From Planctomycetaceae bacterium (GTDB lineage: Bacteria; Planctomycetota; Phycisphaerae; Phycisphaerales; SM1A02), in NCBI GenBank assembly GCA_021297815.1, contig JAJTGK010000001.1, forward strand, positions 1 through 51,974: a stretch of DNA of 51,974 nucleotides, written 5' to 3'. Shown here one piece after another: positions 1 to 51,974 of the stretch. The notes beneath the pieces are model-generated. The model was not told the DNA's origin, did no database searches, and worked only from the letters and a program-made list of their open reading frames with translations. The translations under genes and the position numbers were made by a program. Positions within the stretch are counted from its first letter, which is position 1. The number at the start of each line of letters is the position of its first letter.

Positions 1-57
1 GCGGCGTCGCCGCCGCGTGCTCGGAGGACTGGCGTCATGATCACGCAGCGCGCCGCC
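1..57. repeat. 57-bp direct repeat, copy 1
   Basis: Bases 1-57 are identical to bases 308-364 (offset 307). The copy begins at the first base of the window, so the repeat may extend further left. Both copies start with a GC-rich self-complementary stretch and end in gcgcgccgcc. Confidence 0.9.
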
Positions 58-73
58 GGCCTCTGGCCGGCGG

Positions 74-248
74 GTGCCCAGTGCGAAGCCACTGGGTCGC
101 CCCGTTCTCCAATCTCGCGAGGGCGCGCGCGCGAAGCGCGCGGTCCTTCGGTCCTTCACCGTGCCGAGACAGCGGACCGTCGGGCTTCGCCCGCCGCATC
201 GAGCCGAGAGTGGGGAATCCTGCGACCCAGTGCCTTCGGACTGGGCAC
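74..248. repeat. 27-bp imperfect inverted repeat (74-100 / 222-248)
   Basis: Bases 74-100 match the reverse complement of 222-248 with two mismatches in 27. Each arm is itself a small hairpin: cccagtg/cactggg at 77-83/90-96, and cccagt/actggg at 226-231/240-245. Neighbouring hairpins lie at 53-61/65-73 and 249-256/262-269. The whole block lies between the two 57-bp direct repeats. Confidence 0.8.
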
Positions 249-307
249 CCGTCGCGCTGCGCGCGACGGCGTCGGTCGTGGTCATCTCGTCAACCCTCCG
301 TCCCCAC

Positions 308-364
308 GCGGCGTCGCCGCCGCGTGCTCGGAGGACTGGCGTCATGATCACGCAGCGCGCCGCC
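308..364. repeat. 57-bp direct repeat, copy 2
   Basis: Exact second copy of bases 1-57. After it the two sequences diverge: copy 1 continues into a GC-rich hairpin at 53-73, copy 2 into the long stem-loop at 375-427. Confidence 0.9.
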
Positions 365-374
365 CCCAGCCAAA

Positions 375-427
375 GTGGGCGAGGATGTTGAAGCCCCGTT
401 TCAGGGGCTTCAACGAAAGTCGCCCAC
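375..427. other. Two-tier stem-loop
   Basis: An 11-bp perfect stem (387-397 with 404-414, 6-nt loop) sits inside an outer 8-bp perfect stem (375-382 with 420-427). They are separated by a small asymmetric internal loop. No U-run follows on either strand, so it is not a typical intrinsic terminator. A structured RNA or a repeat-derived palindrome are both possible. Confidence 0.7.
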
Positions 428-440
428 GCTAAAACACGCA

Positions 441-469
441 CCGCCCGCGGAGGTGGGGTCCGCGGGCGG
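441..469. other. 10-bp perfect hairpin
   Basis: ccgcccgcgg (441-450) is exactly complementary to ccgcgggcgg (460-469) across a 9-nt loop. It lies just after the two-tier stem-loop and has no T tract. Confidence 0.65.
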
Positions 470-933
470 GCGTATGAGCGGGACCTTCGCGTGGGCGGTC
501 CCGCAGTGGTGGTGTGTTGCATTCGACGGATCCGAGTCGGCCACCTGGGTCGCGCGTGAGGCCGCGCGTCAGGGGTCGGACTCTGCGAACTCCATGCTCG
601 CCCGACCGGTGCAAGAAGGGTCCATCCACTCGCCGACCTTCTCGTTCACTGGTTCCGTCGTCTGCTCCGAAGCGGGTGTGTCGGAGTCCTCATCTGACAC
701 CCGCTCGTGATCCGCGGTGATCCGGCTTCCGTTCCGCGCAGGCGCGCCTTTCGGCAACGCCCGCGTCATGCCACTTCCTGTAGCGCTGCGGACCTCGTTT
801 CCGGCATGGCTGCCGGCATCGGACACTCCACGCACCTCCGTGATCCGCGGGTCGCCTGTGCGTCGGCGTCGCCGCGGGGGCCTGTCGGCCCTGTTTCGTT
901 CATGACAGCAGCCAGATCGGATTGGCTCGAGCC

Positions 934-1017
934 GCCTGCGTGGTCGGAGTCACGCAGGCCGCTTCTCGCCGTCCCGCCCGCTTCGGGGGGTGCTGCGCTT
1001 GCCTCTGCCGCAGCACC
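934..1017 (-). terminator. Hairpin pair downstream of nrdJ
   Basis: Two 9-bp perfect stems lie within 115 bases after the nrdJ stop: 934-942/951-959 and 989-997/1009-1017. A further 8-bp stem (1035-1042/1048-1055) overlaps the stop codon. None has a clear U tract, so this is a possible rather than certain transcription end. Confidence 0.4.
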
Positions 1018-1048
1018 ACCATCTGCAGGGGACTCAGCTGAATCGGGT

Positions 1049-4000
1049 TCAGCTGCAGCCCATCGAGTTGCCGCAGTTCAGGCAGCGGTAGCAGGTGCCG
1101 TTCCGCACCGTGATCGAACCGCATCCATCGCAGGCGGGGGCATCGCCCATGAGCGCCGCGTTCGACTGGTCGAGCGCCGAGGCGGCGACCGTCTTCACGC
1201 TGCGCTGCACCGTCGAGAACGACTCGACCGTGCGGACCTCCGTCACCGAGGCGGTCACCGCGCCGGGCGCGACGCGCTCCGTCGGGGCAGGACGGGGTGA
1301 AGCCTCGCGGGTCGCGATCGCTGCCTCGATCGCCGCGGTACGACGCGCTGACCATCCCTGATCGCTGCATGCAGCGTCCTCCTTGCGCGGATCCTCCGCG
1401 GCGGTTTCCTGAACAGCAGCAGCGGGCTCGGCGTGGCCGTAGCCGCTGTTGAGTCGTGGCGAGTTCTGCTCGCGGTACCCGGGGATGAACTGCATGCCCA
1501 GCCACCGGAAGATGTAGTCGACGAGGCTCTTCGCGAACGGAATGTCGGCGTTCGTCGTCATGCCCATCGGCTCGAAGCGCTGATGCGCGAACTTGGTCAC
1601 CAGGCTCTCGACGGGCACGCCGTACTGGAGCGCCACCGAGATCGCGGTGCCGAGCGAATCCATCAGGCCGCCGATCGTCGAGCCTTCCTTCGCCATCGTG
1701 ATGAAGAGCTCGCCCGGGCGGCCGTCGTCGTAGAGGCCGACGATGAGGTAGCCCTCGTGGCCCGCGACATTGAACTTGTGCGTGATCGACTCGCGCGTGT
1801 CGGCGAGGCGGCGACGCATCGGACGCTCGATGATGCGCTCGACGACACGCTCGACGATCACCTCGCGGCGCTCGAGATCGAGCTTGTCGGCCGCGCTGAC
1901 GATCGCGTCGACCGCCTCGGTCGAGAGAGCCTCGCCGAGAAGGTCCTGCTGCTCGGCGGCGTCGGTGACAGGCTCGCTCTTCGCGGCCTGCTCGGCCTCC
2001 GCGGCCTCCTTCTTGTCGTCCTCCTCGGCCTTGTCGCTCTTCGTCGACAGCGGCTGGCTGAGCTTGCAGCCGTCGCGGTAGAGGGCGTTCGCCTTGAGGC
2101 CGAGTTCCCAGCTCATGCGGTAGCACGCGCCGATGTCCTCGACCGAGGCGTCGGAAGGCAGGTTGATCGTCTTCGAGATCGCGCCCGTGATGAACGGCTG
2201 CGACGCAGCCATCATGCGGATGTGGCCCTCGGGCTTGATGAAGCGGGTGCCGGTCGGGCCGCAGCGGTTCGCGCAGTCGAACACGGCGAGGTGCGCGTCC
2301 TTGAGGAACGGTGCGCCCTCGACGGTCTGAGTGCCGCACACGAGGCGGTTCAGCGTGTCGATCTGGCGCTTGGTCAGGCCGAGCACCTTGAGGCCGTTGA
2401 ACGAGAAGTCGTTGCGCGCCGCCGCGGGGTCAATGCCCGCCGCCACGAGCACGCGCTCGGGCATCGACCACGCCGAGAAGGCGAAGCCGATCTCGAACAC
2501 GCCGGGAATGCTGCCCTCGACCGTGCTGAGCTCCTCATGGGTGTAGCCCTTCGAGACGAGGAAGTCGCGGAGCGTCGTCCGCTGACCTGCGACGGTCGAG
2601 CCGTCGACCGCAGGCATCGGCACATCGAGGCTGAGCGAGCCCATCACATGGGTGATGATCGCGTCGGTCTCCTCGTTCGAGTGGCCGAGGGCCTTGAGCG
2701 CGGGCCGCAGCGACTGGTTGGCGATCTTGAAGTAGCCGCCGCCTGCGAGCTTCTTGAACTTCACGAGCGCGAAGTCGGGCTCGACGCCCGTCGTGTCGCA
2801 GTCCATGAGCAGGCCGATGGTGCCCGTCGGCGCGATGACCGTGGTCTGCGCGTTGCGGTAGCCGAACTTCTCGCCGAAGCTGAGCGCGTCGTCCCAGCAG
2901 GCGACCGAACGGTCGAGCATCTCGGCCGAGTTCGACAGGTTGATGCGGCCCGAGCGCACGAGCGGATGGTCGATCGGCACGGGGCGGATGCGCAGGCTCT
3001 CGTACTCGTCGCTGGTGCGGGCCACGCCCTGCGCCGCGCGACGGTGGTTGCGGACCACGCGCAGCATGTTGTCGCGGTTCGCGTCATAGCCCGCGAACGG
3101 CCCGTGCTCGGCGGCGAGCAGGGCGCTCTGCGCGTACGAACGGCCCGTGAGGATCGAGGTGAGCATGCCGCACACCGCGCGCCCCTCATCGCTGTCGTAC
3201 GGAACGCCCGCCTGCATCAGCATCGCGCCGAGGTTGGCGTAGCCGAGGCCGAGCGTGCGGTACTTCCACGAGAGCTCCGCGATCTCCTTCGACGGGAACG
3301 ACGCCATGAGCACCGAGATCTCGAGGACGATCGTCCACAGCGAGATGGCGTGCTCGTAGGCCTCGATGTCGAAGCGGCGGGTCTGCGAGTCGTACAGCTT
3401 GAGCAGGTTGATCGACGCGAGGTTGCACGCCGTGTTGTCGAGGAACATGTACTCCGAGCACGGGTTGCTCGCGTTGATGCGGCCGCCCTCGGGGCAGGTG
3501 TGCCACGCGTTGATCGTGCTGTCGTACTGCACGCCAGGGTCGGCGCAGCGCCACGCGGCGAAGTTGATCTCGTTCCAGAGGTCCTTCGCCTGGATGGTCT
3601 TCGCGACCTTGCCGTCGGTGCGGCCGATGAGCTTCCACTCGCTGTTCGAATCGAGCGCGTCGAAGAACTCGTCGGGAATGCGGACCGAGTTGTTCGAGTT
3701 CTGGCCGCTGACGGTGTAGTACGCCTCGCCGTTGAAGTCGTAGTCGAGCTTCAGGCCGAGCTTCGAGGCGAGGTCCTTCTGGTCCTGGCCGAGGGCCTTC
3801 ATGCCCTCGACGAGCGCGGCGACCTTGATCTCCTCGCGGACCTTCCAGTTGACGAACGACTCGATGTCGGGGTGGTCGAGGTCGAGGCAGACCATCTTGG
3901 CCGCGCGACGGGTGGTGCCGCCCGACTTGATCGCGGCCGCGGCGCGGTCGCCGATGCGCAGGAAGCTCATCAGGCCCGAGCTCTTGCCGCCGCCCGAGAG

Positions 4001-4684
4001 CGGCTCGTTCTCGCCGCGGAGCTGCGAGAAGTTCGTGCCCGTGCCCGAGCCGTACTTGAAGAGACGCGCCTCGCGCGTCCAGAGGTCCATGATGCCGCCC
4101 TCGCCGACGAGGTCGTCGCGCACCGACTGGATGAAGCAGGCGTGCGGCTGCGGGTGGGTGTAGGCGTCGGAGGCGAGCTTGGTCGCGCCCGTGCGGTGGT
4201 CGGCGATCCAGTGGCCCTGCGCAGGACCCGAGATGCCGTACGCGTAGTTCAGGCCCGTGTTGAACCACTGCGGGCTGTTCGGTGCGGCGATCTGGTTGAT
4301 GAGCATGTACGCGAGCTCGTCGTAGAACGCCTCGGCGTCGCGCTTGGTCGAGAAGTACCCGAACTTCTCGCCCCAGTAGGTCCAGCAGCCGGCGAGGCGG
4401 TGCACGACCTGGCGCACCGAGCGCTCGGGGCCGAGCACGGGCTTGCCCGCGGCGTCGACCATCGGGGTGCCGTTCGCGTCGAGCTGCGGCACGCCCGCCT
4501 TGCGGAAGTACTTGCTCACGACGATGTCGGTCGCCAGCTGGCTCCACGACGCGGGGATCTCCGCGTCCTTCATCTCGAACACGGTCGAGCCATCGGAATT
4601 GCCGATGCGGCTCGAGCGCTTCGTCCACTCGACGGTGTCGTAGACATTCTGGCCAGCCTTCGTGAAGCGTCGGGAGATCTTCAT
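1049..4684 (-). CDS. nrdJ: Vitamin B12-dependent (class II) ribonucleotide reductase
   Basis: Adenosylcobalamin-dependent reduction of ribonucleotides to deoxyribonucleotides, in the cytoplasm. The protein has 1211 residues, the usual size for long NrdJ proteins. Visible motifs are the first redox cysteine (HACFIQS, about residue 182), the NPCSE motif with the expected thiyl-radical cysteine (about 406) and its partner cysteine 11 residues on, PTGTIGLLMDCDTTG (about 618), and a C-terminal cysteine cluster (CDGCG ... CYRCLNCG) typical of the redox-active zinc-ribbon tail. I chose MKISRRF as start because the family begins here; 28 further in-frame codons upstream look non-homologous. No B12 riboswitch box (GCCACTG-type) is visible upstream. 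dcd lies 132 bp upstream on the same strand. Confidence 0.95.
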   Translation of the reverse strand: MKISRRFTKAGQNVYDTVEWTKRSSRIGNSDGSTVFEMKDAEIPASWSQLATDIVVSKYFRKAGVPQLDANGTPMVDAAGKPVLGPERSVRQVVHRLAGCWTYWGEKFGYFSTKRDAEAFYDELAYMLINQIAAPNSPQWFNTGLNYAYGISGPAQGHWIADHRTGATKLASDAYTHPQPHACFIQSVRDDLVGEGGIMDLWTREARLFKYGSGTGTNFSQLRGENEPLSGGGKSSGLMSFLRIGDRAAAAIKSGGTTRRAAKMVCLDLDHPDIESFVNWKVREEIKVAALVEGMKALGQDQKDLASKLGLKLDYDFNGEAYYTVSGQNSNNSVRIPDEFFDALDSNSEWKLIGRTDGKVAKTIQAKDLWNEINFAAWRCADPGVQYDSTINAWHTCPEGGRINASNPCSEYMFLDNTACNLASINLLKLYDSQTRRFDIEAYEHAISLWTIVLEISVLMASFPSKEIAELSWKYRTLGLGYANLGAMLMQAGVPYDSDEGRAVCGMLTSILTGRSYAQSALLAAEHGPFAGYDANRDNMLRVVRNHRRAAQGVARTSDEYESLRIRPVPIDHPLVRSGRINLSNSAEMLDRSVACWDDALSFGEKFGYRNAQTTVIAPTGTIGLLMDCDTTGVEPDFALVKFKKLAGGGYFKIANQSLRPALKALGHSNEETDAIITHVMGSLSLDVPMPAVDGSTVAGQRTTLRDFLVSKGYTHEELSTVEGSIPGVFEIGFAFSAWSMPERVLVAAGIDPAAARNDFSFNGLKVLGLTKRQIDTLNRLVCGTQTVEGAPFLKDAHLAVFDCANRCGPTGTRFIKPEGHIRMMAASQPFITGAISKTINLPSDASVEDIGACYRMSWELGLKANALYRDGCKLSQPLSTKSDKAEEDDKKEAAEAEQAAKSEPVTDAAEQQDLLGEALSTEAVDAIVSAADKLDLERREVIVERVVERIIERPMRRRLADTRESITHKFNVAGHEGYLIVGLYDDGRPGELFITMAKEGSTIGGLMDSLGTAISVALQYGVPVESLVTKFAHQRFEPMGMTTNADIPFAKSLVDYIFRWLGMQFIPGYREQNSPRLNSGYGHAEPAAAVQETAAEDPRKEDAACSDQGWSARRTAAIEAAIATREASPRPAPTERVAPGAVTASVTEVRTVESFSTVQRSVKTVAASALDQSNAALMGDAPACDGCGSITVRNGTCYRCLNCGNSMGCS

Positions 4685-4816
4685 TGTTCGTGCTTTCTTC
4701 GCGAGCGGATCGGAGAGGGAGATGAGTCGAGAGTGACAGGCGATTTCAGTCGGGGGACGAACGCGCACAGGCGCGGCCGTCCCGTCGCGCGGCGCCGATG
4801 CGGCCGCCGCGCGGGA

Positions 4817-5536
4817 TCAATGGCTACTAGGTTGGTGTTGGCGGTGGCCGCCGCAGCAGGAACCGCGGGTATTCGCGGGGATCGCGGAGAGTTCCGCAGA
4901 CGCCCCCGCGAGGCTGTCGACCGATGCGAGGCTGTCGACCGATGCGAGGCTGTCGACCGATGCGAGGCCGTCGACCATCGGAAGCGTGAGCCCCGCCTGG
5001 TCCTGGTACTTGCCGCCCTTGTCGGCGTAGCTCGTGGCGCACACGCGGTCGGCCTTCAGGAAGACCATCTGCGCGATGCCTTCGTTGGCGTAGATCTTTG
5101 CGGGGAGCGGCGTCGTGTTCGAGATCTCGATCGTGACCTTGCCGCGCCATTCGGGCTCGAGCGGCGTCACATTCACGATGATGCCGCATCGCGCGTAGGT
5201 CGACTTGCCCACGCAGATCGCGAGCACATCGCGCGGGACCTCGATCGTCTCGACGGTCTCGGCAAGCGCGAACGAGTTCGGCGGAATGATGATGTGGTCG
5301 CGCCCCGTCTCCGCCGTGTCAATGGTCAGGAACAGGTCGTTCGTGAAGTTCTTCGGATCGACGATCGCCGTGCCACCCGAGGTGGCGTTCGTGAAGATCT
5401 TGAACTTCGTTCCCACGCGCACGTCGTAGCCATAGCTCGACACGCCGTAGGAGACGACGCCCTTTCTCTTCTCGTTGCCCGCGAATGGCTCGATGTGCAC
5501 GAGCTCGCGGATCTGCGTGTCGCAAAGGACTGGCAT
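4817..5536 (-). CDS. dcd: dCTP deaminase with repeat-derived C-terminal tail
   Basis: Deaminates dCTP to dUTP, the precursor route to dTTP; a cytoplasmic homotrimer of the dUTPase fold. The first ~190 residues carry the family signatures [17 protein letters not shown], a [15 protein letters not shown] block containing the catalytic Glu, and [11 protein letters not shown] near the usual end. The 239-residue protein then runs on for about 45 residues. This tail is encoded by an 18-bp tandem repeat (LASVDS three times) and then Ser/Cys/His-rich sequence unrelated to the family. Start chosen at [12 protein letters not shown], matching family N-termini; there is no strong Shine-Dalgarno. Because nrdJ follows on the same strand, shared expression for dNTP supply is plausible. 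Whether Dcd is mono- or bifunctional (dUTPase) cannot be told. Confidence 0.93.
4910..4976. repeat. 18-bp tandem repeat in the 3' end of dcd
   Basis: Three exact copies of gaggctgtcgaccgatgc (4910-4927, 4928-4945, 4946-4963) and a degenerate fourth (to 4976). It stays in frame and gives the hexapeptide LASVDS on the dcd strand. Confidence 0.95.
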
Positions 5537-5859
5537 ATGAACGCACCGGACGCAGACCCCACCGGCCTGCACGGTCCCTTCGCGGGCGCTTCCTGCGCTC
5601 GAGAGGGGGTGTTCTTCTTTGCAGGCCGGATCCGTCTGGCCTGCGGAGATGCACGAAACGAACGCTCGCACCGAGGATCTGAAGAGTTCCAGCCGGGGCT
5701 GGCGAGCGGCATACGACAGGCCGCACGGCTCGGACCAGGGAGCGAGACACGCTCGGCCCGGAGCGAGCAGGTTCCACACGCAGAACCCAACTCGGCACCA
5801 TGCCGATCCACCAGGCCGCCCGGGATGCCCCGAACACTTCGAGAGGTCCCGCTCGGGAT

Positions 5860-5887
5860 GACCCAACACGGGTGACCCAACACGGGT
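5860..5887. repeat. 14-bp direct repeat, two copies
   Basis: gacccaacacgggt occurs twice head to tail (5860-5873 and 5874-5887). Each unit contains the short inverted sequence accc...gggt. It could be an operator or part of a dispersed repeat. Confidence 0.7.
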
Positions 5888-6102
5888 GAACTCAGTCGAG
5901 CCCCTCGCTCCGAGCCCCACCGTCGTGAAGGCGGTGGGTCGGAAGCCCTTTGCATGCCTCGGGGTGACTTCAGCGGTCGCCTCGCCTGGCCGCGTTGCGG
6001 CGGAAGGCGGGGAAATGCTGGAAATCGCCAGTCCGAGAACTTTTCAGATGTCGGGGCAGCCAACCGCTCGGTCCACGATCGGTTGGATGCCGCGGCCATC
6101 GT

Positions 6103-6120
6103 ACCCCAACATGTTGGGGT
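6103..6120. promoter_or_regulatory. 18-bp perfect palindrome, possible operator
   Basis: accccaacatgttggggt is perfectly self-complementary. It lies 235 bp before the helicase start and about 30 bp before an A/T-rich patch. The form fits a dimeric repressor site. UvrD-type helicases are SOS-controlled in many bacteria, but I cannot assign this site to LexA. Confidence 0.4.
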
Positions 6121-6343
6121 CGCAAGGGAGAACTTGCCCCAGTCAGGGATCTTTTTGTGGTTTTTGAAAGGACCGCAAAAAACCCTTGGAACCTGGCGGG
6201 ATACGACGGCCCGGGCAGGCTAGCGGCTGGCCGGAACGGACAGAACCGCCCGCGCGCGCGGTGGACAACCTGTGCCAGCCGCTTCGGCCAGGCATGGGGG
6301 CGGGAAGCCTGTCGATTGCGCCGCAGCCGCCTGCAGCGGGCCG

Positions 6344-6349
6344 TAGGAT
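6344..6349 (+). promoter_or_regulatory. -10-like box TAGGAT just before uvrD
   Basis: TAGGAT ends 6 nt before the GTG start, so a transcript from it would be close to leaderless. The same bases include AGGA at Shine-Dalgarno distance, so either reading is possible. Confidence 0.35.
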
Positions 6350-6355
6350 CGCGCC

Positions 6356-8674
<2,319 letters not shown>

Positions 8675-8717
8675 GGCCGCGGAGATGGCGGCGGAGCGCG
8701 CGCGGCTCGTCGCGCCG

Positions 8718-10130
8718 CTAGGCCGCGAGCCGCAGCGAGCCTTCGCCGAGCTGCGACAGCGCGTCGAAGGCCGCGGCCTTGTAGAGCTCGGTCAGCGACG
8801 GGTAGTTGAAGCAGCTCTCGATGAGGTGCTGCAGGCCGTGACCCGCCGCGATCGCCTGCTGTCCGAGGTGGACGAGTTCGGTCGCGTCCTCGCCCGCGAT
8901 CGAGACGCCGATCAGCATGCGGGTCTGCCGGTCGAACACGGCCTTGAGCAGGCCCTGGTCGTCGCCGAGCATGCGCCCGCGCGCGTTGTCGCGGTAGTGG
9001 CCGCGGCCGATGACCACATCGCGGCCGCCCGAGCGCGCCTGCTCCTCGGTGAGGCCGACCGATGCGACCGCGGGGATCGTGTAGATCCCGATCGGAACCG
9101 TGTCGGCGAGCCGCGTCAGGAACGGGATGTCGAACATGTGGCAGGCCGCGATGCGACCCTGCTCCATGCTCGTCGAGGCGAGCGCGGGGAATCCGATCAC
9201 ATCGCCTGCCGCGAACACCGTCGGGCAGTCGGTGCGGTAGTGGGTGTCGACCGCGACGATGCCGCGCTCGTCGGGCCTGACCCCGACCGACTCGAGGCCG
9301 AGGCCGCGGGTGTTGCCGTTGCGGCCAAGCGACCAGAGCGCGCAGTCGGAGACGATTTCACGGCCATCCGACAGGACGGTGCGCGCGCGTCCGTCGGCGG
9401 TGCCCTCGATGCGGGCCGCGCTCGTGTTGAACAGCAGCTCGATGCCTTGCTCGCGCATGCCGCGTTCGAGCACCGCGCGGATCTCCTCGTCGAGGAACCG
9501 CATGAGCGTCGAGCGCGGCTCGATGAGCGTGACCGCCACGCCGAGCTCGGCGAAGATGCTCGCGTACTCGCTGCCGATCACGCCTGCGCCGACGATGACG
9601 AGCGAACGCGGCATCGCCTCGAGCGAGAGGATGCCGTCGGCGTCGACGACCGCGGGATGCGAGAAGTCGACGGTCTTCGCTCGCGCGGGGGTCGACCCCG
9701 TGGCGACCAGCATGTAGTCGGTTGTGAAGAGCTGCGCGCTGCCATCGGGGCGCACGACGCGCACGGTGTTCATGTCGACGATCTCGCCGCGCCCGCGCAG
9801 GATCTCGACGCCCGCGAGGTCGAGGCGTTCCTCGATGCGGTCGTGCTCCTCCATCTGGACGAGCGTGCGTCGCGCCATGAACCGCTGCATCGAGAGTTCG
9901 CCGAGCGGATTCGCGGTGAGGCCAGGGATCGGGCGCCTGCGCAGCGCGCTCGCGACCAGGGCGGTCTCGCGCAGCACCTTCGAGGCGACCGTGCCCGTGT
10001 TCACCATCGCGCCACCTGGGCGCGGAGCGCACTCCACCACCGCCGCGCGGCGGCCGAACTTGGCGGCCTGCGCCGCGGCGCTCTCGCCCGCGGGCCCTGA
10101 ACCGATGCAGATGAGGTCGAACGAGCGCAC
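8718..10130 (-). CDS. sthA: Soluble pyridine nucleotide transhydrogenase (SthA type)
   Basis: FAD flavoprotein expected to transfer hydride between NADPH and NAD+ in the cytoplasm, balancing the two pools. It has the flavoprotein disulfide reductase fold: FAD-binding GSGPAGESAA at the N-terminus, NAD(P)-binding GAGVIGSEYASIFAELG mid-protein, GDVIGFPALASTSMEQGR before the interface domain, and the SthA-like SCFNYPSLTELYKAAAFDAL ending. The redox cysteine pair of lipoamide dehydrogenases is missing: the site reads GGAMVNTGTVASK with no cysteine. With 470 residues from the GTG at 10130 it matches the E. coli enzyme (466). The frame stays open for 56 more codons upstream, but these lack family similarity. 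No Shine-Dalgarno is evident. Confidence 0.88.
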   Translation of the reverse strand: MRSFDLICIGSGPAGESAAAQAAKFGRRAAVVECAPRPGGAMVNTGTVASKVLRETALVASALRRRPIPGLTANPLGELSMQRFMARRTLVQMEEHDRIEERLDLAGVEILRGRGEIVDMNTVRVVRPDGSAQLFTTDYMLVATGSTPARAKTVDFSHPAVVDADGILSLEAMPRSLVIVGAGVIGSEYASIFAELGVAVTLIEPRSTLMRFLDEEIRAVLERGMREQGIELLFNTSAARIEGTADGRARTVLSDGREIVSDCALWSLGRNGNTRGLGLESVGVRPDERGIVAVDTHYRTDCPTVFAAGDVIGFPALASTSMEQGRIAACHMFDIPFLTRLADTVPIGIYTIPAVASVGLTEEQARSGGRDVVIGRGHYRDNARGRMLGDDQGLLKAVFDRQTRMLIGVSIAGEDATELVHLGQQAIAAGHGLQHLIESCFNYPSLTELYKAAAFDALSQLGEGSLRLAA

Positions 10131-10337
10131 GCAGGAAGATCGGCGCGCATGCGCGGCGGCGTGAGCGCTTCGGCCTGTTCCGACGGGCGTTTCGGCGGAT
10201 GGGGCGAACTCCCCGACAAAGCGGCGAGAAGCGCGCGCCGTCGGCGCGGAAGCCGCGCCCGCCGGCGCGAGGCCATCGAGCCGCACATTCTCGACCACGC
10301 CGCTACAGATCGACGCGTCTCGGCCCTGCGAACGCCG

Positions 10338-12470
10338 TCAGGGCGCGCAGGCGCCCGTCTGCGACATCACGAAGGACCACTGGTCGACCTCGTCGCGGAT
10401 GCGCAGTGCAAGCGGCTTGCCCTGGCCGTGACCCGCGTCTCGGTCGACCCAGAGCAGGATCGGGTCCTGCGACCTGTCGTTGGCCGCAAGCGCCTGCACG
10501 CGCGCCGCGAACTTGCGTGCGTGCAGCGGATGCACGCGCGAGTCGTTCTCGCCTGCGGTCACGAGCAGCGCGGGGTACTTCGCGCCCTTCTTCACATTGT
10601 GGTACGGCGAGTACGCGAACAGCGTGCGGAACTGCGCGCTGTCCTCGCTCGAGCCGTACTCGGGGACCCAGTAGCGCGCGATCAGGAAGTCGTGGTAGCG
10701 CACCATGTCGAGGAGCGGCACCGCCACGATCGCCGCCGCGAAGAGGTCGGGCCGCTGCGTGCTCGCCACGCCCGTCAGGAGGCCGCCGTTTGAGCCGCCC
10801 TCGATCGCGAGATGCGCGGAGCTCGTGTACTTCTCGCGGATGAGCCACTCGGCGCAGGCGTAGAAGTCGTCGAAGACATTCTGCTTGCGGTCCTGCATGC
10901 CCGCGCGGTGCCATTCCTCGCCGAACTCGCCGCCGCCACGCAGGTTTGCGACGACATACACGCCGCCCGCGTCGAGCCACGGCACGAGGGTCGGGTTGAA
11001 GCTCGGCGTGAGCGACACATTGAAGCCGCCGTACCCGTAGAGGAGCGTCGGGTTCGTGCCGTCGAGCTTCATGTCCTTGCGGCGCACGATGAACATGGGG
11101 ACCTCGGTCCCGTCCTTCGACTTCGCGCGCTTCTGCTCGACGGTGTAGGCCGAGAGGTCGCCGGGGATCTCGGTCCTGGCCCACGGCGCGAGCTTCGGAT
11201 GCATGACATGCGTCTGGAAGATCGTGCGCGGGCTGTCGTAGCTCGTGTACGAGATGAACGCCTCGTGCGTGCGGTGGTCGGTCGAGATGCCCGCGGTGCC
11301 GAGGCCGGGGAGCGGGATCTCGTGCAGGACCTTGCCCGACATGTCCATGACCTCGAAGCGCGAGCAGACATCCTTCGACCAGCTGGTGACGAAGCAGCCC
11401 TCGGCGCGCGACACGCCCTCGAGCACCATGTCGGGGCGCTCGGAGAGCAGCGTCTTCCAGTGCTCGCGCGCGGGCTTCGCCAGGTCGACCGCCACGATGC
11501 TGCCGCGAGGCGACCCGAAGGTCGTCGACATGTAGAGCGTGCCGTCGATGACATCGATCGGGTCGAAGCGCCCGTCGAGCCCCTCGGCGATGACGGTCTT
11601 CTCGAGTTCGCCCGACTGCCGCCACGCCGCGAGGTCGCAGACCCATAGGTCGTTCGCCTGCCAGCCGCGGGAGAGGCCGCCGATGAGCCACTTGCCGTCG
11701 GTCGACGGGCCCGCGCTCGGGATCTTGCTCGGATCGGTCTGGCGCACGACCACGCGGTCGAAGCGCGGCGCGGTGCCCACGATGTGGAAGCGCGTCTCGC
11801 GCGAGTAGGGGTCCTTCGGATCGCGCAGCGCGGAGTAGAAGAAGCTGCGCCCGTCGGGCATCCAGCCCGAGAAGCTGACCTTGCCCACGATCTCGTCGGC
11901 GAGCCAGGTGCCAAGCTCGAGCGAGAAGATGTGAAGTTCGCTCATCTCGCTGCCCTGGCGCGAGGTGCCGAAGGCGACGAGATCGCCGCGCTCGTTCGGG
12001 CGCCACCAGTCGAGGCTGGTCAGGCCCTTCTCGTCGAGCTCGTTGACATCGAGGATCGCGCGGCCCGTGGCCTCGCCCTTCGCACGGTGGCGCAGCACCG
12101 CGTGGTTCTGGCGGCCCGAGCGCTCGGTGTAGTAGTAGCCCGCGTCGGTGATGACGGGGGTGCCGACCGCGCCGAGCGTCATCCACGGCTCGAGCGCCTT
12201 GGAGAGTTTCTCGCGGCAGGGGAGCGCCTCGAGCGTGGCTCGCGTGTGGTCGTTCTGCGCGGTGGTCCAGGCCTCGACCTCGGGCGAGTCCTTCTCGAGC
12301 GCCTCGAGCCAGCGGTAGTCGTCGACGATCTCGACGCCGTGCAGCGTGTCGGTGACGGGCGCGACCTTGGTCGGAGGCGCGGCGGGACTCGAGCGCGCGG
12401 CGGGCGCGAGAACGAGCGCGGAGATGAAGGCGACCGTGGTCGCGGCGTGTCGGGTGGTGGTCTGATGCAT
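10338..12470 (-). CDS. Prolyl oligopeptidase, family S9A, exported
   Basis: Serine peptidase cutting after proline in short peptides. The 710-residue protein begins with a probable signal peptide (MHQTTTRHAATTVAFISALVLAPAA). It continues with the DDYRWLEAL start of the S9A beta-propeller and ends in the alpha/beta-hydrolase domain. The catalytic Ser lies in GGSNGG (about residue 558), Asp in GENDSRVHP (about 641) and His in DAGHGQGK (about 679). I chose MHQTTT because the signal peptide starts there; the frame opens 34 codons earlier. The putative signal peptide suggests a periplasmic role in peptide use. map follows upstream on the same strand after 117 bp, probably as a separate unit. Confidence 0.93.
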   Translation of the reverse strand: MHQTTTRHAATTVAFISALVLAPAARSSPAAPPTKVAPVTDTLHGVEIVDDYRWLEALEKDSPEVEAWTTAQNDHTRATLEALPCREKLSKALEPWMTLGAVGTPVITDAGYYYTERSGRQNHAVLRHRAKGEATGRAILDVNELDEKGLTSLDWWRPNERGDLVAFGTSRQGSEMSELHIFSLELGTWLADEIVGKVSFSGWMPDGRSFFYSALRDPKDPYSRETRFHIVGTAPRFDRVVVRQTDPSKIPSAGPSTDGKWLIGGLSRGWQANDLWVCDLAAWRQSGELEKTVIAEGLDGRFDPIDVIDGTLYMSTTFGSPRGSIVAVDLAKPAREHWKTLLSERPDMVLEGVSRAEGCFVTSWSKDVCSRFEVMDMSGKVLHEIPLPGLGTAGISTDHRTHEAFISYTSYDSPRTIFQTHVMHPKLAPWARTEIPGDLSAYTVEQKRAKSKDGTEVPMFIVRRKDMKLDGTNPTLLYGYGGFNVSLTPSFNPTLVPWLDAGGVYVVANLRGGGEFGEEWHRAGMQDRKQNVFDDFYACAEWLIREKYTSSAHLAIEGGSNGGLLTGVASTQRPDLFAAAIVAVPLLDMVRYHDFLIARYWVPEYGSSEDSAQFRTLFAYSPYHNVKKGAKYPALLVTAGENDSRVHPLHARKFAARVQALAANDRSQDPILLWVDRDAGHGQGKPLALRIRDEVDQWSFVMSQTGACAP

Positions 12471-12587
12471 GGAGAGGTTTCCGAAGGCGCGCATCTTAGA
12501 TGGCACTTTCGCATCTCCCCCAAACCAGCACCTTTTTTCCACTCGCGATTTTCGCGCGCCTCGCGCGCACACCGACCGCCGAACCGT

Positions 12588-13400
12588 TCAGCCCACGACC
12601 TCTGGCAGATCGAAGAGACCCTGCGTCAGGTTCACGGGCCCCTCGGCCGTGACGAGCACATCGGCCTCGTAGTGCACGCTCATCGACCCGTCCGCCGTGT
12701 AGACAGGCCACTCGCGCCCGTTCGACCGCGTCTCGGAGCTCGACACCGCGATCATGGGCTCGACGGCGACGAGGAGCCCCGGCTTGATCGCCTTCCACGC
12801 ATCGGGCCATTCGCCCGGGTACGAAGGAACCACATTCGACACGAACGGCGGCCCGTGCAGCTCCTTGCCATACCCGTGGCCTCCGAGCCCGCGCACGAGG
12901 CAGAAGCGGCACTCGCCCTCGACATAGCCCTGCACGGCCTTCGCGAAATCGATGAGCGGGCGGCCCGGCCGCAGCGCATCCACGCCCCGCCGCAGCGACT
13001 CGCGGCCGCACTTCATGAGCGCCTCGCCGATCGGGTCGCGCTCCTTGATCGCGTAGGTCCACGCGGCGTCGCCGATCCAGCCGTGGTGGCGCACGCCGAT
13101 GTCGATCGAGATGAGGTCGCCGCGGCGTAGCGGCGACGCGCGCATGTCGTGCGTGCCGTGGACGACGCACGAGTTCACCGACAGGCACGCGTGCGATGGA
13201 AACGGCGGATGCCCGCGGATGCGGTAGCCGACGAAACAGCTCGGCGCGTCGAGGTCGGCGAGCTGCTGGCCCACGAAGGCGTCGACCTCGGGCAGCGTCT
13301 GCCCCTCGCGCAGGAAGCCGACGAGGCGGCGGTGCGTCTCGACGACGCACTCCGCGGCGCGGGTCGCGCCCTCGATGTCGGCTGGCTTCGTGACGAGCAT
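12588..13400 (-). CDS. map: Methionine aminopeptidase type I
   Basis: Removes the initiator methionine from nascent proteins; dinuclear metal enzyme of the cytoplasm. All five metal ligands are in family context: Asp in ISIDIGV, Asp in GWIGDAAWT, His in GGHGYGKELH, Glu in AVEPMIA and Glu in HYEADVLV. It is 270 residues, normal for a bacterial type I enzyme without extra domains. TACATT stands 6 nt before the ATG and no Shine-Dalgarno is seen, so the mRNA may be leaderless. The genes beside it are not ribosomal or secY, unlike the classical map context. Confidence 0.95.
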   Translation of the reverse strand: MLVTKPADIEGATRAAECVVETHRRLVGFLREGQTLPEVDAFVGQQLADLDAPSCFVGYRIRGHPPFPSHACLSVNSCVVHGTHDMRASPLRRGDLISIDIGVRHHGWIGDAAWTYAIKERDPIGEALMKCGRESLRRGVDALRPGRPLIDFAKAVQGYVEGECRFCLVRGLGGHGYGKELHGPPFVSNVVPSYPGEWPDAWKAIKPGLLVAVEPMIAVSSSETRSNGREWPVYTADGSMSVHYEADVLVTAEGPVNLTQGLFDLPEVVG

Positions 13401-13406
13401 GCGCTG

Positions 13407-13412
13407 AATGTA
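13407..13412 (-). promoter_or_regulatory. -10-like box TACATT just before map
   Basis: On the minus strand TACATT is followed by cagcgc and then the map ATG (6 nt). This is one of several such boxes set 6-9 nt before a start codon in this window. Confidence 0.35.
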
Positions 13413-13446
13413 CCCGCAGCGGGCTCGGGTGTCGGGCCATGAAAGA

Positions 13447-13480
13447 CGCCGCGCAGCCCGAGTCGACGGGCTGCGCGGCG
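13447..13480 (-). terminator. Terminator hairpin after the Asn/Gly-rich gene
   Basis: A 14-bp perfect stem (13447-13460 with 13467-13480) and a 6-nt loop lie 40 bp downstream of the stop at 13521. On the minus strand it is followed by gtctttc, a weak U tract. It separates this gene from map. Confidence 0.7.
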
Positions 13481-13520
13481 GTGATGACGAACGCTGCGGT
13501 CGGAGCGTTTCGGTGCGCGA

Positions 13521-14354
13521 TCAGGCGACCGAGCGGACCTTGATGTTGCCGTTGACCCCGCAATCGGCGGTGGTGGCGGCCGTCGTGTTGCCAGTGCAGC
13601 AATACTCGGCGGTCGCGGGCGTGACCGCGGTGGGGCCGTTCGCGGTCGCGCCGACGCCGAGGCCGTTCGCAGGCTGGAAGCCGTAGTTCGGGTTGAACCA
13701 TCCCAGGAAGGTGGGAGCGGAGCTGCCCGTGGCTGCGGGAACGAAGACGGGCGTGAAGTTCGCACCGACGAGGTTCGGGTTGAAGCCGAAGCCAGTCGGG
13801 CCGTACTGGAAGGCGCCGTTGCCGGTCGCGCCGACGGTGGTCGGGTTCACGCCGTTCCAGCCGCCGAAGCTCGCGTTGCCCGCAAAGTAGGGCGCGTTCG
13901 CGCCCGTCGCGTAGCCGGTGCGGTAGCCGTAGCCGGTCGCAGGCACGAAGCCGTTCGGCGTGAGCCAGCCCTGGATCGTGTTGTTCGGGACATAGCCGTT
14001 CACCGTGCCGCCGAAGCCGCCCGCCGTGTTGGCGGTCGGGCCGTACGGGCCTGCGAAGGTCGGCGTCGTGCCGCCGTTGAAGAGCGAGTTCCAGTTCGCG
14101 TTGAACGCGTTGGTGCCGTTCCACGCGCCGAAGCCGTAGGTCGGGTTGATCCACGCGTTCGTGGGAGCGCCCCACGCGCCGACGAAGCCGGTCACGCCGC
14201 AGCAGTCGGGAATGCCCGCGCCGAAGTTCGGGGCAAGGGTGGTCGCGCCGTTGGCGAAGACGGGCGTCCAACCGTTGCCGCCGTTGAAGGCGGTGTTGTT
14301 CGTGCCGAAGTTGCTCGTGCCGTTGTTCGTCGTGTTCGCGTTGGTCGTGTACAT
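13521..14354 (-). CDS. Asn/Gly/Thr/aromatic-rich low-complexity protein, unknown function
   Basis: Not recognised. The 277-residue product is dominated by Asn, Gly, Thr, Ala, Pro and aromatic residues (many NG, GFG, GYG, FN, WN pairs), with fewer than ten charged residues. It has five cysteines: a CC pair near the N-terminus (DCCGV), a CC pair near the C-terminus (EYCCTG) and a last single one. There is no signal peptide and no hydrophobic helix. The start MYTTNANTTN is supported by GGAG 9 nt upstream. Codon use matches the neighbours, and a strong hairpin follows the gene, so it is probably expressed. Composition suggests a self-assembling, disordered or structural protein (coat, filament or condensate), purely by inference. 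Confidence 0.75.
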   Translation of the reverse strand: MYTTNANTTNNGTSNFGTNNTAFNGGNGWTPVFANGATTLAPNFGAGIPDCCGVTGFVGAWGAPTNAWINPTYGFGAWNGTNAFNANWNSLFNGGTTPTFAGPYGPTANTAGGFGGTVNGYVPNNTIQGWLTPNGFVPATGYGYRTGYATGANAPYFAGNASFGGWNGVNPTTVGATGNGAFQYGPTGFGFNPNLVGANFTPVFVPAATGSSAPTFLGWFNPNYGFQPANGLGVGATANGPTAVTPATAEYCCTGNTTAATTADCGVNGNIKVRSVA

Positions 14355-14550
14355 GCTGCGTTGCTCCAGGCCGTCATGGCCATGAGAAGTCTGCGGCGAC
14401 GCAAGGACCACCCGCTGCGTCGCGCTGATCGAGGTTGAATCACCGTCGGGAAGGACGGCCAGCCGTGGCCGTACGGCGCGACAATGCGCGGGAGCGCGTG
14501 GGCGTTTCAGCCCATTTGCCGCGTTTTTCGCATGCCCGCCACGAACGGCG

Positions 14551-15807
14551 CTACAGGCCTTCGACAGGCCACAGCGTGGAGCCGTCGAACACCGCCGACG
14601 GCGCGGCCGCGCCCCACTCGTAGGCGAGGGCGCGCTCGTCGCGCGTCGGCAGCTCGACGAGGTGCGCGCGCTTGCCGACCTCGAGCGAACCCGTCTCGCG
14701 CTCGAGGCCGAGCACGCACGCGGCGTTGTAGGTCGCCGCCACGATCGCTTCCTCGTGGTTCAGGCCGCAGAACCGCGCGGCGAGCGCGATGACGAGCGGC
14801 ATCGAGACGAGGGGGCTCGAGCCAGGATTGCAGTTCGTGGCGATGGCGACCGAGGCACCCGCGTCGACGAGCGCGCGGCCGTTCGCGTAGCGGCCGTCGA
14901 GGGTGAGGCCGCAGCCTGGGAGCAGCACGGCCGTCGTCGGCGACTTCGCCACGCGCACGAGCGCGTCGCGCGAGGTCGCCTCGAGGTGGTCGACGCTGCG
15001 CGCGCCGAGTTCGAGCGCGGTGTCGAGGAATCCGAGCTCGTTGAACTGGTCGACATGCACGCGCAGCGGGCAGCCGAGCGCCTTCGCGCGCTCGAACAGC
15101 CTGCGCGTCCACGCGGGGCTCCACGCGCCCTTCTCGCAGTATGCGTCGCAGGGAATCGCGCCGAAGCGCCGCACGGCTTCGGGCAGGACCTCGTCGACGA
15201 TGTGCGCGCAGAAGCGGTCCTCGTCGCCGTCGATCGCATGTGCGCCGAGGAATGTGGGCGTCACGAAGCCCGTGCCGCCCTCGGTGCGGCGGCGCGCGGC
15301 CGCGTGGATCGTGTCGAGCATCGCGAGCTCCGTGTCGCGGTCGAGCCCGTAGCCCGACTTCACCTCGACGGCGAGCGTTCCCGCGCGGCGCATCGCGTCG
15401 AGGCGCGCGTCGAGCTCGTCGCGAAGGCCTGCGCCTGCGGACGCGCCGCGCATCGCCTCGCGCGTCGCGCGCACGGTCGACATGATTCCGCCGCCCGCGG
15501 CGAGGATCTCGAGGTACGGCACGCCCGCGAGGCGCTTCGCGGTCTCGCCGTAGCGTTCGCCCGCGTGGAGCGCATGCGTGTGGCAGTCGACGAACGCGGG
15601 CATGACCACGCGGCCGCGCATGTCTCGGCGCGTGCCCGCGAGCGGCGGCGCGTCGCCTGCGCCGATCGCGGCGATGCGCCCGCGCTCGCTCACGATGTAG
15701 CCGCGCTCGATCACGCCGAGCCCGCGCATCGCGTTTCCGCGGCGCGGCCCGCGGCCGTCCGAGGCAAGCGTGAGGATCCTGGCATCGTGGTGGATCAGGC
15801 GGTCCAT
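14551..15807 (-). CDS. hutI: Imidazolonepropionase
   Basis: Third step of histidine degradation: imidazolone-5-propionate to N-formimino-L-glutamate. Amidohydrolase-superfamily signatures are present: DCHTHALHAGER (metal HxH and substrate residues), GGGIMSTVRATR, KSGYGLDRDTELAML, FLGAHA and RVHVDQFNELG. The 418 residues match the family length. The usual metal-binding Asp in the ATDxNPGSS motif is Asn here (ATNCNPGSS). No other hut gene is nearby. GACAAT stands 9 nt before the ATG without a Shine-Dalgarno. The Asn substitution leaves some doubt about metal binding. Confidence 0.9.
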   Translation of the reverse strand: MDRLIHHDARILTLASDGRGPRRGNAMRGLGVIERGYIVSERGRIAAIGAGDAPPLAGTRRDMRGRVVMPAFVDCHTHALHAGERYGETAKRLAGVPYLEILAAGGGIMSTVRATREAMRGASAGAGLRDELDARLDAMRRAGTLAVEVKSGYGLDRDTELAMLDTIHAAARRRTEGGTGFVTPTFLGAHAIDGDEDRFCAHIVDEVLPEAVRRFGAIPCDAYCEKGAWSPAWTRRLFERAKALGCPLRVHVDQFNELGFLDTALELGARSVDHLEATSRDALVRVAKSPTTAVLLPGCGLTLDGRYANGRALVDAGASVAIATNCNPGSSPLVSMPLVIALAARFCGLNHEEAIVAATYNAACVLGLERETGSLEVGKRAHLVELPTRDERALAYEWGAAAPSAVFDGSTLWPVEGL

Positions 15808-15816
15808 GGGCTGCGG

Positions 15817-15822
15817 ATTGTC
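15817..15822 (-). promoter_or_regulatory. -10-like box GACAAT just before hutI
   Basis: Minus-strand GACAAT is followed by ccgcagccc (9 nt) and the hutI ATG, similar to the panC arrangement (TAGAAT, ccgcgcccc, ATG). Confidence 0.35.
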
Positions 15823-15911
15823 GCAGGATTGGCCGCGTGCGCTACCTTGCCCGCGTCGTCCCCGCGCCTCTATGAGCGGCGCGTGCGGAGCGGCGGCCTC
15901 GGGGGTGTTCG

Positions 15912-16442
15912 ATGGACCTGATCCTGGTGCGGCACGGCAAGGCGTTCGAGCGCGATTCCGCGGCGTGGCCCGACGATTCGCGCAGGCCGCTGACCGCGGA
16001 GGGCCGCCGAGAGTTCGAGCGCTTCGCGCGCCGGCTCGGGCGCGTGTGCAAGTCGGTCGATCTCCTCGAGTCGAGCGGCTTCACGCGCGCGTGGACGACG
16101 GCGCAGCTGCTGCACGAACAGGCGGGTTGGCCGCGGCCCTCGCGGCTCGAGCGGCTCGAGCTGCACGACGGGCCCGAGGCCGACGCCTCCGCGCAGCTCG
16201 AGAGCCTGCGTCGCACCGTGTCCGCGTTGCGCGGCCTCGGTACCGTCGCGTGGGTCGGGCACGAGCCCGTGATGTCGCGGCTTGCGTCGCTGCTTCTCGC
16301 GGGTTCGTCCGGCGCCGTCGGGATCGCGTTCAAGAAGGGCGCGGCGATGGCGCTGCGGGTCGACCCGCGGGGCGACGACCCCGTGCGCGCGAAGCTTCTC
16401 TGGATGATGACGCCTTCGGCCACGCTGCGCGCGGCGAAGTAG
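15912..16442 (+). CDS. SixA-like histidine phosphatase
   Basis: Small histidine-phosphatase-superfamily enzyme (176 residues), most like SixA, which dephosphorylates phosphohistidine on signalling proteins. It starts MDLILVRHGKA, where RHG holds the phospho-accepting His, has an Arg/Glu-rich middle (SSGFTRAWTTAQLL) and the second catalytic His in WVGHEPVMSRL. SixA proteins are short like this one, unlike cofactor-dependent phosphoglycerate mutases. It is convergent with the STAS gene (9 bp between the stops). The actual substrate cannot be read from sequence. Confidence 0.85.
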   Translation: MDLILVRHGKAFERDSAAWPDDSRRPLTAEGRREFERFARRLGRVCKSVDLLESSGFTRAWTTAQLLHEQAGWPRPSRLERLELHDGPEADASAQLESLRRTVSALRGLGTVAWVGHEPVMSRLASLLLAGSSGAVGIAFKKGAAMALRVDPRGDDPVRAKLLWMMTPSATLRAAK

Positions 16443-16451
16443 GTCGCGCGG

Positions 16452-16829
16452 TCACTTCAGCAGCAGATCGAGCTCGCCCTGGTTCTTGGCGAGCTTGAAC
16501 ATGGTGTCCATCTTCACCATGGCGAGCATCTTGAGCAGCTCGGGTTGCGTGCCGTAGAGAATCGGCTTGGCGCCCGCGGACGCCGCCTTGTTGCGCAGTC
16601 CGATGCAGGTGCCGAGCCCCATCGACGACATGAAGGTCACGCTCTGCAGGTCGATGATGAAGTGCTTCATCGATGCGCCCGCCTGCTTGATGTAGGGCTC
16701 GACCTCCTGCGTGATGATCGGCGCCTCGCGCTGGCCGATCTGCGGGCCGATGAACCGCACATACAGCAGGTTCGGCCTCAGATCGATCTCGACGAGCGGT
16801 GACTTCTTCTGCGCGGGAAGCGAACTCAT
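16452..16829 (-). CDS. STAS-domain protein, anti-sigma-factor antagonist type
   Basis: 125-residue single STAS domain. Members (SpoIIAA, RsbV) switch partners with an anti-sigma kinase depending on serine phosphorylation. The core IIDLQSVTFMSSMGLG (about residues 58-73) has the conserved Asp and the Ser-Ser pair at the expected phosphorylation site. MSSLPAQK is chosen as start because AAAGG lies about 10 nt upstream. No anti-sigma kinase or phosphatase of this system is adjacent; the anti-sigma gene at 44095 is of the zinc-binding type. TAGAAT lies 37 nt before the start. Confidence 0.88.
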   Translation of the reverse strand: MSSLPAQKKSPLVEIDLRPNLLYVRFIGPQIGQREAPIITQEVEPYIKQAGASMKHFIIDLQSVTFMSSMGLGTCIGLRNKAASAGAKPILYGTQPELLKMLAMVKMDTMFKLAKNQGELDLLLK

Positions 16830-16866
16830 GCGGGCGTGCCTTTCATGCGCGATGCGCGGGGCGCGG

Positions 16867-16872
16867 ATTCTA
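16867..16872 (-). promoter_or_regulatory. Candidate -10 box TAGAAT for the STAS gene
   Basis: TAGAAT plus the following ccgcgcccc is identical over 15 bases to the sequence directly before panC. Here it is 37 nt from the start codon, leaving room for the Shine-Dalgarno AAAGG. No good -35 hexamer is visible. Confidence 0.4.
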
Positions 16873-16903
16873 GCGGAAGCGGCACGACGATCTTGCCGCG
16901 AAA

Positions 16904-18019
16904 TCACGCGGTGGGCGCGGTGCCGCCCTCGGATGTCGGCGCGGGCGTTGGCGCGGGCGTGGACTCGGGCGCGCCTGCGGGCATCTCGGGCTCGGCGTCC
17001 CGCTTCTTGCGCACGACGGGAAAGCCGTAGATCACGATGTCGGCCGCGCCGCGGTCGGCGTCGCGCAGCCGGTCGCTCGAATCGTCGATCACGGTGATGG
17101 TGAGCACCTTCGCCTTGCGCGCGCGGGCCTCGCACTGGAGCACCGTGCCGCCGTCGCGCTCGATGTGGAAGCAGCCCGCGCAGAGCACCACCTTGGGCGC
17201 GCCCGCCGCGAGCGCCTTCGCCGCGGAGTCGCCCATGGTGCCGTCCCAGACCGACTGCGACAGGAAGATGTTGTCGAGCCGCGCGCGCGTCTCGCCCGTG
17301 TGCGGGTCGTCGCCCTCGCCCGACATGATCTCGCGGAAACGCGTCGCATAGGCCTGCCAGCGCGCGTTCCAGTCGTCGGAGCCGAAGCCGTCGAGCTCGA
17401 CCACGGGCACCTCGAACCATGCGCGTTCGTCGCCCTCTGTCGCGGCAAGCGTGGCGTGCCCGTCGCTGCGCGCGCGGCGCACGACATCGCGCGGCGCGTT
17501 GGCGGCGACGACGGGCGCGCCATTCTCTCGCGCGCTGTCGACGAGCGGCTGGAAGAAAGGGAGCCAGGTGTCCTTGCCCGCCCAGTCGCGCGACTTGGTG
17601 GCGTCGATGAACTCGTCGCGCGTGATCTCGCCGCGAAGATAGCGGTCGACGGTCGCCTGCTCGTTGCGCTCGAGATGCTCGAGCGCGATCGCCGTGCCAG
17701 GATATCCCGCGACGAGGTCCTGGTACACCGCGAGCTGCACCGCATGCGCGGTCGGGTCGTCGTGGCGCTCGCCGATGAAGACGACATCGGCCCACGAGGC
17801 CGCCGCCATGACATCGCCCCAGCCAAGCGTGCGGCCGCTCGAGCCCTCGAACATGAAGAGCGCGCGCGGCGCGTTCGCGGCGCGGGGCGCGACCGCCCCC
17901 GACGGTTCGGCGAGCGACGGGTCGCTGGCGAAGTAGCGCGTGCTGCAGCCGCTCAGGAGCGGGAGCGCCGCGATGGCTGCGGAGACGACGAGATATCTCG
18001 GACCGTGGGGGAGTGGCAT
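16904..18019 (-). CDS. ChaN-like (DUF399) lipoprotein
   Basis: 371 residues starting MPLPHGPRYLVVSAAIAALP with a lipobox LLSGC, so probably a membrane-anchored lipoprotein. The ChaN/Tiki-like core is visible: DVVFIGERHDDPTAH, IALEHLERNEQ with RYLRGEITRDEF, and CFHIERDGG near the end. ChaN-family proteins have been linked to haem or iron binding, but the exact role of this member is unknown. The C-terminus is a Pro/Thr/Ala-rich low-complexity tail. TACACT lies 8 nt before the ATG. The gene is divergent from the M14 peptidase, 109 bp apart. Confidence 0.82.
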   Translation of the reverse strand: MPLPHGPRYLVVSAAIAALPLLSGCSTRYFASDPSLAEPSGAVAPRAANAPRALFMFEGSSGRTLGWGDVMAAASWADVVFIGERHDDPTAHAVQLAVYQDLVAGYPGTAIALEHLERNEQATVDRYLRGEITRDEFIDATKSRDWAGKDTWLPFFQPLVDSARENGAPVVAANAPRDVVRRARSDGHATLAATEGDERAWFEVPVVELDGFGSDDWNARWQAYATRFREIMSGEGDDPHTGETRARLDNIFLSQSVWDGTMGDSAAKALAAGAPKVVLCAGCFHIERDGGTVLQCEARARKAKVLTITVIDDSSDRLRDADRGAADIVIYGFPVVRKKRDAEPEMPAGAPESTPAPTPAPTSEGGTAPTA

Positions 18020-18027
18020 CGTCGGCG

Positions 18028-18033
18028 AGTGTA
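18028..18033 (-). promoter_or_regulatory. -10-like box TACACT before the ChaN-like gene
   Basis: Minus-strand TACACT is followed by 8 nt and the ATG. No Shine-Dalgarno is seen. The divergent M14 gene has CACACT 6 nt before its own ATG (18117-18122). Confidence 0.3.
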
Positions 18034-18128
18034 CCGATCGCGCGCCGCGGCGCGGGAATCGCGCCGATTCCAAGGTTCCTGCGCGGGAAGCGCTTGCGGC
18101 AGGCGCTGCGCCGCGGCACACTCGACGC

Positions 18129-20405
18129 ATGGCTCGTTTCCGAATGCGGTCCTCGCTCGTCCGCCTCGCGCTCGCATCGCTCGCCTTGGCCGCATCGGCC
18201 GAGTTCGCCTTCGCGCAGGAGAAGCCCGAGTTCCACGATGGCCGTGCGGTGGTGCGCGTGACGGTGCGCAACGCGCGCGATGTGCGCACGCTGCTCGCGC
18301 TTGCGAAGGATGTGCTCAACCACCGCATCGATGTCGGCCCCGTCGACGCGATCTTCGAGAAGGATGCGCTGGCGGCGCTGGCGAAGAGCGGCATCGCGCA
18401 CGAGGTGGTCGTGCCCGACCTCGGCCCCGTGCTGCGCGCCGACTTCGACGCGCGTGCCGCTGGCAGCGGCGACGGCGGCGTGGCGGGCGCGGACTACTTC
18501 GCCGACTTCCGCACGCTCGAGCAGACCTACGCGAAGCTCGACGAGTGGATCGCCGCGCGGCCCGACCTCGTGACCGCGTTCGTGATCGGCACCTCGCTCG
18601 AGGGCCGTCCGATCCGCGGCATCCGCATCACCAGGGCGCCCGCGGGCAGCCCTGGCGTCCTCTTCAACGCCACGCAGCACGCGCGCGAATGGGGCGCGCA
18701 GACGACCTCGATGTACATCGCCGACCGCCTGATCGCGGGCTATGGCAGCGATCCGCGCGTGACGGCGCTCCTCGACCGCGCGTGGGTCGACATCGTGCCC
18801 GTGTGCAACCCCGACGGCTATGTCTACTCCTGGACCACGAACCGCCTGTGGCGCAAGAACCGCCGCAACAACGGCGACGGCAGCTTCGGCGTCGACCTGA
18901 ACCGCAACTGGGCGTTCCAGTGGGGCGGCGGCGGCGCGAGCACCGTGCCGAGCGACGAGACCTTCCGCGGACCGAGCGCGTTCAGCGAGCCCGAGAGCGC
19001 CGCGCTGCGCGACTACTTCATCACGCGCACCACGCTCGCGGGGCACATCGACTTCCACGCGTACAGCCAGCTCGTGCTGTCGCCCTGGGGCTATACGACG
19101 ACTCCGCCTGCGAACAACGCGGCGTTCCTGGCGCTTGGCAACGAGATGAAGGACTCGATCAAGCGCACGACGGGCTTCGACTATGTCACGGGGCCGATCG
19201 CGTCGACGCTGTATGTCGCGAGCGGAAGCTCGGTCGACCACGCGTACGGCCAGCATGGAGTCCCGAGCTACACGATCGAGGTGCGCGACAAGGGCACCTA
19301 TGGCTTCGTGATGCCCGTGAGCGAGATCCTGCCGAACGCCAGCGAGAACTACGCCGCGGCGCTCGACCTCGCCGACGCGACCGTCGACGGCGCGGTGATC
19401 CGCCTGCCGTCGGGTGCGCCGACCTCGGTGCAGTTCGATGCGCCCGGGTCGCTCGCGGCCGAGGTGCGCGCGATCCGCGGCTCGCTCGTCGCGGGCGGCG
19501 TGAAGGTGTTCGCGCGCACGGCCGCGGGTGGCGCGTTCACGCAGTACGCGATGACCGAGGGCCCGACGGGCACATTCACGCTGGCGCTTCCCGCGCTGCC
19601 ATGCGGCGCGACGCTCGAGTGGTACCTGTCGGCGCAGTCGACCGTGGGCACCGCGCGTCTGCCGCGCACGCCTGGTGCGGTGTTCTCGACGGCCGTCGTC
19701 AACACCAGCGCCACCTTCACCGACACCTTCGACACGAACCTCGGCTGGGTCGTGGGCGCGACGGGCGACAACGCCTCGTCGGGCCTGTGGACGCGCGTCG
19801 ATCCCGTGGGCACGACGGCGCAGCCTGAGAACGATTCGGCCGACGCGGGCGCGCTGTGCTTCGTCACGGGGCAGGGCGCGGTCGGCGGCGCCGCGGGCGC
19901 GGCCGATGTCGACGGCGGAACCACGACGCTCGTGTCGCCCGTCCTCAACGCGAGCGATCCGAACGCGTTCGTGTCGTACCGCCGCTGGTACTCGAACAAT
20001 CTCGGCGGCGCGCCCAATGAGGATTCGATGCCCGTGCAGATCTCGGGCGACGGCGGCACGACCTGGGTCACGCTCGAGACGGTCTCGGAGAACGCAGGCG
20101 CGTGGGTCGAGAAGACCTTCCGCGTGGCGGACTTCATCGCCCCGAGCGCGAATGTGCGCCTGCGCTTCCAGGCGCGCGACCTCGGCACGGGCTCGCTCGT
20201 CGAGGCGGGCGTCGACTTCGTGCGCGTGCTGACCGCGGGTTGCCCGGGCAACCCCTCCGACATCAACGGCGACGGCGCGATCAACGGCTCCGACCTCGCG
20301 ATCCTGCTTGGCAGCTGGGGCGCTTCAGGCGGCCCCGCCGACCTGAACGGCGACGGCATCGTGAGCGGCCCGGACCTCACGCTCCTGCTTGGCGCGTGGG
20401 GCTGA
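18129..20405 (+). CDS. Secreted M14 zinc carboxypeptidase with dockerin-like tail
   Basis: 758-residue exported peptidase removing C-terminal amino acids. Signal peptide about residues 1-31 (MARFRMRSSLVRLALASLAL..AFAQ). The M14 domain has the zinc pair HAxE in NATQHAREWGAQ (about 183-186), the third ligand in HIDFHAYSQ, substrate-binding Asn-Arg in DLNRNWAF and the catalytic Glu in YTIEVRDKG (about 383). A beta-sandwich-like stretch with VDGGTTTLVSPVLNAS and YRRWYSNN follows (about 535-700). The end is a two-loop dockerin-like Ca site (DINGDGAINGSDLAILLGSWG, then DLNGDGIVSGPDL). The start is placed at the signal peptide, although the frame is open upstream. Extracellular or surface protein digestion is likely. 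Confidence 0.92.
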   Translation: MARFRMRSSLVRLALASLALAASAEFAFAQEKPEFHDGRAVVRVTVRNARDVRTLLALAKDVLNHRIDVGPVDAIFEKDALAALAKSGIAHEVVVPDLGPVLRADFDARAAGSGDGGVAGADYFADFRTLEQTYAKLDEWIAARPDLVTAFVIGTSLEGRPIRGIRITRAPAGSPGVLFNATQHAREWGAQTTSMYIADRLIAGYGSDPRVTALLDRAWVDIVPVCNPDGYVYSWTTNRLWRKNRRNNGDGSFGVDLNRNWAFQWGGGGASTVPSDETFRGPSAFSEPESAALRDYFITRTTLAGHIDFHAYSQLVLSPWGYTTTPPANNAAFLALGNEMKDSIKRTTGFDYVTGPIASTLYVASGSSVDHAYGQHGVPSYTIEVRDKGTYGFVMPVSEILPNASENYAAALDLADATVDGAVIRLPSGAPTSVQFDAPGSLAAEVRAIRGSLVAGGVKVFARTAAGGAFTQYAMTEGPTGTFTLALPALPCGATLEWYLSAQSTVGTARLPRTPGAVFSTAVVNTSATFTDTFDTNLGWVVGATGDNASSGLWTRVDPVGTTAQPENDSADAGALCFVTGQGAVGGAAGAADVDGGTTTLVSPVLNASDPNAFVSYRRWYSNNLGGAPNEDSMPVQISGDGGTTWVTLETVSENAGAWVEKTFRVADFIAPSANVRLRFQARDLGTGSLVEAGVDFVRVLTAGCPGNPSDINGDGAINGSDLAILLGSWGASGGPADLNGDGIVSGPDLTLLLGAWG

Positions 20406-20514
20406 GCCGGTCGATCTGCGCAGTCTGTAGCGGCTGCTCGGGCGTGCGTGCGCGTTCGCGCGCGCGCCTGCGCGCAGCGCTTGCCTGCAAGCGGCGCGGC
20501 GGCATGATCGTCGC

Positions 20515-22197
20515 GTGAGGCGGTTTCACAGGGCTTTCCGCGCGATTCGTCTGGCCGTGGCTTCGATGCTCGCGGTGTCGGCTGCGGCGTCGCCGGCGTG
20601 CGCGCAGTCGTGCGACCTCTACCAGACCGACTTCGGTTCCTTCAGCGGGCCACCCGACCTCGTGAGCGGCGAGTTCCGCGTGCTCTGGTGCCTCTCGGGG
20701 GCGACGGTCGCGTCGTCGGGCTTCTGCCCGACGGGAAGCGCGCTCAAGCTCGACGCGTCGACCGACGACCCCGTGATCCTGGTGTCGGGTGGGGGCTCGG
20801 GGTGCTCCGCGTTCGAGATCTCGTTCACCTACGCGCAGTTTTCGGCGAGCGGCACGATCCTGAAGTTCGGCACGACCTCGGGCAGCGGCGCGAACTGCTC
20901 GGCGTCGACGCCTGTTTCGGCGCTTGCGCTCACCGCGACGGGCGGCGCGTGCACGAGCGCGTCGGTCACCATTCCGCTCGCGGGTGCGGCGGGCGTATTC
21001 ATCCGGTTCGACCACGGCGCGAACACGAATGCGATCGTCATCGACGACCTCGTGATCCGCCGCGTGGGCTGCTGTTCGTCGGGGTCGCACCCGTGCTGCG
21101 AGACGGGCTCCGCGGGTTGCGCCGACAGCGCGGTGTCGGCGTGCGTGTGCGCGCAGGATCCGTACTGCTGCAGCACCGAGTGGGATGCGCAGTGCGTGGC
21201 GGAGGTCGAGTCGCTCGGCTGCGGCTCGTGCGGTGCGGGCGGGCCGGCGTGTTTGGCTGGTTTTTCCGCCGATTTCGGCACGCTCTACTCGGGCGGGTCG
21301 ATCTGCACGAAGTTCCCCGCGCTCTTCGAGCGTTGCGAGGGCGCCGCGCCGTTCCTCACCTCGAGCCTCGGCTGCGCGACGAGCAGCGACATGGCGATGC
21401 GTTTCGCGCAGGGATATCCATACTCCGCGGCCGTGACACATTGCATCGACTTCGCGGGGCGCGCTGCGCCGGCGCTCGCGTTCAGCTATTCGAAGCAGAC
21501 GGGCACGCTCGGGCCTCGCATCGATGTCTCGCTCGACGGAAGTTCATGGGCGACCGCGTGGACCGCGCCTGTCTCCTTCGACGGAGGTTGCAAGAGCATG
21601 CTGCTCGACCTCTCGCCACTCGCGGGCGAGGCGACGGTCTGGCTGCGGTTCTCCTCGGGCTCGAGCGTGTCGAACCTGGCGGCGATCGACGATGTGGAGC
21701 TTGTCGAGATCGTCGACCAGCCGCACGGCTGCTGCGAGGAGGGCGGGCCGTCGTGCAACGACGCGCCGACGAGCAAGTGCACATGTGCGCTCGACAGCTA
21801 CTGCTGCGAGACCGCGTGGGACCAGCTGTGCGCGGCGATCGCGACGGTGTACTGCGGAGCGGCGTGCCCCGGGCTTCCCGTGTGCGGCTCGCCGACCGCG
21901 GGCGCATGCGGCGCCGTGCATGCGACGCCCGCGTGCGCCGACGCGGAGTGCTGCGTCTCGGTGTGCGACCTCGACGCATTCTGCTGCGAGACGGAGTGGG
22001 ATGCGCTCTGCGTGAAGTCGGCGACCGCGTTGTGCGGAATGCCTGGCGATCTCGACGGCGACGGCGAGGTCGGGCCGGTCGATCTTGCGATCGTGCTCAA
22101 CGCGTGGGGCGCGCAGGGCGGCGCCGCGGACTGCAACTTCGACGGGACCGTGGACGCGGGCGACCTCTCGATGGTGCTCGCGAATTGGACGGGCTGA
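20515..22197 (+). CDS. Secreted Cys-rich protein with three YCC-WD repeats and dockerin-like tail
   Basis: 560 residues, GTG start, signal peptide to about residue 31 (ASPACAQ). Two beta-rich segments resembling laminin-G/MAM-type domains (one with DDLVIRRVG, one with IDDVELVEI) alternate with three cysteine modules: DPYCCSTEWDAQCV, DSYCCETAWDQLCA and DAFCCETEWDALCV. Each has further spaced cysteines before and after. This YCC-x-x-x-WD-x-x-C pattern occurs in planctomycete and myxobacterial surface proteins; its function is not known to me. The last 50 residues are a dockerin-like EF-hand pair (DLDGDGEVGPVDL ... DCNFDGTVDAGDL). It lies 109 bp after the M14 peptidase, same strand. A surface or adhesive role is an inference. 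Confidence 0.82.
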   Translation: MRRFHRAFRAIRLAVASMLAVSAAASPACAQSCDLYQTDFGSFSGPPDLVSGEFRVLWCLSGATVASSGFCPTGSALKLDASTDDPVILVSGGGSGCSAFEISFTYAQFSASGTILKFGTTSGSGANCSASTPVSALALTATGGACTSASVTIPLAGAAGVFIRFDHGANTNAIVIDDLVIRRVGCCSSGSHPCCETGSAGCADSAVSACVCAQDPYCCSTEWDAQCVAEVESLGCGSCGAGGPACLAGFSADFGTLYSGGSICTKFPALFERCEGAAPFLTSSLGCATSSDMAMRFAQGYPYSAAVTHCIDFAGRAAPALAFSYSKQTGTLGPRIDVSLDGSSWATAWTAPVSFDGGCKSMLLDLSPLAGEATVWLRFSSGSSVSNLAAIDDVELVEIVDQPHGCCEEGGPSCNDAPTSKCTCALDSYCCETAWDQLCAAIATVYCGAACPGLPVCGSPTAGACGAVHATPACADAECCVSVCDLDAFCCETEWDALCVKSATALCGMPGDLDGDGEVGPVDLAIVLNAWGAQGGAADCNFDGTVDAGDLSMVLANWTG

Positions 22198-22233
22198 GCG
22201 GGGCCGCGCCGCTCGCGCGGCACCTTCCCTATC

Positions 22234-22288
22234 GGTGCCTGGCACGTGCCGTGCAGTGCCAGGCACTCGCTGGCACATGCCAGGCACC
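22234..22288. repeat. GTGCCTGGCAC palindromic module, copy 1
   Basis: 55 bases. A 17-bp arm (22234-22250) pairs with 22272-22288 with one mismatch. A third core agtgccaggcact sits in the loop. It aligns without gaps to copy 2 at 22397-22451. Confidence 0.9.
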
Positions 22289-22396
22289 GACGGCGGTGCG
22301 AAGACGGACGGACGCATCTGCACGGTTGCGCCGCCCTTTTGGCCGCGAACTGGGGTTGTCACTCAGTCGGAAGAGGACTGGAGCCCACGGAAGCGT

Positions 22397-22451
22397 GGTG
22401 CCTGGCACGTGCCAGGCAGTGCCAGGCACTGCACGGCACGTGCCAGGCACG
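22397..22451. repeat. GTGCCTGGCAC palindromic module, copy 2
   Basis: Same layout as copy 1, with a perfect 16-bp stem (22398-22413 with 22435-22450) and an inner cagtgcc/ggcactg hairpin. It would form a strong stem on either strand and so could end transcription of both converging genes, though no U tract follows. Confidence 0.9.
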
Positions 22452-22493
22452 GTCGGGGGTAGGGCTGAGTTCAGGCGCGCGCAGGTCCGTTGT

Positions 22494-23477
22494 TCACGAC
22501 TCGCGCGCCACGACCCGGTCGGCCAGTTCCAGCAGCAGTTCGCGCGAGCCTGCGCGGCGGGCCTCGGGCAGGATCGCCTTCGCCTCCTCGACGATCGCAA
22601 GCGCCCTCGCGCGCGCGCCGTCGATCGAGCCTGAACGCGCGAGCAGCGCGCGCAGCGACGCGCCGTCCTTCGCCTCGATCGCATCGAGCGCCGCGCGGCG
22701 CTCGGCACCGTGCGTGCGCGCGATGTGCAGGATCATCGGCAGCGTGAGCTTGCCCTTCTCGAGATCGCGGCCGATCGACTTGCCCACCGTCGCCTCGTCG
22801 CCAAGGAGATCGAGCAGGTCGTCCTGGATCTGGAATGCGACGCCGAGGCGTTCGCCGAATCCACGCATCGCCGCCACATCGCCGCTGCCCGCGCCTGCGA
22901 GCCGCGCGCCGAGTTCGCACGATGCGCCTACGAGGACCGCGGTCTTCCTCCGCACGATCTCGAAGTAGGTGTTCTCGTCGAGCGCGAGGTCGTGTCGCCG
23001 CGAGAGCTGCACCAGTTCGCCCTCGCAGAGCGTGTTCGTCACCTCGCCAAGGCGCAGGTTGAGCGCCGGGTCCCCCGCGCGCGAGCACAGGTGGAACGCA
23101 TTCGAGATCAGGTAGTCGCCGAGCATCACCGCGGTCTCGTTCCCGCGGAGGAAATTCACCGTCTCGCCGCGGCGCCGCACGGTCGCGTCGTCGAGCACAT
23201 CGTCGTGCACGAGCGTGGCCATGTGGATCATCTCGACCGTCGCGGCCACGATGTCGTGCTCATGGCGAAGCGCCGAACCCTCGGGCGTGAAGGCCAGGCC
23301 GCTCACGATCACCATCGTGGGGCGGAGCATCTTGCCGCGGTAGCGCTCGACATGCCGGCAGAGCTCGTTCACCGCAGGAAACTCACCCGCGAGCTGCGTG
23401 TCGAACAGCGTCTCGACGCGCGCAAGCCCGGCGGCGATGTCTGCGGCGAGTGCGGTCGTGTGAAGGGCGCGGCTCAT
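22494..23477 (-). CDS. Trans-polyprenyl diphosphate synthase
   Basis: Condenses isopentenyl diphosphate with allylic diphosphates to make all-trans chains for quinones or other lipids. The 327-residue protein has both Asp-rich motifs: HDDVLDDATVRR (first, with the two Arg) and QIQDDLLDLLGD (second), plus GKMLRPTMV and the GKSIGRDLEKGKLTLP stretch. A small Ala at the position before the first motif suggests a long-chain (hepta/octaprenyl) product, but this is weak evidence. AAGGA lies upstream of the ATG. The methyltransferase gene is 57 bp upstream on the same strand; a joint role (for example in menaquinone synthesis) is not shown. Confidence 0.92.
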   Translation of the reverse strand: MSRALHTTALAADIAAGLARVETLFDTQLAGEFPAVNELCRHVERYRGKMLRPTMVIVSGLAFTPEGSALRHEHDIVAATVEMIHMATLVHDDVLDDATVRRRGETVNFLRGNETAVMLGDYLISNAFHLCSRAGDPALNLRLGEVTNTLCEGELVQLSRRHDLALDENTYFEIVRRKTAVLVGASCELGARLAGAGSGDVAAMRGFGERLGVAFQIQDDLLDLLGDEATVGKSIGRDLEKGKLTLPMILHIARTHGAERRAALDAIEAKDGASLRALLARSGSIDGARARALAIVEEAKAILPEARRAGSRELLLELADRVVARES

Positions 23478-23534
23478 GCGTGGGTGTCCTTCGGTGCGGC
23501 GCGCCGATTGGACGCGCCGCCAAGCCTTCGCCGG

Positions 23535-24428
23535 CTACTTTCGCACACGGGCGGCCCGCTTCGCGCGCGGTTTCTCGGCCACGAGGTACGCGATCCAGCC
23601 CTCGCAGGCCTCGCCGCGCGTGCTTGGGCGGAACCGCCCGTTGCCCGACCCCGAGCGGTGGTCGGTGCCCTCCCAGTACACGGTCGGGTTCACGAAACCC
23701 GCCTCGCGCATCGCGTCCTTGATCTCGGGCAGCGACCACAGCCGCCACTCGTAGGTGAAGGCGCGCTTCATCTCGCTTCCGTCGGGGAAGCGGAAGTGGA
23801 TGTGGTTCCGCACATCCCCCGTGATCGGGTTGTAGTGCGCCTGGTGCCACACATAGGTGAAGCCGTCGACGCTGCGCTCCTCCTCGACCTCCGCGTGCGC
23901 CTGGCTGCCGCCGTACGCGTCGCAGATCAACACGCCGTCGTCGGCGAGCCCCGCGAACACGCGGCGGAAGTACTCGACAAGCCGCGCGCGCTCCTTGAAG
24001 ATGAAGTACGAGAAGTTCATCGCCACCACGACATCGGCGGGCTCGGTGCGCACGGTGAGCACATTCTCGTTGCGGATCTCGATGCGCGCCGCGGTCGCCG
24101 CGGGCAGATGCGCGCGGTGCCTGCGCTCGCCCCACGCAAGCACCGAGCGGTCGAGGTCGACGCCGATCGCGCGGTTCCCCGCGCGCCGCCGCACCCACTC
24201 CGTGCAGGCCTTCGCGGTGCCGCAGAAGTCCTCGCGCAGGAGCGACGGCGTGCGTCCGCGCACCGCCTTGTACGCGCGGTCGATGAAGTCGCATTCCGAC
24301 ACCACCTCCTGCACCGCGAGCTCGTAGAGCTCATGTCGATCGCTGTTCGCAGCGGTGCGCCAGAAACCCGCCCGCCTTCCGCGAGCAGCCTTCTTGGTAG
24401 TCCGTCGAGCCTTCGTGCGCTTTGCCAT
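23535..24428 (-). CDS. Class I SAM-dependent methyltransferase, substrate unknown
   Basis: 297 residues. The N-terminus is a short Lys/Arg-rich tail. The Rossmann core begins at LLREDFCGTAKAC (motif I region, unusually lacking the classic GxGxG), then IGVDLDRSVL (acidic end of strand 2), NVLTVRTEPADVVVAMNFSY (motifs II/III) and DDGVLICDAYGG (strand 5). The C-terminal half has HFRFPDGSEMKRAFTYEWRLWSLPEIKDAMREAGF, like small-molecule methyltransferases. A Lys/Arg-rich tail at both ends may reflect nucleic-acid contact or only basic linkers. It sits between the polyprenyl synthase and the thioredoxin-fold gene on the same strand. Confidence 0.8.
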   Translation of the reverse strand: MAKRTKARRTTKKAARGRRAGFWRTAANSDRHELYELAVQEVVSECDFIDRAYKAVRGRTPSLLREDFCGTAKACTEWVRRRAGNRAIGVDLDRSVLAWGERRHRAHLPAATAARIEIRNENVLTVRTEPADVVVAMNFSYFIFKERARLVEYFRRVFAGLADDGVLICDAYGGSQAHAEVEEERSVDGFTYVWHQAHYNPITGDVRNHIHFRFPDGSEMKRAFTYEWRLWSLPEIKDAMREAGFVNPTVYWEGTDHRSGSGNGRFRPSTRGEACEGWIAYLVAEKPRAKRAARVRK

Positions 24429-24505
24429 GGGAAGTCGGGAAAGATACCGCCGCGGGCATCACCCGCGGCGGCGAAAGAACACGGTCGTCGGCTCGGCCGT
24501 GGCGC

Positions 24506-25765
24506 CTAGCGCTTCGCGCCCGACCAGCGGTTCGCGGGGCCCGCGGCACCGCCCGACGCCGCGAGCGCCTTGCGCACCAGCTCGCGGTTCGACGCGATCA
24601 GGCTGTCCATGACCTGCGGCGTGAGCGAGTTCGGCATGCCCTGCCAGCGCACGATGCCGTCGGCCGAGATGACCGCGATGTGCGGAATGCCGCGCACCGC
24701 GAAGGCGCTCGCCATGCGGCTCTGCGAGTCGATGCCCACGGGGTAGGCGAAGTCGCCCTTGCTCAGGCGGTGCTTCAGCGTCCCCTCCTCGAACTCGCGC
24801 CAGCGCTCGCTCGAGATGCCCATCACGGCCACATCGCGCGGATAGGCCTTCGCGATCTCGTTCATGTGCGGAATCGCGGCACGGCACGGCCCGCACCAGG
24901 TCGCCCAGAAGTCGACGACCGCGAGCTTCGCGTAGACATTCGGGCTGCCGTTCCACCAGCGCTCGATCGCGAAATCGGGCGCCTTCTTGCCGCGGAGGTC
25001 CGAAGCGCTCCCCACGGGCTGGCTGAAGGTCGGGAAGACCACATCGCTCGCCTCGAACTTGACCTCGGGGCGCTTCTTCGGCTCGACCGACTGGTCGTAG
25101 GTCTCGGCCGCGAGCTCCTTGATCGCCTCCTTGACGCCCTCCTCGCTCAGCCCGCCGTACCGCAGGTTGCCCTGGCGGTCGATGGCGAATGCGAGGGGGC
25201 GCTTGAACGCGCCGACCGCGTCGCAGAACTCTCCGTTCGCGTCGAGCACGATCGGAGCCGAAAGCTTGCGCTTCTCGATCTGGATCTTGGCCTTGTCGAT
25301 GTTCTCGGGGGTGTGCACCGCGAGGTACACCACATCGCTGCCCGCCTTCGCGTCGGCCACGGCGCCTGCGGTCTTCTCGACCGCCACCATGCCCGCGGCG
25401 TTCTTCGTGGTGAAGGTCTGCACGATGACGACCTTGCCGCGCACCGACGCGAGGTCGCCGATCGACACGCCGATCCGCTCGGCCGCGGCGGGCAGTTCGG
25501 GCGCCGCGAAGCCGACCGCGTAGGCGACCGCGGCCTTGTCGTCCTTGTCGAGCTTCTCGAACCACTTCGCTTTGGCCTTCGCGGCGTCCTCAGCGGCCTT
25601 CTCGGCAGCCTTCTCCGCGGCGCGGTCGGCGGGCTTCTTCGCCGCGGGCTTCTCGGCATCCTGGGCGGGGAGCGCGGGCGAGGCGGCGAGCGCGGCGCAG
25701 GAAAGCGCGATGGTTGCGGCGAGTCCGAGCGAGGCGAGCAGGGTGGGTCGGATGCGTTCGTTCAT
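24506..25765 (-). CDS. Exported protein with two thioredoxin-like domains, the second TlpA-like
   Basis: 419 residues. A signal peptide (MNERIRPTLLASLGLAATIALSCAA) is followed by a Lys/Ala-rich linker, then two thioredoxin-fold halves. In the first (about 95-230, VVIVQTFTTKNAAGM) the CxxC site is absent. In the second (about 265-400) it is intact: VDFWATWCGPCRAAIP (about 290), with a cis-Pro in RGIPHIAV. The second half resembles TlpA/ResA thiol-disulfide oxidoreductases of the periplasm. The start has an excellent GAGGAG 7 nt upstream. A redox or thiol-maintenance role in the periplasm is likely; the degenerate first half may bind a partner. Confidence 0.85.
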   Translation of the reverse strand: MNERIRPTLLASLGLAATIALSCAALAASPALPAQDAEKPAAKKPADRAAEKAAEKAAEDAAKAKAKWFEKLDKDDKAAVAYAVGFAAPELPAAAERIGVSIGDLASVRGKVVIVQTFTTKNAAGMVAVEKTAGAVADAKAGSDVVYLAVHTPENIDKAKIQIEKRKLSAPIVLDANGEFCDAVGAFKRPLAFAIDRQGNLRYGGLSEEGVKEAIKELAAETYDQSVEPKKRPEVKFEASDVVFPTFSQPVGSASDLRGKKAPDFAIERWWNGSPNVYAKLAVVDFWATWCGPCRAAIPHMNEIAKAYPRDVAVMGISSERWREFEEGTLKHRLSKGDFAYPVGIDSQSRMASAFAVRGIPHIAVISADGIVRWQGMPNSLTPQVMDSLIASNRELVRKALAASGGAAGPANRWSGAKR

Positions 25766-25845
25766 GGATGGCTCCTCGCGAAGTCTACAGGTCGTCCGAG
25801 GCGCCCCGGCGTTCGGCGGCGTCTTTCCCGCGAATCGCGGCGAAT

Positions 25846-26703
25846 TCACCGCCAGACCGTCATCGGCGCGTTGTCGATCAGCCGTGTGGCACCGAGTCGC
25901 GCGGCGATCAGCGCGCGCGTAGGCCGCTCGAAGCCCGCGACGGGCATCAGGCTGCGCGCATCGCGTACGACCGCGTACTCGGTCTCGAGCCCATGCGCGT
26001 CGAGCGTGTCGCGCATCAGCCGCTCCGCGGTCTCGACCCGCTGAGCCGAATGCGCGACCTGCAGCGCCCGCGAAAGCCCGAGCGCGAGTTCGCGCTGGTC
26101 GGGCGCGAGATAGCGGTTGCGGCTCGACATGGCGAGCCCGTTCGACTCGCGGATCGTGGGGCAGGGCACGACGCGCAGCGCGCCGTACCGCGCGCGGTCC
26201 GCCTCGACCATGTTCTCGATGAGCCGCAGCTGCTGGTAGTCCTTCTCTCCGAAGAACGCGGCCGACGGCTGCACCAGGTCGAACAACCGCCCGACCACGA
26301 GCGCCACGCCGCCGAAGTGGCCGGGTCGACACGCGTCCTCAAGCCGCGGCTCCCTTGCGACCGCAGGAAGCGGGGTGCGCGACGGGTCGCCCGCGGCCTC
26401 CATCGCCGCCGCAAGTCCCTCGGGATACATGGTTTCTACCGAGGGCAAGAACACCGCAGCCGCCCCAAGGGGCTCAAGCAGTGCGCAGTCCGCCTCGAGG
26501 GTCCGTGGATATCGGGCGTAATCCTCGTTCGGCCCGAACTGCGTCGGGTTCACGAAGATGCTCACCACGATGGGTCGGCCACCCTCGCGGGCGCGCTTCA
26601 CCAATGACCCGTGGCCGTCGTGCAGCGCCCCCATCGTGGGCACGAACGCCGACCCGGCGAGGTCAGCCGCCAGCAGTTCCTTGGGGTCCTCGACGATCCG
26701 CAT
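25846..26703 (-). CDS. panC: Pantothenate synthetase
   Basis: Joins pantoate and beta-alanine with ATP to make pantothenate, the coenzyme A precursor. 285 residues with the family signatures: FVPTMGALHDGHGSLV (HIGH-like ATP site), SIFVNPTQFGPNEDYARYPR, FFGEKDYQQL and the KMSKS-like MSSRNRYL. No other pan gene lies beside it. TAGAAT is 9 nt before the ATG with no Shine-Dalgarno, suggesting a leaderless transcript. It is divergent from iscS across 171 bp. Confidence 0.96.
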   Translation of the reverse strand: MRIVEDPKELLAADLAGSAFVPTMGALHDGHGSLVKRAREGGRPIVVSIFVNPTQFGPNEDYARYPRTLEADCALLEPLGAAAVFLPSVETMYPEGLAAAMEAAGDPSRTPLPAVAREPRLEDACRPGHFGGVALVVGRLFDLVQPSAAFFGEKDYQQLRLIENMVEADRARYGALRVVPCPTIRESNGLAMSSRNRYLAPDQRELALGLSRALQVAHSAQRVETAERLMRDTLDAHGLETEYAVVRDARSLMPVAGFERPTRALIAARLGATRLIDNAPMTVWR

Positions 26704-26712
26704 GGGGCGCGG

Positions 26713-26718
26713 ATTCTA
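26713..26718 (-). promoter_or_regulatory. -10-like box TAGAAT directly before panC
   Basis: TAGAAT matches TATAAT at 5 of 6 positions and is followed by ccgcgcccc and ATG. The 15-base string tagaatccgcgcccc recurs before the STAS gene. No -35 hexamer is obvious. Confidence 0.45.
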
Positions 26719-26768
26719 CAAAGTCGCCAGAGCGCGCCGCCTCCATTCGCGTCGGCGCGTCGAACCCC

Positions 26769-26774
26769 TATGAT
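26769..26774 (+). promoter_or_regulatory. Candidate -10 box TATGAT for the isc operon
   Basis: TATGAT, 5 of 6 matches to the consensus, lies 100 bp before iscS in the divergent panC-iscS spacer. The -35 at the right distance (ttcgcg) is poor. Confidence 0.35.
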
Positions 26775-26874
26775 GAGACTCAGTCGCAACGATGGGCCCT
26801 CGACGCCCGACGGCACGGAGCCGCCGATCGTCACCCCTTCGCCGCGAATCACCACCGATTGAGGAGCGATTCCG

Positions 26875-28113
26875 ATGGCAGTCAAGCTGCCCATCTACAT
26901 GGACAACGCCGCCACGACCCGCACCGACCCGCGCGTGGTCGAGGCCATGCTGCCGTACTTCACCGAGAAGTTCGGCAACTCGGCCAGCCGCAACCACAAG
27001 TTCGGCTGGGAAGCCGAGGACGGCGTCGACCTCGCCCGCGAGCAGGCCGCCGCGCTCATCGGCGCGAGCCCGAAGGAGATCGTCTGGACGAGCGGCTCGA
27101 CCGAGTCGAACAACCTCGCGATCAAGGGCGCCGCGCGCATGTACGCGAAGGCTCCCGAGGGCTCGACCGGCCGCGGCCACATCATCGCCGCCGCGCACGA
27201 GCACAAGGCCGTGCTCGACCCGTGCAAGCGCCTGATGAGCGAGGGCTTCGATGTCACCTTCCTGCAGCCGCCCGCCGATGGCGTGATCACGCGCGCGATG
27301 GTGGCCGAGGCGATGCGCGACGACACGATCCTCGTCTCGATCATGTGGGCGAACAACGAGATCGGCACCATCAACGAGGTGCCCGAGATCGGCGCCCTCT
27401 GCCACGAGCGCGGCGTGATCCTCCACACCGACGCCACGCAGTGGGTCGGCAAGATGCCCACCGATGTCGAGAAGGACAACATCGACCTGCTCTCCTGGTC
27501 GGGTCACAAGATGTACGGCCCGAAGGGCGTCGGTGCGCTCTATGTGCGCCGCCGCAACCCGCGCGTGCGTCTTGAGGCGATCCTCGACGGCGGCGGCCAC
27601 GAGCGCGGCATGCGCTCGGGCACGCTGAATGTGACGGGCATCGTTGGATTCGGCAAGGCCTGCGAACTCGCCATGCACGAGATGGAGTCGGAGCGCGAGC
27701 GCCTGCTCAACCTCCGCCGCAAGCTCGAGCGCGAACTTTCCTCGCGCCTCGAGGTCGTGCAGGTGAACGGCCACGCCGACCGCCGCCTGCCGCACATCCT
27801 CAACATCAGCTTCGGCTATGTCGAGGGCGAATCGCTGCTCATGGGCATCAAGGACATCGCTTGCTCGTCCGGCTCGGCGTGCACCAGCGCCAGCCTCGAG
27901 CCGAGCTATGTGCTGAAGAGCCTCGGCGTCGGCGACGAGCTCGCGCACTCGAGCCTCCGCCTCTCGCTCGGCCGCTGGTCGACCGAGGAGGAGGTCGACT
28001 ACGCCGTCGAGAAGATCGCGAAGGCCGTCAACCACCTCCGCACGATGAGCCCGCTCTGGGATCTCTACAAGGAAGGCATCGACGTTTCGAAGATCGAGTG
28101 GCAGACGCATTAA
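26875..28113 (+). CDS. iscS: Cysteine desulfurase, IscS/NifS group I
   Basis: PLP enzyme that takes sulfur from cysteine and passes it to the IscU scaffold. 412 residues with YMDNAATTRTDPRV, the substrate-handling AAHEHKAVLDP, the PLP lysine in SWSGHKMYGPKG, and the mobile-loop catalytic Cys in SGSACTSASLEPSYVL, typical of group I. GAGGAG lies just before the ATG. It is the first gene of an iscS-iscU-iscA run ended by a terminator at 29205. There is no IscR, HscA/HscB or ferredoxin gene in the run, so this is a reduced ISC set. Confidence 0.96.
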   Translation: MAVKLPIYMDNAATTRTDPRVVEAMLPYFTEKFGNSASRNHKFGWEAEDGVDLAREQAAALIGASPKEIVWTSGSTESNNLAIKGAARMYAKAPEGSTGRGHIIAAAHEHKAVLDPCKRLMSEGFDVTFLQPPADGVITRAMVAEAMRDDTILVSIMWANNEIGTINEVPEIGALCHERGVILHTDATQWVGKMPTDVEKDNIDLLSWSGHKMYGPKGVGALYVRRRNPRVRLEAILDGGGHERGMRSGTLNVTGIVGFGKACELAMHEMESERERLLNLRRKLERELSSRLEVVQVNGHADRRLPHILNISFGYVEGESLLMGIKDIACSSGSACTSASLEPSYVLKSLGVGDELAHSSLRLSLGRWSTEEEVDYAVEKIAKAVNHLRTMSPLWDLYKEGIDVSKIEWQTH

Positions 28114-28116
28114 GTA

Positions 28117-28186
28117 CGGATCCGAAGAAGTACTCTTCGGATCCTGAGTTTGGAGTCACGGATCCGAGGGTGGACTCTTCGGATCC
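28117..28186. repeat. Twin hairpin repeat between iscS and iscU
   Basis: Two related 28-bp units 42 bp apart: ggatccgaag/cttcggatcc (28118-28127/28135-28144) and ggatccga/tcggatcc (28160-28167/28179-28186). Both are followed by tga. They begin 4 bp after the iscS stop and end 48 bp before iscU. Within an operon they could be an RNA-processing or attenuation site setting the IscS:IscU ratio. Confidence 0.85.
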
Positions 28187-28234
28187 TGAACACGACACGA
28201 ACCCGCGCACACAGCGCTTTGAAGGAACCCCACC

Positions 28235-28666
28235 ATGGCCTACAGCGACAAGGTCATCGACCACTACCAGAACCCGCGCAATGTCGGCAGCTTCGGCACC
28301 TCCAAGGAGGTCGCCGTGCGCAAGGATGTCGGCGTCGGCATCGTCGGCGCGCCCGAGTGCGGCGATGTCATGCAGCTCCAGATCAAGGTCAACGAGCAGG
28401 GCGTCATCGAGGACGCCAAGTTCAAGTGCTTCGGCTGCGGCTCGGCCATCGCCTCGAGCTCGCTCGCGACCGAGTGGATCAAGGGCAAGACCGTCGACGA
28501 GGCGCTCTCCATCAAGAACACCCAGATCGTCGAGGAACTCAGCCTTCCTCCCGTGAAGATCCACTGCTCGGTGCTCGCCGAGGACTCGATCCGCACGGCC
28601 ATCGCCGACTACCGCACGAAGAACGGCCTCGCGGCCTCGAACCCCGCCGCGGCCGGCACGCACTGA
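28235..28666 (+). CDS. iscU: Fe-S cluster assembly scaffold IscU
   Basis: Scaffold on which [2Fe-2S] clusters are built with sulfur from IscS. 143 residues, MAYSDKVIDHYQNPRNVG start, three ligand cysteines in APECGDVM, FGCGSAIASSS and KIHCSVLAED, and the conserved Asp after the first Cys. The chaperone-binding LPPVK motif is intact, although no HscA gene is in this window. AAGGA precedes the ATG. iscA follows after 22 bp. Confidence 0.97.
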   Translation: MAYSDKVIDHYQNPRNVGSFGTSKEVAVRKDVGVGIVGAPECGDVMQLQIKVNEQGVIEDAKFKCFGCGSAIASSSLATEWIKGKTVDEALSIKNTQIVEELSLPPVKIHCSVLAEDSIRTAIADYRTKNGLAASNPAAAGTH

Positions 28667-28688
28667 ACCCAAGGGAACGGAGCACGCC

Positions 28689-29105
28689 ATGCCAGTCAAT
28701 GTCACCGAGACCGCGGCCCGCCGCATCGACCAGATCATCGCCGAGCACGGCTTCGACGCCTCCACCATGCGCCTGCGCGTCGGGGTGAAGGGCGGAGGAT
28801 GCTCGGGCTTCAACTACACGCTCGACCTCACCGAGGTCCAGAAGGACTCGGACGAGGTTTGGAACTTCACCTACGCCCGCGCGCCGCAGGCCGAGGCCGC
28901 TGAGAACGGCGGGGGCACCGCCACGGCCACCGCGACCGACGCGTCGGGCACTTTCACAGTGACCGTCGTGTGCGACCCGAAGAGCTACCTCTACCTCAAC
29001 GGCACGACGATCGACTACAAGGACGAGATCATGGGCAGCGGCTTCGTGTTCAACAACCCGAACGCGTCGGCGACCTGCGGCTGCGGGTCGAGCTTCAGCG
29101 CTTGA
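28689..29105 (+). CDS. iscA: A-type Fe-S carrier (IscA/ErpA/HesB family) with an insertion
   Basis: Carries Fe-S clusters from the scaffold to target enzymes. The three ligand cysteines are present in GGGCSGFNY and the C-terminal CGCGSSF. The protein (138 residues) is about 30 longer than typical IscA because of a low-complexity Ala/Thr/Gly/Glu insertion (about residues 63-93) between the DEVWNF strand and the VVCDPKSYLYLNG strand. The N-terminus fits the family; GGAACGGAG precedes the ATG. Last gene of the operon. IscA, ErpA and SufA cannot be told apart by sequence alone here. Confidence 0.92.
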   Translation: MPVNVTETAARRIDQIIAEHGFDASTMRLRVGVKGGGCSGFNYTLDLTEVQKDSDEVWNFTYARAPQAEAAENGGGTATATATDASGTFTVTVVCDPKSYLYLNGTTIDYKDEIMGSGFVFNNPNASATCGCGSSFSA

Positions 29106-29204
29106 CCGCGCGTGGAGTGGTTGGGTGCCGCGCGCGAGCACCCCGAGGTGGCGCGAGGCCTCCGACGCAAGAAGCGTGGACTTCGTCGCTTGAATGAACT
29201 ACAT

Positions 29205-29246
29205 CCGAGCGCGCGCGAATCTTCGCCGCGCTCGGTTTCTTTTTTC
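29205..29246 (+). terminator. Intrinsic terminator of the isc operon
   Basis: Stem ccgagcgcg (29205-29213) with cgcgctcgg (29227-29235), followed by tttctttttt: a textbook stem plus U tract 100 bp after the iscA stop. The U tract runs to the stop codon of the convergent peptidase gene. Confidence 0.92.
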
Positions 29247-31245
29247 ACCCGAGCAGCGCGAGCCCCTTCGCCGCATCCTGCGCCAGCGGCTCGTACGACA
29301 CGGGCGCGCCCACGGCGAGGCGCATCCAGCGGTCGGGCGTCACGGTGCCGATCGAGGTGATGCGCTTCGTCTCGGCGGCCAGGTCCTTGCCGCGCATGAA
29401 CGAGCGGATCTGGTGGCTCATCACATGTCCGATCGTGTAGTCGGGCAGATAGAGCGGATGCGCGATCATGTGCTGGTACGCGGCCAGGATGCGGTAGGGG
29501 TCCTTGCCGAAATCGCGCTCGTAGAAGCGCTTCCACAGGCGGTCCGCGATCGCGAGCACCTCGGCGCGCAGCTCGGCCGCGGTCGCGCGCTCGTTCGCAT
29601 AGAGCCAGCGCCATGCGTGCAGCTCGAGCAGCGACGGGCCCGCGATCTGGCACGCCGACAGCATCGTCGCCACCGAATCCACCGCGAACTGCCGCTCGGC
29701 CTCCGAGGCGTCCTCGATGCCGAGCACGCGCTTCGCAAGCGACTGGTAGAGGAACGCGAACGCCTCGGTGCACGCGGTGTTCGGCACGCCGCGCAGCGCG
29801 GGGCGCTTCACGAAGTAGCTCGAGCAGAGCTGCTCGAGGTTGTGGCCGAGCTCGTGCATCGCGGTGTCGAAGCCGTCCCAGCCGAGCTCGGCGTCGAGGC
29901 TCGAGGTGCGCAGCCACGCGTCGTAGCCGTCGAGCTTCGGGCGCATCGCGTGGCCCGCGCCCTTCGCGATCTCGACGCGGACATGGGTGCCGAGGAACTG
30001 CGCGTCCTCGGCCGAGTAGCCGAGCCCGCGCAGCACCTCGGGCAGCTTCGCCTCGAGGTCCTTGCCGTTCGCGAAGCGCCGCTTCACCGCGGCGTTCATC
30101 TCGGCCGCGGGCTTCGCCTCGACGATGTCCTCGAAGTAGATGTCGAACGGCTCGAGCGCGCGTCCGAGCTTCCGCGTCATGAACGCCGCGAGGTCTCGGC
30201 GCACGGGCGCGTCGAGAAGCCCCGTCATGAGCGCCTCGACCTCGGCCTCGGGCATCTCGCGCTCGAGGCCGAACTTGCGCGCGATCGCCGTCGGATACTC
30301 GGGGTGGTGCGCGTCGAACTCGCGCGCGAGACGGAACTGCGCGATCCACTGCTCGTAGCGCTCGAGGCCGAAGAGCGGCCCTGAGTCGCCGCCCGCGAGC
30401 GTGTTGCGCGCGGGGTCCCAATCACGCGACTCGAGGGTGCCCGACCGGCCCGCCATCACGCTTGCGGGAATCGTGCCCTCGATGTGCCGCGCCATGACCC
30501 ACGAGAGCGCGCGCTGCTTGTGGATGCCGTCGGCGTCGCCGTAGCCCGCCTTGATCTCCTCGCGCACGAGCCAATGCGCGATGAGCTTGCGGTCGGCCTC
30601 GAACCAGCGCTTGCCGTTCGCGTCGACCACGCCGCCCACGGGCACATGGAAGTCGCTCACGAAGCTGCCCGCGGCGAACGAGACGAGCCGCGCGCGGTCG
30701 CTCAGGTCCGACGGGATGCGCGGCCCGAAGCTCTGCGCCACGCGCGCGGCGACCCACTCGTCCTCGCTCCAGCCAGCACCCTGCGCCAGCATCGCGTCGA
30801 GCTTCGGCTTGTCGAAGTTCAGCAGGCAGAGGTGCGCGATCTTCTGGCGGTAGAGCTGCTCCGAGAGGTCGGGCGCCGGGTCGAAGGTCGCGAGGATGTC
30901 GTCGACCCCTGGGAACTCGTCGCCGCGCAGGTCGCGGTGCCGCCGCAGCGTGCGGCGCATCTCGTAGAGGTGCCCCTCGATCTGCTCGAGCGCCATCTCG
31001 AGGCGGTCGAGCAGGCGCTTGCGTTCGGCGGCATCGGCCACGAAATGCGTGGTGCAGAACCGCTCGAACGCCGCGGCGTCGCCGTCGGCGGCGGTCCAGC
31101 GGTCGGCCACGCGGCCAACGCCCGAGTCGATCGCCTGGCGGTGCGCCGCACCGTGTCGCGCGACGAGCGCCTCGCGCGCCCGCGTCGCGGCGGCAGAGAG
31201 TTCGGGCATGGCTGTGGTCGAGCGGGGGGCGCTGGCGGTTGTCAT
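29245..31245 (-). CDS. M3-like (thimet-type) zinc metallopeptidase
   Basis: 666 residues without a signal peptide. The zinc-binding HELGH lies in TAMHELGHNLEQL (about residue 461), with a probable third ligand Glu in NTACTEAFAFLYQ about 28 residues later. The mostly helical scaffold and the spacing fit the M3 gluzincins, though overall similarity to classical oligoendopeptidase F or thimet oligopeptidase seems low. Probably a cytoplasmic oligopeptidase. The start is uncertain: ATG at 31245 or at 31209 (MPELSAAA), neither with a good Shine-Dalgarno. Confidence 0.78.
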   Translation of the reverse strand: MTTASAPRSTTAMPELSAAATRAREALVARHGAAHRQAIDSGVGRVADRWTAADGDAAAFERFCTTHFVADAAERKRLLDRLEMALEQIEGHLYEMRRTLRRHRDLRGDEFPGVDDILATFDPAPDLSEQLYRQKIAHLCLLNFDKPKLDAMLAQGAGWSEDEWVAARVAQSFGPRIPSDLSDRARLVSFAAGSFVSDFHVPVGGVVDANGKRWFEADRKLIAHWLVREEIKAGYGDADGIHKQRALSWVMARHIEGTIPASVMAGRSGTLESRDWDPARNTLAGGDSGPLFGLERYEQWIAQFRLAREFDAHHPEYPTAIARKFGLEREMPEAEVEALMTGLLDAPVRRDLAAFMTRKLGRALEPFDIYFEDIVEAKPAAEMNAAVKRRFANGKDLEAKLPEVLRGLGYSAEDAQFLGTHVRVEIAKGAGHAMRPKLDGYDAWLRTSSLDAELGWDGFDTAMHELGHNLEQLCSSYFVKRPALRGVPNTACTEAFAFLYQSLAKRVLGIEDASEAERQFAVDSVATMLSACQIAGPSLLELHAWRWLYANERATAAELRAEVLAIADRLWKRFYERDFGKDPYRILAAYQHMIAHPLYLPDYTIGHVMSHQIRSFMRGKDLAAETKRITSIGTVTPDRWMRLAVGAPVSYEPLAQDAAKGLALLG

Positions 31246-31352
31246 GCGGGAGAGGCTAACGGGTCGAGGCTGCGGATGGAGCGCGGAAGGGCGGTCCGCG
31301 GAGTTTCGCCGCGGAAATCACCCCGCGGCTTGAGCGCCCGCCGCGCTTCCCT

Positions 31353-31358
31353 GACAAT
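31353..31358 (+). promoter_or_regulatory. -10-like box GACAAT before the BamE-like gene
   Basis: GACAAT is followed by cacgcc (6 nt) and ATG; no Shine-Dalgarno is visible. Confidence 0.35.
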
Positions 31359-31364
31359 CACGCC

Positions 31365-31709
31365 ATGCGCGTGCCGCGATCGCTCATCACTCCGCTCGGC
31401 CTCGGCTTCTGCCTCGCCCTCGCCTCCTGCGCCTCGTCGCAAGTCGTCGACCGCTTCGCCGAAGTCACGCCAGGAATGACCCGCGACGAGGTCGTCGCGA
31501 TGCTCGGGAAGCCGAGTTCGCGCTGGCCGCTCGATGCAGCCCGCGACGGGCTTGTCGGCGAGCGGTTGCAGTGGGGCGACGGTGCGTCGAGCCTCGCTTC
31601 GAGCGCCATGTTCCGCGGCGAACCCGAGCGCGCGTACTCCGTCGTCTTCGACGCCGATGGCAAGGTCGTGCGCACGGCGGCGCCGACCTGGGTCGAGAAC
31701 CAGCCGTGA
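31365..31709 (+). CDS. Small lipoprotein with a BamE/SmpA-like domain
   Basis: 114 residues. The signal peptide ends in a lipobox (LALASC, Cys 22). The remaining ~90 residues have the SmpA/OmlA signature VTPGMTRDEVVAMLGKPS and an ending YSVVFDADGKVVRTA, as in BamE-like folds. BamE belongs to the outer-membrane beta-barrel assembly complex, but many small lipoproteins share the fold, so the role is not certain. The sigma-like gene starts 10 bp after its stop. Confidence 0.75.
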   Translation: MRVPRSLITPLGLGFCLALASCASSQVVDRFAEVTPGMTRDEVVAMLGKPSSRWPLDAARDGLVGERLQWGDGASSLASSAMFRGEPERAYSVVFDADGKVVRTAAPTWVENQP

Positions 31710-31719
31710 GCGTCGCGGG

Positions 31720-32424
31720 ATGAGCGACCGCCGCGAGCATTTCCCAGCCACCGAGCGGACCTGGCTGCACGAGGCCATCGCCGATGGCCGGCGCGGCGAG
31801 GTGTCGCACTTCATCATGAAGGTCTACGCCGAGCCGCTCGCGATCTACTGCGCGGCGACCAGCTTTCGAAGCCTCGGCGACCCGAAGGACCTGGTGGCTG
31901 GCTTCTTCGCGAGCCGCCTCGACGACCCCGCCTGGATCGAATCGTGGGCGGAAACCAACGAATCTCAGGGAATCCGCCTCAGCCGCTGGCTGATGAACGG
32001 CCTGAACTTCTTCCTGCACGAGGAGGCGCGGCGCCGTCAGCGAGACGGGCGCGTCTCGACCGACGCCGCCGAGGCGCTCTCTGCGGCGCCCGATGCGGCG
32101 ATGCGCGCCGAGCAGGCGTTCGACCGCAGCCTCGCCCTCGCGATCGTGCGCGAGGCCATCGAGCGCGCGTCGACGGCATGCGCGACGGCGGGGCAGTCGG
32201 CGCACTTCGAGATCTTCATGCAGCATCACGGACACGGCCGCCCCTACGACTCGTTCGCGGCGTCGCACGGCGTCGACCCTGCGCAGTGCGCGGGCATGGC
32301 GCGCACGGCGGCCGCGAAGTTCCGCAAGGCGCTCGCCGAGATCACCGCGCGCGAGTACGCGGGCAGGCACCTGCCCGAGCTCGACGAGACGCTTGCCGAA
32401 CTCGCGGGAAGGCTCGGCGCATGA
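31720..32424 (+). CDS. Divergent ECF-type sigma-like factor coupled to a kinase
   Basis: 234 residues of helical sequence. SLGDPKDLVAGFFASRL and the following RLSRWLMNGLNFFLHEEARRR resemble sigma70 region 2 (the usual DAEDLVQEFF block and the -10 recognition helix). The C-terminal part (FEIFMQHHGHGRPYDSFAASHG ... AAKFRKALAEI) corresponds to a weak region 4 helix-turn-helix. Planctomycetes have many such ECF-like factors beside Ser/Thr kinases. Its stop overlaps the kinase start (ATGA at 32421-32424), so translation is coupled. Whether it binds RNA polymerase or acts only as a kinase substrate or adaptor is open. Confidence 0.68.
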   Translation: MSDRREHFPATERTWLHEAIADGRRGEVSHFIMKVYAEPLAIYCAATSFRSLGDPKDLVAGFFASRLDDPAWIESWAETNESQGIRLSRWLMNGLNFFLHEEARRRQRDGRVSTDAAEALSAAPDAAMRAEQAFDRSLALAIVREAIERASTACATAGQSAHFEIFMQHHGHGRPYDSFAASHGVDPAQCAGMARTAAAKFRKALAEITAREYAGRHLPELDETLAELAGRLGA

Positions 32425-34499
32425 GCGGCAGCGGCGAAACGCCCGCTTCCGCGCCCACGCCCGACGACACGCTCGCGGCGCGGCTGCTCGACGCTGCGCG
32501 CGCCGCGGAACCAGGCGTGGGCGAGCGCCTCGGCGCGTACGAGCTCGTCGCCGAGATCGCCCGCGGCACGCACGCCCGCGTCTTCCGCGCGCGTCAGCGC
32601 GAGCCCGTCGAGCGCGAGCTCGCGGTCAAGGTGCTCTCGGCCTCCTCGCCCTCGACGAGCGTCGCCGCGCGGTTCGCGCGCGAACGGGCGCTGCTTGCGC
32701 GCATCGCGCACCCTGGCGTCGTGCCGCTCCTCGATGCGGGCGAGTCGGGCGAGCGTGGCGTCGCATGGTTCGCCATGCCGCTCGTCGACGGCCTGCCGAT
32801 CGACCGTTGGTGCAGCAGGAACTCGGCGCCCCGCGCGATTCGGCTTCGGCTCCTCGAGGACGCCGCGCGCGCCGTCGCCGCCGCGCATGCCCTTGGCGTC
32901 GTCCATCGCGACCTCAAGCCCTCGAACATCCTCGTTTCGGGCGGCCTCGCCGATCCGCGCATCCATGTGATCGACTTCGGCGTGGCCAAGATCCTCGGCG
33001 ACGAGCGCGACGCGGGTGGCGACGGCACCCGCGCGGGCGCGGTCGTCGGAACGCCCGAGTTCATGAGCCCCGAGCAGGCCGACCTCGATGCCGCGCGCAT
33101 CTCGCCCGCGAGCGATGTGTTCGCGCTCGGGCTCGTCGCGTACCTGCTGCTCGGCGGCAGCGTGCCGGGCGTCGCGCTGGGTGCGGACTCCGACGCACGC
33201 TCGCGCGCGCCGGTCGGACAGCGTCTGCGTTCGGCGGCGGAGCGCGAGATCGCCCCGATTTCCCAGACTTCGGGCGACCGCTCGCTGCGTGGCGAGATCG
33301 AGTGGATCCTGGCCCGCGCATGCGCGCGCGACCCCGCCAGTCGCTACGCGAACGCCGCCGATCTTGCCGACGACCTCGCGCGCCTGCGCGAGGGCCGTGC
33401 GATCGTCGCCGCGCCGCGCGATTCGGGGTACGAGGCGCTGCACCTTCTCCGCAGATACCGCGCGGGCATCGCCATCGCCGTCGCGGTGGTGCTCGGCCTC
33501 GTCGGCATCGGCTTCTATCGCGCCGAAGCCGAACACCGCATCGCCGAGGCCGAGCGCGCGCGCGCCGACGCCGAGCAGGCGCGGCGCGAGCAGCTCGAGC
33601 GCGTGCTCGAGAAGGCGCGTGTCCAGCTCGAGCCGCTGACGGGCCGGCGCGCAGGAAACATCGTCGACAACCAGAAGGCGCTTGAACTCGCGCAGACCCT
33701 GCACGAGGTGAACCTCGCCGCGCTCGGCGAACTCGCGGTCGAATCGCAGCAGTCGGCGTTCGTCCTCGCGAACGCGTTCGACCGCCTCGACCGCCACGAG
33801 GAGGCGCTCGCGGTGTTCCAGCGCCTGCTCGAACTCGCCGAACCCGAGCCCGACCGCGAGCGCGACAGGCCGTTCCTCCGCATGAATGTGGGCGCGATGA
33901 TGACGAAGATCGGCCCAGCCCGCGCGGCCGAGGCGGTGGTGGTGCTCGAACGCGCGCTCGGCGAGTACGAGGCGCTCCCCACCAGGAATCCGACCGAATG
34001 CGGCTGCCTCGCCTACCTCGGCAAGGCGCTCGATGACCTCGGCCGCCATGCCGACGCACGCGCGCGCTTCGAGCAGGCCATCGCCTGCGAGGAGCGGTTC
34101 TCGCGCCAGGGCACCATCACCTACGCCGCCCAGATCGGCTTTCTCGCCGACCATCTGCGCGCCACGGGCGATTTCAGCGCCGCCCGCGGCCGCTACGAGC
34201 AGGCGATCGCGGTCCTGCCACCGCGCGCCTCGCCAGGCACGCCCGAAGCCGCCATCGAACACCGCATGATCGCCGACCGCTGGCGCGACGCATGGACAGG
34301 CGAGGTCGCATGGATGTCGGTCGAGGCCGCCCGCGCGGCAGGGCGCGCGCCTTCCGACGAGGTCCAGGCGTCTTTCGTTGAAGCCGTCGACCGCGTGAGT
34401 TCGTACGACGCGTCGAACGACCGGCTCCCTCGATGGATCGCTGCACGGACAGCGCAGGAGCGCGGGGTGCTGCCCACACGCTCCGGCAGCGAGCCGTGA
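32421..34499 (+). CDS. Membrane Ser/Thr protein kinase with C-terminal TPR region
   Basis: 692 residues. The N-terminal Hanks-type kinase domain (about 38-310) has ELAVKVL (ATP Lys), HRDLKPSN catalytic loop (about 161), DFG (about 183) and GTPEFMSPEQ activation segment. The glycine-rich loop reads ARGTHARVF with a single Gly, so it is degenerate. One transmembrane helix (AGIAIAVAVVLGLVGIGFY, about 347-366) is followed by a coiled-coil Glu/Arg/Ala stretch and TPR-like repeats (about 420-620). Topology suggests a cytoplasmic kinase with a periplasmic sensor or scaffold. Translationally coupled to the sigma-like gene upstream, its likely partner. Confidence 0.92.
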   Translation: MSGSGETPASAPTPDDTLAARLLDAARAAEPGVGERLGAYELVAEIARGTHARVFRARQREPVERELAVKVLSASSPSTSVAARFARERALLARIAHPGVVPLLDAGESGERGVAWFAMPLVDGLPIDRWCSRNSAPRAIRLRLLEDAARAVAAAHALGVVHRDLKPSNILVSGGLADPRIHVIDFGVAKILGDERDAGGDGTRAGAVVGTPEFMSPEQADLDAARISPASDVFALGLVAYLLLGGSVPGVALGADSDARSRAPVGQRLRSAAEREIAPISQTSGDRSLRGEIEWILARACARDPASRYANAADLADDLARLREGRAIVAAPRDSGYEALHLLRRYRAGIAIAVAVVLGLVGIGFYRAEAEHRIAEAERARADAEQARREQLERVLEKARVQLEPLTGRRAGNIVDNQKALELAQTLHEVNLAALGELAVESQQSAFVLANAFDRLDRHEEALAVFQRLLELAEPEPDRERDRPFLRMNVGAMMTKIGPARAAEAVVVLERALGEYEALPTRNPTECGCLAYLGKALDDLGRHADARARFEQAIACEERFSRQGTITYAAQIGFLADHLRATGDFSAARGRYEQAIAVLPPRASPGTPEAAIEHRMIADRWRDAWTGEVAWMSVEAARAAGRAPSDEVQASFVEAVDRVSSYDASNDRLPRWIAARTAQERGVLPTRSGSEP

Positions 34500-34806
34500 G
34501 AGGCCTTCGTCGAAGCCCGTTGCGCGCTTGCGAGGCCCCCGCGGGTGCCCTCGATGAGCGCGGCTGCCGACGCATGAGTTTGAAATCGCGATGAACGCGA
34601 CATGGCGTTGATCTGGCGCACGGCTTCGATCGCGATGTGCGAAGCCGCTGGAATCGTTGCGATTGCGATTCAGAATCCTGCCTGGCGTTCGTCGCGAAAG
34701 GCAATCTCACCAGACGGCGTCGCAGTGCGATCGGCTTCATGCGCCTATCGTGGAGTCTCAGGTAAGTGTTTCTAAAATTGCGCCCCCGCGATCTGCGGCG
34801 AACACC
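34500..34806. other. Intergenic region before the multicopper oxidase
   Basis: 307 bases with more A/T than the genes. It contains a perfect 8-bp stem cggcttcg/cgaagccg (34621-34628/34640-34647), several atcgcgatg-like words and a candidate -10 at 34773. No gene is visible. The frame of the oxidase is open from 34657, but that part lacks a signal peptide or similarity. Confidence 0.6.
34773..34778 (+). promoter_or_regulatory. Candidate -10 box TAAAAT for the multicopper oxidase
   Basis: TAAAAT, 5 of 6 matches to the consensus, lies 28 nt before the ATG at 34807 in a locally A/T-rich stretch. No clear -35. Confidence 0.35.
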
Positions 34807-37800
34807 ATGTTCATCACGATGCGCTCCATTCTCCTCCTGATGCTCGCCGTTGCCGCGACGGCCCTCCGTGCGTCCGCCGCGACGGTCGATGTCTTCACCT
34901 ACAACGAGCAGTTCAGCCTGAACCAACCCGGCCAGCCCGTGGTGACCACCGTCACGATCTACGCGGGCGATTCGGTGCGCTGGGTCTGGCTGCAAGGCAA
35001 CCACCGCACGGTCGCCGCGGTCGGCAGCCCCGAACAGTGGAACGCGCCCGTTGACCAGAACTTCCCGACCTACACGCGGCAGTTCAACAACGCTGGCACA
35101 TTCTGGTACCGCTGCGACCCGCACGGCGTCGACAACGGCGACGGCACCACGGGCGGCATGCACGGCATCGTGCAGGTCCTTCCCTCGGGTTTCGGCGCGT
35201 GCTGCAAGCCCGATGGAAGCTGCGAGGTCCTCGAGGCCAACGCGTGCATCGCGGCAGGGGGCGTGTTCCAGGGGTCGGGCTCGAGTTGCGCGACGGCCGG
35301 CTGTACGGTCGAACCGATCGTCGTGACGCTTCAGGCTGCGGCCGACGCCATGCTGTTCGAGTCGCCCACGGGCACGATCGCGAACGGCGCAGGCATCCAC
35401 CACTACCTTGGCAACGCGAGCAACGGATCGAGACGCCGCTTCGCGATCCGTTTCGACTCCTCCGCGATTCCCTCGGGCTCGACCGTCGTCACCGCAGAAC
35501 TCGCCATCCGCTGCAACCAGACCAGCGGCTCGGCGACCAGCGTCGCGGCACACCGCGCGCTCGCCTCCTGGGCCGAAGGGCCAACGGACCCGAGCGGCAA
35601 CGAGTCGTCGGGCGCGACCGCGGTCGCGAGCGACCTGACATGGCTGCACCGCGTTTATCCGTCGGACTTTTGGGCCACCGCCGGCGGTGAGTTCACATCG
35701 TCCGCTAGCGCGACACGCTCGGTTTCCGCCGTCGGCGTCGCGACCTGGAGCGGAAGCGGGCTCGCCTCCGATGTCCAAGGGTGGGTCGATACGCCAGGCT
35801 CGAACTTCGGCTGGATCATGCGCGGCGACGAGGCGACGGGCGCCAACACCAAGCGCTTCGATTCCCGCAGCACGGGAACCATCGCCGACCGCCCGACACT
35901 CCGAATCACCTATCTGCCTCCGCAGCCGACCGGCGCCTGCTGCCTCTCGAACGGCTCCTGCCTCGAGGTCAGCGAACAAGCGTGCGTCGGTCTCGGCGGC
36001 TCCTACCGCGGTGACGGCACCTTGTGCGCCGACGCCTCATGCCCGATCTCGCTCGAGCCCTTCGTCGACCCGCTGCCGCTGCCCGCGGTCGCGCAGCCCG
36101 TCAGCGGCGAGCAGGGCGGCGCGGCGACCTACGAGATCGCGATGACGGAGGCCTTCCAGCAGCTGCACCGCGACCTTCCGCCGACGCGGGTGTGGACCTA
36201 CGGCGGCTCGTTCCCAGGCCCCACGATCGAGGCCCGCTCGGGCCTTCCCGTGCAAGTCGTCTGGAAGAACCAGCTGCGCGTCTTCGAGACGGGCGCACTG
36301 CGCACGGTCCACGCGCTGTCCGTCGACGACTGCCTGCACGGGCCCGACAAGACGGGCGATGTTCCCTACACCGTCGTGCACCTCCACGGCGCGAAGGTCG
36401 ACCAACTGAGCGACGGCTACCCCGACTTCGCGTTCCCGCCCGGCGAGCAGTCGCTGCCGTACCTCTACCCGAACGACCAGCCCGCGGCGACGATCTGGTA
36501 CCACGATCACGGCCTCGGCCTGACTCGGCTCAATGTGCTCATGGGCCTCGCGGGCTTCTATCTGATCCGCGACGACGCCGAAGACGCGCTCGCGCTGCCT
36601 TCGGGGCCGTACGAACTTCCGCTCGCGATCCAGGACCGCACCTTCGAGGTCGACGGCTCCTTCCGCTCGTGGCCCGAGTGGACCGACCACTACTTCGGCG
36701 ACAAGATCCTCGTCAATGGCAAGGTCTGGCCGTACCACGAGGTGGCGCGGGGCAAGTACCGCCTTCGCCTGCTGAACGGCAGCAACTCGCGCGTCTACAC
36801 GCTCGCGCTGTCGGACGGCGCGACCTTCTGGCAGATCGCGACCGACCAGGGGCTTGTCGGTTCGCCGCGCCCGCTCACCGCCATCACGCTGCTTCCGGGC
36901 GAGCGCTCGGACATCGTGGTCGATTTCGCGGGCTATGCGCCTGGCACGCGCGTCGAGCTGCGCAACAGCGCGCCCGCGCCGTACCCGGGCTTCGGGTCCG
37001 TGGGCGTCGTCCCTGAAGTCATGGAGTTCCGCGTCGGTTCCGCGACGGGACATGTCGCGCCGCTTCCGACCGTGCTCGTTCCGTACGAGCCGATCGACCC
37101 CGCCGAGGCGGTGGTCGAGCGCGTGCTCGAGCTCATGATCGCGCCGAACCTCGACTGCCCGTCGAACCGCAACGGCATGTGGATGATCGACGGCCTCGGC
37201 TGGGACACGGTCACCGAGCGGCCGATCCAAGGCACGACCGAGCTGTGGACATGGAAGAACGAATCGGGCGTGAGCCACCCGATGCACATGCACCTCGTCG
37301 CACTGCAGCTCGTGGGCCGACAGCTCATCGACACCACGACGGGCCTGCCGACGGGCCCTGTGATTCCTCCCGACGGCTACGAGGTCGGCTGGAAGGACAC
37401 GGTCGACGCGCGGCCTGGCTACTTCACGACGGTGATCGCACGCTTCGACGGACCTGCAGGCAGGTTCCCGTACCACTGCCACATCCTCGAGCACGAGGAT
37501 CACGAGATGATGCGCCAGTTCGAGCTGCTCGCCGACTGCGATGGAAACGGCATCGCCGACATCGAGGAGCTGGCCAAGCCCGGCGCCGACTGCAACGCGA
37601 ACGGCGCGCTCGATGCCTGCGAGATCGCGGACGGCGCGGCCGATTGCAACGGAAACGGCGTGCTGGACTCGTGCGAGCTCGCCTCGGGCGGGGCGGACTG
37701 CAACTCCAACGGCCTGCTCGACCAGTGCGATCTTGCGTCGGGATCGAGTTCGGATCTCGATGGAAACGGCGTCCCCGACGAATGCCAGACCGACTGCAAC

Positions 37801-38496
37801 GCCAACGGCCTGCCCGATTCCTACGAGATCGCACAGGGGCTTGCAAGCGACTGCAACCTGAACGGCCAGCTCGACTCGTGCGAGATCGCGGGCGGCGGCG
37901 CGCTCGACTGCAACGCGAATGGCGTGCTCGACTCCTGCGAGATCGCAGGCGGCGCAGCCGATTGCAACGCGAATGGCGTGCTCGATTCCTGCGAGATCGC
38001 GGGCGGCGCGTCCGACTGCGACGCGGACGGCGTGCCCGACTCGTGCGAGATCGCGGGCGGCGCGTCCGACTGCGACGCGGACGGCGTGCCTGACTCTTGC
38101 GAGATCGCGGGCGGAGCGGTCGACTGCAACACGAACGGCGTACTCGACTCCTGCGAGATCGCGAGCGGAGCGTCCGACTGCGACGCAGACGGCGTGCTCG
38201 ACTCCTGCGAAATCGCGCAAGGCACGGCGCGCGACTGCAACGGCAACGGCGTGCCCGACTCGTGCGACATCGCCGCCGGTGCCGCCGACATCGATGCCGA
38301 CGGGAAGATCGACGCCTGCGAGCGCGCGTACGGGGACTTCGACCTCGATGGCGTCGTCGGCGGTGCCGACCTCGCCACGCTGCTTGGAGTCTGGGCGCAG
38401 CCCAATCCGCAGGTCGGCGATCTCAACGCCGATGGCACCGTGAGCGCCGCGGACCTTGCCATCCTGCTTGGCCGCTGGGGACCTGTGCCCCAGTGA
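34807..38496 (+). CDS. Giant secreted multicopper oxidase with Cys modules, Asp/Asn-rich repeats and dockerin-like tail
   Basis: 1229 residues, domains in order: signal peptide (MFITMRSILLLMLAVAATALRASA); plastocyanin-like cupredoxin (about 25-125, with NHRTVAAVG and WYRCDPHG); GACC cysteine module (about 129-165); a beta-sandwich of DNRLRE type (about 175-372); second GACC module (about 375-412); multicopper oxidase of CotA/bilirubin-oxidase type (about 415-905) with all copper motifs: HLHG (524), WYHDHG (563), HPMHMH (824) and HCHILEHEDHEM (888, with T1 axial Met); about 15 repeats of DCNANGVLDSCEIAGGAA type (about 910-1170); dockerin-like Ca pair ending in DLAILLGRWG. It likely oxidises phenolics, metals or bilirubin-like compounds using O2 outside the cell; the substrate is unknown. 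Confidence 0.92.
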   Translation: MFITMRSILLLMLAVAATALRASAATVDVFTYNEQFSLNQPGQPVVTTVTIYAGDSVRWVWLQGNHRTVAAVGSPEQWNAPVDQNFPTYTRQFNNAGTFWYRCDPHGVDNGDGTTGGMHGIVQVLPSGFGACCKPDGSCEVLEANACIAAGGVFQGSGSSCATAGCTVEPIVVTLQAAADAMLFESPTGTIANGAGIHHYLGNASNGSRRRFAIRFDSSAIPSGSTVVTAELAIRCNQTSGSATSVAAHRALASWAEGPTDPSGNESSGATAVASDLTWLHRVYPSDFWATAGGEFTSSASATRSVSAVGVATWSGSGLASDVQGWVDTPGSNFGWIMRGDEATGANTKRFDSRSTGTIADRPTLRITYLPPQPTGACCLSNGSCLEVSEQACVGLGGSYRGDGTLCADASCPISLEPFVDPLPLPAVAQPVSGEQGGAATYEIAMTEAFQQLHRDLPPTRVWTYGGSFPGPTIEARSGLPVQVVWKNQLRVFETGALRTVHALSVDDCLHGPDKTGDVPYTVVHLHGAKVDQLSDGYPDFAFPPGEQSLPYLYPNDQPAATIWYHDHGLGLTRLNVLMGLAGFYLIRDDAEDALALPSGPYELPLAIQDRTFEVDGSFRSWPEWTDHYFGDKILVNGKVWPYHEVARGKYRLRLLNGSNSRVYTLALSDGATFWQIATDQGLVGSPRPLTAITLLPGERSDIVVDFAGYAPGTRVELRNSAPAPYPGFGSVGVVPEVMEFRVGSATGHVAPLPTVLVPYEPIDPAEAVVERVLELMIAPNLDCPSNRNGMWMIDGLGWDTVTERPIQGTTELWTWKNESGVSHPMHMHLVALQLVGRQLIDTTTGLPTGPVIPPDGYEVGWKDTVDARPGYFTTVIARFDGPAGRFPYHCHILEHEDHEMMRQFELLADCDGNGIADIEELAKPGADCNANGALDACEIADGAADCNGNGVLDSCELASGGADCNSNGLLDQCDLASGSSSDLDGNGVPDECQTDCNANGLPDSYEIAQGLASDCNLNGQLDSCEIAGGGALDCNANGVLDSCEIAGGAADCNANGVLDSCEIAGGASDCDADGVPDSCEIAGGASDCDADGVPDSCEIAGGAVDCNTNGVLDSCEIASGASDCDADGVLDSCEIAQGTARDCNGNGVPDSCDIAAGAADIDADGKIDACERAYGDFDLDGVVGGADLATLLGVWAQPNPQVGDLNADGTVSAADLAILLGRWGPVPQ
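37538..38325 (+). repeat. Tandem 54-bp repeats in the oxidase gene
   Basis: About 15 units of roughly 54 bp encoding 18-residue D-C-x-x-x-G-x-x-D-x-C-E-I repeats. Neighbouring units 37990-38043 and 38044-38097 differ at only two bases, which suggests recent duplication or gene conversion. The Asp/Asn spacing (DxNxNG) looks like thrombospondin-3-type Ca-binding loops. Confidence 0.9.
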
Positions 38497-38529
38497 GAGG
38501 CGTGGTGCGCGTCGGATGCGCCGCGTGCG

Positions 38530-39300
38530 CTACCGGCTGGCAGTGGCGGCCACGATCGCCTCCGCCCACATCTCGTAGGCCTTCGGCGTGAGATGCAGGA
38601 AATCGGGCATGAGCTCCTTCGAGATCGTGCCGTCGTCGCTCATGAAGGCGTCGCCGATCGCGTGGATGGCAAGCGGGCGCGTACCCGCGCCTGCCTTCGC
38701 CTGACGCGCGTTCTCGCCCGCGACCCATGCGCGCAGCGCCTGGTTGATCTGGCAGATGTCGCCGCGCATCGCGTTGAAGCGCTCGCCGCGCGGGAAGGTC
38801 TCGACGATGTGGACCGTCGCCTTCGGGCACTGGGCCACCAGCAGCTGCGCGACGGCCTTGATGCCTGCGAGCGTCTCCTCGGCGTTGCTCGTGCCGTGGC
38901 CGAGGTTGTTCGTGCCGATGAGCAGCACGACATGCTTCGGCTCGAGGCGGGTGAGCGGCGCCTGAGAAAGCCGCCAGAGCACATTCTCGGTGCGGTCGCC
39001 CGAGTTGCCGAGATTCAACGCACCAAGCGGCGCGATGTGGGCGTTCCATGCGTCCTTGCCCGGGCCCTCCCATGACTGCGTGATCGAGTCGCCGACGAAC
39101 ACGATGTTTGCGGGCGCCGCCTCGCGCGCGCGGCGCAGCAGCTCGGCCTCGCGCTCGATCGCCCACTGGTCGCTGCGCGGCGCAGGAACGAGCGACGACG
39201 GCGGAGCAGGGCGCGCGTCGGCGTCCTGGGAGAAGGCTTGTCCCGAGAAGAGAAGGGCGATCGAGGAGAGGACAAGGACGGCGAGTGGAGCGTTCGACAT
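38530..39300 (-). CDS. Secreted SGNH/GDSL-family hydrolase
   Basis: 256 residues with a signal peptide (MSNAPLAVLVLSSIALLFSGQAFSQ). SGNH blocks: GDSIT with the catalytic Ser (block I), LGNSGDRT with Gly (II), LLIGTNN with Asn (III) and DFLHLTPKAYEMW with Asp and His (V). Similar to esterases that act on acetylated or acylated sugars or platelet-activating-factor acetylhydrolase-like enzymes; substrate unknown. The start is put at the signal peptide; the frame is open 36 codons further. It is convergent with the oxidase (33 bp) and on the same strand as the protease upstream. Confidence 0.88.
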   Translation of the reverse strand: MSNAPLAVLVLSSIALLFSGQAFSQDADARPAPPSSLVPAPRSDQWAIEREAELLRRAREAAPANIVFVGDSITQSWEGPGKDAWNAHIAPLGALNLGNSGDRTENVLWRLSQAPLTRLEPKHVVLLIGTNNLGHGTSNAEETLAGIKAVAQLLVAQCPKATVHIVETFPRGERFNAMRGDICQINQALRAWVAGENARQAKAGAGTRPLAIHAIGDAFMSDDGTISKELMPDFLHLTPKAYEMWAEAIVAATASR

Positions 39301-39369
39301 GCGGGCACGGTCGCGGGTCACGGCGGGCGCGTCAAGCCCGCCGCGGGGAAGCGCGTGCGACGCCGTGAA

Positions 39370-39399
39370 TGAAAACGGCCCGCGCCGAAGCGCGGGCCG
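39370..39399 (-). terminator. Terminator after the dockerin-tailed protease
   Basis: 10-bp perfect stem cggcccgcgc/gcgcgggccg (39376-39385/39390-39399) with a 4-nt loop. On the minus strand it is followed by ttttc, 30 bp after the protease stop. Confidence 0.75.
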
Positions 39400-39429
39400 G
39401 ATGATCATGGTTTCAGCCAGCGGCAGCGG

Positions 39430-41703
39430 TCAGGGGCACGCGCCCCACGCGCCGAGCAGCGAGGCGAGGTCCGCGCCGTCGACGATGCCGTCGTCGGTGA
39501 TGTCGGCCGTCGGGTTCGAGCTGCCCCACGCGCCGAGCACCGACGCGAGGTCGGAGCCGTCGATCACGCTGTCGCCGTTCTGATCGGCCGGGCAGACCAC
39601 TGCGCATGCGAGCACGAGCGTGCCCGCGCCGCCAGCGGCCGTCGGGCTACCCACGCGCACGAAGTACGAGCTGCCGAGCGTCACGGGCCAAGTCACGGTG
39701 CTGGCGGTGCCGCAGCCTGCGCCGTCGTTGTTGCACGCCACGATCGCCGTCGAGGCCGTCGGGCAACCGCCCGCCGTCGAGTACACCACGATCGCCGAGT
39801 CGAACGCGGCGCCGCATGTGGTCGCGGTGGCCTGACCGTTGCAGGTCGCGGTGAAGTTCCACCAAAGGTCGCGCGTGACCGACGACAGCGCCTGGCCGTT
39901 GCACGAGGTCGAGACGGCGGGGGTGCTGTTCGTCGCACTCGTGGTGTCGAACGCGTACGAGCCGCTCACCACCGTAGGCGCCGTGATGCAGTCGTCGTTC
40001 GAGGGAGCGGGATTCGTGAGCCCGATCGTCATCGAGTAGTTGTTGCGCGTATCCGTCGCGAGGTAGACCCTCATGAGGATCGTCGAGCCAGCCGTCGTGT
40101 TGGTGTAGTTGAACACCTCGTTGTTCGTGTTCGCGTTGCGGTCGACGAGCACCGCGCCTCCGCAGGCGTCGAAGAGCTGCACATCGACATCGCCGTTCGC
40201 GTGCGTGAAGGTCATGTTGACCGAGAGCTGGCCGCCCGGAACGACATTGAACGCGTACCAGTCCTCGTCGAGGCGCTTGACCACGAGGTTCGAATAGGTT
40301 CCAGCGATCGTCGGGCGCGCGGTGGCGCACGAGTCGTTCGCCTCGAGCGTGTCGTCGCTTCCTGCAGCAAGCAGGGTCGAGTAGCCGCCCGAGCTGATCG
40401 CGATATCGAGGCGGCCGTAGCCGTCGTCGAGCGTCGGCTGGGCGCAGGCGGACGCGCCGCAGGTGAGCACGCCGTACATCTTGCGGTCGCTGTCGCGGTA
40501 GATCGCACTGCCCGACGAGCCACCCTCGGTCACGGCGCTGTTCCATGACAGCGAGTGCCAGTTGGTCGTGGGCGAGCCGCAGTTGAAGCTGTTTGCGTTC
40601 TTCACGCCGAACGAAATGGCCTGGCGATCGCCGCCCGGGTGGTGAAGACCCGTGGAGGGTGTGTTCGTCGTCGGGTTGATGTTCGTCCAACCGACCCAGC
40701 CGATGCCCGTCGGGAGCGTCGGGCGGATCATGAGCATCGTGTTGTCGCTCGCGAACTGCGTCGCGCTGAGGTCGGCGCCCGTGATGTTGACGCCCGCCGA
40801 GATCGTGCCGCCGCAGGTGTTGCGGCGGTAGAAGAAGTTGAACTGGCAGCCGTTGGCCACCGTCGAGGTGGAGATGCAGTGGTTCGCCGTCGTGACATAC
40901 GGCGTCTCGTCGGCGGCGGTGGTCGCCGTGAGCTGGCCCGAGCACAGCGATCCGCTGAAGATCAGGCGCACGGTGCCGTTCGACTCGTTCGCCCAGGTCG
41001 CGTAGCACGCAGGATCATTGTGGCAGTTGCCCGCCACGCCACCCTCGCCTTCGCTCGACGCCATGACGCCGCGCCAGATGTCGCGGTAGCCGTGCCAGTA
41101 GTCGACGGCCTCGAACGGCAGCGCCTTCACGCGCACGCCCGCGGGCACGAACCAGTCGATGCGGGTCACCGCGTCGGGCATGCAGAGGCCCCACGCCGTG
41201 CCGTTGCCGAACTCGCCGACGCCCTCGATCGGGCCGACCGTCGAACCTTCCATGTTCGGAACCGACACGGTGAGCTGCTCGCCCGCGCCAAGGTTCACGC
41301 CGCGGAACTCGAGGCGGCCGCTCAGCGCGCCATCGCCTGCGATCTCGACGCGCCAGACCGACCCGCCCTCGACCTCGATCCACTCGCCCCATTCGAGCGA
41401 GAGGTCTACGGCACGCGAGACTGCGAATCGCAGCGCCTTGTTGGCGCCCCGCACCTCGTCCTCGGCGAGCAGGAACTCATGGTCGATCGGGTCGAGCGTC
41501 ACGCGCGGCGCGGGAATGGCGTCAATCCCGAAGTGCGACGAGATCGACTCGGGCGCTTCGTAGAGCCAAGGAAGTCCGCGCACGCCGTGGCCATCGGCCT
41601 CGAGCACGGACTGCAGGGTGTTGTTCTTACCCTTGCCGCCGTCGGCGAGAGCCGTCGGGGCGACGAGGAGGAGCGACGCGGCGAGAAGCGTTCGGATCAT
41701 CAT
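39430..41703 (-). CDS. Secreted trypsin-like (lysyl-endopeptidase-type) protease with PPC domain and dockerin-like tail
   Basis: 757 residues. Signal peptide MMIRTLLAASLLLVAPTALA, with GGAG about 9 nt upstream of the tandem ATGs. An N-terminal beta-rich prodomain (about 40-200) is followed by the S1-family catalytic region: His in TTANHCIST (about 274), Asp in ASDNTMLMI (about 319) and Ser in EGGSSGSAIY (about 396), with a disulfide-rich NCHNDPACYATWAN start typical of lysyl endopeptidases. A pre-peptidase C-terminal (PPC) domain follows (DEDWYAFNVVPGG), then a second Cys-containing beta domain (RDLWWNFTATCNGQ), and a dockerin-like end (DQNGDSVIDGSDLASVLGAWG). Extracellular protein digestion is likely. 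Confidence 0.9.
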   Translation of the reverse strand: MMIRTLLAASLLLVAPTALADGGKGKNNTLQSVLEADGHGVRGLPWLYEAPESISSHFGIDAIPAPRVTLDPIDHEFLLAEDEVRGANKALRFAVSRAVDLSLEWGEWIEVEGGSVWRVEIAGDGALSGRLEFRGVNLGAGEQLTVSVPNMEGSTVGPIEGVGEFGNGTAWGLCMPDAVTRIDWFVPAGVRVKALPFEAVDYWHGYRDIWRGVMASSEGEGGVAGNCHNDPACYATWANESNGTVRLIFSGSLCSGQLTATTAADETPYVTTANHCISTSTVANGCQFNFFYRRNTCGGTISAGVNITGADLSATQFASDNTMLMIRPTLPTGIGWVGWTNINPTTNTPSTGLHHPGGDRQAISFGVKNANSFNCGSPTTNWHSLSWNSAVTEGGSSGSAIYRDSDRKMYGVLTCGASACAQPTLDDGYGRLDIAISSGGYSTLLAAGSDDTLEANDSCATARPTIAGTYSNLVVKRLDEDWYAFNVVPGGQLSVNMTFTHANGDVDVQLFDACGGAVLVDRNANTNNEVFNYTNTTAGSTILMRVYLATDTRNNYSMTIGLTNPAPSNDDCITAPTVVSGSYAFDTTSATNSTPAVSTSCNGQALSSVTRDLWWNFTATCNGQATATTCGAAFDSAIVVYSTAGGCPTASTAIVACNNDGAGCGTASTVTWPVTLGSSYFVRVGSPTAAGGAGTLVLACAVVCPADQNGDSVIDGSDLASVLGAWGSSNPTADITDDGIVDGADLASLLGAWGACP

Positions 41704-41831
41704 GCGGATCTCCAGAAATTGACCAAGCCGTCGGCCGTGGGGCCGGCGGCGGGGACATTCGCAGGCCGGCGGGCCTGTGATTCCGAAAACTAGCGTTGGC
41801 ATGCGCCACCGCAAGCAATAAGTCGGAAAGT

Positions 41832-41864
41832 ACAGCGACCTCGGCGGGTGGCCGAGGTCGCTGT
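41832..41864 (-). terminator. Terminator after atpD
   Basis: 13-bp perfect stem (41832-41844 with 41852-41864) and a 7-nt loop, 48 bp after the atpD stop. On the minus strand the following tactttcc is only a weak U tract. It shows that no downstream gene is likely in the same transcript. Confidence 0.7.
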
Positions 41865-41911
41865 GGGGGGGCACGGTCGGTAACGGCGGCACTCCGCCGC
41901 TTGGAGGCCGC

Positions 41912-43462
<1,551 letters not shown>

Positions 43463-43572
43463 TCACAGGAGGGGAGAAGATAGCGGCGATGGCGATGGCG
43501 TGCAAAGCCATCGGGGAGGCCGAAACCGCTGTTTTGCGGCCCGCTGTTTTGAGGTTTCGAGACGGGAATCCG

Positions 43573-43971
43573 TCAGCCGCGCACATCGAGCGAGCGGCCC
43601 GTCGCCACGGAGGTCGCGACCTCGACGCGGTCGGCGGAGCGGGTGTACATCTGCATTGGGGCGCCCGCAGGAACGGCGTTCCGCGCCGCGGGCTGGTCGA
43701 AGCCCTCGCCGCGGCCGACGGGAGACTCGACGCGCCCTGACACGAGCTGCTGGACGGGCGATGAGCCGCGGGGCGCGGCGGCAGGACCTACCGAGCCAAG
43801 GGTCACGCGCTCCGCAACGCGCTCGGCGCGTGCGCTTGTGTTGGCGAGGTTCGGGGGAACCACGAACCCGTTCTCGACTCGACCACTCGCTGCAGCGGCG
43901 CGCGCGCTCTGCGAAGGACGCACGCCATATGCCTGCGCGGCGTTGAACGGGATTGGTCCACGAGCATCCAT
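43573..43971 (-). CDS. Small hypothetical protein with a conserved-looking C-terminal motif
   Basis: Not assigned to a family. 132 residues, soluble, low-complexity Ala/Arg/Ser/Val-rich, without signal peptide or cysteine. Phrases such as QLVSGRVESPV and MYTRSADRVEVATSVATGRSLDV resemble small unnamed proteins I associate with this bacterial group, but I cannot verify that. ATG at 43971 is chosen; a TTG four codons earlier is also possible. It is 218 bp upstream of atpD on the same strand. Confidence 0.55.
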   Translation of the reverse strand: MDARGPIPFNAAQAYGVRPSQSARAAAASGRVENGFVVPPNLANTSARAERVAERVTLGSVGPAAAPRGSSPVQQLVSGRVESPVGRGEGFDQPAARNAVPAGAPMQMYTRSADRVEVATSVATGRSLDVRG

Positions 43972-44094
43972 GCCGCGAGGCAAGATACAGGAGCGGCGCC
44001 GGCTTTTCGACCGTTGGGCGAAAACCGACAGGGCGCCGCGCAGGAGTTGCGCGACGCCCGGTTGAATGCGGTGGTTCGACGGACTGCGGAAGCG

Positions 44095-44883
44095 CTATCG
44101 GTCGCTCAGTTCGTCGACTTCTCGGTCGAGGTCCTGGACCTCGACATCCTCGCGCAGGCGCTCCCAGCCTTCGGGGTCTTCGGCGCCTTCGAGGATACGG
44201 ACGGTCGCGTCGCGCGCGAGCGCGACGGTGGCTCGGTCTTCGGGCGGCAGCTTGGGAAGAACCTCGCCGAGTCGATCGACGAGTTCGTCGTAGCGCGCGG
44301 TCTGCACCAGTTCCTTGCGGCGGCCGCGGTCTTCGAACGCAGTGCGTCGCGCGGTATCGAGCAGGACGCTCGTCGCGTAGAGCGCCTGCCGGTCATCGGC
44401 ATCGAGCGACGCAAGGCGCATCATGGCCTCGCGTGGGGGGGCGACGGGCGGAAGCTCGCGGCTGCCGCCCGCACTGGCGAACTCGCCGATGCGCGCGGGT
44501 GCCAGGCTGCCCTCATGTCCGCGCGAGGAGAAGAAGATCGCCGCGCCTGCGATGGCCGCGACCGCGGCGGCGGCCGCGGCGAATCGCGGCAGCCAGAGCG
44601 TGCGGCGTTCGCGACCGATCGTGCCGAGGACGCGCGCCTCCATGGCGGCTGCATCGATGAGGCCGAGGTCGCCGTCGCTCTCGCGGCGCGCGAACTCCTG
44701 GCGCAGTTCCTCGTCCATCTGCTCGGCGCGCTCGACGAGATCGCGGCAGCCGCCGCACGCGACGAGATGCGCGTCGGCGCCGATGCGCTCGACGCGGGTC
44801 AACTCGTCGTCGACATAGGCGGAAAGCACGGCCTTGAAGGCGGCGCAGTCGGGCGTGGTGGTGTCGTGCATGCTTCGTTCCAT
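44095..44883 (-). CDS. Zinc-binding anti-sigma factor (membrane)
   Basis: 262 residues. The N-terminal zinc-binding anti-sigma (ZAS) domain shows HLVACGGC (H-x3-C-x2-C, about residues 38-45). A transmembrane segment (about 95-117, Ala-rich and ending AIFFSSR) is followed by a C-terminal domain rich in Glu/Asp/Arg helices. The ATG at 44883 has GGGGAG 7 nt upstream. It starts 16 bp after the ECF sigma stop, the usual sigma/anti-sigma pair. It should hold the sigma at the membrane until a signal releases it. Confidence 0.85.
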   Translation of the reverse strand: MERSMHDTTTPDCAAFKAVLSAYVDDELTRVERIGADAHLVACGGCRDLVERAEQMDEELRQEFARRESDGDLGLIDAAAMEARVLGTIGRERRTLWLPRFAAAAAAVAAIAGAAIFFSSRGHEGSLAPARIGEFASAGGSRELPPVAPPREAMMRLASLDADDRQALYATSVLLDTARRTAFEDRGRRKELVQTARYDELVDRLGEVLPKLPPEDRATVALARDATVRILEGAEDPEGWERLREDVEVQDLDREVDELSDR

Positions 44884-44899
44884 GATCGTCTCCCCTCGG

Positions 44900-45502
44900 T
44901 CAGCGCGTTCCGTCGCGGAACCTGCGGATGTCGAACTCGCTCGGGCGTTCCGTGCCCTCGGCGGCGTCGCCAAGTTCTCCGAGCAGCGCGAGGCGCGCGC
45001 GGTTGAGGCGGCTCATCACGGTGCCGATGGGCACGCCGAGATGGTTGGCGATGGCCTCGTAGGAAAGCCCTTCGTTGACGCGCAGCATGATCATCGCGCG
45101 CTTGTCCTCGTCGAGACGGTCGAGCGCGGCGACGATGCGGTCCATGTCCTCGGCGCGCTCCTGACGCGCGCCCGGTCGCTCGGCGCGCACATCGTGCGCG
45201 GTGCCCGACTCGTCGATCAGCGTCCAGACGCGTTTCTTGCGGCGGATCGCGCTGATCGACATGTTCGTCACCGTGGCGCGCATCCAGCTTGCGATCGCAA
45301 TCTCGCCCGCGTCGGGCGGCTTGCGCCACAGCTTGACGAACGCCTCCTGCACGATCTCCTCGGCACGGTGCCTGTCATGGCAGATGCCGAAGGAAAGGCG
45401 CACCAGGCCAGGCGTGAGCCGCTCGATCCAGGTGCGCAGCACGCGCTCGGTGATCACCGGCGAGGGCTTGGCGCGATCGGGGCTCGGAAGTTCGGCGGAC
45501 AT
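44900..45502 (-). CDS. ECF-family RNA polymerase sigma factor
   Basis: 200 residues with region 2 (HDRHRAEEIVQEAFVKLWRKP) and region 4 helix-turn-helix (LSYEAIANHLGVPIGTVMSRLNRAR). AGGAG lies 8 nt before the ATG; a longer frame upstream has no sigma similarity. Co-transcribed with the anti-sigma gene. Targets are unknown; the beta-helix gene lies 82 bp upstream on the same strand. Confidence 0.93.
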   Translation of the reverse strand: MSAELPSPDRAKPSPVITERVLRTWIERLTPGLVRLSFGICHDRHRAEEIVQEAFVKLWRKPPDAGEIAIASWMRATVTNMSISAIRRKKRVWTLIDESGTAHDVRAERPGARQERAEDMDRIVAALDRLDEDKRAMIMLRVNEGLSYEAIANHLGVPIGTVMSRLNRARLALLGELGDAAEGTERPSEFDIRRFRDGTR

Positions 45503-45584
45503 TTCGTCGGCTCCTGCCCGTGCATGTTCGCGCGGGCGGCCGAGGGACGCTCGGCCCGCGTCGGGCATTCCGACCCGTGATTGC

Positions 45585-46766
45585 TCACAGGCGTGGAGCG
45601 CCGAATGTCATGGCCTCGGCGGCGGTTGGATAGCCCTTGTCGTCCATCTGCGGGTCGCGGTCCAAGGTCTGAGGGGTTTCGACCGTGCCGAGGAACGGGT
45701 TATCGGCGTTCCCAAGGCTTGGCAGCGCGGCGGGAAGTTCCTTGCTCCACCAGAGGTTCGCCCCGAGCTTCAGGCCCGCGGGTTTCGTGTTCGGCTCGGC
45801 ATGGCAGAGCCGTCGCAGCGATCCGGGCGTCCACACGGTGAGGTTGTCGAGAAGGCGCGCCTCGATCGCGGCGAACGACGCGGGAGGTGCTGTCAGCAGG
45901 TAGACCTCCTCGCGCGGCTCGAGGAAGGTGCACTGCCGAACCACGGCGGCTTCGGCCGAGCCGAAGCGGAGTGGGCGGATCACATCCTTGAAGCGGCTTT
46001 CGATGATGTCGACGCGCCGTACGAGCGCGGGCGGGCCGCCATCCTTGCGTGACGATGCCGTGCCTCGCGTCGGCTCAGCGACATCGGTCTGGAAGACGGG
46101 GTTCTCGAATCCGATGGAGACGCCCGTCTCGATCGGTCCGCGCAGGAACGCACGGCGTACGGCGATGTCGCTCGAGGCGCCCTCGATCGCAATGCCGGCC
46201 TGCATGGGCTTGCCCGGTCTTGAGAAGAACTGGCACTCCTCGACGGTGACCTTCTCGGCATGCTCGATGCGCAGCGCCGCGCCAACGCAGTTCTCGAGGC
46301 GCGAGCGGCGCACGCCGACCTCGGAGGCGCCGCGGATCACGATGCCCGACTGCTCGGCAAGCCCACCGACGCCCGAGACGAGCACATCGGAGATGGCGAT
46401 GTCGCGCGATGCGCCCTGGCGGGTCGATTCGATGATGATGCCCGCGCGCCGCGCGTCCTTGACCGAAAGCCGCTCGATGCGGATATGCGCGCAGTCGGTC
46501 AGCTTGAGCGCCTCGCGCTTCGGCTCGATCTCGGCAAGCACGCCGTCCTCGAGGGGCCTGATCACGATGGGCTTGTCGGCGCTTCCCGAGACGCGTTCGA
46601 ACGCGGCGGGGATGTGCTCTCCCGGCGCGAGAAGCACGCGGTCGCCGGGCCTGAGCTTCGGTCCGAGGTTCGACCAGTCTTCGCCTGGGCGGACGATGTG
46701 CTCGGTTGCAGAGGCGAGCGATGCGATCGCAAGCGCTGCCGCGATGGAAGAGATCATGGCCTTCAT
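45585..46766 (-). CDS. Exported right-handed beta-helix protein
   Basis: 393 residues with a signal peptide (MKAMISSIAAALAIASLASA). VRPGEDWSNLGPKLRPGDRVLLAPGEH is the start typical of pectate-lyase-like (parallel beta-helix) proteins. The following ~300 residues have repeating short strands (GIIIES, GIVIRG, GAALRIEH, AGIAIEG). Such proteins bind or cut polysaccharides; no catalytic residues can be named here. A GC-rich hairpin near 45538-45556 lies downstream and may end the transcript. Confidence 0.78.
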   Translation of the reverse strand: MKAMISSIAAALAIASLASATEHIVRPGEDWSNLGPKLRPGDRVLLAPGEHIPAAFERVSGSADKPIVIRPLEDGVLAEIEPKREALKLTDCAHIRIERLSVKDARRAGIIIESTRQGASRDIAISDVLVSGVGGLAEQSGIVIRGASEVGVRRSRLENCVGAALRIEHAEKVTVEECQFFSRPGKPMQAGIAIEGASSDIAVRRAFLRGPIETGVSIGFENPVFQTDVAEPTRGTASSRKDGGPPALVRRVDIIESRFKDVIRPLRFGSAEAAVVRQCTFLEPREEVYLLTAPPASFAAIEARLLDNLTVWTPGSLRRLCHAEPNTKPAGLKLGANLWWSKELPAALPSLGNADNPFLGTVETPQTLDRDPQMDDKGYPTAAEAMTFGAPRL

Positions 46767-46817
46767 GATGCGCGGGCTTCCCAGGACAAGGACGGCGGCG
46801 GGAGCGATCCCGTTCCG

Positions 46818-47843
46818 TCAGGCGATGGTACGGTCGAGCGAGGACGCGCAGGTCGCGCGGATCACGACGGTGTTCGCGGAGAGGACGATGGCGCCTTCCT
46901 CGCAGGCGGCGGGGCGCAGCACGGTCGTGCCTGCGCGCGCCACGAAGCCGTCGCGCGCCGCAGACCACTGGGTTGCGCCGCCGACGGTGATCCAGATCTC
47001 GGGCACACCCGTCGGCGCGAGCGGGATCACGGCCCCCGAGCGCGACTCGAGCCATTCGACGGTGAAGAACGCGCTGCGGCAGAGGCGGCGCGTCGTGATG
47101 CCGCCCGCCTCGATGGCTCGGGCGTCCTTGCCGCGGACGAACCCGCGCACGCCGTCGCGCTGCGCCGAGCCGAACTTCATGCAGGCACGCGCCTCGGCGA
47201 CATGCAGCGGCCGCGCGGGGTCGTTGCGGTCCCAGTCCCAGACGCGGAAGGTCGTGTCGCTCGGGGTCTGGATCTCGGCGGCGAGGATGCCCTCGCCCAG
47301 GGCGTGGCAGGTGCCGCTCGGCAGGTAGACGCAATCGCCGCGCGCGACCTCGAAGCTCTCGAGGTGGTCGAGCGCGCGGCCCTCGGCGACCGCCGCAAAG
47401 AACGCGTCGGCATCGGTCGACTCGCGGATGCCGCGGTAGACGCGCGCGCCAGGCGCCGCGTCGAGCACGATCCACGCCTCGGTCTTGAGGTGCGCACCAG
47501 GGTGCGCGCGCACATACGCCGCGTCGGGGTGGACCTGCACCGAGAGGTTCTCCGCGGCATCGAGGAACTTCACGAGCAGCGGAAACGCGCCGTCGGGCGC
47601 GGGGTCGGCCGTGCCGAGGAGGTCGCGCGGGTGCGCGGCGCGAAGTTCGCGCAGCGAAAGCCCCGAGAACGGACCGCTCGCGATGCGCGACTGGCCGTCG
47701 GGGATCGTGTCGGGAAGATCGGCGACTTCCCATGTCTCACCGACCTTCGCGTCGGGAATCACGGGCTTGCCGTAGGAGGAGAGGCGGGTGCCTCCCCACG
47801 CGCGGGCCTTGGCGATGGGGTGGAAGCGAAGTGGCGGGAGCAT
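46818..47843 (-). CDS. manA: Mannose-6-phosphate isomerase, type I
   Basis: Zinc enzyme interconverting mannose-6-phosphate and fructose-6-phosphate. 341 residues; KARAWGGTRL start of the cupin fold, zinc ligands in SVQVHPD (His), KTEAWIVLD (Glu) and LPSGTCHALG (His), and the C-terminal cupin region. Start MLPPLRFHPIAKARAWGG; the frame is open far upstream but with no similarity. The fabZ-like gene ends 22 bp upstream, so the two are probably in one operon. Confidence 0.93.
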   Translation of the reverse strand: MLPPLRFHPIAKARAWGGTRLSSYGKPVIPDAKVGETWEVADLPDTIPDGQSRIASGPFSGLSLRELRAAHPRDLLGTADPAPDGAFPLLVKFLDAAENLSVQVHPDAAYVRAHPGAHLKTEAWIVLDAAPGARVYRGIRESTDADAFFAAVAEGRALDHLESFEVARGDCVYLPSGTCHALGEGILAAEIQTPSDTTFRVWDWDRNDPARPLHVAEARACMKFGSAQRDGVRGFVRGKDARAIEAGGITTRRLCRSAFFTVEWLESRSGAVIPLAPTGVPEIWITVGGATQWSAARDGFVARAGTTVLRPAACEEGAIVLSANTVVIRATCASSLDRTIA

Positions 47844-47865
47844 GCGGGAATCTCGGCTTGAAGAG

Positions 47866-48339
47866 CTAGATCGCCATGCCGGTGATCTGTGCTTCAAACA
47901 CGAGCTTGCCGCGTACCTGCGCCTGCACCTTCGAGATGAACCGCCGCGGGGTCGCCTCGATCTCCTGGATGAGCATGACGAAGGTGTCGCCAGGCACGAC
48001 CTGCCCACGGAAGACCGCATCGTCGCAGCGCAGGAAGCCGAGGAAGCCGAGCGCGGGGAACCGCGTGCGGAACAGCCAACTCGCCGCCTGGGCCGTCGCC
48101 TCGATCATCAGCACGCCCGGGTAGAGCGGCCTGCCCTTGATGTGGTGCTCGCACCAGAATTCGTCAGGCCTGATGTCCTTGATCGCGACGCATGTGCGCA
48201 TGTCGTCGCTGATCCAGGCAATGCGATCGCACTGGCGCATCGGGCCAGTCTGAGGAAGGAACTTGTCGAGCTCGACCTTGTCGGCGATGGTGCGCGACAG
48301 GTCGATGCCTGAGACTTCGAACAGCGGTTGGCTTGCCAC
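47866..48339 (-). CDS. FabZ/FabA-like 3-hydroxyacyl-ACP dehydratase (hotdog fold)
   Basis: 157 residues. HHIKGRPLYPGVLMIEATAQ corresponds to the FabZ active-site helix; the catalytic His and the Glu of MIEA are present. GTG start at 48339. It may dehydrate 3-hydroxyacyl-ACP in fatty-acid elongation. The middle is less typical than FabZ of other bacteria, so a lipid-A or polyketide-related paralogue is possible. It lies between the Hc1-like gene and manA. Confidence 0.82.
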   Translation of the reverse strand: MASQPLFEVSGIDLSRTIADKVELDKFLPQTGPMRQCDRIAWISDDMRTCVAIKDIRPDEFWCEHHIKGRPLYPGVLMIEATAQAASWLFRTRFPALGFLGFLRCDDAVFRGQVVPGDTFVMLIQEIEATPRRFISKVQAQVRGKLVFEAQITGMAI

Positions 48340-48354
48340 GGATTGACGGGGGCC

Positions 48355-48540
48355 TTAGGCCGCGCCGCCCTCCGAGTCGCGCATGTCGAGAACCTTCGCG
48401 CGGATCTGCTGCGCGCAGTCCTTGATGTCCTGCATGCTCTTGCGCACGCGGGTGCCCGCGGCCTTGTTACCGCCGACGGCCTTCTTCATGTCTTCCTCGA
48501 CCTCGCGGACGAGACGAACGAGCGTTTCATAGAGCTCCAT
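48355..48540 (-). CDS. Histone H1-like protein, Hc1 family
   Basis: 61 residues: MELYETLVRLVREVEEDMKK followed by GNKAAGTRVRKSMQDIKDCAQQIRAKV, as in the N-terminal part of chlamydial Hc1 and its planctomycete relatives. It lacks the Lys/Ala-rich DNA-binding tail of chlamydial Hc1, so it may bind DNA weakly or mainly oligomerise. AAAGGAG stands close to the ATG. It ends 15 bp before the fabZ-like gene start. Confidence 0.8.
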   Translation of the reverse strand: MELYETLVRLVREVEEDMKKAVGGNKAAGTRVRKSMQDIKDCAQQIRAKVLDMRDSEGGAA

Positions 48541-48611
48541 GCGTGTCTCCTTTGCAACGGTGAGGTGTCCGGAGCCTGCTGGTCCACCGGGCAGGTCCGA
48601 TCACTTGGGCC

Positions 48612-49190
48612 TTAGGGTAACGGCATTGGGGCTCGAAGTGTCTTCACGACGCCAAGAACCGCCTTGAATTGAGGATTTGCCGCGTCGGCGAGGAGCTCGT
48701 ACGCGGCCCCGAGGACGCCCGAGGGCACCGCACCCGCCCGCTCCATGCGCCGGAATGCCGGGGGAATCTGGTCGGGTCGGCCTGCCGAGATGGCGTCGGT
48801 CAGGAGGTAGGGCTGGCGACCCGCGGCGAGGAGGTCGAGGACCGTCTGCTGCACGCAGACATGGGCCTCGACGCCGCAGATGAGGACATCGTCGCAGCGC
48901 CTGGCCGAGAGCAGGGCCTCGACCTCGGGCAGCGCGGCGCTGAAGCGGGTCTTCTCGAAGGTCGTGGCGTGGCCCGCCGCAGCCTGCGCGATCGCGGGGG
49001 CGCTGTGGCCGAGGCCCTTCACATACTGCTCGGTCACGATGGTCGGGAGACCCAGCACCTTCGCCACCTCGATGGCGGCGGTGCAGTTGGCGACCACGCG
49101 CTCGGCGTCGAAGATGGTTGGAAGAAGGCGCTCCTGCACATCGATGACGAGGAGCGCGGTGCGCGCGGGGTGCAGTCGGGGTATCGGCAT
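48612..49190 (-). CDS. Isochorismatase-family cysteine hydrolase
   Basis: 192 residues with the family triad: Asp in LLVIDVQERLLP (about 17), Lys in FEKTRFSA (about 80) and Cys in CGVEAHVCVQQTV (about 112). Closest in look to the YcaC-type hydrolases of unknown substrate. It ends with an unrelated Leu/Pro tail. It starts 2 bp downstream of the purB stop, so it is translated from the same message. Confidence 0.88.
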   Translation of the reverse strand: MPIPRLHPARTALLVIDVQERLLPTIFDAERVVANCTAAIEVAKVLGLPTIVTEQYVKGLGHSAPAIAQAAAGHATTFEKTRFSAALPEVEALLSARRCDDVLICGVEAHVCVQQTVLDLLAAGRQPYLLTDAISAGRPDQIPPAFRRMERAGAVPSGVLGAAYELLADAANPQFKAVLGVVKTLRAPMPLP

Positions 49191-49192
49191 GG

Positions 49193-50641
49193 CTAGACGC
49201 GGAGTTCGGCCTTTGCGCCGAGCGAGGCGGCGTGGCGGCGGCGGATCGGTTCGACCACGGACGCGATGAAGCGGTCGGTCTGCTCGGGTGCGCGGCCCAC
49301 GAAGGACGCAGGTTCGAGCGCGCCCGCGAGGTCGACCTTCGCGAAGAACGGGTCGGACTTGAGGCGGGCCATGAGGTCGTTCGGCCGGCCGAAGCGCTTC
49401 ACTTCCTCGGCCGCGGCCATCGAGTGGACGCGGATCACCTCGTGCGCCTCCTGGCGGTCGGCGCCCGCGCGCGTGGCGGCGAGCATGATGTTCTCGCTCG
49501 CCATGAACGGCAGTTCGGCCGCGAGGTTCGCCGCGACCGTCGCCTCCCACACGACGAGGCCTTCGGCCACATTCGACATGATGTCGAGCGCGCCGTCGAG
49601 CGCGAGGAACGCCTCGGGCAGCACGAGGCGGCGGTTCGACGAGTCGTCGAGCGTGCGCTCGAGCCACTGCGTGGCGTGTGTCTGCAGCGGGTCGTTGACG
49701 AGCCCCATCACGAAGCGCGACAGGCCGCACGCGCGCTCGCAGCGCATCGGGTTGCGCTTGTAGGCCATCGCCGACGAGCCGATCTGGTCCTTCTCGAAGG
49801 GCTCCTCGACCTCCTTGCGGTTGGCGAGGAGGCGGATGTCGGTCGCGCACTTGTGCACGGCGCTGGCGGCGACCGCGAGGGCCGAGACGATCTGCGCGTC
49901 GACGAGCCGCGGGTAGGTCTGCCCGCATACGGAGAGCATGCGGTCGGCAGGCCAGCCGAGCTTCTCGGCGAAGCGCGCCTCGAGCGCGTCGACCTTGGCG
50001 GCGTCGCCGTCGAGAAGCCCGAGGTACGACGCCTGCGTGCCCGTCGCGCCGCGCAGGCCGCGCAGGCGCAGCGACGCGGCGGCGAACTCGACCTGCTCGA
50101 GCGCGATGGCGAAGTCCTGCGCCCAGAGCGTGGCGCGCTTGCCGACGGTGGTGGGCTGCGCGGGCTGGAAGTGCGTGAATCCGAGCGTGGGCAGCGCGCG
50201 CCAGCGCGCGGCGAAGGCGCCGAGGCGGTCGACCACGCGCGCGAGCTTCCCAGCCGTGAGCGCGAGCGCGTCGCGCAGCACGAGGAGATCGGCGTTGCAC
50301 ACCACATCCTGGCTCGTCGCGCCGAAGTGGATGATGGCGCGCGCCTCGGGCGCGGCGTCGCCGAGCGTGTGGACATGCGCCATCACATCGTGGCGCAGGC
50401 GCGATTCGTGCGCGGAGGCGGCGGCGAAGTCGATGTCGTCGAGATGCGCGCGGATCGCGTCGACCTGCGCGCGCGTGACGGGCATGCCGAGCTCATGCTG
50501 GCTCTCGGCGAGCGCGAGCCAGATGCGCCGCCAGGTCGAGAACTTGCGGCGTTCGCTCCACAGCTCGCGCATCGCGCGGCTTGCGTTGCGGGTCTCAAGC
50601 GGCGAGCGGTAGCCCGAATGCTGGTCGTTCTCGTGGGTCAC
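49193..50641 (-). CDS. purB: Adenylosuccinate lyase
   Basis: Releases fumarate from SAICAR and adenylosuccinate in purine synthesis. 482 residues of the fumarase/aspartase superfamily. Signature GSSAMAYKRNPMRCE, with the eukaryote-like MAYK form; TSQDVVCNADLLVLRDAL region. GTG start at 50641 with AGGA 6 nt upstream. It lies 8 bp after the plsY stop and 2 bp before the isochorismatase-family gene: one operon. Confidence 0.95.
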   Translation of the reverse strand: MTHENDQHSGYRSPLETRNASRAMRELWSERRKFSTWRRIWLALAESQHELGMPVTRAQVDAIRAHLDDIDFAAASAHESRLRHDVMAHVHTLGDAAPEARAIIHFGATSQDVVCNADLLVLRDALALTAGKLARVVDRLGAFAARWRALPTLGFTHFQPAQPTTVGKRATLWAQDFAIALEQVEFAAASLRLRGLRGATGTQASYLGLLDGDAAKVDALEARFAEKLGWPADRMLSVCGQTYPRLVDAQIVSALAVAASAVHKCATDIRLLANRKEVEEPFEKDQIGSSAMAYKRNPMRCERACGLSRFVMGLVNDPLQTHATQWLERTLDDSSNRRLVLPEAFLALDGALDIMSNVAEGLVVWEATVAANLAAELPFMASENIMLAATRAGADRQEAHEVIRVHSMAAAEEVKRFGRPNDLMARLKSDPFFAKVDLAGALEPASFVGRAPEQTDRFIASVVEPIRRRHAASLGAKAELRV

Positions 50642-50649
50642 GGTGGTTC

Positions 50650-51396
50650 CTACACATTCTCGTCGGTGGCCGCGGGTGGCGCCGCGGCGGGCTTGGGCTG
50701 GCCGACCTTGCTCTCGGTGCCTGCGCGGATGCGCGCGATGTTCGAGCGGTGCTTGAAGACCACGAAGGCGGCGATCGCGGCGCTGGCCGCGAGGAACGGC
50801 GCGGCGGCGCGCACGCCCGCGGTCCCGTTCGACGAGAGCGCCGCGACAAGCACCGCGCACGGCACGCTCAGCGCGGCGACCATCGAGCCGAGGCTGACCA
50901 TGCGGAAGATCGCGACGACCGCGAGCCAGAGGAGGAGCGCGAGAAGCGCGGGCAGCGTGAGCACGGGCCACATCGCCGCGAGCGCGCCGAAGCCCGTGGC
51001 CACGCCCTTGCCGCCCTTGAAGCCGATCCACGGCGAGAGCGTGTGGCCGACGATGCACGCGGCGGCGGTCGCGAGCCAGCACCAGGCGACCGAGGGGGGG
51101 AACCCGCCCGCCTTGACGCCGAGCGATCCGAGCAGCCAGCCCGCCGCAAGGACGGGCGCGGCGCCCTTCGCCGCATCGAGCAGGAAGCAGGCGACGCCCC
51201 ACGGTCGGCCGAGGGTGCGGCCGAGGTTCGTGGCGCCGTAGTTCTTCGAGCCCACGGTGCCGAGGTCGATGCCGCGGGTGCGCGCGAGAAGGTGCGCGGT
51301 GGGGATCGTGCCGAGCAGGTACGCACCCACAGGCAGCATGGCCCAGAGGAGGGGCGTCGGGTCGCCGATTGCGGCGGGCGTCGAGGGCGCGTCCAT
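50650..51396 (-). CDS. plsY: Glycerol-3-phosphate acyltransferase PlsY
   Basis: Integral membrane enzyme moving acyl groups from acyl phosphate to glycerol-3-phosphate, the first step of phospholipid synthesis. 248 residues, with the three conserved loops GSKNYGATNLGR, GHTLSPWIGFKGGKGVATGFG and HRSNIARIRAGTESKVG, and several hydrophobic helices. TATCAT is 7 nt before the ATG, without a Shine-Dalgarno. Confidence 0.95.
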   Translation of the reverse strand: MDAPSTPAAIGDPTPLLWAMLPVGAYLLGTIPTAHLLARTRGIDLGTVGSKNYGATNLGRTLGRPWGVACFLLDAAKGAAPVLAAGWLLGSLGVKAGGFPPSVAWCWLATAAACIVGHTLSPWIGFKGGKGVATGFGALAAMWPVLTLPALLALLLWLAVVAIFRMVSLGSMVAALSVPCAVLVAALSSNGTAGVRAAAPFLAASAAIAAFVVFKHRSNIARIRAGTESKVGQPKPAAAPPAATDENV

Positions 51397-51403
51397 CGAT
51401 GCG

Positions 51404-51409
51404 ATGATA
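51404..51409 (-). promoter_or_regulatory. -10-like box TATCAT before plsY
   Basis: Minus-strand TATCAT (5 of 6 matches) is followed by cgcatcg (7 nt) and the plsY ATG. It could start a leaderless plsY-purB-hydrolase message. Confidence 0.4.
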
Positions 51410-51426
51410 CGGAAAGCGCGCGGGTC

Positions 51427-51693
51427 CTACTCGCCGCGCCAGAGCGGAGTGCCGAACTTCGCGCGGTGCCAGCGGCCCGTGACCTTGCGCAGTTCGGCGG
51501 CGATCGACAGCAGCACGGCTTGCGGCAAGGGCGCGGTCAACTCCACATGGCCGGGCTGCACCGCGACCTCGGGCGAGGCGACACCCTGGCGCTCGGCGAC
51601 TTCGTGCGCCGACGCCACGACGAGGTCGGCGACCAGCGGGTCGGCTAGCGACTGCTCGTACGCGGCGTGCAGCTTGATTCGGTTCAGCTCCAC
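51427..51693 (-). CDS. Small hypothetical protein
   Basis: 88 residues, GTG start, no signal peptide or membrane helix. MELNRIKLHAAYEQSLADPLVADLVVASAHEVAERQGV and a C-terminal Trp/Arg-rich end (GRWHRAKFGTPLWRG) are visible. The family was not recognised. It sits 30 bp upstream of plsY on the same strand. Confidence 0.6.
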   Translation of the reverse strand: MELNRIKLHAAYEQSLADPLVADLVVASAHEVAERQGVASPEVAVQPGHVELTAPLPQAVLLSIAAELRKVTGRWHRAKFGTPLWRGE

Positions 51694-51739
51694 GGTGGTC
51701 GCGCCTTGGTGCGGTGTGATGGGCTTTCGAGCGCCGAAC

Positions 51740-51974
51740 CTAGCGTCGGTCGAAGAGGAGGAGCGTCGCCGTGATGGCCTGCGCGAACACCGCGGCGCCG
51801 ATCCATCGCGCGAAGGTGGTCTCGTCGGCGAGGTTGAGGAACGCGGCGGTTGCGAGCAGGATCGCCACCAGCTGCACGCCGAGCGCGGCGAAGCGCAGCG
51901 CGCCCGATTCGGACCGGCGCAGGCGGAGCGCGCGGACCTCTTCGGCGAGTTCGCCGAGCGCGCGCCGCAGCCGC
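51740..51974 (-). CDS. Small membrane protein, partial (N-terminus outside the window)
   Basis: Reads from the right edge to the stop at 51740. The 77 visible residues start inside an amphipathic Arg/Leu/Glu helix (RLRRALGELAEEVRALRLRR), followed by two hydrophobic segments (ALGVQLVAILLATAAFL and AAVFAQAITATLLLF) and the ending DRR. Codon use fits the neighbours. Function unknown. Confidence 0.55.
   Translation of the reverse strand, partial: RLRRALGELAEEVRALRLRRSESGALRFAALGVQLVAILLATAAFLNLADETTFARWIGAAVFAQAITATLLLFDRR

Follow-up and report, generated by a model that had tools for sequence, protein, structure and literature searches.

A low-complexity protein family between hutI and an aminopeptidase gene in Phycisphaerales, with an upstream element resembling flagellar promoters

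Composition is the usual route by which low-complexity proteins come to light; since homology search offers no way to connect them, they go without an assigned function. Among those described, prion-like (Q/N-rich) domains are recognized by a content of at least 30 Gln or Asn in 80 residues and, like FG-nucleoporins, combine uncharged Asn/Gly/Thr/Ser spacers with many Phe, Trp and Tyr residues, repeats and predicted disorder. Here we examine a gene of similar composition in a 51,974-nucleotide stretch (the window) from a planktonic planctomycete (GCA_021297815.1, contig JAJTGK010000001.1), and the family to which it belongs. The likeness to FG-nucleoporin and prion-like domains extends to the uncharged spacers, aromatics, repeats and predicted disorder, but there is no sequence relation, the low complexity of the family spans the whole protein rather than a domain, the Q/N content of the window protein lies below the prion criterion, and there is no sign of a pore or of an RNA-binding partner.

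Two further systems bear on the expression and possible fate of the protein. For the class 3 genes of the FliA/sigma28 regulon, such as flagellin, the E. coli consensus is TAAAGTTT-n11-GCCGATAA (PMC2859248); a 'flagellar' consensus is also given as TAAA at -35 and GCCGATAA at -10, and FliA-family factors serve non-flagellar genes too, in other phyla (PMC8325347). The flagellar channel (20-30 A) passes unfolded proteins, and some non-flagellar proteins exit through it, as with Campylobacter FlaC (PMC8306008). The family resembles these exports in having no signal peptide, in its predicted lack of fold and in its probable co-regulation with flagellin, but differs in having no sequence relation to them and in that its export is one we infer.

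The window gene and its product

The gene and its surroundings comprise the following features, all on the minus strand:

14551..15807, minus: hutI, imidazolonepropionase (TIGR01224 above cut-off; synteny), the upstream neighbour in carriers at this locus
14355..14550, minus: upstream intergenic region, holding AAGTCG-N13-[CT]CGAT in relatives and a degenerate version only (best 8 of 11) in the window copy
13521..14354, minus: low-complexity coding sequence for 277 aa, running from the ATG at 14354 to a TGA whose last base is 13521, single copy in the genome
14199..14204, minus: first cysteine pair, C51-C52, inside PDCCG, apparently what is left of the CxxC-x7-CC motif seen in sister species
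13596..13601, minus: second cysteine pair, C252-C253, followed by C265
13521..13541, minus: C-terminal tail KVRSVA plus stop, of the pattern KVR[ST]VA plus stop
13447..13480, minus: terminator-like hairpin (stem 14 bp, loop 6, tail TCTTTC), setting the gene apart from the downstream aminopeptidase gene
12588..13400, minus: M24 metallopeptidase, methionine-aminopeptidase-like (PF00557; TIGR00500 just below cut-off), the downstream neighbour in carriers at this locus

The 277-residue frame is intact from 14354 to 13521, as in the original prediction, which had left the strand unstated; a plus-strand reading of 13521-14354 was rejected, that frame being charged and Arg-rich. The ATG start is backed by relatives that begin M-Y at the same place and is preceded at 9 nt by GGAG, matching the Shine-Dalgarno sequence that had been proposed. 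Codon use is host-like (GC3 0.93, like the neighbours; AAC at 39 of 39 Asn codons), and the 14-bp terminator stem claimed for the gene is present after the stop, with 13 GC pairs and a T-rich tail. Neither a strong sigma70 promoter for the gene nor an Rfam element upstream of it was found.

The earlier description of the product as nearly uncharged and rich in Asn, Gly, Thr and aromatic residues, with many Asn-Gly pairs, holds: six residues are Lys, Arg, Asp or Glu (2.2%, versus 22-28% in four neighbouring genes), Asn makes up 14.1%, Gly 18.4%, Thr 14.8% and Phe/Trp/Tyr 14.4%, Ala is also abundant, and the dipeptide NG occurs 13 times, 1.8-fold over expectation. The cysteine pairs said to lie only near the ends do exist (51/52 and 252/253), but they sit 25-50 residues inside the ends and are accompanied by an unpaired fifth cysteine at 265. 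As had been noted, the N-terminus carries no signal peptide or hydrophobic segment (maximum 15-residue mean 1.2); no signal-like hydrophobic segment was found near the N-terminus of the relatives either, so that the signal peptide expected of a Sec-secreted fibre or adhesin is seen in neither.

Searches of Pfam, NCBIfam, PHROGs, PADLOC and PDB returned no match to the window protein, in keeping with the claim that it belongs to no known family, and clear homology to an enzyme or a secreted fibre family was found in none of the libraries searched. Among the more specific candidates, the conserved N- and C-terminal D0/D1 domains of flagellin (PF00669) gave no Pfam match, and a phage structural or tail-fibre protein was supported by no PHROG or phage-genome match. 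Used directly as a homology query, the window protein recovered its own gene alone among 40 relatives and nothing in genome contigs or phages; a match in G001 (E 0.3) was discarded, the locus there holding an elongation-factor-G-like frame, and a collagen match of the family member in G118 was read as a composition effect of its G-rich repeats. Full-text literature searches, partly aimed at the family, yielded no description of it. Single-sequence AlphaFold2 prediction, run without an alignment, gave a mean pLDDT of 36; residues 198-230 (13665-13763) are the sole stretch to reach some confidence, at pLDDT about 75 with three predicted strands, and overlap the region of highest hydrophobicity. 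The protein does not look enzyme-like, and low-complexity assembly is the most natural reading, as originally suggested. No described family fits it, while the kind itself, a low-complexity assembly protein, is known.

A family defined by position

In nearly every genome of the Phycisphaerales family concerned, hutI and the M24 aminopeptidase gene are adjacent, with a gap usually below 150 bp. A minority of genomes have a gap of 0.7-1.6 kb that holds a single co-directional gene for a like protein. These carriers fall in seven genera of the one family (the window's own genus, g3, g7, g38, g40, g45 and g50), always with a single copy, and profile searches with two clade-specific alignments found a second copy in none of 400 genomes of the order. 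Within the own genus, 8 of 16 genomes are carriers (G000, G001, G002, G003, which is frameshifted, G004, G006, G010 and G011) and 7 of 16 are non-carriers with a clean hutI-aminopeptidase gap of 44-111 bp, G005 being left unassigned. A tree of the aminopeptidase unites all 21 scored carriers in a single 61-row clade (SH-aLRT 97), and carrier and non-carrier labels change on it 8 times, versus 18.6 in shuffles; most simply, this pattern would reflect an old gene lost repeatedly.

Family members range from 122 to 418 aa. Their bodies consist mostly of clade-specific, often tandem repeats (e.g. FNGFNGFNG, NNGWNNTPNTN), rich in Asn, Gly, Thr and aromatics, with 12-24% aromatic and 1-6% charged residues. 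Because this body changes fast, sequence searches fail across genera, and members are linked instead by gene order, the terminator hairpin, the C-terminal tail and the promoter element described below. Every complete member ends in Ala preceded by Ala, Val or Ser. In the own genus, each of the eight carriers has a single KVR[ST]VA plus stop, always at the family gene, and no non-carrier has any; a general C-terminal sorting tag is thereby ruled out, as no other own-genus gene bears the motif and the one extra match reads KVRCVA (G009). Of 14 members, 13 have a hairpin stem of 13-16 pairs 3' of the gene, whereas shuffled sequence averages about 8. The N-terminal start is also kept within clades, as MY[NH]..P.GWSPF..CxxCP..S[ST]DCCG in the own genus and as MQN....CCGD...C.GPCPAD in g45 and g50. 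The copy in the window, a divergent member of the family, is an outlier that lacks clear repeats and the CxxC half of the own-genus motif. Conservation, on which the original prediction had been staked, takes the form of a positional family with a conserved tail.

Pairwise dN/dS between close relatives is 0.12-0.42, which shows purifying selection on the protein and backs the coding reading, although selection is far weaker than on the aminopeptidase neighbour, which shows no amino-acid change between G002 and G011. Two proposed properties found no support. By the Q/N count the window protein does not qualify as prion-like (16 Q/N in its best 80 residues), and of 15 members scored, three reach 30 (31-36 per 80 residues in G004, G059 and G017 only). 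Cross-linking of the ends through cysteines is not supported as a layout principle, the relatives having from none (G059) through two (G079, G017 and G111) to 43 (G057); with such variation, it can only be an add-on.

Several observations accompany these loci. Profile matches corresponded to the gene at the hutI-aminopeptidase locus wherever position was checked, except in G309, from another family of the order, where a 300-aa like protein (contig C35, L207 6508-7410) built on YNGQFSTGxNTPFFGG repeats and ending REAA lies in an unrelated place, near MscS-channel and beta-propeller genes, without the promoter element. Assemblies break inside the gene's repeats in G006, G011, G064, G089, G097, G113 and G128, so that absence or truncation of the gene in draft genomes needs careful reading. 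The G003 member (L106 2914-4001) changes frame after a GFQNN repeat run, either by sequencing error or as a broken gene. In genus g25, the gap (L072 272-751 in G105; L074 276-699 in G044) holds AAGTCG...CCGA and a short charged frame that ends AEAA or RRAA and in both cases has MNAWxxxRSWH, perhaps a different filler of the slot, perhaps not a gene. Also, the Phycisphaerales loci L096, L101, L102, L120, L134, L135, L136, L139 and L144 stand under Candidatus Kuenenia, Limnohabitans or Singulisphaera, and these organism names of metagenome bins look wrong.

An upstream element shared with the second flagellin

Of 19 family genes, 17 are preceded, at -87 to -159, by the element AAGTCG-N13-[CT]CGAT (fuller consensus CC.AAGTCG..CC.......GGCCGAT) with a score of 10 or 11 out of 11. 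These genes cover all seven genera, and such a score is attained in 1.4% of random stretches of 251 bp and in 0.4% of upstream regions after shuffling; as the element was defined on this same gene set, its match at flagellin is the sole independent test. The same element lies between the tandem flagellin genes, with a full 11 of 11 in 9 genomes and a score of 10 or more in 15, out of 27. In nine own-genus genomes its distance to the second flagellin downstream is 217-220 bp and its spacer is unconserved, while g45 and g50 show weaker versions before this gene, mostly 9 or less. It was not found at the first flagellin, and an early refutation of the sigma28 idea on that ground was overturned, the second flagellin having it. 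The window gene's own upstream region reaches 8 of 11 at best, a chance level often attained by random sequence; the second flagellin of the same genome keeps TGAAGGACC...CCGATC at the right place in the alignment (also given as TGAAG...CCGATC). The same element, in the form TGAAGTCG-N12-[TG][CT]CGATG with variable spacer, was seen near 7030-7250 in L094, L095, L096, L101, L104 and L106, just 5' of a pyridine-nucleotide-disulfide oxidoreductase-like gene (IGSGPAGEKAA..).

Written as AAG-N16-CCGAT, the element matches TAAAGTTT-n11-GCCGATAA with a spacer one base longer than that of E. coli; it resembles the sigma28/FliA consensus and is presumably read by sigma28. The layout is thus close to that of class 3 genes, and is shared with the second flagellin in the same genomes, but the product is no known flagellar protein and the gene lies outside the flagellin cluster. 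Flagellin (PF00669) was detected in 23 of 27 carriers versus 31 of 52 non-carriers (Fisher p 0.02; p 0.09 with the own genus left out; kinship removed in neither). The carriers with no flagellin match are three g40 genomes (96-100% complete), in which the family gene and element are both present, and a further genome of 68% completeness; flagellation is thus the rule among carriers, though not without exception. Together, the shared element and this association suggest that the family belongs to the sigma28 regulon, and we consider it probable that its genes share a promoter class with the second flagellin.

Proposed role and competing explanations

As a working model, the family gene would be expressed from a flagellar (sigma28/FliA-type) promoter late in flagellar assembly, together with flagellin. 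Its product would be a disordered chain of aromatic stickers set in uncharged Asn/Gly/Thr/Ser spacer, which may allow copies to associate; self-assembly is thus a predicted property. A chain with neither signal peptide nor predicted fold would be suited to unfolded passage through the flagellar export channel; outside, it might assemble as a coat or adhesive on the filament or the cell, and in sister species with terminal cysteines cross-linking could follow. Selection on the protein is indicated by its dN/dS and invariant tail, and the export step is suggested by the absent hydrophobic N-terminus, the low pLDDT and a channel that takes unfolded proteins. Against the flagellar reading stand the degenerate element of the window gene, the g40 genomes without flagellin, the first flagellin's lack of the element, its weaker versions in g45 and g50, the spacer longer by one base and the fall of the flagellin association to p 0.09 once the own genus is left out. 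The chain as a whole, a flagellar-timed, disordered, self-associating and possibly exported protein, is put forward tentatively, at somewhat less than even chances, and passage through the flagellar channel is, taken by itself, rather unlikely.

The main rival keeps the protein inside the cell, as a sticker-and-spacer scaffold that phase-separates into a cytosolic condensate, the flagellar-type promoter setting its timing only. Its aromatic-rich, nearly uncharged repeats, predicted disorder and missing secretion signal all accord with this, and yet an even spacing of the aromatics beyond chance is not seen in the window protein (p 0.34) or in most relatives, the lower values being 0.003 in G309 and 0.03 in G057 and G079, the window protein is far from the prion criteria, and a nucleic-acid- or partner-binding domain is lacking. 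The scaffold's -[AV]A end could also act as a ClpX-type degron, an idea favoured by the terminal residues of all complete members and by the organism's tmRNA tag, ANTQYALAA; the tail is not LAA, however, differs from the ALAA end of that tag and occurs on no other own-genus protein. Overall, we regard a condensate scaffold as possible, if doubtful.

Should the cysteine clusters at both ends be the working parts, the protein could instead be a metal-binding or disulfide-linked structural coat, as the CxxC-x7-CC motif of sister species, CC-x5-C-x3-C in g45 and g50 and the 43 cysteines of G057 might indicate. The window copy has lost the CxxC half, however, other members have two cysteines or none, and the sole metal-motif match, to NF040898 (CC_mini_metal, an LDCC motif putative metal-binding protein), shares a D-C-C-G run but covers 11 residues of a 31-residue model at E 0.17 and 11.8 bits versus a cut-off of 30, which makes such a coat very improbable. 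Somewhat less remote, though still improbable, is a nearly neutral repeat gene that grows and shrinks by slippage, is being lost and retains little function, in this species if not elsewhere: the clean gaps of non-carriers, the eight label changes, the G003 frameshift and the degenerate window element fit it, but dN/dS, the retention of tail, hairpin and promoter element over several genera, and the intact window frame with host codon use argue for a maintained protein.

Made from the sequence alone, the original prediction was bound to miss the positional family, its conserved tail and the element it shares with flagellin. Here gene order, hairpin, tail and promoter join members whose bodies cannot be aligned, and the promoter tie to flagellin gives them a testable place in the life of the cell. 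The family also offers a natural set of nearly uncharged Asn/Gly/aromatic polymers of varied make-up for work on disordered-protein assembly, from a lineage represented here by environmental genomes. With reserve, since we hold it to be a fairly long shot, the family defined by its locus, FliA-type promoter and tail may be a flagellar-timed, flagellum-exported disordered polymer whose freely evolving repeat body would give each species its own adhesive or filament coat in planktonic Phycisphaerales.
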